Shown in pieces: positions 1 to 64,000 of a stretch of 64,000 bases of DNA. Source of the DNA: Halanaerobiaceae bacterium. Its GTDB lineage: Bacteria; Bacillota; Halanaerobiia; Halanaerobiales; Halarsenatibacteraceae. Under the pieces are notes generated by a model. That model was not told the DNA's origin and ran no database searches. It saw only the letters and a program-made list of their open reading frames with translations. Where the stretch lies: positions 1 through 64,000 of the forward strand of contig PWDW01000135.1 in assembly GCA_003553225.1 (NCBI GenBank), read 5' to 3'. The position numbers were made by a program, and so were the translations under genes. How positions within the stretch are numbered: the stretch's first letter is position 1; each line of letters opens with the position of its first letter.

Positions 1-30
1 CACTCAAATTGGTAAAGGGGGGATTGCAGT

Positions 31-861
31 ATGGGATACATAGAACAAGATAATAATCTAAAGGGAAAACAAGAGGAGAATCCCCAGCAGATATCAGGAA
101 AACCCAAGTTGATTATAATTACCGGACTTTTTATATTGATCTCCCTGGGATTCTTCATATACTATACTCCTTTTTTACAGGGGGGTATAGCTGGACTTGC
201 TCCTGAACTTAGAGAAGAAGTTAATATTATTCTTATAGGTATTGATGATGAAAGCAGTGATAATCAACTTCTGGAAGCTGATGCTTTAATAATGACTAAG
301 CTGGAAGTACAGGAGCCCAGAATTACCTTTGAGAGTATTGATCCCGGTTTACAGTTACAGGGGAGAACTTTAAAGGATATGAGTAGAGAAGATTTGCTGG
401 AGAATATTGGTGAAATAACAGAAATAAAACCCAATTATTACTTTATACTGAGTTATCAGGGTTTTAAAGATATTTTAAATGAGCTGCGAGGTGTGGAAAT
501 AATACTGGATCAGCCGCTTGAAGTCCCTGAACTTGGTCTTTACCTGGAAGAAGGTCCTAACCTGCTTTCGGGGAAAGAAGCACTTAATTATGCACGCTGG
601 TATGATCTGGATAATGAAAGCAGCCGGATTAAAAGACAGCAGCAGATCATCAAATCTACTGCCGATAAAGTTCTGCAGACCAATACCCTTACTGACATAC
701 CTGGCTTATATCGAAAATTTGTTGATTCCTATGATAGTGTGGAAACCAATCTTGACCGGGAACTGGTAGTGGAGTTAATTGATTTTTTGAGAAAGAGGAA
801 TGATCTTGAGATAGTATATGAGCATAAAAAAAGGGAGCAGTTTTTTAATAACAGCAATTAA
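31..861 (+). CDS. LytR-CpsA-Psr (LCP) family protein, divergent
   Basis: A 276-residue membrane-anchored protein: a cytoplasmic head, one transmembrane segment at about residues 27-44, then an extracytoplasmic LCP domain at about 64-215. The LCP hallmarks I see are the opening strand NIILIGIDD, the ADALIM strand and the late motif SGKEALNYAR followed by R-x2-RQQQ. LCP enzymes attach anionic glycopolymers to peptidoglycan using polyprenyl-phosphate-linked donors. The usual SIPRD motif, which carries a substrate-binding Arg and catalytic Asp, is absent here: the strand reads TFESIDPGLQL and the following segment is short. The protein may therefore bind polyprenyl lipids without full transferase activity. 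The ATG start has a GGGGGGAT ribosome site 7-8 nt upstream. It is followed by a tRNA operon with its own promoter. Confidence 0.75.
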   Translation: MGYIEQDNNLKGKQEENPQQISGKPKLIIITGLFILISLGFFIYYTPFLQGGIAGLAPELREEVNIILIGIDDESSDNQLLEADALIMTKLEVQEPRITFESIDPGLQLQGRTLKDMSREDLLENIGEITEIKPNYYFILSYQGFKDILNELRGVEIILDQPLEVPELGLYLEEGPNLLSGKEALNYARWYDLDNESSRIKRQQQIIKSTADKVLQTNTLTDIPGLYRKFVDSYDSVETNLDRELVVELIDFLRKRNDLEIVYEHKKREQFFNNSN

Positions 862-926
862 ATGGAGTATTAGTTAGTATTACAGTGATTTATGGGCTTA
901 ATTTTGTATAAAGACCGGTTAAAACT

Positions 927-955
927 TTGACTTACTGATTATTTTTTTGTATACT
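927..955 (+). promoter_or_regulatory. Promoter of the tRNA operon
   Basis: A sigma-70/SigA-type promoter: -35 TTGACT (927-932), 17-bp spacer, -10 TATACT (950-955). Transcription would start near 962, about 22 nt before the first tRNA. Confidence 0.75.
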
Positions 956-983
956 AAATACTGCTGTTGAAAAATAGCAGTAA

Positions 984-1059
984 GGGCGAATAGCTCAGCT
1001 GGGAGAGCACCTGCCTTACAAGCAGGGGGTCACAGGTTCGAGCCCTGTTTCGCCCACCA
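984..1059 (+). tRNA. tRNA-Val (anticodon TAC)
   Basis: A full cloverleaf of 76 nt including an encoded CCA. The acceptor arm GGGCGAA pairs with TTCGCCC and the discriminator is A. The anticodon loop CTTACAA (1015-1021) carries TAC, and the T-arm has GGTTCGAGCC. First gene of a six-tRNA operon. Confidence 0.96.
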
Positions 1060-1071
1060 GTTCTCTTATAT

Positions 1072-1149
1072 GGGGGAGTAGCGTAGCTGGCTCAACGCGC
1101 CGGCCTGTCACGCCGGAGATCGCGGGTTCGAATCCCGTCTCCCTCGCCA
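1072..1149 (+). tRNA. tRNA-Asp (anticodon GTC)
   Basis: 78 nt with encoded CCA. Acceptor GGGGGAG pairs with CTCCCTC (one G-U) and the discriminator G is the usual one for tRNA-Asp. The anticodon stem CCGGC/GCCGG closes a CTGTCAC loop. Confidence 0.96.
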
Positions 1150-1154
1150 GGGTC

Positions 1155-1230
1155 GGTGAGGTAGCTCAGTTGGTAGAGCAGTGGACTGAAAATCCTCGTG
1201 TCGGCGGTTCGATTCCGCCCCTCACCACCA
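1155..1230 (+). tRNA. tRNA-Phe (anticodon GAA)
   Basis: 76 nt with encoded CCA, only 5 nt after tRNA-Asp. Acceptor GGTGAGG/CCTCACC; anticodon loop CTGAAAA. The anticodon stem (GTGGA/TCCTC) has one T-T opposition in its second pair, which is odd but does not disturb the rest of the fold. Confidence 0.95.
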
Positions 1231-1243
1231 TTACTATTTTTAA

Positions 1244-1318
1244 GGCGGCATAGCCAAGTGGTAAGGCAGGGGACTGCAAATCCTTTATCCGGCGGTTCGA
1301 ATCCGCCTGCCGCCTCCA
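1244..1318 (+). tRNA. tRNA-Cys (anticodon GCA)
   Basis: 75 nt with encoded CCA. Acceptor GGCGGCA/TGCCGCC with discriminator T(U), the identity base expected for tRNA-Cys. Anticodon loop CTGCAAA. Confidence 0.95.
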
Positions 1319-1336
1319 AATATTATAATATTTTAT

Positions 1337-1426
1337 GCCGGGATGGCGGAATTGGCAGACGCATCGGACTTAAAATCCGGTGGGCAACTTTTGCCCGTGT
1401 CGGTTCGAGTCCGACTCCCGGCACCA
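1337..1426 (+). tRNA. tRNA-Leu (anticodon TAA)
   Basis: A 90-nt class II tRNA with encoded CCA. Acceptor GCCGGGA/TCCCGGC; anticodon loop CTTAAAA. The long variable arm forms a GGGCAA/TTGCCC hairpin, as expected for tRNA-Leu. Confidence 0.96.
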
Positions 1427-1440
1427 TTATCTTAACTTAT

Positions 1441-1517
1441 GTGGGTATAGCTCAGTTAGGCAGAGCGCCACGTTGACATCGTGGAGGCCAGTGGTTCAAA
1501 TCCACTTACCCACACCA
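1441..1517 (+). tRNA. tRNA-Val (anticodon GAC)
   Basis: 77 nt with encoded CCA. Acceptor GTGGGTA/TACCCAC; anticodon stem CCACG/CGTGG around a TTGACAT loop. Together with the first tRNA of the cluster it covers the valine codon box. Its anticodon arm also contains a perfect TTGACA hexamer (see the candidate internal promoter). Confidence 0.95.
1473..1501 (+). promoter_or_regulatory. Candidate promoter inside tRNA-Val(GAC) for the thrS T-box
   Basis: TTGACA (1473-1478), 17-bp spacer, TCAAAT (1496-1501, 4 of 6 to consensus). It would start transcripts near 1508, just ahead of the T-box. No other promoter fits in the 17 nt between the tRNA and the T-box. The alternative is plain read-through from the tRNA promoter. 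Confidence 0.25.
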
Positions 1518-1534
1518 TTAATATATTACCAAAA

Positions 1535-1762
1535 GCCGTGATGAGGAGAGTAGGATTTCATAATTTGTACAGGAAAAGGTGCCCCTGACTGGAAGCATCT
1601 CAAATTATGGAATTTGAAGACCACCTCTGAGCTGAAGGGAAGAACAGGATAAATCAAGTATTCTCTTCCGGCCGTTAAATACGGTCGTTATTAAAACGAG
1701 TATTTATTAGAGTGGAACCGCGAACTCCATTCGCCTCTAAACCGGTGGATGGGGTTTTTTTA
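1535..1762 (+). promoter_or_regulatory. T-box leader of thrS (tRNA-Thr sensing), with terminator
   Basis: A T-box riboswitch senses uncharged tRNA in the nascent RNA and permits read-through. The conserved T-box AGAGTGGAACCGCG lies near 1709-1722. Its TGGA bulge would pair with a UCCA tRNA 3' end, that is discriminator U, as expected for tRNA-Thr of this group. A threonine codon ACC at 1620-1622, on the 3' side of stem I just before the pairing ACCTC, is the likely specifier. The terminator is a 13-bp stem (1723-1735 with 1744-1756, several G-U pairs) followed by a T run. Specifier, bulge and downstream gene all agree on threonine. Confidence 0.9.
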
Positions 1763-1881
1763 TTTTTAAAATAGCAAAAAAGGTTATAAAATTATTTTAA
1801 AATCCAAATATTATGGCCGAGTATATCACGAATATTAAGAGAAAAAATTTAGGTAATTTTAATTTTCGGGGAGGAGTTATT

Positions 1882-3831
1882 ATGGAAAAGCTCAGTGTTA
1901 GACTGCCGGATGGCTCGGAGATGGAACATGACAGGGGTACAACAGTTGAGGAGGTTGCCTATGATATCGGGAGCCGGCTCGGGAAGGATGCAGTGGCCGG
2001 TAAAGTTGATGGCCGGGAAGTTGATCTCAATTATGAGCTGGAGGAAGATTCTGATCTGGAGATCATTACAATCGATTCCGAAGAAGGTCTGGATATATAC
2101 CGGCATACAGCTTCCCATATTATGGCCCATGCAGTAAAAAGAATTTATGATGATGTAAAGCTGGCCATAGGGCCCACTATTGAAGAAGGTTTTTATTATG
2201 ATCTGGATTTACAGGAAAGTATTTCTGAAGATGAACTGGAAAAAATTGAAAAAGAAATGGAAAAAATAAATTCCGAGGATCTGCCGATTAAACGAAAAGA
2301 ACTGCCGCGTAAAGAAGCTCTCAAGCTTATGGATGAGAAAAATGAAACCTACAAAATTGAGCTGATAGAAGAGCTGGAGGATGAGAATATCAGTTTATAT
2401 CAGCAGGGAGATTTTATTGACCTCTGCCAGGGCCCGCATCTTCCTTCCACCGGCCGTCTCGAAGCTTTTAAGCTGCTTAGTGTGGCGGGAGCATACTGGC
2501 GGGGAGATGAGAATAATAAAATGCTGCAGCGGATATACGGAACCGCCTTTCCCGATCAAAAACAGCTGGAGGAATACCTTAAGCAGCGCAAAGAGGCCCA
2601 GAAAAGAGACCACAATAAATTGGGCCGGAAAATGGATCTGTTTATGACCGACCAGGAGGTGGGAGCCGGACTTCCCCTGTTAACTCCTAAAGGTGCCAAA
2701 GTGGTGCAGATACTGCAGCGGTTTGTGGAAGATGAGGAGGAAAAAAGAGGTTATGAACGGACAATGACTCCCCTGATGGCCCGCAGGGACCTTTATGAAA
2801 CTTCAGGCCACTGGGAGCATTATAAAGATGATATGTTTGTTATAGGAGATGAAGAAAAAGGAGAGGAAGTTCTGGCCCTGAGGCCCATGACCTGTCCTTT
2901 CCAGTTTAAAATTTACAATTCCAAAATTCACAGTTACCGGGATCTGCCGGTTCGTTTTGCTGAAACATCCACCCTGTTTCGCAATGAGGCGTCAGGAGAA
3001 ATGCATGGTTTGATTCGGGTCCGGCAGTTTACGATTTCGGAAGGCCATCTTATCGTCACTCCCGAACAGCTGGAAGATGAATTCCGCGGAGTTCTGAAAT
3101 TGATTAACTATATGATGGAGACTCTGGGTATTAAAAAGGATATCTGGTACAGGTTCTCTCGCTGGAATCCGGACAAAAAAGAAAAATATATTGACGCCCC
3201 GGCGGCCTGGCGTGATTCTCAGGAAAAAATGAAAAATATTCTGGACAGATTAGATCTGGATTATACAGTGGCTGATGGGGAAGCCGCTTTTTATGGGCCC
3301 AAACTTGATATCCAGTTTAAAAATGTGCATGGTAAAGAGGATACCATTATCACCGTACAGATGGACTTTGCACTTCCGGAAAGATTTGATATGACCTATG
3401 TGGATGAAGATAATACAGAAAAAAGGCCTTATGTCATTCACCGGACCTCTGTGGGCTGCTATGAAAGGACACTGGCCATGCTGATCGAGAAATATGCGGG
3501 GGCCTTTCCCACCTGGCTGGCTCCCAGGCAGGTTATGGTAATTCCCATTTCAGAAGCTCAGTATGATTATGCCCGGAAAACAGCAGGTATTCTGAAAAGT
3601 GAAGGAATCCGGGTTGATATAGATGATAGTGATGAAAAACTGGGCTATAAAATCCGCCAGGCTCAAATAGAACAGATTCCCTATATGCTGATTGTGGGCG
3701 ACAATGAGGTACAGGCGGAGACTGTTTCTGTAAGGGACCGCCGTGATGGTGATATTGGAGAAATGCCCCTTGAGGACTTTAAATCAATGATTAAAGAAGA
3801 AATTGATAAAAAAGTCAGTGAAATCAATTGA
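1882..3831 (+). CDS. thrS: Threonyl-tRNA synthetase
   Basis: Charges tRNA-Thr with threonine in the cytoplasm. At 649 residues it is the usual bacterial length. Domain order: TGS (about 1-62), editing/second additional domain with HTASHIMAHA (about 70-80), class II catalytic core with motif 2 region RNEASGEMHGL and motif 3 region HRTSVGCYERTL, and a C-terminal anticodon-binding domain (about 545-645). The frame is open further upstream to 1813, but I place the start at the ATG at 1882 because of the strong GGGGAGGAG site and because the TGS domain begins there. Controlled by the T-box upstream. Its stop codon overlaps the -35 box of the infC promoter. Confidence 0.97.
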   Translation: MEKLSVRLPDGSEMEHDRGTTVEEVAYDIGSRLGKDAVAGKVDGREVDLNYELEEDSDLEIITIDSEEGLDIYRHTASHIMAHAVKRIYDDVKLAIGPTIEEGFYYDLDLQESISEDELEKIEKEMEKINSEDLPIKRKELPRKEALKLMDEKNETYKIELIEELEDENISLYQQGDFIDLCQGPHLPSTGRLEAFKLLSVAGAYWRGDENNKMLQRIYGTAFPDQKQLEEYLKQRKEAQKRDHNKLGRKMDLFMTDQEVGAGLPLLTPKGAKVVQILQRFVEDEEEKRGYERTMTPLMARRDLYETSGHWEHYKDDMFVIGDEEKGEEVLALRPMTCPFQFKIYNSKIHSYRDLPVRFAETSTLFRNEASGEMHGLIRVRQFTISEGHLIVTPEQLEDEFRGVLKLINYMMETLGIKKDIWYRFSRWNPDKKEKYIDAPAAWRDSQEKMKNILDRLDLDYTVADGEAAFYGPKLDIQFKNVHGKEDTIITVQMDFALPERFDMTYVDEDNTEKRPYVIHRTSVGCYERTLAMLIEKYAGAFPTWLAPRQVMVIPISEAQYDYARKTAGILKSEGIRVDIDDSDEKLGYKIRQAQIEQIPYMLIVGDNEVQAETVSVRDRRDGDIGEMPLEDFKSMIKEEIDKKVSEIN

Positions 3832-3856
3832 CAAGTACTGCCCGGCTGTGTTATAC
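3828..3856 (+). promoter_or_regulatory. Promoter of infC-rpmI-rplT
   Basis: TTGACA (3828-3833), 17-bp spacer, TTATAC (3851-3856). The -35 box overlaps the thrS stop codon. Transcription would start near 3863. Confidence 0.8.
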
Positions 3857-3863
3857 TTTATCA

Positions 3864-3975
3864 AGACAATAAAGCAGAGGCGGCCTGCTTCTCACCAGTA
3901 ATAGGATTACTGGTTAATAGTTAGTTTTTTTGCTAACTCAAAAATCTGCGGGCGGCCTATGCCGTTCGTTTTTTT
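3864..3975 (+). promoter_or_regulatory. infC operon leader with intrinsic attenuator (L20-leader type)
   Basis: A structured untranslated leader. Hairpin AAGCAG/CTGCTT (3872-3888), hairpin CCAGTAAT/ATTACTGG (about 3896-3914), a third small hairpin AGTTAG/CTAACT, then a terminator stem CGGGCGGC/GCCGTTCG (3949-3968) with seven Ts (3969-3975). The motif GGCGGCCT occurs twice, in the first hairpin loop and in the terminator stem, so the two can compete. In Firmicutes ribosomal protein L20 represses this operon through such a leader; assignment to that mechanism is inference from position and shape. Confidence 0.65.
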
Positions 3976-4104
3976 ATGCCCGATTATTTTGGGGAATATG
4001 GGAAATAGTTCTTTTCATGAAGGAAGCAATAGCAACATATATCAATATTTTTTACCAACGGAAGTGGAAATGATCCATTTCAAATTTGCTGGAGGTGTGT
4101 AAAA

Positions 4105-4629
4105 ATTAGTAATAGTGAAGATGATTTAAGAGTTAATGATCAGATCAGGGCTAGAGAAGTCAGACTTGTGGATTCAGATGGGGAACAGGTTGGAATTAAA
4201 TCCCGAAATGAAGCAATGGATTTGGCCGTAGAACAGGACTTGGATCTGGTTGAAGTGGCTCCTCAGGCTGATCCACCGGTCTGTAAGTTGATGGATTACG
4301 GTAAATATAAGTATGAGCAGGCCAAAAAACGCCAGCGAGCCAAAAAGAAACAAAATGTAATGAAAGTTAAAGAAGTCCAGATGGGGGTCAAAATAGAAGA
4401 ACACGATTTTAATGTTAAACTTAAACAGGCCCGGCGTTTTTTAAATGACAAAAACAAGGTAAAAGTTCGACTTAAATTTAGAGGCCGGGAGATGATGCAC
4501 AAAGAACTGGGATATGAATTAATGGACCGCCTTAAAGAAGAAACTAAGGATCTGGGTACAGTGGAGAGCGGCCCCACCATGGAGGGCCGGGATATGCTGA
4601 TGCATATTACTCCGGACAGTGAAAAATAA
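4105..4629 (+). CDS. infC: Translation initiation factor IF-3, ATT start codon
   Basis: IF-3 binds the 30S subunit, checks start-codon pairing and blocks 50S joining. The first in-frame GTG is at 4168, but the typical IF-3 N-terminus (DLRVNDQIRAREVRLV) is encoded upstream of it, and a GGAGGTGT site (4091-4098) sits 6 nt before an ATT at 4105. ATT gives 174 residues, the normal length. Non-canonical AUU/AUA starts are a known autoregulatory feature of infC, because IF-3 itself rejects such starts. N domain, Lys-rich linker (about 75-90, KKRQRAKKKQ) and C domain are all present. rpmI follows after 21 nt. Confidence 0.93.
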   Translation: MSNSEDDLRVNDQIRAREVRLVDSDGEQVGIKSRNEAMDLAVEQDLDLVEVAPQADPPVCKLMDYGKYKYEQAKKRQRAKKKQNVMKVKEVQMGVKIEEHDFNVKLKQARRFLNDKNKVKVRLKFRGREMMHKELGYELMDRLKEETKDLGTVESGPTMEGRDMLMHITPDSEK

Positions 4630-4650
4630 ACAGGAAAGGAAGGGATTGTT

Positions 4651-4848
4651 ATGCCTAAGATAAAGACCCATAAGGGAATTGCCAAAAGGGTTAAGGTGAC
4701 CGGTAATGGCAAATTAAAGTCCAAAAAAGGCTTTCACGGTCATAAATTGACTTCAAAGTCGGGTAAAAGGAAAAGACACCTGCGTCAGAAGAAATTACTG
4801 AACAAGACATATCAGAAGAAATATAAGAAATTATTACCCTATAAATAA
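4651..4848 (+). CDS. rpmI: 50S ribosomal protein L35
   Basis: A 65-residue, strongly basic protein with the L35 signature PKIKTHKGIAKRVKVTGNGK at its N-terminus and a Lys-rich tail. Component of the large ribosomal subunit. Middle gene of the infC-rpmI-rplT operon; ribosome site GGAAAGGAAGGG upstream. Confidence 0.97.
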   Translation: MPKIKTHKGIAKRVKVTGNGKLKSKKGFHGHKLTSKSGKRKRHLRQKKLLNKTYQKKYKKLLPYK

Positions 4849-4892
4849 GAAGATCTGTAAAATAATTCGTACAGATAAAGGAGAGATTTATT

Positions 4893-5252
4893 ATGCCGCG
4901 TGTTAAAAGAGGGAATAAAGCCCGGAAAAGGAGAAAAAAAGTTCTAAAAAGAGCCAAAGGATTTTTTGGCTCCCGGAGCAAACTTTACCGCCCCGCCAAT
5001 CAGGCAGTGATGAAGGCTCTGGATAATGCCTACCGGGATCGGAAGAAGAAGAAAAGAAATTTTCGCAAGCTTTGGATTACCAGAATAAATGCCGCTTCCC
5101 GGCAGCATGATTTGCCTTACAGCCGGTTCATCAATGGACTAAAGCAGGCCGGAATTGAGATTAACCGAAAAATCCTGGCCGATATGGCTGTAAATGATGA
5201 AGAAGCTTTTAGTGAACTGGTACAGATTGCTAAAGATAAAATTAATAATTAA
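4893..5252 (+). CDS. rplT: 50S ribosomal protein L20
   Basis: 119 residues, the standard length. It opens with the L20 signature ([18 protein letters not shown]) and contains the [11 protein letters not shown] segment; rich in Arg/Lys at the N-terminus, which threads into 23S rRNA early in assembly. Free L20 is the likely repressor acting on the infC leader (known in Bacillus, inferred here). A terminator follows the stop. Confidence 0.97.
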
Positions 5253-5264
5253 GTAACTTTTGGG

Positions 5265-5287
5265 CCCGGGTATCTGTACCCGGGTTT
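5265..5287 (+). terminator. Terminator of the infC operon
   Basis: Eight-bp GC-rich stem CCCGGGTA/TACCCGGG (5265-5272 and 5277-5284), loop TCTG, followed by only three Ts. Confidence 0.6.
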
Positions 5288-5424
5288 CTGCTGTTATTTG
5301 AGGTTATCTGGATACAGCCCGGAGCTTTTAAGTATAAAAAATATATAACAGCATCTAAGAGGACATGTAAGAGTATTAGAATTGATTTTTTATTTGGGCC
5401 TAAAATCTATTTTATGAAGGATAG

Positions 5425-6228
5425 ATGCAGATGACAGAGATTATCACCAGTATCAAAAATCCCGATATCAAATATCTCCGTAAGCTCTATCGTTCCCACC
5501 GCAGGCGGCGAGAAGAAAAATTCATTCTGGAAGGAACCCGTTTGATTGAACAGGCCCTGCAGGCTGGAGCCGAGATAAAACAAATTTTTATGACTCCTGA
5601 TTATGATGATTCCCTCTGTAAAAAAGTACAAAAAGATGAGGGAATTAAAATTACCCGGGTATCCCGGGACCTTATAGAGGAGGTGGCCGATACGGTAACT
5701 CCTCAGGGTATTATTGCTGTAGTGGATAAACCCAGCTGGCAGCCGGAAGACATTTTTACCGGGCCCAAACACCCGCTTTTGGTACTGGACCGTATACAGG
5801 ACCCGGGTAATATGGGGACTCTGATCCGCACCGCTGTAGCAGCCGGGGTTGGAGGTTTAATAGCCCTAAAGGGCTGGGTGGATATTTATAATCTGAAGGT
5901 TCTGCGGGCCACAGCCGGTGCTGTATTTAGCATTCCTTTTCTTATGCGGGTCGAGCTCAATGATTTTTTAAACATGTATTCATCCCGGGATTATGATCTT
6001 TATTGTGCCGACCTAAATGGAGAACAGTACTATTATGAACCTGATTATGATAAACCGGCGATTTTTGTGATTGGCAATGAGGCCCGTGGTATTTCCGAAG
6101 AACTTCTTCAGAAAGCGGATTACCGGATCAAGATACCTCTGCTGGGAGAGATTGATTCTTTGAATGCCGGGGTAAGTGGGAGTATAATTCTTTATGAATA
6201 CCTTCGACACCGGCAAAAAATTAAATAA
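5425..6228 (+). CDS. SpoU/TrmH-family RNA 2'-O-methyltransferase (TsnR/RlmB-like)
   Basis: 267 residues. An N-terminal substrate-binding domain (about 1-100, with RREEKFILEGTRLIEQAL) is followed by a SPOUT knotted methyltransferase domain. The three SpoU motifs are visible: RIQDPGNMGTLIRTA (about 128-143), FVIGNEARGI (about 213-222) and the IPLLGEIDSLNAGVSGSI knot (about 232-249). Such enzymes methylate ribose 2'-OH groups in rRNA; the exact target is not readable. It sits between rplT and pheS, a common place for this gene in Firmicutes. The start could be the ATG at 5425 or, with better spacing to GAAGG, the ATG at 5431. Confidence 0.88.
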   Translation: MQMTEIITSIKNPDIKYLRKLYRSHRRRREEKFILEGTRLIEQALQAGAEIKQIFMTPDYDDSLCKKVQKDEGIKITRVSRDLIEEVADTVTPQGIIAVVDKPSWQPEDIFTGPKHPLLVLDRIQDPGNMGTLIRTAVAAGVGGLIALKGWVDIYNLKVLRATAGAVFSIPFLMRVELNDFLNMYSSRDYDLYCADLNGEQYYYEPDYDKPAIFVIGNEARGISEELLQKADYRIKIPLLGEIDSLNAGVSGSIILYEYLRHRQKIK

Positions 6229-6250
6229 AAACATCCTGAGAGCCCTTATA

Positions 6251-6280
6251 TTAGACATACCTTTTATAATATGTTATAAT
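6251..6280 (+). promoter_or_regulatory. Promoter upstream of yqzL-like gene and pheST
   Basis: TTAGAC (6251-6256), 18-bp spacer, perfect TATAAT (6275-6280). Confidence 0.55.
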
Positions 6281-6316
6281 CTTATCAAGCAAAATATCTT
6301 TCCCTGAAAGGTTGTG

Positions 6317-6439
6317 GTGCCTGTGAGTGTTTCCGGATCATTTTTCTGGAGTATATTTGAAGCCACCGGGTCGGTTCACGCTTATCTGGCCTATAGAGAT
6401 TTTTTCCGGCTGCAGAAAATTGAAGATAATACTATATAA
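6317..6439 (+). CDS. YqzL-like small protein
   Basis: A 40-residue ORF too short for normal ORF listing. From the GTG at 6317 the product contains FFWSIFEATGSVHAYLAYRDF, which I recognise as the pattern of the YqzL-like family of Firmicute small proteins (aromatic-rich W-x-x-F-x-x-TG-x-x-x-x-Y). Function unknown. Three in-frame GTG codons (6314, 6317, 6323) are possible starts; the one at 6317 is 5 nt from an AAAGG site. It sits between its own promoter and pheS, so it may be the first gene of the pheST transcript. Confidence 0.6.
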   Translation: MPVSVSGSFFWSIFEATGSVHAYLAYRDFFRLQKIEDNTI

Positions 6440-6599
6440 ATTACATACAGGGAGAGTTCCCGCTGCTAGTGATTTTAAGGAAGGCTTTATTGTTTTTGTT
6501 TTTACAAAATAGCTAACAGAGCTTTTTTATCTCTCGTCCCTGAGGCGGGGGTTTTTCTATATTATGGCAGCTGCAAATTTTTATCGGAGGTGTCTGAAG
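6440..6599 (+). promoter_or_regulatory. pheST leader with terminator-like hairpin (possible attenuator)
   Basis: No T-box motif is visible here, unlike many Firmicute pheS leaders. Instead a short stretch rich in Phe/Leu codons in two frames (6470-6512; one frame reads GFIVFVFTK then stop) is followed by a hairpin CTCG-CC/GG-CGGG with one bulged T (6533-6549) and five Ts (6552-6556). This arrangement resembles leader-peptide attenuation as in Escherichia coli pheM-pheST. No convincing start and ribosome site for a leader peptide was found, so the mechanism is speculative. Confidence 0.3.
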
Positions 6600-7625
6600 T
6601 TGAAATTAAAAGAAAAATTAAAGAAATTAAAAAAAGAGATCCAGCAGGCCTTTGCCGGGGTTGAAGATCTGGAGGAGCTGGAAAAATTAAGAGTAAAGTA
6701 TCTGGGGCAGAAAGGGGAGGTACAGGAGATTTTCGGCCAGATTGGAGAAGTCGAACCTGAGATGAGGCCTGAGATTGGGAAAAAAACCAATGAACTTCAG
6801 GAACAGGCGGCAAAGCTGCACCAAAAAGAAAAGAAAAGACTGGAAAAAAAAGAGAAAAAACAGAAGATGAAAAAGGAAAAAATTGATGTCACCCTGCCCG
6901 GGACCAAACCGGAGATGGGTTATGCTCATCCCCTGACCCGGGGGATGGAAGAGATTAAGGAAGTTTTTCTGGGTCTCGGTTTTTCCATAGCTGAAGGTCC
7001 GGAGATAGAAACTGAGTATTATAATTTTGAGGCCCTTAATATTCCGGAGAATCATCCGGCCCGGGATCTGCAGGATACTTTATATATAGATGATAAACAT
7101 CTGCTGAGGACTCATACTTCTCCGGTTCAGGTGAGGACCATGGAAAATCAGCGCCCTCCTATTCGTATTCTGGCTCCGGGGCGGGTCTACCGTTCTGATG
7201 AACTGGATGCCTCTCATTCACCTGTTTTTCACCAGATTGAAGGTCTGGTTGTGGCCGAGGATATATCCTTCAGTGACCTCAAGGGGACTATACGTTCTTT
7301 TGTTTCTGAGATTTATGGAGAAGAGAGGGATATCAGATTTCGACCCAGCTATTTCCCCTTCACCGAACCCAGTGCGGAAGTGGATGTATCCTGTATAGTG
7401 TGTGAGGGTGAAGGCTGTTCTCTGTGTTCGCGCAGCGGCTGGCTGGAAGTGATGGGGGCCGGGATGGTGCACCCCAATGTTCTGGAGATGTCCGGTTATA
7501 ATCCGGAAGTTTTCAGTGGTTTTGCTTTTGGAATGGGCTGGGATCGGATTGCAATGCTGAAGTATGGTATTCATGATATCCGGGTACTTTTTGAAAATGA
7601 CAGGCGTTTTCTGCATCAATTCTAA
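6600..7625 (+). CDS. pheS: Phenylalanyl-tRNA synthetase alpha subunit
   Basis: Catalytic subunit of the alpha2-beta2 PheRS. From TTG at 6600 it has 341 residues, the usual size. I choose TTG because CGGAGGTG lies 7 nt upstream; an in-frame ATG at 6564 has no ribosome site. An N-terminal coiled coil (about 1-95) is followed by the class II core: HPLTRGMEEI, RTHTSPVQ, motif 2 GRVYRSDELDASHSPVFHQ, and motif 3 FGMGWDRIAML near the C-terminus. The coiled coil carries an unusually Lys-rich run (about 77-95, KEKKRLEKKEKKQKMKKEK). A four-Cys cluster (CIVCEGEGCSLC) lies at about 262-273. Confidence 0.96.
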   Translation: MKLKEKLKKLKKEIQQAFAGVEDLEELEKLRVKYLGQKGEVQEIFGQIGEVEPEMRPEIGKKTNELQEQAAKLHQKEKKRLEKKEKKQKMKKEKIDVTLPGTKPEMGYAHPLTRGMEEIKEVFLGLGFSIAEGPEIETEYYNFEALNIPENHPARDLQDTLYIDDKHLLRTHTSPVQVRTMENQRPPIRILAPGRVYRSDELDASHSPVFHQIEGLVVAEDISFSDLKGTIRSFVSEIYGEERDIRFRPSYFPFTEPSAEVDVSCIVCEGEGCSLCSRSGWLEVMGAGMVHPNVLEMSGYNPEVFSGFAFGMGWDRIAMLKYGIHDIRVLFENDRRFLHQF

Positions 7626-7702
7626 AAATTTTTTCTGCTATTTTAAAAATAACTAAAACCCTGTGCCTGAAACAAAAGGTTTTATATAATAAAATGTTTT
7701 TC

Positions 7703-7729
7703 TTATATATTGAATTTTATATATTGAAT
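7703..7729 (+). repeat. Tandem 13-bp direct repeat upstream of pheT
   Basis: TTATATATTGAAT occurs twice (7703-7715 and 7717-7729) in the 146-nt gap between pheS and pheT. Role unknown; it may be a slippage product in AT-rich DNA. Confidence 0.6.
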
Positions 7730-7771
7730 AAGCTAAAAGGACTGAATAATGCAAAAGGAAGGTGAAGCTGG

Positions 7772-10174
7772 ATGGATGTACCTTACAGCTGGCTAAAAAC
7801 ATATATTGATTTTGAACTGGAACCTGAAGAACTGGCCCATACTTTAACCATGCTGGGCCTGGAAGTGGAGAACATAGAATTTCTGGGGACAGGACTGAAA
7901 AAAATTGTTACCGGCCTAATTACCGAGGTTAGTGATCATCCTGAAGCAGATAATCTAAAGGTCTGTCAGGTAGATCTGGGAGATAAAACAGAACAGATTG
8001 TCTGTGGAGCACCTAATGTGCGTGAAGGGCTTAGAGTTCCGGTAGCCCCGGCCGGAAGTATACTGCCGGAAGGACAGGAGGTTCAGGAAGTAAAACTGCG
8101 GGGAGTAACTTCCCGGGGTATGATTTGTTCCCGTGATGAACTGGGCCTGCAGGAGGAGAGAGCCGACGGGATAATGGAACTGGGTTCTGGAGCTGAACCC
8201 GGAGGTTCTTTTATTGACTATGCCGGTTTGAATGAATATGTGTTCAAAATAGATATCACTCCCAATTATGCCCGCTGTCTGGGGCTTTTGGGTATAGCCC
8301 GGGAGCTGCAGGCTGTTCTGGAGGAGGGGCAGGTTAAATATCCCGAGATTGAATTGACTGCTCAGGAACGCAGTTCCTATGATCCCCTGAAAGTAAAGAT
8401 TGAAGATCCAGAACTCTGCCCCCGGTATACAGCCCGTCTGTTAAAAAATGTGGAGATTGGACCTTCACCGGACTGGATGCAGAAGAGACTGCGCAGTGCG
8501 GGGGTCAGACCCATAAATAATATTGTAGATATTACCAATTATGTGCTGCTGGAATACAATCAGCCGCTTCATGCTTTTGATTATGATAAGATAAGTTCCG
8601 GAGAAATAATTGTACGCCGCGCAGAAGAGAGAGAAAAACTGATAACTCTTGATGATGAAACAAGAGAGCTGACCACCGATGATCTGGTTATTGCTGATCC
8701 GGAAGGCTCTATTGCCCTGGCCGGAGTTATGGGAGGAGCAGATAGTGAGGTAACTGCAGATACAACCAATATCCTGCTGGAGTCAGCCGCTTTTGATCAG
8801 GTATCTATCAGAAGAACCTCCCGCAGACTGGGTCTCAGCAGTGAGGCAGCCTATCGCTTTGAACGGGGAGTGGATATTGAGGCCGTGGATGAGGCCAGCC
8901 GGAGAGCATCCCAGCTGATGCAGGAATATGCCGGGGCCGAGATTCACGGTGAGCTGGTTGATGAATACCCCTTACCCTATGAGCAGGATGGTATTGATCT
9001 TGATGCCGGACGGGTAAATCAGCTTTTGGGTCTTGACCTGAGTGAAAGCAGGATCAGCGGTATTTTAAAAAAGCTGGATTTTGAGATAGAAGAAGTGGTT
9101 AGTGATGTGCTGAAGGTGAAAGTACCTTCTTATCGAAATGATGTGCAGCAGGAGGCCGATCTGGTCGAGGAAGTTGCCCGGATGTATGGTTACAACAATA
9201 TTCCGGTGACAGCCTCCCCTTCCCGGCAGCAGGGCAAAAAAACCGAAGCCCAAAAAATAAGAGAACAGGTTTTAGATTTAATGCTGGGTATGGGGCTTGA
9301 TGAGATTATAAATATAAGTTTAATGGGCAAAGAGATATATGATAAGCTTGATATACCTGCTGATAGTGAGTACAGAGATTGGGTCCAGATCAGTAATCCT
9401 TTAAATGAATCCTTCTCCATAATGAGAACTACTCTAATTCCCAATATGGTGCAGACTCTGTCCGACAATACCCGCCATCAGCAGAAAGAACTGCGTTTCT
9501 TTGAAAGGGGCAGGGTATTCCGGGATCGGGGACCCGAAAAACGGCCCCGGGAGGAGAGAAGATTGTGTGGAGGCAGTATGGATTATGGTCGGGACTTATG
9601 GGGTAATGATGCGGCGGATTTTTATTACCTGAAAGGGGTACTGGAAACCTTGTTCTCCCGCTTGAAACTAAAGACACCTGAATTTAAAGAAAGCAGCAGG
9701 CCTTTTTTACATCCGGGGCGTGCGGCAGATATATATTATAAAGGCACTAAAATAGGTTTTATTGGAGAGCTAAAAGCAGAACTTATTGATGAATTTGATC
9801 TGAGGGAAAGGGCAGCTGTTTTTGAAATAAGTGCTGAAATATTCATTGAAGAGGTTCAGCCTCATTCCTTTGAATTTGATACTCTGCCCAAATTTCCTCC
9901 TGTATCTCGAGACCTGGCTCTGGTAGTGCCCCGGGAGCTTTCAGCCTCGGTAATCCTGGATGATATTGATAACATAGGAGGTGAGCTTCTCCGGCAGGTA
10001 AATCTTTTTGATGTTTATACCGGAGAACAGATAGCCCGGGAAGACAAAAGTCTGGCTTTTGAACTATTATTTCAGGCTGAGGACCGGACCCTGACCGACC
10101 GGGAAGTTAATGAGATATTTAATAAGATAGTGGACTATCTCAAAAAGGAATATGATGTTGAGGTCAGAAAGTAA
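7772..10174 (+). CDS. pheT: Phenylalanyl-tRNA synthetase beta subunit
   Basis: 800 residues, normal for PheT. Domains in order: small N-terminal segment, tRNA-binding OB fold (about 40-150), B3/B4 editing domain (about 210-385, with RRTSRRLGLSSEAAYRFERG), B5 (about 400-470), the pseudo-catalytic core with HQQKELRFFERGRVF, and the FDX-ACB anticodon-binding domain at the C-terminus (about 705-798, LPKFPPVSRDLALVV). Works with PheS to charge tRNA-Phe and edit misactivated tyrosine. Ribosome site GGAAGGTGA. Separated from pheS by 146 nt with no terminator I can see. Confidence 0.97.
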   Translation: MDVPYSWLKTYIDFELEPEELAHTLTMLGLEVENIEFLGTGLKKIVTGLITEVSDHPEADNLKVCQVDLGDKTEQIVCGAPNVREGLRVPVAPAGSILPEGQEVQEVKLRGVTSRGMICSRDELGLQEERADGIMELGSGAEPGGSFIDYAGLNEYVFKIDITPNYARCLGLLGIARELQAVLEEGQVKYPEIELTAQERSSYDPLKVKIEDPELCPRYTARLLKNVEIGPSPDWMQKRLRSAGVRPINNIVDITNYVLLEYNQPLHAFDYDKISSGEIIVRRAEEREKLITLDDETRELTTDDLVIADPEGSIALAGVMGGADSEVTADTTNILLESAAFDQVSIRRTSRRLGLSSEAAYRFERGVDIEAVDEASRRASQLMQEYAGAEIHGELVDEYPLPYEQDGIDLDAGRVNQLLGLDLSESRISGILKKLDFEIEEVVSDVLKVKVPSYRNDVQQEADLVEEVARMYGYNNIPVTASPSRQQGKKTEAQKIREQVLDLMLGMGLDEIINISLMGKEIYDKLDIPADSEYRDWVQISNPLNESFSIMRTTLIPNMVQTLSDNTRHQQKELRFFERGRVFRDRGPEKRPREERRLCGGSMDYGRDLWGNDAADFYYLKGVLETLFSRLKLKTPEFKESSRPFLHPGRAADIYYKGTKIGFIGELKAELIDEFDLRERAAVFEISAEIFIEEVQPHSFEFDTLPKFPPVSRDLALVVPRELSASVILDDIDNIGGELLRQVNLFDVYTGEQIAREDKSLAFELLFQAEDRTLTDREVNEIFNKIVDYLKKEYDVEVRK

Positions 10175-10282
10175 ATTTTTTAGTGTATAGCAGTATAAAA
10201 ATTATTTTTCAGGCAGGAATTTATAACCGGATAGGGAATTTAATAGTATAAGAAATATAGTCTGCCGGGGGGCGGTTATATT

Positions 10283-10660
10283 ATGAGTGATAAACAAAAA
10301 ATTGAAAACGAAAACAAATACAGAGTTGAGATTCTGGGTGATGAATTTAAGATAACCGGAGATTTAAATCAGGAATATGTGGATCAGCTGCAGGAATTAA
10401 TCAATGAGATCGGTCAGGAAATTTCCCGTGCTTATCCAGACCTGCCCCGCCGCAGACTGTGGATGCTGACTTTGATTAATATGGCTGATAAATATTTCAA
10501 GGCCGAAGATCAGAAAAAACAGCACAAAAAGGAGATAGTACAGCTAAAGGAAAAACAGGTCAGCCTAAAAAGTGAAAATGATGATCTAAAGGATAAATTA
10601 GATAATCTGCAGGCCGAGTATGAAGAACTGGCCTCGATGCTGGAGGAGGTCGATAACTAA
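10283..10660 (+). CDS. zapA: Cell division protein ZapA
   Basis: 125 residues. N-terminal ZapA globular domain (about 12-75, with YRVEILGDEFKITGD at the start) and a C-terminal coiled coil of Lys/Glu/Leu heptads (about 75-122). ZapA cross-links FtsZ filaments at the division site. The order pheT-zapA-cvpA-polX-mutS2 is a common Firmicute arrangement. It ends one base before the proposed start of the next gene. Confidence 0.88.
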   Translation: MSDKQKIENENKYRVEILGDEFKITGDLNQEYVDQLQELINEIGQEISRAYPDLPRRRLWMLTLINMADKYFKAEDQKKQHKKEIVQLKEKQVSLKSENDDLKDKLDNLQAEYEELASMLEEVDN

Positions 10661-10661
10661 A

Positions 10662-11165
10662 TTGGAGGGTATAAATGGTTTTAATGTGGTGGATATTATA
10701 ATCACTGTTGTTTTCCTGTATTTTATTATCAGGGGTTATGAACGGGGTTTTATTGATCAGACCAGCAAAATAATTGGCCTTTTTGTGGCTTTATTTGTGG
10801 CCATTCAAAATTATGAAAGTTTTAATATATATCTGGAACCCTATTTTGAACTTCCTCTTTCAGTAATGTATTTTATGAGTTTTGCCATTATTTTTATAGC
10901 TGTAAATCTGGTTATTCATATCCTGGGGGCTGTACTTAAACAGGCTGTTAATTTTTTGTTTCTCAGTCTGGTGGACAGCACAGCCGGAGCCATCCTCGGT
11001 TTAGTAAAAGGAGGACTTCTGGTATATCTGCTGCTTTTTATTTTAAATGAAATTCCTCATCAGGGTTTTCTTGAACTGCTCAACTCATCATATCTGGCCC
11101 GGCATATGTTGGAGTTTACCCCCCTTATACAGGAAAATATGGAAGAATTTTTCGGCCATATCTAA
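10662..11165 (+). CDS. CvpA-family membrane protein
   Basis: 167 residues with about four transmembrane segments. The family signature follows the first strand: VVDIIITVVFLYFIIRGYERGFI, then SKIIGL and a conserved DSTAGAILGLVKGGL helix near residues 105-120. CvpA was named for colicin V production, but its general role in Firmicutes is unclear. Start uncertain: there is no ATG in frame. TTG at 10662 follows zapA immediately and lies 12 nt from GGAGGAGGT; GTG at 10686 is an alternative. Confidence 0.8.
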   Translation: MEGINGFNVVDIIITVVFLYFIIRGYERGFIDQTSKIIGLFVALFVAIQNYESFNIYLEPYFELPLSVMYFMSFAIIFIAVNLVIHILGAVLKQAVNFLFLSLVDSTAGAILGLVKGGLLVYLLLFILNEIPHQGFLELLNSSYLARHMLEFTPLIQENMEEFFGHI

Positions 11166-11275
11166 TATGGCCTTTTTATTTTGGTGGTATCTGATTTTAA
11201 TTAATCGGTTTATAGTTTTAAGTATTTTCACCTGCAGGTTGAGCCAAATTTATTATTTATTTTGAAGGTGATATC

Positions 11276-13015
11276 ATGTTTGAGTATACCAATAAAGAAA
11301 TTGCCAGTCTGATTGAAGAACTGGCTGATCTGATGGAGATCAGAGGAGATAATCAGTATAAGATTAGGGCTTATACCAATGCGGCCCACAGGATTATGGA
11401 GAGTGACCGTGATTTACAGGAACTGTATCAGGAAGAGAATTTACAGGAAATAAAAGGTATAGGTTCGGGTATTGCTGAGACTATTTCCGAACTATTCAGG
11501 GAGGGCAAAAGCAGTCAGCTGGAAGAGCTTAAAACAGAACTGCCTCCTGGTGTACTGGAACTGCTGGAGCTTCCCGGCCTGGGCCCGGCCCGGGCTCACA
11601 GCCTTTATTATGAGCTGGAAATTAACAATATTGATGATCTGCAGCAGGCCATAAAGGAGCAGCGGGTTAGAAACCTGTCCGGGTTTGGTCCCAAACTGGA
11701 GGCCAAACTACAGGAGTCTCTGGACCGCTACCGGCGATATGAAGGGCAATTTAAGATATCAACAGCTCTACAGTGTGTATCCACAATGTGTGATGAGCTA
11801 AAAGAGAAGCTGCCGGATCTGGAGATTATTTCTCCGGCCGGAGATGTCAGGCGAAAAAAAGAGCTAATTGAAGAGATAGAGCTGGTAGCTTCTGTGGCCG
11901 ATAAAGAAGGGATAACTGAAAGTCTTCGTCAGATTTCTTTTCTAAAAGAGATAAAAAAAACAGAGGGCACATCACCTGAAGTAATTCAATCACTAACTGC
12001 AGAAGGATTAAAGCTGAAATTAATACTGGTAGATAAAGATCAGCATCCGGCAGCCCTGAGATATTACACCGGTTCTGCTGAACACAATTCCCGGCTAAAA
12101 AAATTTGTCCAGAATAACTATGAAAAGCCGGAATCTGAAGAAAAAATGGCTCTTCTGGAAAAAGGATATCGGGGGGCCAAACAGGAGCAATCAATTTTTG
12201 AGAAACTGAATCTGCAGTATATAATTCCCGAACTTCGGGAAAACAAAGGGGAAGTGGAGGCTGCTGCCCAGAATGAACTTCCGGACAGTGTTGAAGGGAA
12301 GGATATTAAAGGAGATCTGCATGTTCACTCCCGTTATTCTGATGGAGCCTTTAGTCTTGAGGATATGGTTCAGGCGGCTCAAAAACTGGGTTATCGATAT
12401 CTGGGTTTTACCGACCACTCCCAGTCTCTGAAAGTGGCCCATGGGCTTTCCCCGGACAGATTGAAACAGCAGTCAGAGGAGATTATAAAGCTTCAGGAAA
12501 AACATCCTGGAATCAAGATTTTGCGAGGCACAGAAGTGGATATACTTGAGGATGGCAGTCTTGATTATGAGGATCGGATTCTGGAGGAACTGGATTATGT
12601 AATTGCCTCCATTCACAGTGGTTTTAATCAGGATCGCGAAAAGATTACCGGAAGACTAAAAAAAGCAGCTTCTCATCCCCTGGTCGATATTATCGGTCAT
12701 CCCCAGGGCCGGCTTTTGGGCAAGAGAAGTGCCTATCAGGTTGATATAAAGGAAGTAATCACCGCGGCCGGAGCACATGATACAGCTGTTGAAATCAATG
12801 CATCTCCTTTTCGTCTGGATCTTGATGACCAAACAGCACGTTATGCTGCTCAGCATTCGGTTAAGATTGTCATAAATACTGATGCTCATCATATTGAAGA
12901 GCTTTCTGATATGGAGCTGGGGGTTGGTGTGGCCCGCAGAGGCTGGCTGGAAGCAGAAGATATCTTAAACACCAGAAATTATAATGATTTGATTAGTTTT
13001 TTTAGAGGTGAATAA
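11276..13015 (+). CDS. polX: PolX-type protein: degenerate polymerase X domain with intact PHP domain
   Basis: 579 residues, the usual bacterial PolX length. Order: 8-kDa helix-hairpin-helix domain (about 1-80), fingers with second HhH (about 92-150), palm (about 155-310), PHP domain (about 330-575). The PHP metal-site motifs are all present: LHVHSRYSDG, TDHS, GTEVDIL, ASIHSG, IGHPQGR, NTDAHH. The polymerase site is not: the expected D-x-D after GDVRR is E200-I-E202, and the third Asp (VDLR in Bacillus subtilis) is K248 in GLKLKLILV. I infer a repair-associated 3'-5' exonuclease or AP-site nuclease lacking polymerase activity. Followed by mutS2 after 3 nt. Confidence 0.9.
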   Translation: MFEYTNKEIASLIEELADLMEIRGDNQYKIRAYTNAAHRIMESDRDLQELYQEENLQEIKGIGSGIAETISELFREGKSSQLEELKTELPPGVLELLELPGLGPARAHSLYYELEINNIDDLQQAIKEQRVRNLSGFGPKLEAKLQESLDRYRRYEGQFKISTALQCVSTMCDELKEKLPDLEIISPAGDVRRKKELIEEIELVASVADKEGITESLRQISFLKEIKKTEGTSPEVIQSLTAEGLKLKLILVDKDQHPAALRYYTGSAEHNSRLKKFVQNNYEKPESEEKMALLEKGYRGAKQEQSIFEKLNLQYIIPELRENKGEVEAAAQNELPDSVEGKDIKGDLHVHSRYSDGAFSLEDMVQAAQKLGYRYLGFTDHSQSLKVAHGLSPDRLKQQSEEIIKLQEKHPGIKILRGTEVDILEDGSLDYEDRILEELDYVIASIHSGFNQDREKITGRLKKAASHPLVDIIGHPQGRLLGKRSAYQVDIKEVITAAGAHDTAVEINASPFRLDLDDQTARYAAQHSVKIVINTDAHHIEELSDMELGVGVARRGWLEAEDILNTRNYNDLISFFRGE

Positions 13016-13018
13016 TAA

Positions 13019-15409
13019 ATGCACAGCTATACACGCGATAGACTTGAGCTGGATAAAATAATAGAAAAAGTTCAGGAATATTCGGCAACAGCCCTGGGCC
13101 GGGAAGTAATTGGCAGACTGGAGCCGGCCTCAGATAAGGAGTATATTGAAAATAAGCTTGCAGAAGTGACATCAGCCCGGGAACTGATTGATAATTTTGG
13201 CCAGGTTCCCCTGGGGGGGATCCGGGACCTGAGGGAGATTGTAAAAAAAGCAGAAAAAGGTGTTGTTCTGTCCCCAGAAGAGGTGCAGAAAGTACAGAAT
13301 ACCCTGCAGGGTATCCGGGAGATGAAAAATTATTTTACTGAGATTACTGATGAAGCTGATCCAGTTATAGTGGAGAAAAGATATGCTCTTTTGACAGATC
13401 GGGGTTGTGAGCTGCAGGTCCTGTCAGGTCTGGAGCAAAGTATTGCCGGCTGTCTTGATGATCGTGGAGATATAAAAGATACGGCCTCTTCCCGTCTGCA
13501 GTCTATCAGGAAAAGGATAGCTCAGACAGAAGATAAAATTCGATCCCGGCTGGATAGTATTACCCGGGGCCAGCAGTATCAGGATATGCTGCAGGAGAGT
13601 CTGGTAACCAGAAGAGAAAACCGGTATGTTGTGCCCGTGAAACGTGAACACCGCAGTTCGTTTAAGGGGATTGTGCATGATCAGTCGGCCAGCGGGATGA
13701 CGGTCTTTATGGAGCCAATGGCCGTGGTAGAACTTAACAATGAACTGCGCAGCATAAAAACTGAAGAAGAACAGGAAATTTACCGGATCCTGCAGGAATT
13801 GACAGCAGAAATTGCTAAAAAAAGTGAAACTATCAAAGATAATCTAAAAATAGCGGTCTTTTTTGATGTTGTGTTTGCCAAGGCCAATTATAGTGCGGAG
13901 ATTGAGGGAACAGCTCCTGACATAAATAAAAAAGGTTATACCAGTTTAAAACAGGCCCGGCATCCACTGCTGCAGAATGAGCCGGTACCCATTGACGTGG
14001 AAGTGGGTAAAGACTTTACGATTTTGATTATCACCGGGCCCAATACCGGGGGTAAAACTGTAGCTTTAAAGACTATCGGACTCTTTGTTTTGATGACAGA
14101 ACTTGGACTGCATTTACCGGTGGAGCATGGGACGGAAGTAGCTCTTTATGAGAATGTGTTTGCTGATATTGGTGATGAACAGAGTATTGAACAGAACCTG
14201 AGTACTTTTTCTTCTCACATGAATAAAATTAAAACCTATCTTGAACAGGCAGATGAAAACTCTCTGGTATTACTGGATGAACTGGGGGCCGGTACTGATC
14301 CCCGGGAAGGTGCGGCTCTGGGTATTGCCCTGCTGGAAAAATTTAAATCTGCATCGGTGACCACCGTGGCCACCACCCACTACAGCCAGATGAAAAGCTA
14401 TGCTTATTCCAGTGAGGAAGTAGAAAATGCTTCTGTGGAGTTTGATCTGGATACTCTTAGACCAACCTATAGGGTAATTATGGGTATTCCCGGAGGCAGT
14501 AATGCTTTTGAAATTGCTTTAAGGCTGGGGCTTCCGGAAGATCTTATCCAGGAAGCCCGTAAACTGGTTGATGAAAAAGACCTCAAAGTGGAGGATATAA
14601 TAAAAGACCTAAATCAGCAGCGGAAAGAATACCGGGACCTGAAACTTGAAAATCAGAAAACCGAACGCAAATTAAAACAGCTTAAAGAAGAGTATGAGCA
14701 GAAACTGGCCCACCTGGAGGAGAAAGAGGATAAAATTATTCGTGAAGCTAAAGAAGAAGCGGACCGGATACTTAAAAGGGCTCGAAAAGAAACCAAAGCT
14801 ATAATCCGTGATCTAAAAAATCAGGACTTTACCGTAAGGCCGGAAGTTGATCGCAAGGAGACTGAACTGCGGGAAAAGATAAATGAGCTGCAGGAGAATA
14901 TAGCGGATTCAGGTACAGATGAAACCGGCCAAAAACAGGATGAAAATATTGAAATTGGTGATCAGGTAAGGGTAAGGAGTTTAGGCCGCAAAGGGCGGGT
15001 CGAGGAGATTGACAGGGGGAGTGGTGAAGTGACCGTTCAGGCCGGGGTGATGAAGGTTACAGCAGACCTTAATGATCTGACCCGGGTTGATTTTTCGGAA
15101 GCTGAACAGGAAAAAGAAAAAATGGTAAATAGATATCAGATCTCTAAATCCAGTAAAGTTCAGCCCAGAGTTGATCTGCGGGGGGAAAGATATGAAACCG
15201 CCCAGCGGCAGCTGGATAAATATCTTGATGATGCCCTGCTGGCCGGTTACCGGGAAGTAGAAATTGTGCACGGTAAAGGAACGGGAGCTCTTAGAGAAGC
15301 TGTATCCGAAATATTAGAAGAACACCCCCAGGTTACCTCTTTTCGTCTGGGCAAACAAAAAGAAGGTGGAGCCGGGGTTACCATTGCTGCTCTTAAAGGT
15401 TCGTCCTGA
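13019..15409 (+). CDS. mutS2: MutS2 endonuclease/ribosome-rescue ATPase
   Basis: 796 residues. Core and lever domains (about 1-310), ABC-type ATPase with Walker A GPNTGGKT (about 339-346) and Walker B LVLLDELGAGTDP (about 415-427), a long coiled coil (about 515-615), a KOW-like beta segment (about 645-690) and a C-terminal Smr domain (VDLRGERYETA, HGKGTGALR, about 718-795). MutS2 proteins suppress recombination and, as shown in Bacillus, act on collided ribosomes. Start ATG 3 nt after polX, so the two are co-translated. The downstream neighbour is convergent. Confidence 0.95.
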   Translation: MHSYTRDRLELDKIIEKVQEYSATALGREVIGRLEPASDKEYIENKLAEVTSARELIDNFGQVPLGGIRDLREIVKKAEKGVVLSPEEVQKVQNTLQGIREMKNYFTEITDEADPVIVEKRYALLTDRGCELQVLSGLEQSIAGCLDDRGDIKDTASSRLQSIRKRIAQTEDKIRSRLDSITRGQQYQDMLQESLVTRRENRYVVPVKREHRSSFKGIVHDQSASGMTVFMEPMAVVELNNELRSIKTEEEQEIYRILQELTAEIAKKSETIKDNLKIAVFFDVVFAKANYSAEIEGTAPDINKKGYTSLKQARHPLLQNEPVPIDVEVGKDFTILIITGPNTGGKTVALKTIGLFVLMTELGLHLPVEHGTEVALYENVFADIGDEQSIEQNLSTFSSHMNKIKTYLEQADENSLVLLDELGAGTDPREGAALGIALLEKFKSASVTTVATTHYSQMKSYAYSSEEVENASVEFDLDTLRPTYRVIMGIPGGSNAFEIALRLGLPEDLIQEARKLVDEKDLKVEDIIKDLNQQRKEYRDLKLENQKTERKLKQLKEEYEQKLAHLEEKEDKIIREAKEEADRILKRARKETKAIIRDLKNQDFTVRPEVDRKETELREKINELQENIADSGTDETGQKQDENIEIGDQVRVRSLGRKGRVEEIDRGSGEVTVQAGVMKVTADLNDLTRVDFSEAEQEKEKMVNRYQISKSSKVQPRVDLRGERYETAQRQLDKYLDDALLAGYREVEIVHGKGTGALREAVSEILEEHPQVTSFRLGKQKEGGAGVTIAALKGSS

Positions 15410-15504
15410 GAGGAGATTTCAAATTATTAAATTCGTCAAAACCATCACGGAATCCATCCGGCTGTCATTTTTTAAAGCAATCAGAAAGGCTGTTCCCCAT
15501 CAGA

Positions 15505-17988
15505 TTAATCATTGTTCCGGGTATCCAGGAAATCCCAGATATCCTGGATAATAGATCTTTCTTCTGTTTCCTCCGGTTCTTCTGCTTCTTCGTCTTCCGG
15601 TTCATCAGGCTCTATGGCCGGTTCTTCCTCATAAGGTGCATAGTCTGAGGGGCCATCATGCAGTTCACAGTGGCTGGTTGGTTTACGCTCATAAACAGGT
15701 TCACCTTCCAGGCCACTGGCTGGAAATCCGGTCTCCTGATCAATTTTTTGTACCGGGTGATAGGGAGCAATTTCATACACTCCCGAGAAGTTATCTCCCT
15801 GTTCCGGATTATCATAGCTGAAGGAGATTCTCAGTGCCGATTGCGAGTTGTTGTATCTAATACCACTGTCTTTTAGATAATGTCTTGTGGTCAGATTTTC
15901 CCGGGGGCAGTTATCAGTTGCTATCTGTCCACTGGAACGATCAATCTGGATGGTTTCTACCTCTCCATGGAGATTTGTCTCTCTATCGGGTACACCACTG
16001 GTAGTGAATATTTCCTCAACCGTCTGTGGGGTTGAACTGCCGGGCAGTAGACCTGTTACCGGATCTATTTCTTTGCTTATGATTTCAGGGGGTTTTTCAA
16101 AATCCACTGAGGGTCTATCGGCCAGGACTTTAACCATATAATCCCTCCAGAGCATTACAGCATGTCTGCTTTCTATAGTATGGGGATAACCGAAATCAGA
16201 ATTCATGGGCCGGTTTTGATCTTCTCCAATCCAGACTGCAGTGACCAGTTCCGGTGTATATCCCACAAACCAGGCATCAGTATTACGGTTTGTGGTTCCC
16301 GTTTTTCCGGCAACCGGTCGGTCAATACTCTCATTAATCCTCCATCCAGTACCATCGGTGATTACACTTTTCAGCATATCATTTATCATATAGGCAGAGC
16401 TTTCCTCAAGTATTATCTGTTTTCGGGATTTAGATTCATATATAACATTGTCCCGGGAATCAACGATTTTCTCAATAGCATAGGGTTCGGTTTTTATACC
16501 TTCATTGGCAAAAACACTGTAGGCGGAAGCCATCTCCAGGGGAATAACCCCCTGATTAAGCCCCCCCAGAGCTACTGAATAACGCTGATCGAAGTAATCA
16601 CTATCTGTAAAAGTGCTGATCCCCATCTCCCGCGCTTTATCAATAACATTTGTGATTCCCAGATCATTGGCAAGTCTAACAGCGGCCACATTAACGGAGT
16701 CAGCCAGCCCCTGACGGGCTGATATAAATCCCCGGTAGGTATCATCATAATTACGGGGAATATAGGTCCGCCGATCATCAGTCTCCAGGATAAGAGGCAG
16801 GTCATTTATTACAGAGGCCGGGCTGTAACCATTCTGGACCGCAGCGGCATAAACAAAAGGCTTAAAAGCTGATCCGGGCTGCCTTTTGGCCTGGACGGCG
16901 CGGTTAAAATGATCATTACCCCGCCCCCCGATCATGGCTCTGATAGCACCTGTTTTTGCGTCCAGAGTTATAACTGCTCCCTGGGGCTGCAGGTTATCAT
17001 CAGCACCTTCCCGGCTGATACTGGGGATATACCCACCATCTTCAGTAAGTGCTTCCCGGTAGGCGTCTTCGGCCTTTTTTTGCATATCCAGATCCAGAGT
17101 GGTATAGACCTGAAGGCCACCTCCATATATCATCTGGGGTCCATCGGGGCCATATATTTCTTTCAGTTTGTTGTGCAGCTGCCGGCGAATATAGTTTTCA
17201 AAATACACAATATTGTTTTGTGATATATCCTCCCGGCTCTGGAAATCAAGTTCTTCATTGATTGCTGATTCGTATTCTTCGGTGGTAATAAAGCCAATGT
17301 CTTTCATCCTGCTCAGCACCATATTCCTTCTTCGTATGGCCAGTTCCGGATTTCTCAGTGGTGAATAATTATTGGGAGACTGTGGTAGACCGGCAATTAA
17401 TGCTGATTCACTGAGGGACAGGTCCCAGACATTTTTGCCAAAATACTGCTGGGCAGCAGTCTGCACTCCATAAGCACTGTGGCCCATGAAAATTTCATTG
17501 AGATACATCTCCAGGATTTCGGGTTTGGTATAGACATGTTCGAACTGTAGAGCCAGATAGGCTTCCTGAATTTTACGGTAGAATGTTCGATCCAGGGTCA
17601 GCAGTACATTTCTGGCCAGCTGCTGGGTTATCGTGCTTCCTCCCTGGATGACCCGCCCTTCCCGTATATTAACCACGGCCGCACGGGCAATTCCCCACAG
17701 GTTTATCCCTCCATGGGAGTAAAAATTGGTATCCTCAATTGCGATTATTGCTTTTTTTAGATCATCGGGCATTCTGTTCAGGGGAACATATATTCTGTCT
17801 TCGGTAAAGAACCTGCTGAGCAGTTCTCCATCACTGCTGTAAATACGGGTTGTTTCCTGAGAACCCCTGTAAGCTGATATATCAGGTGTCTCCTGAATAA
17901 TCCAGGTTACTGCACCCAGCATTATTCCCAGACCCAGGGCCACCAGTATGAGGGTCAGGGCAATAATATACTTATATTTTTTCTTCAA
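15505..17988 (-). CDS. Class A penicillin-binding protein (PBP1A family)
   Basis: 827 residues, bifunctional peptidoglycan synthase. Transmembrane anchor at about 8-30; glycosyltransferase GT51 domain with catalytic Glu85 in AIEDTNFYSHGG and the GGSTITQQLARN motif (116-127); transpeptidase domain with SxxK at S373-K376, SVN at 431-433 and KTGT at 562-565. After the catalytic domain comes a region of roughly 150 residues with no recognised fold and an acidic Pro/Glu tail (about 775-810). TTG start, supported by an AGGAGGAGG site on the minus strand. Divergent from tyrS, convergent with mutS2. Confidence 0.95.
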   Translation of the reverse strand: MKKKYKYIIALTLILVALGLGIMLGAVTWIIQETPDISAYRGSQETTRIYSSDGELLSRFFTEDRIYVPLNRMPDDLKKAIIAIEDTNFYSHGGINLWGIARAAVVNIREGRVIQGGSTITQQLARNVLLTLDRTFYRKIQEAYLALQFEHVYTKPEILEMYLNEIFMGHSAYGVQTAAQQYFGKNVWDLSLSESALIAGLPQSPNNYSPLRNPELAIRRRNMVLSRMKDIGFITTEEYESAINEELDFQSREDISQNNIVYFENYIRRQLHNKLKEIYGPDGPQMIYGGGLQVYTTLDLDMQKKAEDAYREALTEDGGYIPSISREGADDNLQPQGAVITLDAKTGAIRAMIGGRGNDHFNRAVQAKRQPGSAFKPFVYAAAVQNGYSPASVINDLPLILETDDRRTYIPRNYDDTYRGFISARQGLADSVNVAAVRLANDLGITNVIDKAREMGISTFTDSDYFDQRYSVALGGLNQGVIPLEMASAYSVFANEGIKTEPYAIEKIVDSRDNVIYESKSRKQIILEESSAYMINDMLKSVITDGTGWRINESIDRPVAGKTGTTNRNTDAWFVGYTPELVTAVWIGEDQNRPMNSDFGYPHTIESRHAVMLWRDYMVKVLADRPSVDFEKPPEIISKEIDPVTGLLPGSSTPQTVEEIFTTSGVPDRETNLHGEVETIQIDRSSGQIATDNCPRENLTTRHYLKDSGIRYNNSQSALRISFSYDNPEQGDNFSGVYEIAPYHPVQKIDQETGFPASGLEGEPVYERKPTSHCELHDGPSDYAPYEEEPAIEPDEPEDEEAEEPEETEERSIIQDIWDFLDTRNND

Positions 17989-18055
17989 GATTAAAACCTC
18001 CTCCTGTCAGAGATCATTCTACCACCAATTGCGGGGGGCAAAGAATTTTTTCTAC

Positions 18056-18084
18056 TTGTTGCTGCCCCTGCAATCTGTTATAAT
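18056..18084 (+). promoter_or_regulatory. Promoter of tyrS
   Basis: TTGTTG (18056-18061), 17-bp spacer, perfect TATAAT (18079-18084). Transcription would start near 18091, giving a leader of about 138 nt. Confidence 0.7.
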
Positions 18085-18107
18085 AAACAAAATAAAATAA
18101 TGGTACA

Positions 18108-18228
18108 GGGAGGTGTCAGCCACCCGGTTAATTTTCATTATAACTTATATCAAATCAGATGTGCAAGTTTATAGTTATAGTAAGGAAAAATTACTAATTT
18201 ACTGCTGCTATTTTAAAAAACCGGGTGT
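18108..18228 (+). promoter_or_regulatory. Structured tyrS leader: distant Shine-Dalgarno and junction fold
   Basis: A strong Shine-Dalgarno GGGAGGTG (18108-18115) lies 113 nt before the coding start. Between them a perfect 9-bp stem P1 (CACCCGGTT 18121-18129 with AACCGGGTG 18219-18227) encloses P2 (TATAACT/AGTTATA, 18139-18145 and 18173-18179) and P3 (AGTAA/TTACT, 18179-18183 and 18191-18195, sharing one base with P2). If P1 forms, the Shine-Dalgarno is separated from ATT 18229 by only six unpaired bases (TCAGC+T). The alternative hairpin GGTG/CACC (18112-18115 with 18121-18124) would hide the Shine-Dalgarno. I do not recognise the fold as a known riboswitch class, and no T-box is present. 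Confidence 0.5.
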
Positions 18229-19458
18229 ATTAATAAGGAAATTGAAGAACAGATAAAATACTTGACCAGAGGAATAAGTGACATTATTTCAGAAGAAGGT
18301 TTGAAGGAAAAACTTCAAAAGTCAGAAAAAACAGGAGAGCCCCTTAAAGTTAAGCTGGGGCTGGATCCCAGTGCCCCGGATATTCATCTGGGACATACAG
18401 TAGTGTTAAGAAAATTAAAGCAGTTTCAGGATCTGGGGCATGAGGTTTATTTGATTATTGGTGATTTTACCGGCAGAATTGGAGATCCAACCGGTAAATC
18501 GGAGACCAGACAGCAGTTAACCGAAGAAGAAGTAAAGAAAAATGCCCGAACCTATCGGGAACAGTTTATTAGGATACTGGATTCGGAGAAAACAAATCTG
18601 GTCTATAATAGTGAGTGGCTGGGCAAAATGGACTTTGCGGAGGTCATTGAACTTTCTTCAAAGTATACGGTGGCTAGAATGCTGGAAAGAGAAGATTTTA
18701 ACCAGCGCTATAACAGCGGCCAGTCCATAAGTATTCATGAGTTTTTCTATCCTCTGATGCAGGGATATGATTCTGTAGCCATAGAAGCTGATGTTGAACT
18801 GGGAGGTACGGATCAGAGATTTAATCTGCTGGTGGGACGAAATCTCCAGCGTGAGTACGGCCAGGATCCTCAGGTTATAGTAATGACTCCTCTTCTGGAA
18901 GGTCTGGATGGAGTGAACAAAATGAGCAAAAGTCTGGATAACTATATTGGTATAACCGAGGCTCCTGAAGAGATGTACGGTAAGGTAATGTCTATTTCCG
19001 ATGATTTGATAGTACGCTATTTTGAACTTTTAACCGAAGTACCCCTGGAAGAGATTTCAGAGATAGAAAGCTCCCTTAAGAATGGAGCTGCCAACCCCAT
19101 GAAACATAAAAAGAAGCTGGCCCGGGAGATTGTCAGTGAATATCACGATGCTAAGAGTGCAAAGCAGGCTGAAGAGGAATTTAATCGGGTTTTTTCAGAA
19201 GGTGAGCTGCCGGAAGATATGCCGGAAATAGAAATTGGGAGTGAGGATCTAGAAGATGGGAAAATGTGGATAGTACATCTAATATCAGCAACCGGACTTG
19301 TTGACAGCAACAGTGAGGCCCGGCGTATGATAAAACAGGGTGCTGTAAGAATTAATGAAGAAAAACATAAAAAAATTAATCAGGACATAAAAGTTGAGGA
19401 TGATATGGTTATCCAGATTGGTAAAAGAAGGTATGCCCGGATAAATCTTGTTCAATAA
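18229..19458 (+). CDS. tyrS: Tyrosyl-tRNA synthetase, probable ATT start
   Basis: About 409 residues, class I synthetase of the longer TyrRS type. Signature HLGHT (HIGH-like) in [23 protein letters not shown]-type motif [12 protein letters not shown], and a C-terminal S4 RNA-binding domain (about 345-405, [20 protein letters not shown]). Start problem: the frame is open only from 18217 and contains no ATG or GTG before the catalytic domain. The first TTG (18262) has no ribosome site and would remove the usual N-terminal lead. Using ATT 18229 gives [14 protein letters not shown], the length homologs have. See the leader entry for how initiation might occur. Confidence 0.92.
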
Positions 19459-19543
19459 TTTTCGAAATAATTATCTTTTAACTGTAGAGTCCTAAAGACA
19501 CATAGGTTGCTGAATCTGCAGACTTTTCAAGCTGTTTTGCTGG

Positions 19544-19572
19544 TTGACAGAATGTCCGCTTTTTAGTATGAT
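19544..19572 (+). promoter_or_regulatory. Promoter of alaS
   Basis: TTGACA (19544-19549), 17-bp spacer, TATGAT (19567-19572). Leader of about 40 nt with a GAGGAGG ribosome site. No T-box fits in it. Confidence 0.8.
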
Positions 19573-19617
19573 TTATAGGTGTAAGAGACCTGATATATAC
19601 CGTGAGGAGGAAGAAAA

Positions 19618-22371
19618 ATGACCGGTAATGAGCTGCGAGAAGCGTTTTTAAAGTTTTTTTCCGATAAGGATCATCTTATATTACCCAGTGCGCCCCTGGT
19701 TCCTGAGGAAGACCCCACCCTGCTGTGGATAAATGCGGGTATGGCTCCTTTTAAACCTTATTTTAATGGTAAGCTCACCCCACCTCATACTCGAATTGCC
19801 ACCAGCCAGAGGTGTCTGCGGACCAATGATATTGAAAATGTGGGCCAGACCAAGCGCCATCATACTTTTTTTGAGATGCTGGGCAATTTTTCTTTTGGAG
19901 ATTATTTCAAAGAAGAGGCTATTAGCTGGGCCTGGGAGTTTGTTACCGAAGTTCTCAGGCTGGATAAAAAGCGCCTGTGGGTAACAATATATAAAAATGA
20001 TGACCGGTCATTTGAAATATGGAAGGATTTTATTGGCTTAAAAAAAGATAAAATAATCCGGATGGGTAAAGAAGAAAACTACTGGCAGATAGGAACCGGT
20101 CCCTGTGGCCCCTGTTCGGAAATACATTATGACCGGGAACCCGAGGCTGGAAGTGATCCTGCTCTTGAACTTCAGGAAGATGGACCGCGTTTTTTGGAAA
20201 TCTGGAATCTGGTTTTTACCCAGTATGATTACACAGACCAGGGGGAGTATAAACCTCTGCCCAGCAAAAACATTGACACCGGTATGGGACTGGAAAGAGT
20301 AGCCTCCATCATGCAGGATACTCCTTCAAATTTTGAAACTGACCTGATCAAACCAATTATTGATGAACTTGTTTCCTATTGCAAAATTGATTATCGCAAG
20401 AACAAAGAGTTTACTACAGCTTACCGGGTAATTGCCGATCATATACGGGCAGTGACTATGGCCATCTTTGATGGAGTCATCCCTGCCAATGAAGGGCGGG
20501 GTTATGTGATAAGACGTCTGGTACGCCGGGCAGTACGTTTTGGTGGAAAACTGGGCTGTGGTGAACCTTTTTTATACAGGTTGATACCGGTGGTTAATGA
20601 CATTATGAGTGAAGGATATCCGGAAGTAAGAGAACAGGAAGAGCATATACAGGAGGTAGTTAAATCTGAAGAAGAAAATTTCCAGGAAACACTCAGCCAG
20701 GGACTCTCGATTTTAGAAGATATGATTTCAGAAATGAAAGCACAGGATCAGAATGTTTTGTCCGGCAGTAAAGCATTTAAACTGTATGATACCTTTGGAT
20801 TTCCTCTTGAACTAACAGAAGAAATACTGGCCGAAGAAGGAATGACCGTTGATGAAAAAGAATTTCAGCAGGCCATGAAGAAACAGAAAGAAAGAGCACG
20901 CCAGGCCCGACAGGAGAACGGTTTTGGGCGTGATGCTTCTCAAAAATTATATACCAGACTGCGAAATGAGAATGGTAATGTTGAATTTACGGGCTATCAC
21001 AATCTGGAAATAGAGACCGAGATCAGGAATCTAATATCCCTTCCCTCAAGCGAAGAGGCCGGGGTCAGCAAGAAAGGTGATGCTGCTGGTGGTGAAGAGG
21101 AGCACTGCTCTGCAAAATCTTCAGCCGGGAAAGAATCTTCAGAATCAGCAGCTGTTGAAGAAAAATCAGAGCTGACCCGGGGGGAACAGGGTGAGGTTCT
21201 TTTGTCCAGAACCCCCTTTTATGCCGAAGGTGGAGGCCAGGTGGGAGACACAGGAGAAATTACTACTGACACCGGCCGGGCCGAGGTTATTGATACTTAT
21301 TCCCGTTCTGAACTAACCCTCAGCCGGGTTAAAGTCAGTGAAGGTTCGATAAAAAAAGGCCAGCTGGCCCGGGCAGAGGTGGATCGAAAAAAAAGAAAAG
21401 CAGTGGCCCGCAACCACACTTCAACCCATCTTCTCCACAGGGCTTTAAATGAGGTTCTGGGTGAGCATATAAAACAGTCCGGCTCTCTGGTAGCCCCGGA
21501 TAAATTAAGGTTTGACTTTGCCCATCATTCAGCACCCGGAGCGGAGGAAATAAAAAAGATTGAACGGATTGTGAATTCCAGAATCAGAAAGGACTATTCG
21601 GTACAGGCCATACAGACCACTATCGATAATGCCCGGGATATGGGGGCAGTAGCTCTTTTTGATGAAAAATATGGATCTCAGGTACGGGTTATAAAAATTG
21701 GCGATTATTCTCTGGAGCTGTGTGGGGGTACTCATGTTGAAGCTACCGGAGAAATAGGCTTATTCAAAATTACCGGGGAAAGCAGTGTAGCTGCCGGCAC
21801 ACGCCGGATAGAGGCGGTTACCGGTGAACGGGCTGTTGACTATGTTGAAGACAAAGAAAAATTACTGACCAGGTTATCTGATATGCTGAATTCGGAACCG
21901 GATAAACTTATTAACCGGCTGTCCCAGCTGCAGGAGGAAAAAAAAGAGCTTGAAAAAGAAATTATCTCTCTTAAAGACCGACTGGCAGTTTTCCGGTCTC
22001 AGGCTCTTATTGAAACTATTGAACAGGTAGAAAAAATACCTCTGCTGACAGCTGAACTGCAGGATTTGGATGCTGAAGCACTGCGTACTCTCGGAGACCA
22101 GCTGAAAATGAAAATAGAATCAGGAATAATAATTCTGGCCTCCAGCCATCAAAAGAAGGTGCTTTTTCTGGCTATGGTTACAGAAGACCTGGTGGAAAAA
22201 GGATTTCATGCCGGAGAAATAATCGGTGAAGCAGCCCGGATAACAGGTGGTGGAGGTGGAGGTCGTCCGGATATGGCTCAGGCTGGAGGTACTGATCCGG
22301 ATAAAATTGACCAGGCTTTAAACAGGGTGAAAGAGATAATTAAAGAGAAAATGAGTGTTAAGGAAGAATAA
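19618..22371 (+). CDS. alaS: Alanyl-tRNA synthetase with acidic/Ser-rich insert
   Basis: 917 residues, about 40 more than typical (870-880). Class II catalytic core (about 1-240), tRNA-recognition region, editing domain with zinc ligands HTSTHLLH (about 600) and CGGTHVEATG (about 701), coiled coil and C-Ala domain with GGGGGGRPDMAQAGG near the end. The extra length is a low-complexity Glu/Ser/Gly/Ala segment (about 476-516), inserted just before the editing domain and still in frame. Charges tRNA-Ala and hydrolyses Ser- or Gly-tRNA-Ala. First gene of the alaS-ireB-ruvX-DUF1292-mltG cluster typical of Firmicutes. Confidence 0.97.
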   Translation: MTGNELREAFLKFFSDKDHLILPSAPLVPEEDPTLLWINAGMAPFKPYFNGKLTPPHTRIATSQRCLRTNDIENVGQTKRHHTFFEMLGNFSFGDYFKEEAISWAWEFVTEVLRLDKKRLWVTIYKNDDRSFEIWKDFIGLKKDKIIRMGKEENYWQIGTGPCGPCSEIHYDREPEAGSDPALELQEDGPRFLEIWNLVFTQYDYTDQGEYKPLPSKNIDTGMGLERVASIMQDTPSNFETDLIKPIIDELVSYCKIDYRKNKEFTTAYRVIADHIRAVTMAIFDGVIPANEGRGYVIRRLVRRAVRFGGKLGCGEPFLYRLIPVVNDIMSEGYPEVREQEEHIQEVVKSEEENFQETLSQGLSILEDMISEMKAQDQNVLSGSKAFKLYDTFGFPLELTEEILAEEGMTVDEKEFQQAMKKQKERARQARQENGFGRDASQKLYTRLRNENGNVEFTGYHNLEIETEIRNLISLPSSEEAGVSKKGDAAGGEEEHCSAKSSAGKESSESAAVEEKSELTRGEQGEVLLSRTPFYAEGGGQVGDTGEITTDTGRAEVIDTYSRSELTLSRVKVSEGSIKKGQLARAEVDRKKRKAVARNHTSTHLLHRALNEVLGEHIKQSGSLVAPDKLRFDFAHHSAPGAEEIKKIERIVNSRIRKDYSVQAIQTTIDNARDMGAVALFDEKYGSQVRVIKIGDYSLELCGGTHVEATGEIGLFKITGESSVAAGTRRIEAVTGERAVDYVEDKEKLLTRLSDMLNSEPDKLINRLSQLQEEKKELEKEIISLKDRLAVFRSQALIETIEQVEKIPLLTAELQDLDAEALRTLGDQLKMKIESGIIILASSHQKKVLFLAMVTEDLVEKGFHAGEIIGEAARITGGGGGGRPDMAQAGGTDPDKIDQALNRVKEIIKEKMSVKEE

Positions 22372-22415
22372 GCTGCAGCCGCATGAAGTTGAGAAAAAAT
22401 AACATTTAGGATGTG

Positions 22416-22682
22416 ATGTATATGGTTGAGGAAAACCAGCAGGACCGGACCATGAAATTTAAACTTCAGCAGGGTGAGCTCAGTGAGGCGGGTTATGTTT
22501 TACAGCGGGTTTTTCATGCCCTTGAAGAAAAGGGCTATAACCCGGTAAACCAGGTGGTTGGTTATCTTCTGTCAGGTGATCCCGCCTACATTACCAGCTA
22601 TAAGGAGGCCCGGACCATGATTAGAAGTGTGGACCGGGATGAAATACTGGAAGAACTTTTACGAAATTATATGGATAGTTGA
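22416..22682 (+). CDS. ireB: IreB family regulatory phosphoprotein (UPF0297)
   Basis: About 88 residues with the family core TMKFKLQQGE near the N-terminus and LEEKGYNPVNQVVGYLLSGDPAYIT. In Enterococcus the homolog is a substrate of the Ser/Thr kinase IreK and dampens cell-wall stress responses; here the role is inferred from family and from its place between alaS and ruvX. The start could be GTG 22413, ATG 22416 or ATG 22422; AGG at 22408 fits 22416 best. Confidence 0.9.
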   Translation: MYMVEENQQDRTMKFKLQQGELSEAGYVLQRVFHALEEKGYNPVNQVVGYLLSGDPAYITSYKEARTMIRSVDRDEILEELLRNYMDS

Positions 22683-22758
22683 GCAGGATTTTCCCTGGAT
22701 TTTATAGGAGCCCTGTAAGGTTTCCCAAAATTTAGAGTTTAGCAGGAGGTAGATTTTT

Positions 22759-23211
22759 TTGCGCAGGCTGGGCCTGGATATTGGTGATAAAAGAATCGGT
22801 CTTGCGGTAAGTGATGAGCTCAATGTTACCGCTCAGGGTAAGGAAGTTCTTATCAGGACCAACCACCGGGCTGATCTTAAAAAAATAAAAAAATATATTG
22901 ACAGATATAATATTGGTGAAATTATCGTAGGTCTGCCCAAAAATCTGGATAATACAGAGAGCAGACAGGGTGAAAAGATCAAAAATTATGTTAATTTCCT
23001 TAGAAACAATCTGGAGATTCCGATCAAGCTCTGGGATGAACGGCTCAGCACCCGGGCGGCTGAAGATATGCTGCTTAAGGCTGATCTGAGACGCAAAAAA
23101 AGACGTGAGGTGATCGACCAGGTTGCGGCTTCAATTATTCTGCAAAATTATCTCGATTATATGAACCGCCACAATGCCAGAAACAGTGGGGAGGGAAATA
23201 ATAATGAGTGA
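22759..23211 (+). CDS. ruvX: RuvX/YqgF RNase H-fold protein (16S pre-rRNA nuclease)
   Basis: 150 residues. The RNase H-like fold shows the first acidic motif LGLDIGDKRIGLAVSD (about 4-19), the middle segment IVGLPKNLDN and the late acidic motif LWDERLSTRAAE (about 93-104). The family processes the 5' end of 16S rRNA and is also linked to Holliday junctions. TTG start supported by AGCAGGAGGT upstream. It overlaps the next gene by 8 nt. Confidence 0.93.
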   Translation: MRRLGLDIGDKRIGLAVSDELNVTAQGKEVLIRTNHRADLKKIKKYIDRYNIGEIIVGLPKNLDNTESRQGEKIKNYVNFLRNNLEIPIKLWDERLSTRAAEDMLLKADLRRKKRREVIDQVAASIILQNYLDYMNRHNARNSGEGNNNE

Positions 23212-23503
23212 TCAAAATGAAGAGAATGAAGGAACTTTCTGGATAGATGAGGAGACAGAAGAGCTGGTGCTTGATGAAGAGGGGCAGGAAGAAAGATTTT
23301 ATGTAGAGCAGGAACTCAAAGTAGATGATAATAATTATTTGATACTTGTGCCTTCCGAAAAAGGCAGATATGAAGAGGGTGAGGCTCTGGTTCTTAAACT
23401 GACTGAAAAAGATGATTCAGAGGTTCTTTCCATAATAGAAGATGATGCAGAATTTGACCGGGTTAGAGAAGTGTATTTACAGGAGGAAGAAAATAACCAG
23501 TAA
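23204..23503 (+). CDS. DUF1292 (YrzB-like) acidic protein
   Basis: 99 residues, very acidic, with the family pattern of alternating Glu-rich strands (FYVEQELKVDDNNYLILVP). Function unknown; the gene almost always lies next to ruvX in Firmicutes. I start at ATG 23204, which has GGGGAGGGA 7 nt upstream; the frame is open further but only through ruvX. Followed by mltG after 17 nt. Confidence 0.88.
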   Translation: MSDQNEENEGTFWIDEETEELVLDEEGQEERFYVEQELKVDDNNYLILVPSEKGRYEEGEALVLKLTEKDDSEVLSIIEDDAEFDRVREVYLQEEENNQ

Positions 23504-23520
23504 AGGAGACTTCCGGCTAT

Positions 23521-24531
23521 ATGAAAACAGTTCTGTCTTATCTGGTTATTATTATACTGGCCGGTCTGCTTCTGCAGGCAAATTTTTTTCTGGAACCGGT
23601 GGATCCTTCCAGTTCAGAAGAGGTAGGAGTGGTAATTGAAAGAGGTTTCTCTACCCGCAGAATAGCGGAGGAGCTGCAGGAAAATGGTCTGATTCATTCT
23701 GCTTTATTTTTTAATCTTTATACATCCCTTAAGGGTACCGACCAGGCAATGCAGGCCGGTTATTATGAGCTCAGTCCAGCTGATTCAATGCGGGAGATTA
23801 TTCTTGATTTAACTTCAGGCAATGTAGCCACTTTTCAGATAACTATTCCGGAAGGTTTTACAGTAGAAGAAGTGGCCGGTCGGCTGGCCGAGCTTACAGA
23901 ACATACAGCAGAAGATTTTTTGGCTGTGGCGCGTTCTGAAGAGATATCCAATCTTTTAGGAGAATCCTTCCCGGTACCCGAAAATCCGGTTATCTTCCCT
24001 GTGGAAGGTTTTTTATATCCGGCTACTTATACCATACCACGTAATTATAGTCCCCGGGAAATACTGGGTCTTTTTATTCAGGAGTTTACTAAAAGGTGGA
24101 AACAAAGACTGCTGGAATCAGGACAGGATTTATCTGCCTATGAACTGGTTACCCTGGCTTCTATGGTGGAAAAAGAGGCTCAGTTAAAAGAGGAAAAACC
24201 TCTTATTGCCGGTGTTATTTATAACCGTCTGCAGGAAAACATGCTGCTGCAGATTGATGCCACAATTCAGTATAGTTTGAGTCAGCGGCAGCAAATTTTG
24301 CTTTACAGTGATTTGAGGCTGGATTCCCCCTATAACACATATCTGCATCAGGGTCTGCCCCCGGGCCCGATTGCAAATCCGGGAGACAATGCTCTGGAGG
24401 CTGTTTTAGAACCCCGGGAAACAGAATATCTTTTTTATTTTGCCAGTGAGGATGGTGGCCATACTTTTTCCCGGACCTATGAAGAGCACCGCAGCCGTCT
24501 GCAGGAATTTCGTGAACAAAACAGTAATTGA
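23521..24531 (+). CDS. mltG: Endolytic murein transglycosylase MltG
   Basis: 336 residues: one N-terminal transmembrane helix (about 5-22), a LysM-like segment (about 33-100, VVIERGFSTRRIAEELQENGLI) and the YceG catalytic domain. The catalytic Glu is E217 in LASMVEKEAQ, followed by AGVIYNRLQENMLLQIDATIQYSL. MltG cleaves nascent glycan strands near the membrane and sets strand length. The class A PBP at 15.5-18 kb is a plausible functional partner, although it is not in the same operon. Confidence 0.95.
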   Translation: MKTVLSYLVIIILAGLLLQANFFLEPVDPSSSEEVGVVIERGFSTRRIAEELQENGLIHSALFFNLYTSLKGTDQAMQAGYYELSPADSMREIILDLTSGNVATFQITIPEGFTVEEVAGRLAELTEHTAEDFLAVARSEEISNLLGESFPVPENPVIFPVEGFLYPATYTIPRNYSPREILGLFIQEFTKRWKQRLLESGQDLSAYELVTLASMVEKEAQLKEEKPLIAGVIYNRLQENMLLQIDATIQYSLSQRQQILLYSDLRLDSPYNTYLHQGLPPGPIANPGDNALEAVLEPRETEYLFYFASEDGGHTFSRTYEEHRSRLQEFREQNSN

Positions 24532-24579
24532 AATTAAAATTCTATTTGGCTATTTTATAAAAACAGGAGAGTGCAGGCA

Positions 24580-25818
24580 GTGGAGAAACCCGAACTTCTG
24601 GCTCCGGCCGGTAATCTGGAAAAATTGAAAATAGCGGTATTATATGGAGCAGATGCAGTTTACTGTGGGGGATTTAATTATGGTCTGCGGGCCGGTGCGG
24701 ATAATTTTTCCCGGTCAGAACTAAAGGAGGGGACAGAATATGCCCATCAACATGGGGCCCGGATATATATAACGGTAAACATGATGCCCCATAATGAGGA
24801 CCTTGTTGGCCTGCCCGAATTTTTGCGGGAACTGGTTGATATTGAGGTTGATGGTCTTATTATATCCGATCCCGGTGTGCTGCGGGTAATAAGGGAACAT
24901 AATATCGATCTGCCTCTGCATTTAAGTACTCAGGCCAATACCGTGAACTGGCAGAGTGCACTGTTCTGGCAGGAGCAGGGTTTAGAAAGAATTATTCTGG
25001 CCCGTGAGCTTTCCTGGCAGGAAATAAAAGAAATACAGGAAAAAACTGATCTTGAGCTGGAGATATTTATCCATGGGGCTATGTGTGTGTCATATTCCGG
25101 ACGTTGTCTTTTAAGCAGCTATATGGTGGACAGAGATCCCAATCGTGGAGAATGTGCCCATTCCTGCCGCTGGAAGTATCACCTTATGGAGGAGGAGCGG
25201 CCGGGACAGTATTATCCTATTTACGAAGAAGAAGGGGGTACTTATATTCTAAATTCCCGGGATTTATGTCTGGTAGAACAGATGCCCCTGATTGCTGAGT
25301 GTGGTGTGGATAGTTTAAAAATTGAGGGACGCATGAAAGGGCTGCATTATACAGCCGTGGTCACCGGGGTTTACCGTCAGCTGCTGGATGATTATTATGA
25401 CCATCCAGAAGAATTTGAGTTCAGCCCTTCTTTTAAGGAAGAGCTAAACAAAATCAGCCACCGTCCTTATACTGAAGGTTTTTTCACCGGCAGAGAAGAC
25501 GAAACCACAGAGTTTCAGGCTAGTTCATCATATCTGCGCAGCTATATTTTTGTAGGTCTGGTCCAGGAATATGACGCTGAAAACAAAGAAGCTGTTATTG
25601 AGGTTAGAAATAAAATAAACCGGGGGGATGTGCTGGAGATAATGGGTCCCAAAAGAGAAAAATTTTTCACAGAAGTTGATTATATAATTAATTCTGAAGG
25701 CGAAAAAGTATATTCTGCGCCCCATCCCCGGGAACTGGTGAAAATTCCTTTGCCCGTTAGAGCTGAACCTTACTCAATTGTGCGCAAAAAAAGAGATATA
25801 GATGCAAATAAGAACTAA
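24580..25818 (+). CDS. U32 family protein (TrhP-like tRNA hydroxylation)
   Basis: 412 residues. N-terminal TIM-barrel segment (PELLAPAGNLEKLKIAVLYGADAVY), then the U32 signature with four Cys in the region about 168-204 (CVSYSGRC, GECAHSC), which bind an iron-sulfur cluster in characterised members. Called peptidase U32 in databases, but bacterial members of this subgroup act in prephenate-dependent 5-hydroxyuridine formation in tRNA (TrhP). I prefer GTG 24580 over GTG 24571 because AGGAG is then 10 rather than 1 nt away. Place after mltG is conserved. Confidence 0.88.
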   Translation: MEKPELLAPAGNLEKLKIAVLYGADAVYCGGFNYGLRAGADNFSRSELKEGTEYAHQHGARIYITVNMMPHNEDLVGLPEFLRELVDIEVDGLIISDPGVLRVIREHNIDLPLHLSTQANTVNWQSALFWQEQGLERIILARELSWQEIKEIQEKTDLELEIFIHGAMCVSYSGRCLLSSYMVDRDPNRGECAHSCRWKYHLMEEERPGQYYPIYEEEGGTYILNSRDLCLVEQMPLIAECGVDSLKIEGRMKGLHYTAVVTGVYRQLLDDYYDHPEEFEFSPSFKEELNKISHRPYTEGFFTGREDETTEFQASSSYLRSYIFVGLVQEYDAENKEAVIEVRNKINRGDVLEIMGPKREKFFTEVDYIINSEGEKVYSAPHPRELVKIPLPVRAEPYSIVRKKRDIDANKN

Positions 25819-25882
25819 AAAGAGAAAAATGATAACCGGGAAGTAATTTGTTGTAAAGTTATTAAAGAAGAGGAGAAAAATA

Positions 25883-26110
25883 ATGAAAGAAAAAGATACA
25901 CAGCAGATTAAAGTCAGGGTGCCCCGGGAGCAAATTGTTTTTATGGACATGGTTTTTAAGTCCTATGAAGGGCTGGCCTCACTAACCATCTGTCCTGAGG
26001 GGGAGAATATAATTGTTCTGGATGTTACTTCAGGAACCAGAGATGATGTTCTGGAGATCCTAAAAGACTTCGGGGAACAGTTTCCGGTGGAGATTATTGA
26101 GGCCCAATAA
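25883..26110 (+). CDS. DUF4911 small protein
   Basis: 75 residues with no transmembrane segment. Beta-alpha pattern IKVRVPREQIVFMDMVFKSYEGL...ENIIVLDVTSG resembles the DUF4911 family, found downstream of U32 genes in Firmicutes. Function unknown. GAGGAG ribosome site; the next gene follows after 17 nt. Confidence 0.65.
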   Translation: MKEKDTQQIKVRVPREQIVFMDMVFKSYEGLASLTICPEGENIIVLDVTSGTRDDVLEILKDFGEQFPVEIIEAQ

Positions 26111-26127
26111 GTGGGGGAGGAAGATAT

Positions 26128-27510
26128 ATGTTTGAAAATAAATTTTTGAAAATTACATTTGTTTTGTTAATTATTTCAGTGACCATTATTCCTTTGATAT
26201 ATCTGCCCTATAATATTGAAAAAGGTATGCTGTTCCAGGAAGAAGACGGAGTCTACAGGCTGCTGAGACATGATAATATTTACCGGCCCAAAATAGATTT
26301 ACTGCTGGTGCTGGTGGTGATAATGCTCTTTACATATTTGCTTGCCCTGCGGAAAAAAGAAATTAGCTGGAAATCATATACTCCTTATTATCCTCTCCTC
26401 TTTTTTGCCCTGTTTTTAGTAATTTCCTCAATTTTTTCCGATTATTCACATATTGTACTCCAGGGTCGACCTTTCAGGTGGGAAGGGCTTCTGGCCTATA
26501 CCGTTTACATGAGCATTCTGCTGTTAGCTTCTCAGATAATAAACAGCAAATCGAAACTTCTGTGGTCCTTAAGAAGTTTGTTTATTTCGGGAGTTATTAT
26601 TTCTATTTATGGGTTTATACAGTATCTGGGATATGATTTTATAAATCGCGACCCCCTCCGGGCCGGCTGGTCTGGCAGAATTTTTTCCACTTTGGGTAAC
26701 CCCAATTTTGCCGGCAGTTATATTATTTTACTGTTGATTCCGGCATTGATATTATACATTGGAGCCCGGAAAAAAAAGAACAATTATCTTTACGGTATTT
26801 TAACCACAATTTTTTATTCTTTTATGATAATGACCTATACCAGAACCGCCTGGACGGCCTTTATTTTTATAATTTTTCTGGGTGCCTGGCTGATGAGAAA
26901 AAGAATTAAAGAAGATATTTTTAAAATAGCAGTACTGGCTGTGGTTTTAATAATAATTACCGGGGTTATAGACTGGCACGGTAATATGTATTTTCGCAAT
27001 CGGCTTTTCAGTTTATATCAGGATTCCAGCACTCTAATGCGGGGTACTGAAGAAGAATATTTAAAGACCGGCAGCAACCGAACCTTTATTTTTTTACACA
27101 CCCTTCCCCTGCTGGGGGAGGATCCTTTATGGGGCAGTGGTCTTGATACATTTGCGGAAGTTTTTCCCCAGGAAAAGTATCAGGAGCACAACAACACCAG
27201 AAAAGTGGTTGATAAAGCCCATAATGAATATCTGCAGCTGGGTGTGACCGCCGGTCTGCCGGCTTTACTATCCTATCTTTTATTTTTGTTTCTGATAATG
27301 AAAAAAGGAATCAGTAATCTATATAAGAAAGATCCCCTGCAGCTGGGCCTTTTTCTGGCTCTGGTTGCCTATTTGATTCAGGCTTTTGGTAATATCAGTG
27401 TTGTTTCTGTGGCTCCGGTTTTCTGGTTTATACTGGGTTTGAATATTGTATATAATTTCAAAATAATTTCAGAACAGCCCGCAGCTGAAAGCTCTGGCGA
27501 AATGGGGTAA
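26128..27510 (+). CDS. O-antigen ligase / Wzy-type polymerase family membrane protein
   Basis: 460 residues with about ten to twelve transmembrane helices and one large extracytoplasmic loop (about 288-380). The family motif KAHNEYLQLGVTAG (about 364-377) and TRTAWTAF (about 237-244) fit the Wzy_C/O-antigen ligase group, whose members transfer or polymerise undecaprenyl-linked glycans. In a diderm Firmicute it could serve lipopolysaccharide, or it could glycosylate pilins; the substrate cannot be read. There are no sugar-transferase genes beside it. A terminator follows. Confidence 0.8.
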   Translation: MFENKFLKITFVLLIISVTIIPLIYLPYNIEKGMLFQEEDGVYRLLRHDNIYRPKIDLLLVLVVIMLFTYLLALRKKEISWKSYTPYYPLLFFALFLVISSIFSDYSHIVLQGRPFRWEGLLAYTVYMSILLLASQIINSKSKLLWSLRSLFISGVIISIYGFIQYLGYDFINRDPLRAGWSGRIFSTLGNPNFAGSYIILLLIPALILYIGARKKKNNYLYGILTTIFYSFMIMTYTRTAWTAFIFIIFLGAWLMRKRIKEDIFKIAVLAVVLIIITGVIDWHGNMYFRNRLFSLYQDSSTLMRGTEEEYLKTGSNRTFIFLHTLPLLGEDPLWGSGLDTFAEVFPQEKYQEHNNTRKVVDKAHNEYLQLGVTAGLPALLSYLLFLFLIMKKGISNLYKKDPLQLGLFLALVAYLIQAFGNISVVSVAPVFWFILGLNIVYNFKIISEQPAAESSGEMG

Positions 27511-27516
27511 AGAAGA

Positions 27517-27544
27517 AAAACTGTGTTTGAGAACAGTTTTTTTG
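27517..27544 (+). terminator. Terminator after the O-antigen-ligase-like gene
   Basis: Perfect 8-bp stem AAAACTGT/ACAGTTTT (27517-27524 and 27533-27540) with a T run (27537-27543). Confidence 0.7.
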
Positions 27545-27645
27545 CCCAGCATAAAAGAGACAGCAGCTGCCCTGGGGGCGGTCTGGATCGGTAAAATATT
27601 AAAAAAATAGAGTGAAATAAAACACTCAAGAGCTCTGTTTGACAT

Positions 27646-27674
27646 TTGACTGAGGTTCATATATGGTTTATAAT
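27646..27674 (+). promoter_or_regulatory. Promoter of yqeG-like gene
   Basis: TTGACT (27646-27651), 17-bp spacer, perfect TATAAT (27669-27674). A second TTGACA lies 7 bp upstream but at wrong spacing. Confidence 0.75.
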
Positions 27675-27726
27675 AATGAAGACAGTATAAAATTAATAAT
27701 TATTATTAATAGGGTGGTTGTACTTA

Positions 27727-28227
27727 ATGTTTTCACACCTTGTCCCTGATTTTTATTACCCCGATATTTTTTCAATTGAACTGGATAAACTGGAGCAAAA
27801 AGGAGTTCAGGGTATTATCTGTGATATTGATAATACTATTGTGCCCTACAGTGATAAAAAATTAATCACCGGGGCCCGGGATTGGTTTAAGTGTCTCCAG
27901 GAGAGAGGATTTGAGGTGTGTTTGATTTCCAATGGTCGGGAGAGCAGGGTAAAACAATTTCGTGACCATCTAAATCTGCCGGCTATCAGCCTGGCTGTTA
28001 AACCAACTAAAAGAGCTTTCCTGAAGGCTACCCGGGATATTTTACAGCTGGAAAAACACAGGGTCGCAGTAATTGGCGATCAGATTTTTACAGATGTGCT
28101 GGGGGGCAACAGGTTGAATTTAGTGACGGTTCTCGTCGACCCCTTAGAGAAAAAAGAGCTTCTTTTTACTAAATTAATGCGTCTGGTCGAGAAAATGGTT
28201 ATTACCAGATATGATTATTCTTCTTGA
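27727..28227 (+). CDS. YqeG family HAD-type phosphatase
   Basis: 166 residues. HAD motif I is GIICDIDNTIVPY (about 30-42), motif II LISNGRES, motif III Lys region AVKPTKRAF and the DxxxD region VIGDQIFTDVLGGNR (about 116-130). Members resemble mitochondrial phosphatidylglycerophosphatase PTPMT/GEP4, so a role in phospholipid synthesis is possible but unproven. I use ATG 27727 (9 nt from GGGTGG) rather than TTG 27718. Confidence 0.88.
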   Translation: MFSHLVPDFYYPDIFSIELDKLEQKGVQGIICDIDNTIVPYSDKKLITGARDWFKCLQERGFEVCLISNGRESRVKQFRDHLNLPAISLAVKPTKRAFLKATRDILQLEKHRVAVIGDQIFTDVLGGNRLNLVTVLVDPLEKKELLFTKLMRLVEKMVITRYDYSS

Positions 28228-28399
28228 GATTAAGTTTTATTCTGCTTTATTCTATTTAAATAAAGTTTAAAATAAAATTCTATCATATTTTACAATAATA
28301 TAAGAATATAAAAAATTATATAGGGACAAAAAAATTTATATAATGAAATTAAATTATTGTATAAGGATATAAAAATATAAGATCAGGAGGTGATCTGCA

Positions 28400-29110
28400 G
28401 TGAGTGAGATAATAAAAAGATCCGGAAAAATTATTGGTATCCTGGTTTTTATGATCCTGTTGCTGACCGTGGTTTATGATTCAGAGAAGATAGCTGGTGA
28501 ATCCAATTATTATATGGAACCGGGCAGCAGAATATTAAGAGAAGGAGATGAAGGTCCGGATGTTGCTCTGCTGCAGCACAAATTAAGAAAAACAGGCTTT
28601 TTCAGTCAAAAAATAGATGGATTCTATGACTCTTATACCCGGGAAGCTGTTTTAAGATTCCAATCGGAAAACAAGCTTAAAGTTGATGGTATAGCAGGCC
28701 CGGAAACTCTGGGGCGGCTGCCAGCTGCAGGAGAGATTGAGCAGATAACCTTTACCCGGGGAGATGTAATCGCCCTGGCCAGAATTATTCATGGTGAGGC
28801 CCGGGGGGAGAGTATGAAAGGTAAAATAGCTGTGGGAGCAGTGGTTAAGAATCGGGTACACAGTGAAAAATTTGCCGATAATATTTTGGATGTTATTCTG
28901 ACCAACAATCAGTTCAGCAGTCTTTATGATGGACAGGCCTATAAACACTTTCCCTCAGATGAATGTATTTTGGCCGCTCGATTTGCCCTGACAGGTTATG
29001 ACCCGACCGGGGGTGCCCTGTTTTTTTATAATCCGGATATTGCCAATCTGGAATGGATTTCCACCCGTCCGGTCCTGGTGAAGATAGGAGACCATGTATT
29101 TGCCCGCTAA
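28400..29110 (+). CDS. SleB-like cell wall hydrolase with peptidoglycan-binding domain
   Basis: 236 residues: N-terminal hydrophobic anchor or signal (about 8-27), PG_binding_1 domain (about 45-105, with LLQHKLRKTGFF and AVLRFQSENKLKVDGIAGPETL), then a Hydrolase_2 catalytic domain (about 118-236) with the conserved ARIIHGEARGE, where the Glu is the likely lytic residue, and the closing GDHVFAR. In spore formers such proteins are germination amidases/transglycosylases, but vegetative versions are common, and I see no spore gene here. GTG start with AGGAGG 9 nt upstream. Confidence 0.9.
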   Translation: MSEIIKRSGKIIGILVFMILLLTVVYDSEKIAGESNYYMEPGSRILREGDEGPDVALLQHKLRKTGFFSQKIDGFYDSYTREAVLRFQSENKLKVDGIAGPETLGRLPAAGEIEQITFTRGDVIALARIIHGEARGESMKGKIAVGAVVKNRVHSEKFADNILDVILTNNQFSSLYDGQAYKHFPSDECILAARFALTGYDPTGGALFFYNPDIANLEWISTRPVLVKIGDHVFAR

Positions 29111-29130
29111 AAAACAGGAGCCAGGTTATC

Positions 29131-29152
29131 TCGCCTGATATAGGTGATTTTT
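29131..29152 (+). terminator. Terminator after the SleB-like gene
   Basis: Stem TCGCCT/AGGTGA with one G-T pair (29131-29136 and 29142-29147), loop GATAT, five Ts. Confidence 0.6.
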
Positions 29153-29263
29153 GGGAGCCCCTGACATGAAAAAATATTTTAAAGTTATATATGAAAAAGG
29201 GCTATCTCCTGTAAAAATTATATACTTTCTTTATCTAATGGAAGAAAATGGAGGTCCTTTAAG

Positions 29264-29566
29264 ATAAAAAGCAAGATAAAAATTGCTAATTTAATGAAAA
29301 CACCTAAATATGCAGAGCTGCCCTATAACACCTGCACAAACACCTGCAAAGAAAAATATGAAGTACATATTGTAGTTGAATTTGAAAATAAACAAAAATC
29401 CTATAAGGATAATGGTAAAACCCTGACCATAGATCTGAGTCAAATTCATCCTATGGCCTTAGATGTCAATTCGGGACCATTTGTGGCCGAACTGAACGGT
29501 CTATTGGTGATTTCAATAGTGCGTGATAGACCAAAAGTAAAATCGGTTCGGAAGGTAGTCATATGA
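29264..29566 (+). CDS. Hypothetical protein, possible ATA start
   Basis: About 100 residues; not recognised. N-terminus is basic (KSKIKIANLMKTPKYAELP), then two Cys four apart (NTCTNTCKE) and a beta-rich body ending in VRKVVI. No transmembrane segment. The first ATG (29294) has no ribosome site within 38 nt, whereas a good GGAGGT (29250-29255) lies 8 nt before an in-frame ATA at 29264, and the codons between look protein-like. It stands alone between the SleB-like gene and the Fur-family gene. If the ATA is not used, the product is the 90-residue form from 29294. Confidence 0.6.
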   Translation: MKSKIKIANLMKTPKYAELPYNTCTNTCKEKYEVHIVVEFENKQKSYKDNGKTLTIDLSQIHPMALDVNSGPFVAELNGLLVISIVRDRPKVKSVRKVVI

Positions 29567-29683
29567 ACTACCAGGAATTCTCATTGATGCAGTGAAGTGA
29601 ATCGGTGGTAAGGATGTCAAGAAAAGCATAAATGGTATATAATAAAATTAGGTATTTTTATAATATTTAAAGGAGATGTTTCT

Positions 29684-30154
29684 ATGGAAGAATCAAGGGA
29701 GGAGCTGAGAGAAAAGTTTCACAGAAGACTGGCCGCCCATGACTGTAAACTGACCAGACAGAGAAAAGATATTCTGGAAGTAATCATCAGTGAGCCCCAC
29801 AGTCATTTTAATGCTGAAGAGCTTTATGAAAAGGTTCAGCAGATGAATCCAGAAGTTGGTCTGGCCACAATCTATCGGACCCTTGATCTATTTTGTGATC
29901 TGGAAATAATTCACCGGCTGGATTTTGATACTTCCTATAAGAGTTATGAGCTTAATGTAGAAGACCAGCATCACCACCATTTAATTTGTTTGCAGTGTGG
30001 TACTATTACAGAATTTAAGGACAGTGTTTTAGAAAAGTTTGAACAGGACCTGGAAAAAACCCATAATTTTGATATAGTGGACCATCATATTAAATTTTAT
30101 GGTTACTGTGAAGAATGCAGCTCAAATAAAGGAGAATCCAAAAATGGCAAATAA
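29684..30154 (+). CDS. Fur-family metal-dependent repressor
   Basis: 156 residues. Winged-helix DNA-binding domain (about 15-90, LTRQRKDILEVI and GLATIYRTLDLF) and dimerisation domain with the His-rich metal site DQHHHHLIC (about 94-102) and two CxxC pairs (CLQC, CEEC) for structural zinc. Could be Fur, Zur or PerR; the sequence alone does not decide. AAAGGAGATG ribosome site. Its last 11 nt overlap the next regulator gene, so the two are co-expressed. Confidence 0.93.
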   Translation: MEESREELREKFHRRLAAHDCKLTRQRKDILEVIISEPHSHFNAEELYEKVQQMNPEVGLATIYRTLDLFCDLEIIHRLDFDTSYKSYELNVEDQHHHHLICLQCGTITEFKDSVLEKFEQDLEKTHNFDIVDHHIKFYGYCEECSSNKGESKNGK

Positions 30155-30839
30155 CAAACAGGAGTGTCTGCAAAATTTGTCCGTTTTTTCTCGACTGGAT
30201 GATAAAGAACTGCAGCTGGTTTGTGAGAAAGCCCAGGAAAAAATTTATGACAGGGGTCAGATTATCTTTTTTGAAGAAGATCCTCCCAAACTTCTTTATC
30301 TGCTTGCTTCCGGTAGAGTTAAGCTTTCCATGATGTCTCCTGAAGGTCAGGAAAAAGTGCTGACAATTCTGCAGGCCGGAGATCTTTTTGGGGAGATTTC
30401 ACTTTTTGATAATAATCCTCACCCTTTAACCGCAGAGGTCCAGGAAGACTGCCAGCTGTTTATTATTCCCTGGGCTGATCTGGAAAAAATTATCCTGGAG
30501 CGGCCGACAATGGCCCTGAAAATCATCGAGGCCCTGGCCAAAAAAACAAGACTGCTGACCAGTCAGGTGCGGGAACTTGTTTTTCAGGATGCCGGGGGCC
30601 GGCTGGCAGCTCTGCTGGATCGTTTTTCTGAGGAATTCGGTCAACAGAGTGATCAGGGTTATGTGATAGAATTGGTTCTGACTCATCAGGAAATAGCTAA
30701 TTTGCTGGGCACCTCAAGGGTTACGGTGACCAAACTGCTGAATGAATTTTCCCAGAAAGGAATTATTGAGATAATAGACAGGAAAATAATTGTCAGGGAT
30801 AGAGAAACCTTAAAAAATATGATTGAATTCAGGGAGTAG
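30144..30839 (+). CDS. Crp/Fnr-family transcription regulator
   Basis: 231 residues. Cyclic-nucleotide-binding-type beta roll (about 10-120, with GDLFGEISLFDN in the phosphate-cassette position) and a C-terminal helix-turn-helix (about 176-200, LTHQEIANLLGTSRVTVTKLLNEF). Only one Cys near the N-terminus (C8), so it is not a four-Cys Fnr-type iron-sulfur sensor; the ligand is unknown. Start ATG 30144 has AAAGGAG upstream; longer in-frame starts lie inside fur. Six nt separate it from aroE. Confidence 0.92.
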   Translation: MANNKQECLQNLSVFSRLDDKELQLVCEKAQEKIYDRGQIIFFEEDPPKLLYLLASGRVKLSMMSPEGQEKVLTILQAGDLFGEISLFDNNPHPLTAEVQEDCQLFIIPWADLEKIILERPTMALKIIEALAKKTRLLTSQVRELVFQDAGGRLAALLDRFSEEFGQQSDQGYVIELVLTHQEIANLLGTSRVTVTKLLNEFSQKGIIEIIDRKIIVRDRETLKNMIEFRE

Positions 30840-30844
30840 ATATT

Positions 30845-31717
30845 ATGTCCACTGTGGATTCAGGTACAGGACTTCTGGGACTTTTCGGTCACCCGGTTGA
30901 ACATTCAATTTCACCACTAATACATAATCAGGCTCTTAAAAAGCATAATCTCAATTTTGTATATCTGGCTTTTGATATAAAACCGGAAGCAGTACAATCG
31001 GCGGTAGCGGGAATTAGGTCCTTTGGTATTAAGGGAGTTAATGTTACCATTCCCCATAAAAAAAAGGTTGTTGAGTATCTGGATATAGTTGAGGATACCG
31101 CTCAGAAATTAAAAGCAGTAAATACTATTGTAAATGATGAAGGTTGTTTGAAGGGCTATAATACTGACATTGCCGGGTTTCAGCGCATGCTCGAGAAAGA
31201 TGGACAGTTTATAATTAAAGGTAAAAAAGTGCTGATAATCGGAGCCGGGGGAGCGGCCCGGGCAGTCTGCAGTGCCCTCTGTGAAAAAGATGCAGCTGAG
31301 CTGTACATAATAAATCAGACTCCCGAAAAAGCACTTCGTGTGGTGGAAAAATGGTCTGCCACATATCCAGAAATTGAGTTTGGGGGTGGTGGTCTTACTG
31401 AAGAATTTTATGGTCCACTGCTGGAAAAAGTGGATCTTGTAGTGGATACCACTCCGGTAGGTATGGAACCCAATGTTGAACAGCCACCTGTAATCAAAAC
31501 CGGAAACATTCATTCCGGTCAGCTGGTGGTTGATCTGGTTTATAACCCGCGGGAGACCACAATTTTGCAGGAGGCCAGCAAAAAAGGGGCCAGGACCCTT
31601 AATGGGCTGCCCATGCTGCTCTACCAGGCAGCTGAATCCTTTCATCTATGGACCGGTGTTTATCCTGATGTTGAAGGATGGTATGATCTTTTGAAGAAGC
31701 AAAGTGATTTATATTGA
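30845..31717 (+). CDS. aroE: Shikimate dehydrogenase
   Basis: 290 residues; reduces 3-dehydroshikimate to shikimate with NADPH. Shikimate-binding N-domain with GHPVEHSISPLIHN (about 15-28) and VNVTIPHKKK, catalytic Lys in PHKKKV, NTD in YNTDIAGF; Rossmann motif IIGAGGAARAV (about 132-142). Late motif NGLPMLLYQAAESF. It sits 6 nt after the Crp-type gene and is separated from the other aro genes by four minor pilin genes. Confidence 0.95.
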   Translation: MSTVDSGTGLLGLFGHPVEHSISPLIHNQALKKHNLNFVYLAFDIKPEAVQSAVAGIRSFGIKGVNVTIPHKKKVVEYLDIVEDTAQKLKAVNTIVNDEGCLKGYNTDIAGFQRMLEKDGQFIIKGKKVLIIGAGGAARAVCSALCEKDAAELYIINQTPEKALRVVEKWSATYPEIEFGGGGLTEEFYGPLLEKVDLVVDTTPVGMEPNVEQPPVIKTGNIHSGQLVVDLVYNPRETTILQEASKKGARTLNGLPMLLYQAAESFHLWTGVYPDVEGWYDLLKKQSDLY

Positions 31718-31772
31718 TATTAATTTAATTTATAGCTGACTCTGAATTTTCTAAAATTGATTATCACCAGCC

Positions 31773-31801
31773 ATCTCCGGTATGTACCGGAGATTATTTT
31801 T
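31773..31801 (+). terminator. Terminator after aroE
   Basis: Nine-bp perfect stem ATCTCCGGT/ACCGGAGAT (31773-31781 and 31786-31794), loop ATGT, then a T-rich tail. Confidence 0.75.
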
Positions 31802-32143
31802 ATCTTTAAAGGAAAAAAATGGAATAAAAGAAGGATTATTACAATATATCCATAAATTAAATAATAGAGGTGCTTAATCAACGTACTTATAAGAAATTAT
31901 AAAAAAAGAAGATTAATCTTCGTTGAGATATAAAGATTAGATTTTTCACAGTATAGATTTTTAAGATACCGATATTTTAAATATTCACTTATGATTGGAC
32001 AATTAAAGTTGTTTTAACTACATATTTTTAGCATATTATCGTTATCCTGTTATAGTGATCCTGCTTGAGATTACAGCATCTAAATTTTGGAGATTTATAT
32101 TTTTACAGTCCAGTCACTAATATCAATCTGGAGGGATATAAAA
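31802..32143 (+). other. AT-rich intergenic region upstream of the minor pilin genes
   Basis: About 340 nt without a gene. It holds a perfect 14-bp palindrome GAAGATTAATCTTC (31908-31921), nested with a partly overlapping TCAACG/CGTTGA pair (about 31878-31926). That could be an operator or a weak hairpin. No promoter of good quality was found; GTTTTA-17-TATTAT is the best and is weak. Confidence 0.4.
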
Positions 32144-32662
32144 ATGCATATATTATATTGGCTGAGATGGAATATTATTGGTTCACTTAAACTTAATGAT
32201 AACTTCGAGCAATTCGAGCAAAAGGAAGGTTTTACCCTGCTGGAGCTGCTGTGTGTAATTGTGGTACTCTCCCTTTTATTTACTTTTTCACTGCAGGTTT
32301 TTGGTTCAGGGCTTATGGATTATTATTATATCTGGTCTGAGGTCCAGAGGGTATATGCTTTTTTTAGAGAGGCCCGTCAGAAAGCAATAATGACCCAGCT
32401 GGAAAGTGAAATATATTTTTATCCCCGAAAGAATAAACTGGTTATGAATTCTGGAAAGCAAAAGGAGGCTGCACTTACTTTAAAAAATGGTATCTATTTT
32501 GAAAAAGAAAGTATTTCTTTTGGAAGTACAGAGCAGGCTAATTTTAAGCCCCTGGGGACCGGCCAGAACGGTAATCTAATTCTAAAGTCAGATAGTGGGC
32601 TAAAGTATAAAATAACTGTTTATGGGCTTACAGGTCGGGTCAGATATGAACGCAAAAATTGA
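32144..32662 (+). CDS. Minor pilin / pseudopilin (GspH/FimU-like position)
   Basis: 172 residues. A prepilin N-methylation motif KEG^FTLLELLCVIVV places the processing site after Gly29, with Glu at mature position 5 and a hydrophobic helix to about residue 52. The C-terminal part is a beta-rich pilin head with no Cys pair. The leader peptide is 29 residues, longer than the usual 6-25. ATG 32144 is backed by GGAGGG. First of four minor pilin genes in the order found for tip complexes (H-I-J-K type). Confidence 0.85.
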   Translation: MHILYWLRWNIIGSLKLNDNFEQFEQKEGFTLLELLCVIVVLSLLFTFSLQVFGSGLMDYYYIWSEVQRVYAFFREARQKAIMTQLESEIYFYPRKNKLVMNSGKQKEAALTLKNGIYFEKESISFGSTEQANFKPLGTGQNGNLILKSDSGLKYKITVYGLTGRVRYERKN

Positions 32663-32747
32663 AAAAGAACGGGGTAAGTCTTAGGCCGGTGATAGTTTCA
32701 TTTTTTCGGTTATACTCCCGGGTTAACTATCAAGGAGGGGTGATAAA

Positions 32748-33263
32748 ATGCTGAAAAGTGATATACCGGAATTGGCAGTACAGAAGTTTCAGAATCGGAA
32801 ACATAAGGAAAATAAAAAAAAGCCTGTACTGGACATTTACGGTGCAAATTGCATAAAGTCCGGGAGCAGAGAATCTGGTTTTACCCTGCTGGAGATAGTT
32901 TTAGCACTGGCTCTGCTGGCTGTTTTCTCCACTCTGTTTTTCCGTACAGTTGTAGTTAACTGGCAAATTATACAGAAATGTGAAACAAAAGGACTGCTTC
33001 TTCAGGAGGCAGTTAACAGGATGGAACAGCTGCAGGCTGCCGAAAGAATTGATGTAGATTTAATTTCTGAACTGGAGGACAGCTTTAACATAAAAAACAG
33101 AGAATATCAGAGTAAGATTGAAACCAGTCCTGTACATGAAGGACTGCTGGAGGTCAATGTTTTTCTTTACCCCCTGACAAAAAATGATGCTCCTGAAGTA
33201 AATTTGGTAACCTGTATTTCCGAAAAGGATTTATCTCCGGGAGGTTCCAAAAATGAACAATGA
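32748..33263 (+). CDS. Minor pilin / pseudopilin with very long leader (PilV/GspI-like position)
   Basis: 171 residues. Processing motif ESG^FTLLEIVLALALL with the cleavage Gly at residue 44 and Glu at mature position 5. The 44-residue cytoplasmic leader, Lys-rich in the middle, is unusual; the start is nonetheless well supported by AAGGAGGGGTG 6 nt before ATG. Beta-rich head. Overlaps the next pilin gene by 11 nt. Confidence 0.83.
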   Translation: MLKSDIPELAVQKFQNRKHKENKKKPVLDIYGANCIKSGSRESGFTLLEIVLALALLAVFSTLFFRTVVVNWQIIQKCETKGLLLQEAVNRMEQLQAAERIDVDLISELEDSFNIKNREYQSKIETSPVHEGLLEVNVFLYPLTKNDAPEVNLVTCISEKDLSPGGSKNEQ

Positions 33264-33807
33264 AAGTTCATTTACTCTAATAGAGGTTATGGTTTGTTTG
33301 GTTTTGATAGGGGTGCTGGTGGGCCCTTTTTATAATTTGTTTTTTTCAGCAATCAACTTTCAAGACCACGCTGAAACAAAACTGACGCTTAGTGGACAGG
33401 GCCGTAATCTGGTCCGTTTTCTTGACAGTGATATAAGAAAAGCTGTGGATGTCAGAATAACTGAACAGGGGGCCCTGTTTATCAATACCGGGCCCCGGGA
33501 AAACGGATTTTTTGGTGGAGGTGATTCAGGACATGACCGTTATGTTAAATACTATGTTTCTGAAAAGGCCCTGAGGGTAAAACTTCCTTTGAATTCTTTT
33601 GCAGGTTCAGGAGTAAGATACCCGGAATGGCCTTCTGAAGGAGACATGGGCTATGGTCGCCCCCTGTCTCTGTCTATAATCAAAAAGGCCGAGTTCGAAT
33701 TAAGAGAAGATCAGATGCTTTACTACCGGATTGTTCTGGATGGGGACGAAAGCAAACATGTTCTGGAAAAAGAGATTGCTTTACCGGTGGTTGAAGTAAG
33801 TAAATAA
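33253..33807 (+). CDS. Minor pilin / pseudopilin (PilW/GspJ-like position)
   Basis: 184 residues. Short leader (MNNESS), then FTLIEVMVCLVLIGVLVGPFY with Glu at mature position 5. The residue before the expected cleavage is Ser6 instead of Gly, which is rare and may slow or redirect processing. The head is larger than those of its neighbours, as expected for a J-type tip pilin. Ribosome site GGGAGG upstream. Confidence 0.83.
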   Translation: MNNESSFTLIEVMVCLVLIGVLVGPFYNLFFSAINFQDHAETKLTLSGQGRNLVRFLDSDIRKAVDVRITEQGALFINTGPRENGFFGGGDSGHDRYVKYYVSEKALRVKLPLNSFAGSGVRYPEWPSEGDMGYGRPLSLSIIKKAEFELREDQMLYYRIVLDGDESKHVLEKEIALPVVEVSK

Positions 33808-33817
33808 AGGAGGGCTT

Positions 33818-34183
33818 ATGCAGAAGCAGGAAGGTTCCATAATGCTGATTGTTTTGCTGATGATTGTACTGCTGTCAGTCTTTACACTGATGATGGCCGC
33901 ACTGACTATTCATGAAATTCAGATGACCGATTACAGTCAGAAACATTATCAGGCAGCCTATAATGCTCAGGCCGCTCTGGAAGAGGCTGCTGTCTTATTT
34001 GAGAGAAAGGAGGGGGCTGTTACCACTGAAGAACTGGCTGCTATTCAGGGAAGCTTTAACAAACAGGGAGAATATGAGATGATTGAAGTTGAGATAATAG
34101 AGGAGAGTAAAGTATATCTTGTAGCTTCAGGAAGCTGTGGTCAGGTGATTGAAGAACTCTCCAGACTTATAATTCTGGAATAA
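33818..34183 (+). CDS. PilX/GspK-like minor pilin without Glu5
   Basis: 121 residues. Leader MQKQEG, then a hydrophobic helix IMLIVLLMIVLLSVFTLMMAAL. The mature residue 5 is Ile, not Glu, as known for the tip-most K/X class. It carries the typical YQAAYNAQAALEEA helix after the membrane segment. Short C-terminal head. Last gene of the minor pilin set; preceded by AAAGGAGG. Confidence 0.78.
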   Translation: MQKQEGSIMLIVLLMIVLLSVFTLMMAALTIHEIQMTDYSQKHYQAAYNAQAALEEAAVLFERKEGAVTTEELAAIQGSFNKQGEYEMIEVEIIEESKVYLVASGSCGQVIEELSRLIILE

Positions 34184-34211
34184 GAAATTTGAATTAAACA
34201 GAGTAAACAGG

Positions 34212-34240
34212 TTAACATTTTTGTTCATATATGATATTAT
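34212..34240 (+). promoter_or_regulatory. Candidate promoter of the aroC operon
   Basis: TTAACA (34212-34217), 17-bp spacer, TATTAT (34235-34240). Start near 34247. Confidence 0.5.
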
Positions 34241-34261
34241 AATTAAATAACAAAAATAATG

Positions 34262-34288
34262 GGCCCCATATCTACCGGGGCCTTTTAA
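34262..34288 (+). terminator. GC-rich hairpin before aroC
   Basis: Six-bp stem GGCCCC/GGGGCC (34262-34267 and 34277-34282), 9-nt loop, then TTTT. It may end the pilin transcript, or attenuate transcripts from the promoter 15 nt upstream of it. Confidence 0.55.
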
Positions 34289-34311
34289 TTGACAGTGAGG
34301 AGGAATTGACC

Positions 34312-35538
34312 ATGGTTGATTTCAAAACAGCCGGTGAGTCTCATGGAAAAGGATTAATGGTTATTATAGACGATATACCGGCAGGTATAGAAGTTGATGT
34401 AGAAAAGATTGACCAGATGCTTTACCGGCGGCAGGGTGGTTATGGTCGGGGAGGTCGGATGGATATTGAAGCAGATAGTGTGGATATATACAGCGGAATC
34501 AGAGGAGGCAGGACACTGGGCAGTCCGGTAAGTTTTATTATACATAATCGAGACTGGGAAAACTGGAAGGAAGTAATGTCTCCTAAAAAAAGTGATATTA
34601 CCGAAAAAGATAGTATTACTCTCAAAAGAGATGACAGGAAAAAAGAGATTGCACCTCATGTTACCCAGCCCCGGCCCGGTCACGGAGATCTAGCCGGGAT
34701 TCTAAAGTATAACCTTGATGATGTACGCAGCATACTGGAACGGGCCAGTGCCCGGGAGACGGCAGCCCGGACCGCAGCCGGTGGATTTCTGAAAAATTTT
34801 CTTAGCTATTTTGAGATAGATATTATAAGCCATGTGCTCCAGATCGGTTCAGTCCAGGCCCCAGAAGTTAATGTTGAGGGAAAAGAAGATTTTACAGCTC
34901 TAAAAGATAGGGTTCTGGAGTCTCCGGTTAATTGTTTTGATAGGGAAAGTGAACAAAAAATGATGGAGCTTATTGATCAGGCAAAAAAGGAGGGAGATAC
35001 TCTGGGGGGGAAAATAGAAATACAAACTACCCCTCTGCCCGTTGGTCTGGGCAGCCATACCTTCTGGAAGGAAAGACTGGATGCCCGACTGGCGGCTGCT
35101 ATGATTGGTATTCCGGCTGTTAAGGGAGTGGAGATCGGCCCCGCTTTCCGGAATGCCGGCCGATGGGGTTCAGAGGTCCATGATGAAATTTTTTATGAAA
35201 AAGAGAAAGGCTATTTCCGAAAATCCAATCGAGCAGGTGGTCTTGAGGCTGGAATTACCAATGGGGAGCCGCTGAAAATATCAATTGCTATGAAGCCTCT
35301 GTCAACTTTATATAAACCTCTGAGGTCAGTTGATATTAAAACCAAAAAGCCTTTTGATGCTGCAGTTGAGCGTTCAGATACAACTGCTGTTCCAGCCTGT
35401 GGAGTAGTTGCCGAGGCAATGACAGCTTTTATCCTATCTCAGGGACTTCAGAAGAAGTTTGGGGGGGACCATATTGAAGAGGTTATCAGAAATTATCATA
35501 ATTATCAGGCCGGTATTCCGGGAGAGAAGAGTCCATGA
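34312..35538 (+). CDS. aroC: Chorismate synthase
   Basis: 408 residues; converts EPSP to chorismate using reduced FMN. Signatures: FKTAGESHGKGL at the N-terminus, the RPGHGDL region (about 122), RASARETAARTAAGG (about 144-158) and the late DTTAVPACGVVAEAM. Start ATG 34312 lies 7 nt from GAGGAGGA; the TTG at 34306 is less likely. It overlaps aroK by 4 nt (ATGA), showing coupling. Confidence 0.96.
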   Translation: MVDFKTAGESHGKGLMVIIDDIPAGIEVDVEKIDQMLYRRQGGYGRGGRMDIEADSVDIYSGIRGGRTLGSPVSFIIHNRDWENWKEVMSPKKSDITEKDSITLKRDDRKKEIAPHVTQPRPGHGDLAGILKYNLDDVRSILERASARETAARTAAGGFLKNFLSYFEIDIISHVLQIGSVQAPEVNVEGKEDFTALKDRVLESPVNCFDRESEQKMMELIDQAKKEGDTLGGKIEIQTTPLPVGLGSHTFWKERLDARLAAAMIGIPAVKGVEIGPAFRNAGRWGSEVHDEIFYEKEKGYFRKSNRAGGLEAGITNGEPLKISIAMKPLSTLYKPLRSVDIKTKKPFDAAVERSDTTAVPACGVVAEAMTAFILSQGLQKKFGGDHIEEVIRNYHNYQAGIPGEKSP

Positions 35539-36041
35539 AAATAGCTCTGATTGGTTTTATGGCCACCGGGAAGACGACTGTTGGACAGATTTTAGCAGAG
35601 AAAAAGGGCCTGCTTTTTATTGAGACAGATAGGCTGATTGAAGAAGAGGAACAGCGAAGTATTGCCGATATATTTGAAAATGAAGGAGAACAGTATTTCC
35701 GCAGACTGGAAAAAAAAGTTCTGCGTGAGGTACTTTTAACGGGAAAAGATTTTGTGCTTTCTACGGGGGGCGGTATAATTCTTGATTCCGAAAACCGTCA
35801 GCTGCTGAAAAAAAAGACTTTCCCCATTCTTCTGGAAGCTTCACCATCAGAGATTTACAGAAGGACTCGAGAACAGGGACACCGGCCTCTGCTGGATACA
35901 AAGGATCCTGAACAAGAAATAAAAAAACTGCTAGAAAAAAGGCAGGATTATTATCATGATTTTAAAAACAGGGTACTTACAGATGGCAAAAAGCCACTGC
36001 AGATAGCAGCTGAAATTGAGGAGATGATCGTTTGTGGCTGA
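35535..36041 (+). CDS. aroK: Shikimate kinase
   Basis: 168 residues. P-loop GFMATGKTTVG (about 7-17), shikimate-site STGGGIIL (about 76-83), lid Arg in RTREQGHRPLL. The usual D-x-D after the first helix reads ETD (about 33-35), a conservative change of the first Asp. Phosphorylates shikimate with ATP. Overlaps aroC by 4 nt and aroB by 8 nt. Confidence 0.95.
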   Translation: MKIALIGFMATGKTTVGQILAEKKGLLFIETDRLIEEEEQRSIADIFENEGEQYFRRLEKKVLREVLLTGKDFVLSTGGGIILDSENRQLLKKKTFPILLEASPSEIYRRTREQGHRPLLDTKDPEQEIKKLLEKRQDYYHDFKNRVLTDGKKPLQIAAEIEEMIVCG

Positions 36042-37134
36042 TTTTAAAAAAGAGGTTACAGTAAACATAGCTGAAGATCCACTTTCTTATTCTATATTAA
36101 TTGATAATGGTACACTTGATCAGCTGGCCGAGGTTCTGCAGGATTATTATCGGGGTGAAAAGATCTTTCTGGTCACTGATGAAAATGTTGACCGGTTATA
36201 TGGTAAAGAAGTTATGAATATTCTACAGCACAATTATCAAATAATCCCCTATGTTCTGCCCTCCGGGGAGCAGGCCAAGAGCTATAAATTTTTGCAAAAA
36301 GGTTATGACCGGCTGATAGAAGAGAGTTTTCACAGAGATCATCTGGTTCTGGCTTTGGGAGGAGGTGTAGTTGGAGATCTGGCGGGTTTCCTGGCAGCTA
36401 CATATATGCGGGGCATCTCCCTGGTTCAGATACCTACTACTCTGCTGGCCCAGGTGGACAGCAGTGTCGGGGGGAAGACGGCCATTAATCATCCCCGGGG
36501 TAAAAATTTAATCGGGGCTTTTTATCAGCCGGATCTGGTGTTTATAGATGTTGATTTTTTAGAGACCCTGCCTTTGAGAGAATTGAAAACCGGTCTGGCG
36601 GAAGTTATTAAACATGGGCTTATTGCAGATCGAAATCTTTTTAATTATTTGGAAAACAGCAGGGAAAAAATTTATAATTTAAATCCCGGAGCTTTAATAA
36701 AGATTATATACCGTTCCTGTCAAATAAAAGCCGGAGTTGTGGCCCGGGATCAGAAAGAACAGGGAGAAAGGGCTCTGCTGAATTTTGGCCATACCATGGG
36801 GCATGCCCTGGAAGCTGTGGCCGGATATGGCAGCTATACTCACGGTGAGGCTGTGGCTGTGGGTCTTAAAGTTGAGTCCCGCCTTTCTGAGCTGGAGGGT
36901 CATCTCTCCTCAGCTGAGCTGGAGAGTATTGAAAGAATACTCACAGATTATGAGCTGCAGCAGCAGCTGCCGGAAGAGATTACTGCCGATGAGCTGTATG
37001 AGTCCATGTGGCATGATAAAAAGGTTGAAAGGAATAAAATAAACTGGATACTGCTGGCCGAAATAGGAGAGGCTTTCAGAGCAGGTGAGATTGCCAGAAG
37101 TAAAATATACAGTGTACTGGAGGGATTAAAATGA
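36034..37134 (+). CDS. aroB: 3-dehydroquinate synthase
   Basis: 366 residues; NAD- and metal-dependent cyclisation of DAHP. NAD-binding GGGVVGDLAGFLAATYMRG (about 109-127), TTLLAQVDSSVGGKTAINH, metal ligands Glu in TGLAEVIKHG and two His in NFGHTMGHALE and GEAV region (YTHGEAVAVG). GTG start, inside the end of aroK, with GAGGAGATG about 10 nt upstream. Confidence 0.96.
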   Translation: MADFKKEVTVNIAEDPLSYSILIDNGTLDQLAEVLQDYYRGEKIFLVTDENVDRLYGKEVMNILQHNYQIIPYVLPSGEQAKSYKFLQKGYDRLIEESFHRDHLVLALGGGVVGDLAGFLAATYMRGISLVQIPTTLLAQVDSSVGGKTAINHPRGKNLIGAFYQPDLVFIDVDFLETLPLRELKTGLAEVIKHGLIADRNLFNYLENSREKIYNLNPGALIKIIYRSCQIKAGVVARDQKEQGERALLNFGHTMGHALEAVAGYGSYTHGEAVAVGLKVESRLSELEGHLSSAELESIERILTDYELQQQLPEEITADELYESMWHDKKVERNKINWILLAEIGEAFRAGEIARSKIYSVLEGLK

Positions 37135-37577
37135 AAGCAATCGCGGTGATTCACGGTCCTAATATTAATCTTCTGGGGACCAGAGAACCTGATATATATG
37201 GAAACAGGGATTATGAATCACTCAATGAAGATATATTACAGAAGGCTGAGGAGATGGGAGTTCGTGTTGATATCTTTCAGAGCAATCATGAGGGTGAAAT
37301 AATAGATTATATACAGCAGAAAGCTCCTGAGATATCGGGAATTGTCATTAATCCGGGGGGCCTGACCCACTACAGCATCTCTTTAAGAGATGCCCTGGCT
37401 GCTTTTCGAGAACCGGTGGTGGAAGTTCACCTCAGTAATATTCACAGCAGAGAAGAATTTCGGCAGCAGTCAATTACTGCCGGTGCAGCCGCGGGTTTGA
37501 TTGCGGGCCTGGGACCGGAAGGATATCTTTATGCCCTGGAGGCTGTAAATAATCTTATACAGAGGGGGAGCATTTAA
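37131..37577 (+). CDS. aroQ: 3-dehydroquinate dehydratase, type II
   Basis: 148 residues, the standard size. HGPNINLLGTREPDIYG at the N-terminus with the catalytic Tyr, INPGGLTHYSISLRDAL, EVHLSNIHSREEFR. Forms 3-dehydroshikimate. Overlaps aroB by 4 nt; pepP follows after 1 nt. With aroE, aroC, aroK and aroB, five of the seven shikimate-pathway enzymes are in the window; DAHP synthase and aroA are not. Confidence 0.96.
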   Translation: MKAIAVIHGPNINLLGTREPDIYGNRDYESLNEDILQKAEEMGVRVDIFQSNHEGEIIDYIQQKAPEISGIVINPGGLTHYSISLRDALAAFREPVVEVHLSNIHSREEFRQQSITAGAAAGLIAGLGPEGYLYALEAVNNLIQRGSI

Positions 37578-37578
37578 T

Positions 37579-38649
37579 ATGAAGCATAGATTAGACAGAT
37601 TATACAGTAAACTGCAGAACAAAGATATAACAGCTTTTATAATAAATAATATAAGCAATATATTTTATATTAGTGGATTTACCGGTACAGCCGGTATCAT
37701 CATTTTAACCCCAGAAGACTGTTTTTTTCTGACTGATTCTCGTTATCTGGAGCAGGCTGCCGAAGAAACCACAGGATTTGAAATTGTGGAGATAAAAAGG
37801 GAGAACAGACTGGAAACCATAAGTGATTTGCTGTCCGATACAGAAGTGTCTGAACTGGCCTTTGAAGCCGACACAGTCTCCTTTAAAAAATATTCTGAGT
37901 ATCAGAATAATTTCACAGGGATTGAACTTAAACCTGCAGAAAATATAGTTGGAGAGCTGAGAATGGTGAAAGAAGAAGAAGAGATTGAAAGAATTAGCCA
38001 GGCCGTAAAAATAGCCGACTGTGCCTTTGAGCATATTTTGGACTATATAAAACCCGGAATATCAGAAAAAGAGATTGCCCTGGAACTGGAATATTTCATG
38101 AAACAGCAGGGGGGAGAGAAAAATGCCTTTGATTTTATAGTGGCTTCAGGACCTAGATCAGCCCTGCCCCACGGTCGGGCCACGGACAGAAAAGTGCAGC
38201 CTAATGAATTTATCACTATGGATTTTGGTACTAAATATCGGGGTTATTGTTCGGATATGACCCGAACGGTTTATGTGGGTTCACCTTCTGCAGAAGACAA
38301 AAAGATCTATCAAACTGTTCTGGAGGCTCACAGAAAGGTTATTGAAAAGATCAGGGCTGGTATGACCTGTGGAGAGGCTGATGGGCTGGCCCGTAATTTA
38401 ATTGAAGAGAATGGATATGGAGATAATTTTAGCCATACCCTGGGTCATGGGGTTGGGATTGATATACATGAAGCGCCCCGTCTATCCGGAAGTTCAGACC
38501 AGAAACTGGTTAAAAATATGGTGGTTACTGATGAACCGGGAATCTATCTGACTGAAAAAAAGGGTGTACGGATTGAAGATGATCTGGTAATTACTGAAAG
38601 TGGCTGTAAAGTGCTGAATAATACAAATAAAGAACTCATTGTGCTCTAG
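37579..38649 (+). CDS. Xaa-Pro peptidase (M24 family)
   Basis: 356 residues. Creatinase-like N-domain (about 1-125) and pita-bread catalytic domain (about 130-350). Metal ligands are visible: DFGTKYRGYCSDMTRT (two Asp), HTLGHGVGIDIHEAPRL (His), TDEPGIYL (Glu) and VRIEDDLVIT (Glu). Cytoplasmic aminopeptidase for X-Pro bonds. The aroQ-pepP-efp order is conserved in Firmicutes; EF-P and an X-Pro peptidase are a usual pair. Confidence 0.95.
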   Translation: MKHRLDRLYSKLQNKDITAFIINNISNIFYISGFTGTAGIIILTPEDCFFLTDSRYLEQAAEETTGFEIVEIKRENRLETISDLLSDTEVSELAFEADTVSFKKYSEYQNNFTGIELKPAENIVGELRMVKEEEEIERISQAVKIADCAFEHILDYIKPGISEKEIALELEYFMKQQGGEKNAFDFIVASGPRSALPHGRATDRKVQPNEFITMDFGTKYRGYCSDMTRTVYVGSPSAEDKKIYQTVLEAHRKVIEKIRAGMTCGEADGLARNLIEENGYGDNFSHTLGHGVGIDIHEAPRLSGSSDQKLVKNMVVTDEPGIYLTEKKGVRIEDDLVITESGCKVLNNTNKELIVL

Positions 38650-38826
38650 TTATATTTGATACCAGCTTTTTTCATTTCCCTAATTAATTTAACTTAATAA
38701 TGATAAAAAAGTCGTTTGTTAATACCATATTATAAACAAATTTAAAATGACCAATAAGGGAGCCGCTGCAGGTGAGATGGAGATCATTTAAAAATCTAAA
38801 TCAGAATAGTAAAAAGGAGGTATATT

Positions 38827-39384
38827 ATGGTATCAACTAATAAATTTCATCCCGGCTTGACCATTGAGCTGGAAGGTACAGTCTATGAAGTTGAGGAATT
38901 CCAGCATTCCAAGTCAGGCAGGGGAGGTGCATTTGTGAGAACCAAACTGCGTAATCTGGAGGAAGGTTATACTATTGATAAAACTTTTCGGGCTGAAGAA
39001 GATGTTAAAAGAGCCCATGTGGATACCAGAAAGATGCAGTTTCTGTACTGGGATGGTAATAATTATGTTTTTATGGATCAGGATAATTATGAGCAGGTAG
39101 AGCTGTCCGGTGAACAGCTGGGAGAAAAAGTAAAATATCTCAAAGAAAATATGGACCTGGAGATAGCCATGTATGAGGGTCGGCCCCTTGATGTAAAACT
39201 GCCTACCTTTGTGGAGCTGGAAGTTGAAAACACCCAGCCCAATATCAAGGGTGATACGGTTTCCGGGGGCAGTAAACCGGCTGAAATGACCACCGGTCTG
39301 GAGGTTAAAGTACCCCTTTTTATAGAAGAAGGAGATATAATAAAAATTGACACCAGGAACGGGAAATATGTCGAAAGAGCTTAG
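38827..39384 (+). CDS. efp: Elongation factor P
   Basis: 185 residues with the KOW-like N-domain and two OB domains. The loop that carries the modified residue reads [20 protein letters not shown]; the tip Lys is present (KSGRG). Rescues ribosomes stalled at polyproline. Strong ribosome site AAAGGAGG. Own transcript likely, after a 177-nt gap. Confidence 0.97.
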
Positions 39385-39502
39385 CAAAAGGCAATTATTT
39401 GGATAAAATACAATAAAATCTTTTGTTTTGCAGGAAAAAATCACATTTATCTGGAATTATTATTAATAAGTTATTTTGTTTTACAACCAGGAGGATAAGA
39501 GG

Positions 39503-41158
39503 ATGACAAAGAAACTGGGAGAAATTTTAGTACAGAATGGTTATATTACGCAAGAAGAATGTGCAGAAGCACTGGAAAAGCAGGAAGGGACCGATAAGAA
39601 ATTGGGGCAGGTTCTTCAGAACCTGGGTTATATGAGTTCCGAAGAGCTGGTTGAGGTTCTGGAATATCAATTGGGTTTTTCACACGTCACTCTCTCTGAT
39701 TTTCACATTAATCCGGAGATGGCTGAGCTGATACCTGAAAATATAGCCCGCCGTTATAATACAGTACCTCTGGGAGTGGAAGATGATCAGCTTAAAGTTG
39801 CTATGGCTGATCCTACCGATCTAATGGCGGTGGATGATCTGGAGATGCTTTCCGGCTATAAAGTAGTACCTCATATAGCCACCAGAGAGGATATCGAGAA
39901 TGCTCTAAACAGCCTGTATTCAATTGGAGAAGATGTGGAAGAAGTTTTTGAGAGTCTTAATAAATATAAGGATGAAGAGCCTGAACCAGATGATCTAAAG
40001 GACATGGTGGAAGATGCACCGATTGTAAAATTAACCACCATGATCCTCAATGAAGCTCTGCAGAGAGAGGCCAGTGATATCCATATAGAACCTCAGGAAG
40101 ATAATGTTCGTATTCGTTACAGAGTGGACGGGGTACTCCAGAAAGGTATGACCGCTCCCAAGCATTCTCAGCCGGCCCTCATCTCACGGCTGAAAATAAT
40201 TGCTGATCTGGATATAACCAAAAGACGTATTCCCCAGGATGGTAGAATTACTTTGACCAAAAATGGTCAGGAGATTGATATGCGGGTTTCCACTTTACCC
40301 ACGGTAAATGGAGAAAAGGTGGTCATCCGTTTATTAAATAAAGAGGAAAGCCTGCTTAAGATTGAAAACCTGGGCTTTAGTGAAGAAAACCTGGAAAAGT
40401 TTCAGGGTTTAATCTCACAGCCTCATGGTATTATTCTGGCTACCGGCCCGACGGGGAGTGGGAAATCAACCACTTTATCTGCTGCTTTAAACAGGTTAAA
40501 CACCCTGGAAGAAAACATTATAACTGTTGAGGACCCTGTAGAATTCCAGATCAAAGGAATCAATCAGGTCCAGGTTCACAGTGAGATAGGCCGCGGTTTT
40601 GCCGACACCCTGCGCTCTATTTTAAGACAGGACCCGGATATAATCATGGTGGGAGAGATAAGGGATCAGGAGACGGCCCAGATTGCTATCAGAGCAGCCC
40701 TGACCGGCCACCTTGTTTTGAGCACACTGCATACCAATGATGCTGTAAGCTCCATAACCCGGCTGGTGGATATGGGAATTCCCCCTTATCTGGTATCTTC
40801 AACAGTGAATGGGGTAATTGCTCAGCGGCTTTTAAGGCGTCTATGTTCACGGTGCAGTGAAAGCTATAATCCCGGACCTGAAGAAAGAGCAGCCTTAAAT
40901 ATTGATAAAGGGGTACAACTGCAGCAGGCTGCTGGCTGTCCCCGCTGCAATAATTCCGGCTTTAAGGGCCGGGTGGCTATTCAGGAAATTCTGGTGATGG
41001 ATAATGTAATTAAAAAGATGGTTCTGGAAGATAAAGATGATCAGGATTTAAAAGAAAAAGCCATTGAAAGGGGTATGATTACCCTTCGGGAAGACGGCCG
41101 GGATAAGGTGGTTTCGGGACTGACCTCCTATCAGGAGATGATGAGAGTAATAGTATAA
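39503..41158 (+). CDS. pilB: Type IV pilus assembly ATPase PilB
   Basis: 551 residues. N-terminal GspE-N domain (about 1-145, KKLGEILVQNGYIT), then the AAA-like motor: Walker A GPTGSGKSTT (about 315-324), Asp box DPVEFQIKGINQVQV, Walker B IIMVGEIRDQETA, His box ALTGHLVLSTLHTNDA, and a zinc tetracysteine CSRC...CPRC near 450-482. Powers pilus extension at the inner membrane. ATG 39503 chosen for its AGGAGG site. It starts the pilB-T-C-D block right after efp. Confidence 0.95.
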   Translation: MTKKLGEILVQNGYITQEECAEALEKQEGTDKKLGQVLQNLGYMSSEELVEVLEYQLGFSHVTLSDFHINPEMAELIPENIARRYNTVPLGVEDDQLKVAMADPTDLMAVDDLEMLSGYKVVPHIATREDIENALNSLYSIGEDVEEVFESLNKYKDEEPEPDDLKDMVEDAPIVKLTTMILNEALQREASDIHIEPQEDNVRIRYRVDGVLQKGMTAPKHSQPALISRLKIIADLDITKRRIPQDGRITLTKNGQEIDMRVSTLPTVNGEKVVIRLLNKEESLLKIENLGFSEENLEKFQGLISQPHGIILATGPTGSGKSTTLSAALNRLNTLEENIITVEDPVEFQIKGINQVQVHSEIGRGFADTLRSILRQDPDIIMVGEIRDQETAQIAIRAALTGHLVLSTLHTNDAVSSITRLVDMGIPPYLVSSTVNGVIAQRLLRRLCSRCSESYNPGPEERAALNIDKGVQLQQAAGCPRCNNSGFKGRVAIQEILVMDNVIKKMVLEDKDDQDLKEKAIERGMITLREDGRDKVVSGLTSYQEMMRVIV

Positions 41159-41174
41159 GGAGTGGATTGAATTT

Positions 41175-42236
41175 ATGGATGTTACCAGTTTACTTAAATC
41201 GGTGGTAGATGAAGAGGCTGTTTCTGACCTTCATTTGACCGTGAATTGTTATCCGGTGGTTCGGTATAATGGAAAACTGGAGGTTATGGAAGATTATGAT
41301 CACAAATTTACTTTTGAAGAGCTGGAATCTATTGCCCGGGAGCTGATGAATGATGATCAGTGGTCTGATTTTGAAGAACAGGGTGAACTTGACTTTTCAT
41401 ACAGTGTACATGGGTTTTCCCGTTTCCGGGTTAATGCTTTTCGCCAGCGGGGTGCGGTTAGTCTGGCTCTGAGAATTATACCACCTGAGATTCCCACAAT
41501 TGATGAACTGGGACTGCCCGATGTCCTGAAAAAAATTGCCCTGCAGCGCAGAGGTTTGGTTCTGTGTACCGGGCCCACGGGCAGTGGTAAGTCCACTACT
41601 CTGGCGGCTATGATTAATCGGATTAATGAAAATAAAAACGTTCATGTCCTGACCCTGGAGGATCCTATAGAATATCTCCACGAGCATAAGCAGAGCATAA
41701 TTCAGCAGCGTGAGGTGGGCATCGATACCAATAATTTTGTCAATGGGCTGCGTGCTGCCCTCAGGCAGGACCCCGATGTTATTCTGCTGGGTGAAATGCG
41801 TGACCTGGAGACGATTTCCATTGCTCTTGAGGCAGCAGAAACAGGTCATCTTGTATTTGCCACTCTGCATACCAACAGTGCTCCCAAAACGGTGGATCGT
41901 ATTATTGATGTTTTTCCTTCCGACCAGCAGGAACAGGTCCGAATACAGCTGGCTTCAACTCTGATGGGAGTTATTTCCCAGCAGCTTTTACCTCGCAAAA
42001 ATGACCAGGGCCGGGTGGCAGCTCTGGAAATACTGCTGGCCACCTCTGCTGTCCGCAATATCATTCGGGAAGGGAAGAGCCATCAGCTTCAGTCTCAAAT
42101 GCAGACCGGCGGCCAGCAGGGTATGATTGTAATGAACAATTATCTGGTTGAGCTTTTTGAAAAAGGGATTATTTCAAGAGAAATTGCCCTGAGGCGTTCC
42201 ACAAATCCTGAATACATAAGGAAAAGGATTGAATAA
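41175..42236 (+). CDS. pilT: Type IV pilus retraction ATPase PilT
   Basis: 353 residues. Walker A GPTGSGKSTT (about 132-141), Asp box LEDPIEYLHEHKQSIIQQREVG, Walker B VILLGEMRDLETI, His box AETGHLVFATLHTNSA, and the PilT-specific AIRNLIRE-like motif AVRNIIREGK (about 292-301) needed for retraction. Its presence implies pili that retract, so twitching or DNA uptake is possible. 16 nt after pilB. Confidence 0.95.
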   Translation: MDVTSLLKSVVDEEAVSDLHLTVNCYPVVRYNGKLEVMEDYDHKFTFEELESIARELMNDDQWSDFEEQGELDFSYSVHGFSRFRVNAFRQRGAVSLALRIIPPEIPTIDELGLPDVLKKIALQRRGLVLCTGPTGSGKSTTLAAMINRINENKNVHVLTLEDPIEYLHEHKQSIIQQREVGIDTNNFVNGLRAALRQDPDVILLGEMRDLETISIALEAAETGHLVFATLHTNSAPKTVDRIIDVFPSDQQEQVRIQLASTLMGVISQQLLPRKNDQGRVAALEILLATSAVRNIIREGKSHQLQSQMQTGGQQGMIVMNNYLVELFEKGIISREIALRRSTNPEYIRKRIE

Positions 42237-42295
42237 TTAGCAGCAAGAAAAGATCATAAATTTTACAACAATACATTGTGGGGAGGATACAAAAT

Positions 42296-43507
42296 ATGGC
42301 CCCAACTTTTGAATATGAAGCTCGAACCCGGGATGGCAAAAAAATTACAGGTACCCGTGAAGAAGAGAGTGTATCGGATGTAGCCCGAAGTCTGAAAAAT
42401 AAAGGTTATTATGTTCTGGATATAAATAAAAAGAGGTCGCGTAAATCACTGAGTGATCTTATAAGTTTTGGTGGAGGAGTGGGCATGAAAGACCTGGCTA
42501 TTTTTAGCCAGCAGTTTTCCGCCATCATTAATGCCGGTATAAGTCTGGTTGATGCTTTGAATATTATAACAGCTCAGATAGATAACCAGACCTTGAAGGA
42601 AGCACTGGAGAGTATCCGTCAGGATGTGGAAACTGGCTCCAGCCTGGCTGAAGCCGCTGATAGCCATCCGGAAGTTTTTCCGGAACTTTATGTACAGCTG
42701 CTGCGCGCCGGGGAGATGGGTGGGGTGCTGGATAAGGTGCTCAACAATCTGGCCGAGCACTATGAAAAACAGCAGAGACTAAAAAACATGGTGAAATCCG
42801 CCCTGTATTATCCGGTGGTGATTGTTTGTGTTGCCGTACTGGTGGTTATTTTTCTGATTACTTTTGTGGTTCCCACCTTTGTGGAAATGTTTGCCGATTT
42901 TGGTGCTCAGCTCCCTCTGCCTACCAGAATACTTCTTGGGGTTAGTGGGATTTTTCAGTCATACTGGTGGTTAATGATGCTGGTAATTTTAGGTGTGATA
43001 TACGGTTTAAGCAAGTACAAACAGACACCGGAAGGCCAGATGAAATTTGATAGATTGATTTTAAAAATGCCGGTTCTGGGTGATATGCTGAAAAAGATTT
43101 ACATTTCTCGTTTTTCCTCAACTCTGGCTATGATGCTGGACAGTGGTGTGGATCTATTGGAGTCTTTGGCTCTGGTAGAGGATGTTGTAGGGAATAAAGT
43201 TCTGGCCCAGATACTGGTGGATACCAGAATTCAGGTCAGAGAAGGAGTAAATATTACTGAACCTCTGAAAAAAAGTGACTTTTTCCCACCAATGGTTATT
43301 CAGATGATGCAGGTGGGTGAGGAAACCGGTGATCTTGACAGTATGCTGCAGAAAATCTCCAGTTTTTATGATAATGAAGTGGAAAACAGTGTGGATGGTG
43401 TTGTTTCCCTGATTGAACCGGTTATGATTGTCTTTTTGGCTGTAGTAGTTGGTTCAATAGTTATTTCAATATTAATGCCCATGTTTGAAATGTTTGAGCA
43501 TTTTTAA
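42296..43507 (+). CDS. pilC: Type IV pilus inner-membrane platform protein PilC
   Basis: 403 residues with two T2SSF repeats (about 68-190 and 270-395; each opens with a phrase like FSQQFSAIINAGISLVDAL or ISRFSSTLAMMLDSGVDLLESL) and three transmembrane helices. N-terminal FEYEARTRDGKKITGT is typical. Links the ATPase to pilin insertion. ATG 42296 lies 9 nt after GGGGAGG. Confidence 0.94.
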   Translation: MAPTFEYEARTRDGKKITGTREEESVSDVARSLKNKGYYVLDINKKRSRKSLSDLISFGGGVGMKDLAIFSQQFSAIINAGISLVDALNIITAQIDNQTLKEALESIRQDVETGSSLAEAADSHPEVFPELYVQLLRAGEMGGVLDKVLNNLAEHYEKQQRLKNMVKSALYYPVVIVCVAVLVVIFLITFVVPTFVEMFADFGAQLPLPTRILLGVSGIFQSYWWLMMLVILGVIYGLSKYKQTPEGQMKFDRLILKMPVLGDMLKKIYISRFSSTLAMMLDSGVDLLESLALVEDVVGNKVLAQILVDTRIQVREGVNITEPLKKSDFFPPMVIQMMQVGEETGDLDSMLQKISSFYDNEVENSVDGVVSLIEPVMIVFLAVVVGSIVISILMPMFEMFEHF

Positions 43508-43682
43508 AAAGGAAGTATCCCAAAAACAGACAACCTGATAAATATCAGATCTTAATAATTTAAAACATTAGGTATTTACTTTTTCAAATAATTTAATTTA
43601 TAGATTTTGTGCAAAACAGGAATTGATTGTTTTTGCGGTTATGGGGGAGAGCCCAAAATAATTATTATAGTTGGTGAATTAA

Positions 43683-44426
43683 TTGTCTTATATGCTGATA
43701 TTTGTTATTGGTCTTATAATTGGCAGTTTTTTAAATGTAGTTATCTGCCGCCTGCCAGAAGGAGATTCAATTATATTTCCGGCTTCCCATTGTCCGGACT
43801 GTGGAGCTGTACTGCAGATACCGGATTTGGTGCCTGTGCTGAGTTTTGTTCTGTATCGGGGTCGGTGTCGTTATTGTGGGGCTGTAATATCTTTTCAGTA
43901 TCCGCTGGTGGAACTTCTGACAGCAGTAATGTTTGCACTGCTTTATATTCAATTTGGACTGGATATTTCATTTTTTATCTATGCTCTCCTGGTTTGTCTA
44001 TTAATTATTTGTTCTGTTATTGATTTAAAAGAGATGATTATTCCCAATAGAATTACCTATCCCGGTATAATTGTGGGGCTGCTGCTCTCGCTGACGGTAA
44101 GCCCCCTGCCCATAGTTTCTGCGCTTATGGGGGTACTGATTCCGGGAGGATTGCTGCTGATTATTGCCCTGGCATATCAGCAGGGGCTGGGTATGGGTGA
44201 TGTTAAACTAATTGCGATGATAGGTTCTTTTATGGGCTGGCTTTATGCCCTGCTGGGCCTGTTTATTGGAGCTCTGGCCGGTACTCTGGTAGGTCTACCC
44301 CTTATCCTGACCGGAGTTCTGAACCGTAAGACGAGGATTCCTTTCGGCCCTCTAATCAGTGCCGGGGCACTGATAATGCTTTTCTGGGGGGAGTTTATTG
44401 TTAGTTTTTATCTGGGTTTATTTTAG
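43683..44426 (+). CDS. Prepilin peptidase (PilD family)
   Basis: 247 residues, about seven or eight transmembrane helices. N-terminal GSFLNVVICRLPEG, two CxxC pairs in the cytoplasmic loop (CPDC, CRYC), catalytic Asp in SVIDLKEMIIPNR (about 115-127) and the second Asp in GMGDVKL (about 173-179). Cleaves and N-methylates prepilins, including the four minor pilins upstream. TTG 43683 start with a weak GGTGA site; ATG 43692 is an alternative. Confidence 0.93.
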   Translation: MSYMLIFVIGLIIGSFLNVVICRLPEGDSIIFPASHCPDCGAVLQIPDLVPVLSFVLYRGRCRYCGAVISFQYPLVELLTAVMFALLYIQFGLDISFFIYALLVCLLIICSVIDLKEMIIPNRITYPGIIVGLLLSLTVSPLPIVSALMGVLIPGGLLLIIALAYQQGLGMGDVKLIAMIGSFMGWLYALLGLFIGALAGTLVGLPLILTGVLNRKTRIPFGPLISAGALIMLFWGEFIVSFYLGLF

Positions 44427-44853
44427 GAGTTTATAAATCTATGTTTAAAATATTAATGTATATGAATGTATAATGTATATGGTTTTTCTCCAAAATAATT
44501 GGTGAAATTATAATAATTTCAAAAGTAATAATATCTTGAGTTTTTAATTGGGGTTAAAGCAAAACAGGGGAAAAATAACAGGGTATTCTTCTGTATGTAA
44601 GTGATCTTATTTTATATCTGTCAGCGGAAATTGATGAGAATCATGTATAAAAATTAATCAAAATGCCCATAAATTGACTAATTTTTATTGATAATACTGT
44701 TTATAGATGATATTATATGAGACAAGCAAAATATTTATTTTTTAAGTGCTTTTTATTTAAATTGTCACAATAATATTTACTTACATAATAATTATTGATT
44801 ATACTTCATTGAAAAAACAGAAAAAATAGTTTACAGCTGAGAAGGGGGCGAAT
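44427..44853 (+). other. AT-rich 427-nt gap between pilD and pilM with a promoter
   Basis: No ORF of note on either strand. A promoter TTGATA (44688-44693), 17-bp spacer, TATTAT (44711-44716) would start the pilMNO transcript near 44723, leaving a leader of about 130 nt of AT-rich, weakly structured sequence. Some short TGTATATGAATG-like repetition occurs at 44455-44482. Confidence 0.5.
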
Positions 44854-45939
44854 ATGCTTTTTTTCAGGAAAAGTTTTACTGTGCTGGATATCGGTGCTTC
44901 ACATGTTAAAGCTGTCAGGTTAAAGAGGGGAAAAAATTCAGTCCGACTTCTCAATCAGGGTAGTGCCCGTCTCCCGGAGGATACATTTGATAATGGGGAG
45001 ATTGAAGACATTTCAGTTCTGGCCAGTGAGCTGGAGTATTTATTTTCTGAGATGGGCTATAAACCATCTTCAGTGGTAACTTCAGTTCCTAATAAAAATC
45101 TTGTTATCAGAAATATAGAACTACCGGGCGTAGTGGCTGATGAACTGGATAATACCCTGCAGTGGGAAGCTGATGAATATCTCCCTTATCCTGCTGAAGA
45201 TGCGGTACTGGATTACATAATGGTTGAAGAAGGAACAGAAAGGGTGAATATTATACTGGTTGCCTCTCAGGCCCATCTTTTGAACAGCTACCAGGAGCTT
45301 TTTGGCCGCCTAAACTGGAATTTATCAGTGGTTAATGTGCAGCCCCTGGGTCTGCTTTCTATTCTGGAGAATCGTAATTCTGAGTTCCCTACTTCAGCGG
45401 TTATTGATCTGGGAGCTTCAGGAAGCAGAATTATTATTGGTGATGGTGAGGGTGTGTATCTGTTCCGGACCCTGGATATTGGAGGACAAAATTTTACAGA
45501 GGTAATTATGGAGAAAAATTCTGTTGGTTTACAGGAGGCTGAACAGTATAAATATGAGAATGGGCTTCTTACAGCTCTAAAGCAAAGTGAGGAAGAGCTG
45601 GAGGATGATGCCGATCTGGAGGCTGATTTATTGAATCTTTCCGATGAAGGAACTGTTGAAGAGGTAATGCTTTCTACAGCAGATGATTTAGTTTATGAGA
45701 TTTCTCGTTCACTTGATTATTTTTTCCGGAACAATCCCAATCATGAGATTGAAAATTATTATTTAACCGGGGGCTGTTCCCTGCTTAAAGGGCTTAAAGA
45801 ATATTTAGAACAGGAAGCTGAAATTTCTCTGGAATATCTTGATCCATTTACGGAACTGGAGACTGAAAATCAGGACCAGCTGAATGATATACAGTATTCA
45901 GTGGCTTTGGGCCTTGGTTTTAGTGAGGTGCTTTCCTGA
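44854..45939 (+). CDS. pilM: Type IV pilus assembly protein PilM
   Basis: 361 residues, actin-like ATPase fold. N-terminal phosphate loop LDIGASHVKAVRL (about 9-21), second AVIDLGASGSRIII (about 179-192), and LTGGCSLLKGLKEYL near the C-terminus. Sits on the cytoplasmic face and binds the N-terminus of PilN. An acidic loop (about 246-266) is extra. Shares the last base of its stop with the pilN start. Confidence 0.93.
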   Translation: MLFFRKSFTVLDIGASHVKAVRLKRGKNSVRLLNQGSARLPEDTFDNGEIEDISVLASELEYLFSEMGYKPSSVVTSVPNKNLVIRNIELPGVVADELDNTLQWEADEYLPYPAEDAVLDYIMVEEGTERVNIILVASQAHLLNSYQELFGRLNWNLSVVNVQPLGLLSILENRNSEFPTSAVIDLGASGSRIIIGDGEGVYLFRTLDIGGQNFTEVIMEKNSVGLQEAEQYKYENGLLTALKQSEEELEDDADLEADLLNLSDEGTVEEVMLSTADDLVYEISRSLDYFFRNNPNHEIENYYLTGGCSLLKGLKEYLEQEAEISLEYLDPFTELETENQDQLNDIQYSVALGLGFSEVLS

Positions 45940-46463
45940 TGAGAGTAAACTTACTGGGAGAAAAGAGCAAAAGAAGTCATTTAAGCATTAGCTGGTCCCG
46001 GGTAGGTATTACTATTGGCCTGGTGGTGCTGCTGTTTTTTGTGGGTTATACTTACTGGACACTCAGGTCTGAGATAAACTTTTTGGAAGAGAGAAAAGGA
46101 TCACTGGATGAACAGCTGGCTTTATATCGGCCCCGGGAGGAGAGATATTTTGAACTGCGTGATGAAATTGAAGAGCTGGAGAACATGGAGCCGGAGCCAG
46201 TAGTTCAGCTGCCCTGGGGTGAATCAATGCTTCAGCTGGGGTATATTGTACCGGAAAATATAATGGTGCAGAATTTGAATATAAATGAATTTCGTGAGAT
46301 TCAGATTTCGGGAATTGCCCGTACTGAACAGGAGATTATTTCTCTTTTATCCAACATGGATAGAGCCCCACTTTTTGAGGCAGTTGATCTGCTGAATCTT
46401 GAACAGGGTGATCTGGTCAGATTTTCTATTGAGGCTGAACTTGTCAATAGGGCAGGGGGTTAA
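45939..46463 (+). CDS. pilN: Type IV pilus assembly protein PilN
   Basis: 174 residues. The N-terminal RVNLLGEK motif that docks on PilM, a transmembrane helix (about 22-44), a periplasmic coiled coil (about 45-80) and a ferredoxin-like domain (about 85-172). Forms the inner-membrane alignment complex with PilO. Confidence 0.9.
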   Translation: MRVNLLGEKSKRSHLSISWSRVGITIGLVVLLFFVGYTYWTLRSEINFLEERKGSLDEQLALYRPREERYFELRDEIEELENMEPEPVVQLPWGESMLQLGYIVPENIMVQNLNINEFREIQISGIARTEQEIISLLSNMDRAPLFEAVDLLNLEQGDLVRFSIEAELVNRAGG

Positions 46464-46466
46464 AAG

Positions 46467-46982
46467 ATGTTTAGCAATTTGAGTAAAAGAGAAAAAGCAT
46501 TACTGGTTTTTCTGGCACTGTTGGCGGGTGGAGTTTTGTTCTGGTTTTACATTTATGAACCAGCCCAGGAAGAAATAGCCGGTCTGGAGAGTGATGTCAG
46601 CAGCAGAGAAACAGAACTCAACCGGGCTATAGAACGGGCCGGTCAGCTGCCTGAGCTTAGAGAAGAAGCACAGGCACTGAGAGAAAGGATTCAAACTTTA
46701 AGAGAACAGGAAAAATCGGTTCCAGACCTTTTGGTTATGTTTAATGAACTGGCCGGTGATTTTGCCGTTGAACTGGAAGACTTTAGCCCTTATAATACTG
46801 AAGAGGAAATTCGGTTAAATCTTCTGCTACGGGGTGACTACCGGAATATTAGCGATATGCTCGTTGAGGCCCGCAGAAGTGATAACCGGCTGGAATTAAG
46901 CCGGATAGACCTGCAGGCACCGGAGGATGGTTACTATCTGGAAGCCGAGATACTCAGCATTTATTATAAATATGATTTTTAG
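46467..46982 (+). CDS. pilO: Type IV pilus assembly protein PilO
   Basis: 171 residues: short cytoplasmic tip (NLSKREKALL), transmembrane helix (about 10-30), coiled coil (about 33-85) and a C-terminal ferredoxin-like fold. Heterodimer partner of PilN. Three nt after pilN. Followed by a 179-nt gap before the PilP-like gene. Confidence 0.88.
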   Translation: MFSNLSKREKALLVFLALLAGGVLFWFYIYEPAQEEIAGLESDVSSRETELNRAIERAGQLPELREEAQALRERIQTLREQEKSVPDLLVMFNELAGDFAVELEDFSPYNTEEEIRLNLLLRGDYRNISDMLVEARRSDNRLELSRIDLQAPEDGYYLEAEILSIYYKYDF

Positions 46983-47018
46983 AAAACAGGATAAAATGTT
47001 ATTTATATGTTCTTGTTC

Positions 47019-47086
47019 TTCCCAAAATGCTCTATAAAATTTTATTTATTATATTTTGTTTTCTGTTGTTCTAAACATTTTGGGAA
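47019..47086 (+). repeat. Perfect 11-bp inverted repeat in the pilO-pilP gap
   Basis: TTCCCAAAATG (47019-47029) and its exact complement CATTTTGGGAA (47076-47086) are 46 nt apart in AT-rich sequence between pilO and the PilP-like gene. As RNA this would close a long hairpin; as DNA it could be a split operator. No T run follows, so it is not a clear terminator. Confidence 0.55.
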
Positions 47087-47161
47087 ATATAAAATACAGT
47101 AAAAAAAGTTAAAATAAGAAAAATATGGTAAAAAAATAAAAACAAACAGGAATGAGCTATT

Positions 47162-47617
47162 ATGAAAACAAAAAAAGCTGTATTCTACATTTTGTTCTCT
47201 TTTTTAATTGTTAGCATAACTGTCAGTGTCAGTGCAGAAGCGGAAATTGATTTTCTGGGTTCAGGTGGTGAGGATGCTGGATCTCAAAATATTTTTTCTG
47301 TTGATTTTATTGCCCATGATGGAATTTTCCGCAACCCTTTTTCAGATTTTCGCTCCCGTGCTGAAATTGAAGAGCCGGTCGAGAGGGAATGGGACCCCGC
47401 AGAGATCCCTTTCAGGCTTAAAGGAATTATTTCCTATGCGGGCCGTTCCACAGCACTTCTTTCCGGGGCTGAAGGTGATAGAATTGCTTCTGAAGGGGAT
47501 ATCATTAATGGCTACCGCCTGACAGGTATTTTCCCAGATGCTGAAATGATTTCTCTTTATTACCGGGAAGAAACCATAAGGATGAGAATAGGAGGAGATA
47601 TTCTTGACAGGCAGTAA
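47162..47617 (+). CDS. PilP-like periplasmic pilus protein
   Basis: 151 residues. Signal peptide (about 1-26, basic start, hydrophobic core, SVSAEA). The second half has the PilP/GspC homology-region look: RNPFSDFRSR, FRLKGIISYAGRSTALLSG, GDIINGYRLTGIFPD. No lipobox Cys at the cleavage site, unlike classic PilP lipoproteins. It would link PilNO to the secretin. Overlaps pilQ by 14 nt. Confidence 0.7.
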   Translation: MKTKKAVFYILFSFLIVSITVSVSAEAEIDFLGSGGEDAGSQNIFSVDFIAHDGIFRNPFSDFRSRAEIEEPVEREWDPAEIPFRLKGIISYAGRSTALLSGAEGDRIASEGDIINGYRLTGIFPDAEMISLYYREETIRMRIGGDILDRQ

Positions 47618-50069
47618 AAAAAGACCCCTGATGAAGTTAATGACGGTATGTGTTCTGCTTCTGTTACTTACCTTGCCGGTCAATGGCCAGGTAGACAGTG
47701 AGATTGAAAATCTAAATTTTCGGGATGCCAATATTAGAGTAGTTCTGGAGACTATTGCCGAGATTGCTGAGGTTAATATGGTTCTTGATCAATCAGTAAC
47801 CGGTGAAATAACAATACGACTTCATGAAGTATCATTTGATGAGGCACTGTCAATGGTTACCTTATCCCATGGGTTTGATTACATAAGAGAGGGAGACATT
47901 TTAATTGTGGCCTCACCGGACCGAATTGAAGAAATATACATGGATGAAATGCTGGAGATTATTATTCCTGAGGATCGAGACCCCGAGGATATTGAAGAGG
48001 TTGTAAATTCAGTATTTCCCGATATTAACACTGTTCTTAACCGCAAAAAAAGCCAGCTTATTCTGGCCGGAGGAGAAAAGGAAGTTCAGCAGGCCCAGGA
48101 TCTTATTGACCGGCTTGATTTTTCGGACCGTCCGGAAGATATAATTGATATTATGCAGATTGAACGAATTGATCTGGTAAAAATCACTTCTGTAGTTGAA
48201 GGTTTATTCCCTGAACTTACTGTCCTGCAGAACGAGGCCCGGGGTCAATTAATCCTCCAGGGAGAGGCTGCAGAGATCACAAGAGCTCGAGATTTAATTG
48301 AAGATCTGGATCTTTCTTCGGAAGAACAGGTAATAGAAATTGTGGAGGTAAATGTTGAGGAACTGGATATTATTTCAAATATTGTCCGGGAAATATACCC
48401 TGAGGTTGATATTCACCACCATCCCCAGGCAAATAGAATTATTGTTTATGGGCCCCATCACCGGGTCCAGGACAGTATTCAGCTTATAGAAGAACTCGAT
48501 GTTGAAGCAGATGAAATACCGGAAGTAGAAGAAGATATTGTTGATATCGAGGAGGAACCGGATGTAAAACTGGTTGATATAGATTATCTGGAGCTGGCCG
48601 AGACAGCCAGTATTATATCTACTGTTTTCCCCGAGTTAACGGTAGAACAGAGTTCTCAGACCGGTCAGCTGGTGCTGAAAGGCAGGGTTCGGGTAATTAA
48701 TCAGGCCCGGGATCTAATCTCAGATCTGGATAGTGCTGCAACCGTTGACCGGCACCCGGAAAGACCTGAGCCTGAAGAGGAGGAAATAACTGAACCTGAA
48801 CCAGAAGAAATTGAAGAAGAAGAACCTGAAGAAAAATTGGAGCCTGAAGAGCCAGAAGAGGAGAGGGTTCACCACAGTCTTAATCTTGAGTATCGCGACC
48901 CGGATGAAGTCAGAGAGCTTGTTTTAGAAATTATTCCGGAAGTTGAAATTTCTGTTGATAGATATCGCCAGCAGCTTTACATAACCGGTTATGAAGATGA
49001 GGTTGACTATGCAGCCGAAATTGCTGCTGATATGGACCAGGAGAAAAAAGAGGTCCGGGAAGTAGTGAGTCTCGACTATATGGATCTGGATATAGCTGTT
49101 GATGTGCTGACCGGCTCTTTTCCCGACGATTTTCAGGTACATAAAAATGAACAGTTATTTCAGCTGGTCCTTGACGGTCTGGAGACCGATGTTATAGCCG
49201 CCCGGGAGCTGCTTAACAGTATGGATCAGCCTCGGGAACAGGTGCTCATAGAAGCCAGGGTGGAAGAGATTTCACATACTGATATTAAGCGTCTGGGAGT
49301 AGACCCCGATTTAAGCAATATTAATTTTCTCCGGGGAGATAGACTGGATTTACCCCAGCTTCTGGATCTGATTGAAAGGGGTACAGCCAGTGAGACTCTG
49401 GCCCATCCCCGGCTGATGACTCTCAGTGGCGAAGAAGCCCGGCTGTTGATCGGTGACCGGGTTACCTTCCCGCTTTATGAAGGTGGAGAAGTTGTTGATT
49501 TTGAAACTCTGGAAGCGGGAATAAATCTGCATTTCACTCCCCGGGTGGGAGCCGATAATTATATAACCCTTGATGTACTGCCCGAGGTCAGTACCCTGGA
49601 CCGGAGACCGGAGACACTTATTCCCGATGTTAACACCAGAGAGGCCGAGACAACAATTCGCCTAAAAGATGGAGAAACCTTTGTGATAGGTGGTCTTATT
49701 CAGGAAGATGAAATTGAATCCATCCAGCAGATTCCTTATCTGTCCCAGCTGCCTATCCTGGGAGAGCTGTTTAAACATCGAGAAGTTTCCATGGAGAAAT
49801 CGGAACTTTTGATTATTATAACTTCCCATATTATTGATGATGAAGGCCTGGTCGGCACCGGTTTTGACGATAGTGGAGGTCTTTATTATTCCAATGGTGA
49901 ACGGGGCCTTTCCGATCAGCTGTCACCTGCTGATCTGGAGTCCGGGCCTGAAACAGAATTGGAAGAAACTGATGAAATCATTATTCAGGATGATGAAGCC
50001 GGGGCTCTGGAGTTAAATATAGATGAAAAATATTATTATGAGCTTTTTTCTGAAGGTGAGGATAATTAA
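47604..50069 (+). CDS. pilQ: Secretin PilQ with six tandem N-terminal repeats
   Basis: 821 residues; the outer-membrane gate for the pilus. Signal peptide (about 9-29), STN/N0 domain (about 33-105), then six related modules of about 57 residues: 116-172, 181-237, 244-300, 321-377, 423-478 and 485-541. Each follows the pattern V-x-D/E-x2-DL-x(6-8)-hydrophobic-FPE-x-hydrophobic-x(8)-QLhLxG-x(6)-A-x-DLI-x-LD, as in secretin N1/NolW domains. A Glu/Pro-rich linker (380-422) separates modules 4 and 5. The secretin core is about 547-745 with VPYLSQLP-like IPYLSQLPILGELF. Most PilQ or GspD proteins carry one to three such modules. TTG start with GGAGGAG 7 nt upstream. Confidence 0.93.
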   Translation: MTGSKKRPLMKLMTVCVLLLLLTLPVNGQVDSEIENLNFRDANIRVVLETIAEIAEVNMVLDQSVTGEITIRLHEVSFDEALSMVTLSHGFDYIREGDILIVASPDRIEEIYMDEMLEIIIPEDRDPEDIEEVVNSVFPDINTVLNRKKSQLILAGGEKEVQQAQDLIDRLDFSDRPEDIIDIMQIERIDLVKITSVVEGLFPELTVLQNEARGQLILQGEAAEITRARDLIEDLDLSSEEQVIEIVEVNVEELDIISNIVREIYPEVDIHHHPQANRIIVYGPHHRVQDSIQLIEELDVEADEIPEVEEDIVDIEEEPDVKLVDIDYLELAETASIISTVFPELTVEQSSQTGQLVLKGRVRVINQARDLISDLDSAATVDRHPERPEPEEEEITEPEPEEIEEEEPEEKLEPEEPEEERVHHSLNLEYRDPDEVRELVLEIIPEVEISVDRYRQQLYITGYEDEVDYAAEIAADMDQEKKEVREVVSLDYMDLDIAVDVLTGSFPDDFQVHKNEQLFQLVLDGLETDVIAARELLNSMDQPREQVLIEARVEEISHTDIKRLGVDPDLSNINFLRGDRLDLPQLLDLIERGTASETLAHPRLMTLSGEEARLLIGDRVTFPLYEGGEVVDFETLEAGINLHFTPRVGADNYITLDVLPEVSTLDRRPETLIPDVNTREAETTIRLKDGETFVIGGLIQEDEIESIQQIPYLSQLPILGELFKHREVSMEKSELLIIITSHIIDDEGLVGTGFDDSGGLYYSNGERGLSDQLSPADLESGPETELEETDEIIIQDDEAGALELNIDEKYYYELFSEGEDN

Positions 50070-50103
50070 TACAGAGCAGTTGATTTAAATATATATTTTT
50101 CAG

Positions 50104-50132
50104 GGCGGCCGAAGGGTCGCCTTCTCTTTTTT
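50104..50132 (+). terminator. Terminator of the pil operon
   Basis: Seven-bp stem GGCGGCC/GGTCGCC with one G-T pair (50104-50110 and 50115-50121), loop GAAG, tail TTCTCTTTTTT. Confidence 0.8.
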
Positions 50133-50511
50133 GGTGTGCTTCGTAGTTTACACTAACTGTCGGTGTAAGTCCTGTCTTTGCTGAAAAGTATGGATGATGC
50201 AGTTTGACGAGGGGTCCCAGCAATAGAAGGCTGGTCCTGCTCTATTTACTTTCAAGAAATATTATATAACCGGTAATGGATGTGAATGGTACAGGATGTG
50301 AAAAAAAGTATCCAGAAAAAAGGTTTTTAATAAACTTTATTGAATTTTAATATATAGGATAAGAAAATTAACAGGCAATTTTGGAAACTTTTTTATCATT
50401 TTGTTTTGTACAGCAGACAGTCAGCCGGGATATTGAAGTGCTTGAAATTTAAAGGATTATAATATAAAATTAAGCAGAGAGCAATAATTTTTAGATTAAG
50501 GAGGATGTGGA
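50133..50511 (+). other. 379-nt gap with a compact structured stretch of unknown origin
   Basis: Positions 50140-50235 are less AT-rich than the rest and contain hairpins TTACAC/GTGTAA (50148-50153 with 50163-50168) and CCAGC/GCTGG (50217-50221 with 50230-50234). Phrases such as GGTGTAAGTCC and GACGAGGGGTCCCAGC remind me of group II intron domain I, but no reverse transcriptase is near, so at most a fragment. The remainder, down to the accB ribosome site, is AT-rich and without features, apart from a TATAAT at about 50459-50464 with no well-spaced -35. Confidence 0.3.
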
Positions 50512-51000
50512 GTGAATTTAGAAGAGATTGAAGCATTAATAGAAATTTTAGAAGGAACTGATATATCTGAATTGAGTATTGAAGAAGAAGGGCTTTCTAT
50601 CTCCCTTAAACGAGGGGCAAACCAGGAGTTTACTGTACCCCAGATTAATAATATGCCTCCTGAACAGGTGGAACAGAAGGTTAAAAAAGCAGTCCAGAAT
50701 TCTGACCGGAGTACACAGGACCAGTCTGCAGCAGAAAAAACAGAACAGCAGGAGGATAACAAACAGCAGATTGAAGCTCCCATGGTGGGAACATTTTATC
50801 GTTCTCCGGCACCTGATGCCGATCCCTTTGTGGAAGTGGGAGATGTGGTTAAAGAAAATGATATTTTGTGTATCATTGAAGCAATGAAACTAATGAATGA
50901 GATTGAAGCAGAAGTCAGCGGCCAGATTGCTGAAATACTGGTTAATGATGGGGAATCGGTGGAATACGGACAGCCCATTTTTGTTATTGAACAGGTGTAG
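50512..51000 (+). CDS. accB: Biotin carboxyl carrier protein of acetyl-CoA carboxylase
   Basis: 162 residues. N-terminal association helix region (about 1-45), a Gln/Glu-rich hinge (about 50-83) and the biotinyl domain (about 84-162) with EAMKLMNE, where Lys126 is biotinylated, preceded by the [13 protein letters not shown] start typical of AccB. GTG start with AAGGAGGATG 5-6 nt upstream. First step of fatty acid synthesis, with accC downstream. No accA or accD in the window. Confidence 0.96.
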
Positions 51001-51112
51001 TTTGCATTTATAGATTATTAATATTTAAAATAGCAAAATAAAAGAATATTTAATTGGTACAGCTAACTGAGGCTTACTGTTTTTTATGAGAGATGTGATA
51101 GGGAGTGATACT

Positions 51113-52474
51113 GTGTTTGATAAGGTATTAATAGCCAATAGAGGTGAGATTGCGGTACGTGTTATTCGGGCCCTCAAAGAGATGGGGGTAGAGGCAGTGG
51201 CTGTTTATTCAGAAGCAGATGAAGAGGCTCTACATGTAAAGATTGCCGATGAGGCCTACTGTGTGGGGCCGGCCAATGCCCTGGATAGTTATTTAAATAT
51301 ACCGAGTATTATGAGTGTGGCCGAATTAACCGGGGCTGAGGCGATCCATCCCGGTTATGGGTTTTTGGCTGAAAACAGTGACTTTGCCGAAGTTTGTGAA
51401 AGCCATGGGATTAAGTTTATTGGTCCCCGTTCAGAGACCATCGCCCTAATGGGTGATAAAGCACAGGCCAGGGCTGTAATGAAAGAGGCCGGGGTCCCGG
51501 TGGTACCGGGTACTGAAGAAGGAGTGGAGGATCCCGAGAGTGCCCATCGGGCGGCGGAGGAGATTGGTTTTCCCGTAATTGTAAAGGCTTCAGCAGGTGG
51601 TGGAGGCAAAGGGATGAGAATTGTTCGTTCCGAAGATCAGCTGGATAATGCCCTGCAGACTGCCAGCAGTGAAGCGGGGGCGGCTTTTGGAGACGAGACT
51701 TTATATCTGGAAAAGTACCTGGAGGAACCACGACATATTGAATTTCAGATAATGGCAGATGAACGCGGTAATGTGGTTCACCTGGGAGAGCGGGACTGCT
51801 CTATTCAGTGGCGTCACCAGAAAATGGTAGAAGAAGCACCTTCACCGGCTCTTTCTTCGGAACTAAGAGAGCAGATGGGCCAGACAGCTGTTCAGGCTGC
51901 GGAAGCAGCTGATTATCATAATGCGGGTACAGTTGAGTTTCTATATGATGGAGCGGATAATTTTTATTTTATGGAAATGAATACCCGGATTCAGGTTGAG
52001 CATCCGGTTACCGAGCAGGTTACCGGGGTGGATATAGTAAAAGAACAGATTCGGGTGGCTTTTGGACTGCCGCTCAGTATATCTCAGGGAGAGGTGCAAA
52101 TTACCGGAGCAGCTGTTGAATGCCGGATTAATGCTGAAGATCATCGGCAGAACTTTCGTCCCTCCCCGGGACGGGTGGAAAAATATATAGTCCCCGGGGG
52201 TTTTGGAGTCCGGGTGGACAGCAGTGTTTTCCAGGATTATTATATTAATCCTTTTTATGATTCTATGGTGGCTAAACTGATTACCCATGGGCAAAATCGC
52301 CAGGAAGCACTGGCAGTCATGAAAAGGGCCTTACAGGAGTTTAAGGTGGAAGGGATAAAAACAACAATTCCCTTTCATCTGGAAATCATGGAGAATGAAT
52401 CTTTTATTAAAGGCAAATTTTCCACCAGTTTTATTGATAACCATATGCAGCTTAAAGAAAAAGAGGTGGAGTAA
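51113..52474 (+). CDS. accC: Acetyl-CoA carboxylase, biotin carboxylase subunit
   Basis: 453 residues from GTG 51113 (FDKVLIANRGEIAVRVI), which has AGGGAG 7 nt upstream; ATG 51086 would add nine residues not seen in the family. ATP-grasp P-loop KASAGGGGKGMRIV (about 159-172), active-site EMNTRIQVEHPVTE (about 286-299), C-terminal closing domain. Carboxylates biotin on AccB with ATP and bicarbonate. Confidence 0.96.
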   Translation: MFDKVLIANRGEIAVRVIRALKEMGVEAVAVYSEADEEALHVKIADEAYCVGPANALDSYLNIPSIMSVAELTGAEAIHPGYGFLAENSDFAEVCESHGIKFIGPRSETIALMGDKAQARAVMKEAGVPVVPGTEEGVEDPESAHRAAEEIGFPVIVKASAGGGGKGMRIVRSEDQLDNALQTASSEAGAAFGDETLYLEKYLEEPRHIEFQIMADERGNVVHLGERDCSIQWRHQKMVEEAPSPALSSELREQMGQTAVQAAEAADYHNAGTVEFLYDGADNFYFMEMNTRIQVEHPVTEQVTGVDIVKEQIRVAFGLPLSISQGEVQITGAAVECRINAEDHRQNFRPSPGRVEKYIVPGGFGVRVDSSVFQDYYINPFYDSMVAKLITHGQNRQEALAVMKRALQEFKVEGIKTTIPFHLEIMENESFIKGKFSTSFIDNHMQLKEKEVE

Positions 52475-52526
52475 TCGGGGTATTTCTTTTTGAAGATTAA
52501 TTTAAACAATTTCAGGAGGTGGAGTT

Positions 52527-52934
52527 ATGGAAAATGAGAAAAAGGCCGGGACAATTAAAATTGCCAATGAGGTGGTAGCAATTATTGCCGGACTGGCTGC
52601 TACAGAAGTGGAAGGAGTGGCCGGAATGAGTGGTGGTTTTGCCGGTGGTATAGCCGAAATGCTGGGCCGGGATAATCTTTCTAAAGGAGTAGAAGTTGAG
52701 GGGGGAGAGGAAGAAACGACTATTGATTTGTATATTGTTATCGAATATGGTTCCCGGATTCCGGAAGTTTCCCAAAATATTCAGCAGAATGTATCAGAGG
52801 GTATTGAAAGTATGACCGGTCTGGAAGTCAAAAATGTTAATGTCCATGTTCAGGGGGTTCATTTTCCTAAAAAAGAAGAGTCCGCAGATATAAAAGAGAC
52901 TGAAGAAGAGGAAAATGAAGAAGAGTATCTTTAA
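52527..52934 (+). CDS. Asp23/Gls24 family protein
   Basis: 135 residues. Asp23 core (about 8-112): GTIKIANEVVAIIAGLAATEVEGVAGM, then VIEYGSRIPEVSQNIQQNV and VNVHVQGVHFP; acidic tail. In Staphylococcus Asp23 is a membrane-associated envelope-stress protein anchored by AmaP, whose gene follows here. The accC-asp23-nusB order is common to Firmicutes. AGGAGGTGG ribosome site. Confidence 0.93.
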   Translation: MENEKKAGTIKIANEVVAIIAGLAATEVEGVAGMSGGFAGGIAEMLGRDNLSKGVEVEGGEEETTIDLYIVIEYGSRIPEVSQNIQQNVSEGIESMTGLEVKNVNVHVQGVHFPKKEESADIKETEEEENEEEYL

Positions 52935-52963
52935 AAAATTACAGGGATAAAGAGGTGAGGGAT

Positions 52964-53797
52964 ATGAAAATTATAAACCGGATTCTGTTAATGATTATCT
53001 CCTTTATTTTCATGTTTATCATGCTGCTTTTGGCTATATACAGCAGTGGGGCTTTTGTGGAAATTCAAACTTTGCCCTATTTAATTGAGGATACCTATGG
53101 TAATGTCGGACTCTCTATAGTATTTTTTGCTGCCTTTATTATAGGTGCCTGGGCGATTTATCCTTTCTTTACCTCACACAGCAGGGGCACAACCACCTCT
53201 ATTTCTGAAAGTGAGTTAGGACGGGTAGAGATAACAATGGATGCCCTCAAAAACATGATCAGAGGTGTGGCTAAAGAGCAGGATGGAGTTGAAGATGTTA
53301 ATACTCTGCTTAAAGCGGGTGAAGGTGGAGTTCATATTTCAATAACCGGCAAGGTGCTCCCGTCAGCGGTGATTCCCGAGGTGACTTCTCGTCTGCAGAG
53401 AATTGTAAAAAGTTATATTGAAGAGACCACCGGGGTCGAGGTACTTGATGTAGAAATTCTTATAGAAGATGTTTACCGCGGTAAAAAGAAAAAAGATCGG
53501 GCACAGAAACAGACAAAAATTGAGCCGTCAGCTAAATCTGAGGTAAAAAAAAATGAAATAACCGAAACTAAAACAGAAAAAACTGAAAAAGCAAACCCAG
53601 ATAATACAAAATCCGATAAAACAGAGTCCGATAAAACAAGAAAAACAAAGTCCGACACCAATAAATCAGATGAAAAAACGGATTCAAAAAAAACGGATTC
53701 GGATTCCGATAAACAGAAAAAGTCCGGTGGTTTTCTGTGGGGCAAGGAAAAGAAAAATGAGGATCCTGAAAACAAAGATTCTGAAGCCAAAAATTAG
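52964..53797 (+). CDS. amaP: AmaP-like alkaline shock membrane anchor with charged tail
   Basis: 277 residues. Two transmembrane helices (about 7-27 and 50-70), an Asp23-like domain after them (about 85-175) and a long low-complexity C-terminal tail (about 190-275) built from Lys, Asp, Thr, Ser and Glu in short repeats such as KSDKTESDKTRKTKSD. Canonical AmaP is about 180 residues, so the tail is an addition. Anchors Asp23 to the membrane in Staphylococcus (known); the same job is inferred here. ATG 52964 preferred over GTG 52955. Confidence 0.85.
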   Translation: MKIINRILLMIISFIFMFIMLLLAIYSSGAFVEIQTLPYLIEDTYGNVGLSIVFFAAFIIGAWAIYPFFTSHSRGTTTSISESELGRVEITMDALKNMIRGVAKEQDGVEDVNTLLKAGEGGVHISITGKVLPSAVIPEVTSRLQRIVKSYIEETTGVEVLDVEILIEDVYRGKKKKDRAQKQTKIEPSAKSEVKKNEITETKTEKTEKANPDNTKSDKTESDKTRKTKSDTNKSDEKTDSKKTDSDSDKQKKSGGFLWGKEKKNEDPENKDSEAKN

Positions 53798-53827
53798 GAA
53801 CAGCAGATACTAACTGAGGTGAAGTAA

Positions 53828-54064
53828 ATGGAAAAAGAAAGTATCCGGGATAAAATTGCAAATTTTGCTGTAGAAAACAGCGGCAAAATCCTGGGAGTTA
53901 TTGTTGGTTTTGTGATTGGATTTTTGTTTCTGTTTTTGGGCTTCTGGAAAACTCTGCTGGTAGTTATATGTGTGGCCGGAGGTTATATAGTGGGCATGTT
54001 TAGAGATGCCGGTGTCCACTGGCGGGAAGTTCTGGATCATATTTTACCACCTGGTTTAAAATGA
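53828..54064 (+). CDS. DUF2273 small membrane protein
   Basis: 78 residues with two close hydrophobic helices (about 17-37 and 37-58) separated by LGFWKT and a C-terminal VGMFRDAGVHWREVLDHILPPG, typical of DUF2273. Always found beside asp23 and amaP; probably part of the same envelope complex. 30 nt after amaP. Confidence 0.88.
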   Translation: MEKESIRDKIANFAVENSGKILGVIVGFVIGFLFLFLGFWKTLLVVICVAGGYIVGMFRDAGVHWREVLDHILPPGLK

Positions 54065-54119
54065 GGTAAAAATACAGCAGGTCAAACAGGTAATTTCTTA
54101 TAGAAAGGAATATTGTTTC

Positions 54120-54545
54120 ATGCAGAAATTAAGCAGGCACAAACAGAGAATTATAGCACTTCAGATATTATACAGTCTGGATATCAAAAACAGATTAAAT
54201 GATCAGTCTGTATTTTTGGAATTAAAAGCTCTCAAAAATAATACCGAGGCCGAAGAAATTGAGGTTAAGGATAGCTATTATGAGAAAATAATTAAGGGTG
54301 TGATTACTTTGCGGGAAGGCCTGGATCAAATAATCAGGGATACCGCAATTGACTGGGAGCTAAACAGGATTTCCCCTCTGGCCCGCAATATACTGCGCAT
54401 AGCTCTCTGGGAGATGAAGAATGGAATTCCCGAAGGAGTGGCCATCGATGAAGCGGTGGAGCTGGCCAAGGAATTTGACAGTCGGGAGACCGCATCCTTT
54501 ATTAATGGTGTGCTGGGTAAATGCAGCCGCAATTTTAATAAATAA
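54120..54545 (+). CDS. nusB: Transcription antitermination protein NusB
   Basis: 141 residues, all-helical. N-terminal RHKQRIIALQILYSLD and C-terminal NGIPEGVAIDEAVELAKEFDSRETASFINGVLGKC are characteristic. Binds boxA RNA with NusE during rRNA transcription. Ends the accB-nusB region. Confidence 0.95.
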   Translation: MQKLSRHKQRIIALQILYSLDIKNRLNDQSVFLELKALKNNTEAEEIEVKDSYYEKIIKGVITLREGLDQIIRDTAIDWELNRISPLARNILRIALWEMKNGIPEGVAIDEAVELAKEFDSRETASFINGVLGKCSRNFNK

Positions 54546-54579
54546 AATCAGATCCGGATAAAGTTATGTGAAGTTTTTT

Positions 54580-54623
54580 GAAGTTATGTTGTTTAATATT
54601 GGAAGTTATGTTGTTTACTATTG
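54580..54623 (+). repeat. Two tandem 22-bp direct repeats
   Basis: GAAGTTATGTTGTTTAATATTG (54580-54601) repeats at 54602-54623 with one change (A to C). A partial copy (AAGTTATGTGAAGTT) precedes at 54561. It lies between nusB and the flavodoxin gene, about 40 nt before the flavodoxin start. Confidence 0.85.
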
Positions 54624-54665
54624 GTAAATGGCTGTTGGGTGGAAATTAGATAGGGAGATGATATT

Positions 54666-55157
54666 TTGAAAGCTTTAATTGTATATTATTCAAGGACCGG
54701 AACCACAGCCCTGCTGGCCCGCCTTATTTCCGATGAGGTGGATGGAGATCTAATGGAAATAGGTGATAAAAAAAACCGTGAGGGTCTGACCGGAGTGGCC
54801 CGGTCAATATGGGGTGCGTTTATAGAACGTAAGCCTAAGATTACAGAGATAGAAAGAGATATCTCAGAATATGATATTGTGTTTATTGGTACCCCGCTGT
54901 GGGCGGGGAATATAGCCGGCCCAATCAGAACTTTTATCATAAAGTACCGGGAGGAACTCGGCCGGGTGGCCTTTTTTAACACTTTTGGTGCTTCCAAATC
55001 ACAGCAAATATTTGATAATATGAGAGAGCTTGCCGGTAAGAGGCCGGAAGGAGTTCTCAGCCTGCGGAAAAAAGAGGTGGAAGGCAAGCGGGGTGAAAAG
55101 GCAGTTTATGATTTTGTTGAGGAGATTAAAGAAGGTCTGGAAGGTTTCAGGCTGTAA
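54666..55157 (+). CDS. Flavodoxin-family protein
   Basis: 163 residues with FMN phosphate-loop YYSRTGTTALLA (about 5-16), the GTPLWAGNIAGPIRTFI loop (about 78-94) and FFNTFGAS. A small electron-transfer or NAD(P)H:quinone-type flavoprotein, cytoplasmic. TTG start with AGGGAG upstream. It could serve electrons to or from the ferredoxin-linked oxidoreductase encoded 1.6 kb downstream, but this is inference from proximity. Confidence 0.88.
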   Translation: MKALIVYYSRTGTTALLARLISDEVDGDLMEIGDKKNREGLTGVARSIWGAFIERKPKITEIERDISEYDIVFIGTPLWAGNIAGPIRTFIIKYREELGRVAFFNTFGASKSQQIFDNMRELAGKRPEGVLSLRKKEVEGKRGEKAVYDFVEEIKEGLEGFRL

Positions 55158-55273
55158 GAAATCACTCAATTTTTGCTTTTTTTTTAAAAGCTCAGCAAAC
55201 ATGTGTTTTAATAATAAATTAATAAACTAATATCAATAACTTAATAATTTATCAAGCTAAGGAGAGATGTGTT

Positions 55274-56584
55274 TTGTTCTGGAATAAAGAGATTGAAACT
55301 ATGCCGGATGAGAAAATCAAAGAACTGCAGTTAAATAGACTTCAGCAGACGGTAGAATATGTTTTTAAAAATGTGCCTTTTTATAAAAAACAGCTGGTGG
55401 ACAGAGATTTAAAAGCTGAAGATATTCAAAAGCTGGAAGATACAGAAAAAATCCCCTTTACCACTAAAGAAGATCTGCGAAAAAATTATCCCTACGGACT
55501 TTTTGCTCAGCCTATGGATAATATTGTCCGTATTCATTCTTCTTCAGGCACCACCGGGAAACCGGTGGTTGTTGGTTATACAGAACAGGATCTGGAAAAC
55601 TGGACCAGCTGTGTGAGCCGTCTGATTGCCGCTGCGGGAGGAAAAAAGGGTGATGTAGCTCAGGTTGCTTTTGGATATGGAATGTTTACCGGTGGCTTTG
55701 GACTGCATTATGGACTGGAAAATATGGGGATATCAGTGATTCCCGCTTCCAGTGGAAATTCAGAACGCCAGATAATGATGATGGAAGATTTTGGTACTAC
55801 AATTTTGATAAGTACCCCCTCCTATGCCCTGTTTTTATCCGAAGTGGCTGAAGATATGGGGATTGATCCCCGGGATCTTGATGTAGAACTGGGTCTTTTT
55901 GGGGGTGAAGGTCATACCGAAGAAATGAGACATGAAATTGAGCAGAGATGGGATATGATGGTCACGGAAAATTACGGATTAAGTGAAGTTGTGGGTCCGG
56001 GAGTCTCCGGTGAGTGCAGTGCTCAGCAGGGGCTGCATATTAATGAAGATCATTTTTATCCCGAAATTGTAGATCCGGACACCGGGGAGACTCTGCCCCC
56101 GGGAGAAAGGGGAGAACTGGTTCTGACAACTTTGACTAAAGAGGGAATTCCTGTTCTGCGCTATCGGACCCGGGATATAACATATCTTAAACCTGAACCC
56201 TGCAGCTGTGGGAGAACCACCCGCCGGATGCATAAAGTTATGGGCCGGGCCGATGATATGTTAATTGTCAAGGGAGTAAATGTTTTCCCCTCACAGATCG
56301 AAAGTGTACTGGTGGAAATGGAGCATATTGGTCCCCATTACCAGATTGTTGTCCACAGGGATGGATATATGGATGATCTGGAGGTTAGGGTGGAGATGGC
56401 CAGTTCTGATATTCTGGATCAGTACCGGGCTTTAAAGGAGATTGAAGAAAAAATAAGAAAAAAACTGCGCTCTGTGCTTAATATCGATGTTGAGGTTAAA
56501 CTGGTTGAGCCCCGAACTCTGGATCGAACCACCGGTAAGGCTGATCGGGTAATTGATTTAAGAGATGAGACAGGCGAGAAATGA
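55274..56584 (+). CDS. paaK: Phenylacetate-CoA ligase family protein
   Basis: 436 residues, AMP-forming acyl-CoA ligase. ATP motif SSSGTTGKPVV (about 92-102), GGEGHTEEMR, YGLSEVVGPGVSGEC (about 234-248), C-terminal RADDMLIVKGVNVFPSQIE. A TTG start with AAGGAGAG about 9 nt upstream. Next to iorAB it probably interconverts aryl-acetates (phenyl-, indole-acetate) and their CoA esters, in fermentation possibly run towards ATP. Confidence 0.93.
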   Translation: MFWNKEIETMPDEKIKELQLNRLQQTVEYVFKNVPFYKKQLVDRDLKAEDIQKLEDTEKIPFTTKEDLRKNYPYGLFAQPMDNIVRIHSSSGTTGKPVVVGYTEQDLENWTSCVSRLIAAAGGKKGDVAQVAFGYGMFTGGFGLHYGLENMGISVIPASSGNSERQIMMMEDFGTTILISTPSYALFLSEVAEDMGIDPRDLDVELGLFGGEGHTEEMRHEIEQRWDMMVTENYGLSEVVGPGVSGECSAQQGLHINEDHFYPEIVDPDTGETLPPGERGELVLTTLTKEGIPVLRYRTRDITYLKPEPCSCGRTTRRMHKVMGRADDMLIVKGVNVFPSQIESVLVEMEHIGPHYQIVVHRDGYMDDLEVRVEMASSDILDQYRALKEIEEKIRKKLRSVLNIDVEVKLVEPRTLDRTTGKADRVIDLRDETGEK

Positions 56585-56740
56585 GGAGTAATAAGTGCCG
56601 AAAGTGTTTTTTAGTTTATACCTGCAGTTTTATAAATGTCGATACATAAAACAGCAGTAATTAATAAGGAACAATTATGAACAATTTTACACTAAATATC
56701 AAAATAAAATACATAATTTCCAGGAGGTAATGTAATTAAC

Positions 56741-58486
56741 ATGAAGCAATTAATGCTGGGCAATGAAGCTGTAGCCCGGGGAGCATATGAGGCCGGGGTC
56801 ACCGTGGCTTCAGCTTATCCAGGCACCCCGAGTACAGAAGTTACAGAATATATTGCTGAATATGATGAAATTTATTCCGAATGGGCCCCCAATGAAAAAG
56901 TAGCTCTTGAAATGGCTGTGGGTTCTGCAGTGGCAGGGGCCAGGACAATATGTACTATGAAACATGTTGGCCTTAATGTGGCCGCTGATCCACTTTTCAC
57001 TTCCTCTTATACCGGGATTAATGGAGGACTGGTGATTGTGGTGGCCGATGATCCGGGGCTGCACAGTTCTCAGAATGAACAGGACAGCAGACATTATGCC
57101 CGGGCGGCTAAAATTCCGATGCTGTCTCCGGTAGATAGTGCCGAGTGCCGCAGTATGGTAAAAGAGGGGTTTCGGATCAGTGAGGAGTTTGATACTCCGG
57201 TCCTTGTTCGCCTTTCAACCAGGATATCACATTCCCGGAGTGTAGTAGAAACCGGAGAAAGAAAAAAAGTCAGGGTAAAAGAATATGAAAAGGATTTTCA
57301 AAAATATGTAATGATGCCCGCTATGGGGAGGAAAAGACATGTTGTAGTTGAAGAACGCCTGGATGAACTAAGAGGTTTTTCCAGCAGCACCGAGCTGAAT
57401 TATATTGACTGGCAGAATCGAAACACAGGTGTGGTCAGCAGTGGTATAGCTTATCAATATGCCCGGGAGGCATTTCCAGAGGCTTCTTTTTTGAAACTCG
57501 GACTGGTATTTCCTTTCCCGGAAGCACTCATTAAAGAGCTGGCCCGGGAGGTTAAAAAATTATATGTTGTGGAGGAGCTGGAACCATTTTTTGAAAATCA
57601 GATTAAAGCACTGGGTCTGGAAGTGATTGGGAAGGACCGGCTGCCGGTCACCGGAGAGCTGAGTCCGGGTCTTATCAGAGAGAATATGAATCAGGATGAG
57701 CGGGAAATAATTGAGTCCCCCCAGGATGATATCCCGGCCCGACCTCCGGTCATGTGTCCCGGATGTCCTCATCGGGGGGCCTTTTATGTACTGGACCAGC
57801 TTGATCTAACTGTTACCGGAGATATTGGCTGTTATACTCTGGGGGCTCTGCCTCCTGCTGAAGCAATGGATACCTGCCTGTGTATGGGGGGGAGTGTAAG
57901 TATGGCTCATGGTGTGGAACAGGCTGCAGGACCTGATTTGGCAGATAAGACGATAGGAGTTATTGGAGACTCTACTTTCATTCATTCCGGTATCACGGGA
58001 TTGATTGATATAGTATATAATCAGGGAACTTCCACGGTGATGATACTTGACAATTCTATTACCGGAATGACCGGACATCAGGAAAATCCGGCTACCGGTT
58101 ATACTATCAAAGGTGAACCGACCAGCAGTGTTGATCTTAAAAAACTGGCGGAGGCTGTTGGCATCAAAAGGGTAAGTGTGGTGGATCCTTTTGAACTGGA
58201 GGAGCTTAGGCAGATAGTTAGCCGTGAAGTTAAGGCTGATGAGGCTTCAGTAATCATCGCCCAGCGGCCCTGTGCTCTGCTGGAGGAGATGGAATATTCA
58301 GGTATCATGAAAGTTGATTTCGACCGGTGTACTTACTGCAGGCGGTGTATGGAGATTGGCTGTCCGGCAATTGTAGACCGGGGGGATAGAATTACCATAA
58401 ACAGGGCTCTCTGTGTGGGATGTGCACTTTGTACTGAAATGTGCAGCTTTGATGCCCTAAAGAAGGTAGGAGATAGTGGTGAATAA
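56741..58486 (+). CDS. iorA: Indolepyruvate:ferredoxin oxidoreductase, alpha subunit
   Basis: 581 residues. Pyrimidine-binding domain (about 1-190, with AYPGTPSTEVTEYI and EWAPNEKVALEMAVG), TPP-binding domain with GDIGCYTLG and GDSTFIHSGITGLIDIVYNQ, and a C-terminal two-cluster ferredoxin domain: CTYCRRCMEIGCP and CVGCALCTEMCS, where the second motif ends in Ser instead of Pro. Oxidatively decarboxylates aromatic 2-oxo acids to aryl-acetyl-CoA. Strong AGGAGG site. Overlaps iorB by 11 nt. Confidence 0.96.
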   Translation: MKQLMLGNEAVARGAYEAGVTVASAYPGTPSTEVTEYIAEYDEIYSEWAPNEKVALEMAVGSAVAGARTICTMKHVGLNVAADPLFTSSYTGINGGLVIVVADDPGLHSSQNEQDSRHYARAAKIPMLSPVDSAECRSMVKEGFRISEEFDTPVLVRLSTRISHSRSVVETGERKKVRVKEYEKDFQKYVMMPAMGRKRHVVVEERLDELRGFSSSTELNYIDWQNRNTGVVSSGIAYQYAREAFPEASFLKLGLVFPFPEALIKELAREVKKLYVVEELEPFFENQIKALGLEVIGKDRLPVTGELSPGLIRENMNQDEREIIESPQDDIPARPPVMCPGCPHRGAFYVLDQLDLTVTGDIGCYTLGALPPAEAMDTCLCMGGSVSMAHGVEQAAGPDLADKTIGVIGDSTFIHSGITGLIDIVYNQGTSTVMILDNSITGMTGHQENPATGYTIKGEPTSSVDLKKLAEAVGIKRVSVVDPFELEELRQIVSREVKADEASVIIAQRPCALLEEMEYSGIMKVDFDRCTYCRRCMEIGCPAIVDRGDRITINRALCVGCALCTEMCSFDALKKVGDSGE

Positions 58487-59081
58487 CATTAATATTATGA
58501 TTGTTGGTGTTGGTGGTCAGGGAAGTATTCTGGCCAGTAAGGTAATCGGAAGTGTAGCTCTACAGAATTCTTTTGATATTAAAATGTCTGAAGTTCACGG
58601 TATGTCACAGAGAGGAGGCAGTGTTGTTACCAGTGTTAAACTGGGAGAGAAAGTACATGCTCCGATTATTGACCGGGGGGAAGCAGATATAATACTGGCT
58701 TTTGAACAGCTGGAAGCCCTGCGCTGGATTGAACATCTGCAGCCGGGAGGTAAAATGGTGGTTAATACCCAGAAGATTGAACCGGTTCCGGTTATTATCG
58801 GAGATGCTGAGTACACTGAAAATGTCCTGGAGATGCTGAAAGAAAATCTGCAGGATGTGGTGGTTATTAATGCTCTGGAAAAAGCCCTTCAGGCAGGTAG
58901 TAAAAAAGTTGTTAATGTTGTTATGCTGGGTGTAATGGCCTCTTTTTTGCCCTTTGACCGTGCTGACTGGCTGCAGGCTGTAAAAGAGAATGTTCCCCGT
59001 GATTATCTGAACAAAAATACTGCTGCTTTTGATAGTGGTTTTAATTATGTATCTCAGAAAGGAGCTGAGATCAATTGCTGA
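58476..59081 (+). CDS. iorB: Indolepyruvate:ferredoxin oxidoreductase, beta subunit
   Basis: 201 residues, the gamma-type domain of 2-oxoacid oxidoreductases. GVGGQGSILASKVIG (about 11-25) and SEVHGMSQRGGSVVTSVKLG (about 39-58) are diagnostic. Pairs with IorA. GTG-GTG at the start; either could serve. Overlaps both neighbours. Confidence 0.95.
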   Translation: MVNNINIMIVGVGGQGSILASKVIGSVALQNSFDIKMSEVHGMSQRGGSVVTSVKLGEKVHAPIIDRGEADIILAFEQLEALRWIEHLQPGGKMVVNTQKIEPVPVIIGDAEYTENVLEMLKENLQDVVVINALEKALQAGSKKVVNVVMLGVMASFLPFDRADWLQAVKENVPRDYLNKNTAAFDSGFNYVSQKGAEINC

Positions 59082-59503
59082 CCAGACAGGTATCTGTTTT
59101 TCTGGAGAACAGGTCCGGGCGGCTGGCTGATGTCTGTGAACTGCTGGGAGAAAATGATATTGATATTATTGCTATATCAATATCAGATACCACTGATTTT
59201 GGTATTCTTCGGCTGATTTTAGACCGTCCTCAGGCGGCGGAGGAGCTTTTAAGTGAGGAAAGATATACGGTAAGCTCAACTGAAGTATTTGCGGTTCGGG
59301 TTCAGGATAAACCGGGAGGTCTGAGCAGGGTTTTAAAACTACTGTCAGCAGAAGGTATTGATGTGGAATATATGTATGCTGTGGGTAAAGAAACCCGGGC
59401 GGCAATTATTATAATGAAAGTAGGTCACCCCCGAAAAACAATTCAGCTTCTGGAGGGAAAAGATGTTGAGCTGGTCGATGAAGCTTACCTTCACCGGCTG
59501 TAA
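59075..59503 (+). CDS. Tandem ACT-domain protein
   Basis: 142 residues made of two ACT domains (about 2-68 and 69-140; second begins FAVRVQDKPGGLSRVLKLLSAEGI). No catalytic domain. ACT pairs bind amino acids; linked to iorAB and paaK, it probably senses an aromatic amino acid. TTG start inside the end of iorB (overlap 7 nt), with AAAGGAG upstream. Confidence 0.9.
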   Translation: MLTRQVSVFLENRSGRLADVCELLGENDIDIIAISISDTTDFGILRLILDRPQAAEELLSEERYTVSSTEVFAVRVQDKPGGLSRVLKLLSAEGIDVEYMYAVGKETRAAIIIMKVGHPRKTIQLLEGKDVELVDEAYLHRL

Positions 59504-59556
59504 AAAGAGAGTGTATATTTAAACAATATATTTAGAAAATTTAAGGAGGATTAACC

Positions 59557-60531
59557 ATGAGTAAACTTGTTGAAGGAAGTCTACCCCATATCCCCTGGGA
59601 AGAGAGACCTGATGACTGTGACCGAGTGGTCTGGAGATCAAGCCAAAATCCTATTATTCCAAGAGATTTGATCCCTACATCCAACAGTATTTTTAATAGT
59701 GCGGTGGTACCTTATAAAGATGGTTTTGCCGGGGTTTTTCGCTGTGATGACCGAAGAAGACATATGGATATTCACGCTGGCCGGAGTGAGGATGGAATAA
59801 ACTGGGAGATTGATCCAGAACCTATTGAATTTAATTATGAAAATGAAGAGATCGGTCATTCAGAGTATAAATATGATCCCCGGGTGGTTAAACTGGATGG
59901 TAAATATTATATTACCTGGTGTGATGGTTATCATGGCCCGGCTATAGGAATGGGTTATACTGAAGATTTTAAAGATTTTTATCAGGTCGAAAATCCGCTT
60001 ATGCCCTATAACCGTAATGGTGTGCTGTTTCCTCGAAAAATTAATGGCAGTTATGCTATGTTAAGCCGGCCCAGTGATAATGGCCATACGCCTTTTGGCA
60101 ATATATTTTACAGTGAAAGTCCGGATCTCGTTCACTGGGGCCAACATCGTTTTGTTATGGGAACCCGGGGGGGCTGGGAGTCTACCAAAATTGGTGCCGG
60201 TCCGGTGCCTATTGAAACCGAAGAAGGCTGGCTGATGATTTATCATGGAGTACTTACTTCCTGTAATGGTTTTGTATACAGTATGGGTGCCGCTCTGCTG
60301 GACCGCAGAGAGCCCTGGAAGGTCAAATATCGAGCTGAACCCTATCTGATTTCTCCCCAGAAACAGTACGAATGTGTGGGAGATGTTCCCAATGTTGTAT
60401 TTCCGGTTGCTGCTCTGCATGATAAAGACACAGGCCGTATCTCCATTTACTATGGGGCTGCTGACACTGTGGTTGCTATGGCTCATACCAGGGTGGATAT
60501 GTTAATTGACTTTATAAAACAAAATTCATAA
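59557..60531 (+). CDS. Glycoside hydrolase family 130 protein
   Basis: 324 residues, five-bladed beta-propeller. GH130 features: [10 protein letters not shown] with [24 protein letters not shown], the probable catalytic Asp in [21 protein letters not shown] (about 110-126), and the phosphate-site-like [19 protein letters not shown] (about 214-232). Members phosphorolyse or hydrolyse beta-mannosides. No other carbohydrate gene adjoins, so the substrate is open. AAGGAGG site; 53 nt after the ACT gene. Confidence 0.88.
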
Positions 60532-60592
60532 AATGCATTTATCCGGTTAGTACCGCTGATATAAAAATAGATTTTTAGAAAGGAAGGATAAA

Positions 60593-61000
60593 ATGGTAAA
60601 GTATCTTGACCATGTAACAATAACAGTATCTGATATGGAAAAATCAGTGTATTTTTACCGGGAGCTGCTGGGTCTGGAAGTAATAGGTCAGCTGGAACAG
60701 GAGGATGGTTTATTTGTTTTTCTGAAGGCCGGTGAATATGGTATGATAGAATTGTTTGCTTTTGAGAAACAGGGGGTGCCCTTTAAAGAAGATAAAATCG
60801 AGGATATAGGTTTAAAACATCTGGCTTTGACGGTTGAGAATGTCGACCAAATTTTTGAAAGGCTTGAAGGTGCCGGAATAGAAGTTATAATGAGACCTCA
60901 GAGCAGGGATGGAGTCCGTCAGGCTTTTGTTGCTGACCCTGATGGAATTAGTGTGGAGCTCATGGAGGGAGAACTAAAGCTTGAACCATACGGGGGATAG
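60593..61000 (+). CDS. VOC-fold metalloprotein (glyoxalase / methylmalonyl-CoA epimerase-like)
   Basis: 135 residues with two beta-alpha-beta-beta-beta modules. Metal ligands in the usual places: His7 (LDHVTITV), Glu in GMIELFAF, His in LKHLALTV and Glu in GISVELME. Could be an epimerase, glyoxalase or dioxygenase-type lyase; the sequence does not fix the substrate. Last plus-strand gene before a convergent gene. Confidence 0.85.
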   Translation: MVKYLDHVTITVSDMEKSVYFYRELLGLEVIGQLEQEDGLFVFLKAGEYGMIELFAFEKQGVPFKEDKIEDIGLKHLALTVENVDQIFERLEGAGIEVIMRPQSRDGVRQAFVADPDGISVELMEGELKLEPYGG

Positions 61001-61059
61001 AATTTGATACGGTTTCTTTAAAATTGTGAAATGAACAAAAATAATTTGAGACACTTCAG

Positions 61060-61086
61060 AATACCCGGGTTTACAGCCCGGGTATT
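61060..61086. terminator. Hairpin between convergent genes
   Basis: Perfect 10-bp inverted repeat AATACCCGGG/CCCGGGTATT (61060-61069 and 61077-61086), 7-nt loop. Strong stem, but only short T runs on either strand; could stop transcription from both sides. Confidence 0.55.
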
Positions 61087-61134
61087 ATACTGGATTTATA
61101 TAATTTTTGGTCTAACCTAACATAAATGATAAAT

Positions 61135-64000
61135 TTAATAGATAAGAGGTATTATTATATCTTTAACAAATAGATTTTCAGGAGTTATATCAATCTGCAG
61201 GGAAGCTTCTCCGGCGATCTTTACTTCGGGGGGAAGTGAATCTTCCATGATATTAAGGGTATATGATCCGAGAGGCAAATTGTCTGTATAAAAGGATCCA
61301 TCACTATGGGTAAAGATGGTTTTGTTTAATTCCTTAATTGTAAGACCTACTCTGTCAAGTGACAGATCAGCAATATTTTCTTGCTCAGTAGTGCCGTCGA
61401 TATAAAGTTCTCCACTCAGGGAACCTTTTTTGGTTAAAGTGAATTCCAGAAAAATATTTTCGTTATCTCTAATGTGGACAACTTTATTTTCGGTAAGAAT
61501 CTTATATTCATCGGCAAGATTGCTCCTGTTTAATCCCACTTCATAGGATCCGGCTCTGGTATTTTCAAATATAAAATACCCGTTTTCATCGGTAACAGTA
61601 CTTGATCTGTCTCTGGTGATGGTGACCCCTTCCACCGGAGGATCTTCAGGGTCTTTTTTGCCATTTCCATTTAAATCTAAATAAACAAATCCGGATATAT
61701 TTGAATTGTGGTCTCCTCTTTGATATTTTTGACCGATTATATTACCGGGGGTAATACTTAGAACCTGACTGAAAGTTAATGATATTTGATGAATGGGTTT
61801 TTCACTGGCTTTGGAGGCATAACTGCGGCTTAAATTAATAGAACCTTCCAGTCCGGAAAATAAATGCTTATTAAATTCAATACTGACTTTTTCCTGGGGA
61901 CTTTTCCTGTTTCCTTCAGGAGCAAGATATTCCAGATCTGCGGCAATCTGCCAGTCCTGTTCCGTATTTTTATAGCTAAAACCGGTGGTTCCCGTAAAAT
62001 AACTTTCCTGTTTTTCAAAGATATTTTTAATTCCGGCCGTGAAAACAAAATTACTGGGACTGCTGTGTCTTAAAAACAGCTCCAGTTTGTGAGTATCTTC
62101 AATAGTACCCTGGCCCTGTAAATTTCTCTTTAAATCACTTTCGGCAGTATAACCGGCTGTGATAAATGTATTATCACCAACCTTGAGGCGGCTGCGAATA
62201 ATCGCCTGATAGTCTCTATAAAGCAAAAGTTCATCCAGCCAGGTGAATGATGATTTAAAACCTCCACTTAACATTAAATCTTCTGTTAGGTTTTCACTTA
62301 TATTAAGGACTAGTTCAAGTTCATCCTGTTTTTTTGGAATTTTACCACTATTTTCTGTTTCGAAGAATTCAATATCTGATAAGATATAGACTACTTCTCC
62401 CCCCAGCATGGTGGTCCCCGGAAAAGTTCTGCCTTTTAGATGCAGTTCCAGCCAGTTTCTGCTTGTTTCTTTAAGAGAAAGATCCCTCCATAAAATATCT
62501 TCTATTCTATCAGCCAGTTCAACTCCTATGGTAAAGGTATTTCTCATACTATCTTTATAATCAAAAACTGCAGCAGCACTTCTTCTTTCAAAAGGGACCA
62601 TATCATCAAGAGAACCGCTGTTTTCCAGTATAATATCCAGCAGCCAGCTGTCATTTAATTCCTGCTGTAAATTAACCATCAGCTGCTGTCCAGCAGCAAA
62701 AGAAACATTTTGGGCTGCAATAGGTGGTATATAGGATACAGAAGCTTCAATATGACCATTTTGCCTGGTATATAAAGTACTGGCCCGGACACCGTGCTCG
62801 ATTAAATTTACTTCATTACCGGCCAGCCAATCTGCGTAAAAAACAAGGGGCAGATCCTCAGGGCGGAGAGCAATACGCATCAGGCTCCCGACCTGAACTC
62901 CTTTATAATCAGAATTATTATATATTTTTTTCCCACCTATTTCCCAGAAAAGTGAAGTTCCGGCAGCCGGAGCATACTTAAATTGGGCTCCCAAAGTTTC
63001 TAACAGATCCCGGGGAGGGGTGGATCTTTTGAAATGGCCCAAACCCAGAACTGCTTCACTGGTATTTTTCTCATAGAGATAAAGACTTCCGGTAACTTTT
63101 TTTACTATCTCTGTTTCCTGGCCCTCATCATTTTCAATTAATATGCGAATAATATTGGTTCTATTCACTGTAAGAGGGACATTAATAAAATGATAATGTA
63201 GTTCACCATAATCAATATATTTTTTGTCCACCTGTCTATCATTCACAAACAAATACACTGTGTTTCCTTCTTCAGCCTCCCCCCAGACTGAAGTATAGGC
63301 CCTTCTATCACTAATTTGTTGAAAAGGAGACTGTACATAAAGGCCTCGAAGATTGACTCTGCCCAGGGTGCTGGGTAAAGTGAATCTGCTGTCTCCCAGA
63401 ATTATCAGACGATTATCTTCAGGATTTTGGGCTTTAAAATTATCCAGATAAAATGAATATTCTTCAGTATCAAAATTGTAATCAATAATTGGAACGGCTG
63501 AAAGAGACCAGTCTTCAATTCTGCCGTGAATATTAAACAAATTTCTGGAATACAGGCTAAGGTCTTCTGAATCATCATCAAATTTATAGTCAAAATTTAT
63601 TTTATACTGGATAGATCCGAGGGAGAAATCAGGACCTTTTATTATTGGTCTGGAATCAGAAAGCTCCGGTATTTTAATAATATTTTTATCGGAGAACAGT
63701 CCGGATTTATCCAGAGTTTTATGGCCATAATCTAAAATCAATTCCAGTCTCCGGGAGTCCCATTCCAATCGGGCTCCGGTTAAATATTCAATTAAAGAAG
63801 CTGTTACATAAAAATCCCCCTCCAGAACTATTGGAGGCTCTGATGACCATCCGGGAAAATCATAATAAATATTATGTGCTAAATCAAGAGCAAGACTTTC
63901 ATTTTGCTCTCCATAATATACTGTTAAAAGCTCATTTTCTCTACTGTAATGCAGTTCAATATCCAGCCAGCGGGAAAAAGAAACCAGGGGTACCAAAATA
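61135..64000 (-). CDS. Usher-like outer-membrane protein with SdrD-type repeat domains (5' end cut by window)
   Basis: At least 954 residues; the frame is open through the window edge, so the N-terminus is missing. The visible start (VPLVSFSRWLDIELHYSREN) looks like the end of a copper-amine-oxidase-N-like envelope domain. A long middle part (about 120-740) consists of alternating beta strands with the style of an outer-membrane barrel; the segment at about 205-300 (GRVNLRGLYVQSP, GNTVYLFVNDRQVDKKYI, VNRTNIIRILIENDEG) resembles the FimD/PapC usher entry region. Then an SdrD_B-like domain (about 765-830, GFVYLDLNGNGKKDPEDPP) and a carboxypeptidase-regulatory-like domain to the end. Function as a secretion or surface-assembly pore is inference. 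Confidence 0.65.
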   Translation of the reverse strand, partial: ILVPLVSFSRWLDIELHYSRENELLTVYYGEQNESLALDLAHNIYYDFPGWSSEPPIVLEGDFYVTASLIEYLTGARLEWDSRRLELILDYGHKTLDKSGLFSDKNIIKIPELSDSRPIIKGPDFSLGSIQYKINFDYKFDDDSEDLSLYSRNLFNIHGRIEDWSLSAVPIIDYNFDTEEYSFYLDNFKAQNPEDNRLIILGDSRFTLPSTLGRVNLRGLYVQSPFQQISDRRAYTSVWGEAEEGNTVYLFVNDRQVDKKYIDYGELHYHFINVPLTVNRTNIIRILIENDEGQETEIVKKVTGSLYLYEKNTSEAVLGLGHFKRSTPPRDLLETLGAQFKYAPAAGTSLFWEIGGKKIYNNSDYKGVQVGSLMRIALRPEDLPLVFYADWLAGNEVNLIEHGVRASTLYTRQNGHIEASVSYIPPIAAQNVSFAAGQQLMVNLQQELNDSWLLDIILENSGSLDDMVPFERRSAAAVFDYKDSMRNTFTIGVELADRIEDILWRDLSLKETSRNWLELHLKGRTFPGTTMLGGEVVYILSDIEFFETENSGKIPKKQDELELVLNISENLTEDLMLSGGFKSSFTWLDELLLYRDYQAIIRSRLKVGDNTFITAGYTAESDLKRNLQGQGTIEDTHKLELFLRHSSPSNFVFTAGIKNIFEKQESYFTGTTGFSYKNTEQDWQIAADLEYLAPEGNRKSPQEKVSIEFNKHLFSGLEGSINLSRSYASKASEKPIHQISLTFSQVLSITPGNIIGQKYQRGDHNSNISGFVYLDLNGNGKKDPEDPPVEGVTITRDRSSTVTDENGYFIFENTRAGSYEVGLNRSNLADEYKILTENKVVHIRDNENIFLEFTLTKKGSLSGELYIDGTTEQENIADLSLDRVGLTIKELNKTIFTHSDGSFYTDNLPLGSYTLNIMEDSLPPEVKIAGEASLQIDITPENLFVKDIIIPLIY

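Follow-up and report, generated by a model that had tools for sequence, protein, structure and literature searches.

The closest described counterparts of the leader reported here are found in a phage. In T4 genes 38 and 25 the Shine-Dalgarno sequence (SD) lies beyond working range of the start codon, and a structure between the two elements shortens the distance from 22 to 5 nt and from 27 to 11 nt, respectively (PMC3014915). These sites have been proven by experiment, in that destabilization of the structure leads to less initiation, and close relatives retain the structure (PMC3014915). Among the papers that we found, working structured spacers between SD and start were shown for T4 phage genes; no report of split sites on bacterial chromosomes was found in open-licence full texts, which is weak evidence of novelty.

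Here we describe a leader of similar layout in front of the tyrS gene of a Halanaerobiaceae bacterium. The window, i.e. the whole stretch of DNA that was analysed, comprises 64,000 nucleotides of contig PWDW01000135.1. As in the T4 genes, the SD of tyrS lies beyond working range, an intervening structure (hairpin P1) is predicted to shorten the distance, and the structure is conserved in relatives, in this case among Halanaerobiales. It differs from the T4 cases in that the genes are bacterial and chromosomal, the arrangement is order-wide with strong covariation, two gene families and some sporadic genes carry it, apical inserts reach 89 nt, the start is probably an ATT, and the site is known from sequence alone. 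We consider that the tyrS leader is probably a split translation initiation site, where the SD and the start codon would meet across the base of a hairpin. A first-pass annotation of the window had suggested a new class of leader; this was overstated, as the layout matches that of T4 genes 38 and 25 (PMC3014915).

The tyrS leader of the window

The features of the locus are as follows.

18056..18084, + strand: promoter, TTGTTG - 17 nt - TATAAT, shared with the tyrS leaders of relatives
18108..18115, + strand: SD, GGGAGGTG, with the core GGAGGTG at 18109-18115
18121..18129, + strand: 5' arm of P1, CACCCGGTT, fully complementary to 18219-18227, covarying and with a core pair probability of 0.98
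18130..18218, + strand: apical domain of 89 nt with two predicted hairpins, at ~18142-18169 and ~18171-18211
18219..18227, + strand: 3' arm of P1, AACCGGGTG, assigned on the same basis as the 5' arm (complementarity, pairing, covariation)
18229..18231, + strand: proposed ATT start of tyrS, in frame, separated from the SD by 6 unpaired nt when P1 is folded
18229..19458, + strand: tyrS coding sequence counted from the proposed ATT, TIGR00234 (tyrS) at 412 bits, 74% identity to the tyrS of relative G008
18262..18264, + strand: first in-frame TTG, an unlikely start, with no SD before it and 7 upstream residues conserved as protein

The strong SD and the perfect 9-bp stem (18121-18129 with 18219-18227) had been noticed at first reading and were confirmed, as was the spacing that results from them: the linear distance of 113 nt between the SD and ATT 18229 is predicted to fall to 6 unpaired nt (5 + 1) when P1 is folded. 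At least nine Watson-Crick pairs at the P1 position were obtained in 0.07% of spacer shuffles. The total folding energy of the leader is ordinary compared with shuffled sequence (z -0.21), and the fold alone would therefore not have persuaded us. Both of the inner hairpins described in the first-pass annotation occur in the minimum-energy fold; the one at ~18142-18169 is well supported, but that at ~18171-18211 reached a probability of only ~0.44. In the predicted fold, 18101-18106 can also pair with part of the SD.

The 89-nt apical domain has no counterpart in the tyrS leaders of relatives, where loops measure 3-17 nt, and represents a loop enlargement specific to this lineage. Searches of the window leader against Rfam, at gathering and at permissive thresholds, gave no match. 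That the leader is a repeated or mobile insert was ruled out, there being no second copy in the genome. A 16-nt word in the P1 loop, TGCTGCTATTTTAAAA (window 18203-18218), recurs at 22 other places in the own genome (G000); with one mismatch allowed it has 23 occurrences there vs 0 for the reversed control, and some copies are coding (AAILKK) and others seemingly intergenic.

Upstream of the SD, 22 of the order's 26 leaders have the promoter TTGT(T)A-17-TATAAT, and the gap between promoter and SD is 17-26 nt in families f2 and f3 and in the window. From the end of the -10 box to the SD core we counted 24 nt in the window and 17-18 nt in most f3 genomes. As a side observation, the promoter is strikingly uniform across the order (TTGTTA - 17 nt ending TCTGT - TATAAT).

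T-box leaders (RF00230) serve the same kind of gene, and the tyrS of G039 (f9), which is without the hairpin, carries one. By contrast, the tyrS leader of the window lacks a match to RF00230, as do the other members of the order that were tested. Nor is there a long leader upstream of the SD: the conserved promoter lies so close to it in the window that no room for a T-box is left, and the absence of a T-box stated at first reading was correct. Some f7 genomes (G016, G025, G013; L048-L050) have only a different TyrRS, with ~34-36% identity, in front of which a stretch resembling a T-box antiterminator, GGTGGTACCACG, was read by eye. This suggests that the synthetase may have been replaced there together with its control.

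Conservation in Halanaerobiales

Of 38 genomes of the order, 29 were found to contain a tyrS of the window type, 27 of them with a complete 5' end. In 26 of these 27 leaders SD, hairpin and start follow each other in this order. Their linear distances range from 27 to 113 nt (27-39 nt in the 25 relatives), which is beyond working range, and the predicted residual distances, with the hairpin folded, are within range in all 26 (5-12 nt, mean 9.4). The SD always precedes the hairpin and reads GGAGGTG in 25 leaders and GGGGGGT in one. A 16S 3' end with CACCTCC was found in the relative G014; the own assembly yielded no 16S 3' end. Behind the hairpin the start codon is ATG in 23 leaders, TTG in two and ATT in the window. 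An ordinary ATG with its own ribosome site, which would have spoken against the first-pass reading, is thus mostly not what the relatives have, since their ATG stands behind the hairpin and not beside the SD.

The sole exception among the 27 is G011, with an ordinary site (SD, 6 nt, TTG), and the hairpin is accordingly not indispensable. Outside the order, families f8 and f11 have the SD 6-9 nt from the start, without a hairpin. Spacer shuffles yielded p values of 0.0003-0.05 per genome, and 11 representatives, mostly one per genus, gave a combined value of 2e-18, which should be taken as a guide and not as exact, being based on 3000 mononucleotide shuffles and on related genomes.

In genus g2 (L031, L034, L036, L037) the tyrS product is extended at its N-terminus by several tens of residues, and the SD-hairpin-ATG unit precedes this extension, having moved along with the start codon. 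In many tyrS leaders a CTG follows the SD at 5-6 nt. A conserved leader peptide after the SD was rejected from reading the leaders, as the reading frames bear no relation to one another and some end after two codons.

The distal SD could also be understood as a 30S site of the STAB-SD kind that shields the 5' end of the mRNA. The hairpin would then be an additional obstacle to nucleases, and initiation would proceed by way of the 3' arm or without an SD. STAB-SD elements exist in Gram-positive bacteria and, as in cryIIIA (PMC3997798), a strong SD lies close to the predicted mRNA 5' end in the window and in f3; moreover, a weak SD-like word is found close to the start in 15 of the 26 leaders. 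However, the STAB-SD of cryIIIA needs no associated start codon (PMC3997798), whereas the geometry of tyrS relative to its start is nearly constant, and a residual spacing of 5-12 nt, seen in 26 of 26, would not need holding. In addition, f6 and most f1 leaders are without a proximal SD, and a second gene with the same layout, described below, follows other genes instead of standing at a 5' end. We regard such a stabilizing role as very unlikely.

It is scarcely credible, finally, that the f3 hairpin and the TTTTTT after it form a transcription terminator controlling tyrS. Most leaders of genus g11 do have a stem followed by T6 directly before the ATG, but no T run follows the hairpin in the window, in f1, f2, f6 or f7, or in G017, and stems of 6-8 bp are weak.

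Covariation of the P1 arms

With the stem core as anchor for the arms, changes on both sides were seen in 7 of 9 pairs, and one position takes all four Watson-Crick pairs. The covariation score was 0.558, vs 0.246 for shuffled and at most 0.16 for slid arms, in an alignment that was anchored on and fitted to the stem, unaided MAFFT aligning the arms only within families. In a test free of cross-family alignment, a genome's own tyrS arms showed 94% Watson-Crick pairing vs 38% for arms swapped between genomes, with the reservation that own arms were chosen for pairing and their percentage is inflated, so that the per-genome shuffles, searched identically, make a fairer control. In genus g11, for which the unaided alignment suffices, the second pair has changed from A-U to G-C in G023 and G028. 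Here the helix is kept while the SD-like AGGTG of the 3' arm is lost, which argues that the helix is preserved and not a proximal SD. The compensatory arm changes that the first-pass annotation had told us to look for in relatives were thus found, and the conserved position of P1 together with the covariation of its arms across the order supports the claim that P1 brings the SD into reach.

Several lines of evidence favor the split initiation site: the geometry itself, its presence in 26 of 27 leaders, the near-constant residual distance despite variable linear spacing, the covariation of the arms, and the ordinary sites in other orders. In the proposed mechanism a strong SD near the mRNA 5' end would be set apart from the start codon by P1, and P1 would fold out of the way. 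The 30S subunit would then pair with the SD and reach the start codon across the base of P1, over 6 unpaired nt in the window. From the geometry we infer that ribosomes use the site in this manner, and the arrangement is most likely one of mainly passive spacing and not a switch.

A switch had nevertheless been proposed at first reading, whereby the 5' arm of P1 has two possible partners, the SD in the off state and the 3' arm in the on state. In a regulated version of this reading the effector would be tyrosine, tRNA-Tyr, TyrRS, salt or temperature, and the large apical domain of the window would act as the sensor. Aminoacyl-tRNA synthetase genes are often regulated, and in the window CACC can indeed pair with GGTG of the SD, as had been pointed out; a 4-bp complementarity between the SD and the 5' arm occurs in 10 of the 26 leaders vs 1.8 expected from shuffled arms. 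However, it is absent from the other 16, including all of f6 and all of f1 except the window, so that the alternative pairing that would sequester the SD is not conserved. In the window the off state is predicted to be ~5 kcal/mol worse than P1, and there is no conserved loop, ligand site or ligand domain. A temperature series, in which P1 pairing rose with heat, was judged unreliable and was not used. The on-switch thus fared poorly and seems unlikely to us, and regulation of tyrS by way of the split site is possible but unsupported. It is likewise doubtful that a factor or ligand acting on P1 would couple tyrS translation to the supply of tyrosine, tRNA or TyrRS in place of a T-box, with the second gene controlled in the same way.

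The start codon of tyrS

The stop codon TAA 18214-18216 bounds the tyrS frame upstream. No ATG, GTG or TTG occurs in the frame until TTG 18262, which no SD precedes, in agreement with what was first read from the window. The seven residues before this TTG (IEEQIKY) match the N-termini of relatives so well that only 6 of 20000 same-base shuffles did better. Their conservation as protein places the start upstream of 18262, where translation of tyrS very probably begins, and TTG 18262 is, as had been suspected, an unlikely start. ATT 18229 is the sole in-frame near-cognate codon at a workable distance and, judged from this context, it is fairly likely to be the codon used.

Window tyrS may be likened to infC of E. 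coli, which has an AUU start after a strong, extended SD. For infC, cvfC1 and pcnB no hairpin between SD and start is reported, whereas window tyrS has one and its AUU is putative. In S. aureus, AUU and AUA starts with strong SDs give about one tenth of the AUG output in poor medium, and pcnB of E. coli is a further case of an AUU start (PMC13009471). Both S. aureus cvfC1 and pcnB resemble window tyrS in that the AUU follows a strong, extended SD (PMC13009471).

Alternatively, ATT might stand in place of a true ATG through an error of assembly or sequencing, or some other codon might be used, the hairpin-split site being otherwise unchanged. The own assembly is a draft genome of 269 contigs, relatives start tyrS with ATG or TTG, ATT starts are rare, and a general tyrS profile did not tell the candidate N-termini apart. 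On the other hand, there is no direct sign of error, and AUU starts behind strong SDs have precedents (PMC13009471). We hold this explanation to be possible but not favored; an assembly error at ATT, if present, would leave the hairpin finding untouched. In annotation, window tyrS would be given a wrong start.

The same layout before other genes

Other sites with SD, hairpin and start were sought by pattern search within the order. An unnamed protein gene of ~210 residues (CPxCGRLE and further Cys pairs) has SD, hairpin and ATG in 36 of 37 genomes (set L319-L355; own copy G000:C248:75416-76009, L349), which provides independent support for the split site. The linear distance is 27-67 nt and the residual distance 6-14 nt; own arms pair at 89% vs 30% when swapped, and 2 of the 36 (L333, L355) are weak (shuffle p >0.1). 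The protein had no match in Pfam or NCBIfam. In G019 the gene adjoins fructose-bisphosphate aldolase- and Rho-like genes, and in G002 P1 carries a longer insert, parallel to that of window tyrS.

An order-wide, covarying site before an essential gene and a second family would demonstrate that sites of this kind are maintained in cells over long evolutionary times. Hairpin-split sites escape gene finders and spacing rules, and through their natural variants (residual distances of 5-14 nt, loops of 3-89 nt) the geometric limits of 30S initiation can be put directly to the test.

On a genome scale (1.2 Mb of G014, 0.72 Mb of the own genome) ordinary spacing prevails, and hairpin-split sites were few and only modestly above shuffles. 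From this rarity it follows that the arrangement is gene-specific and not a general mode of initiation. Pattern hits at mreC were rejected as split sites, being ordinary TTG starts. Sporadic occurrences of the layout were seen before gatA in the own genome (L289, G000:C79), G024 (L308) and G010 (L178), before an ilvE-like gene with a TTG start, before argF-like and DUF2971 genes of the own genome, and before an M20-like peptidase gene in G014 near 1,080,581; further loci listed for sporadic sites are L170 (G000:C117), L256:1189 and L273:1709-2575.
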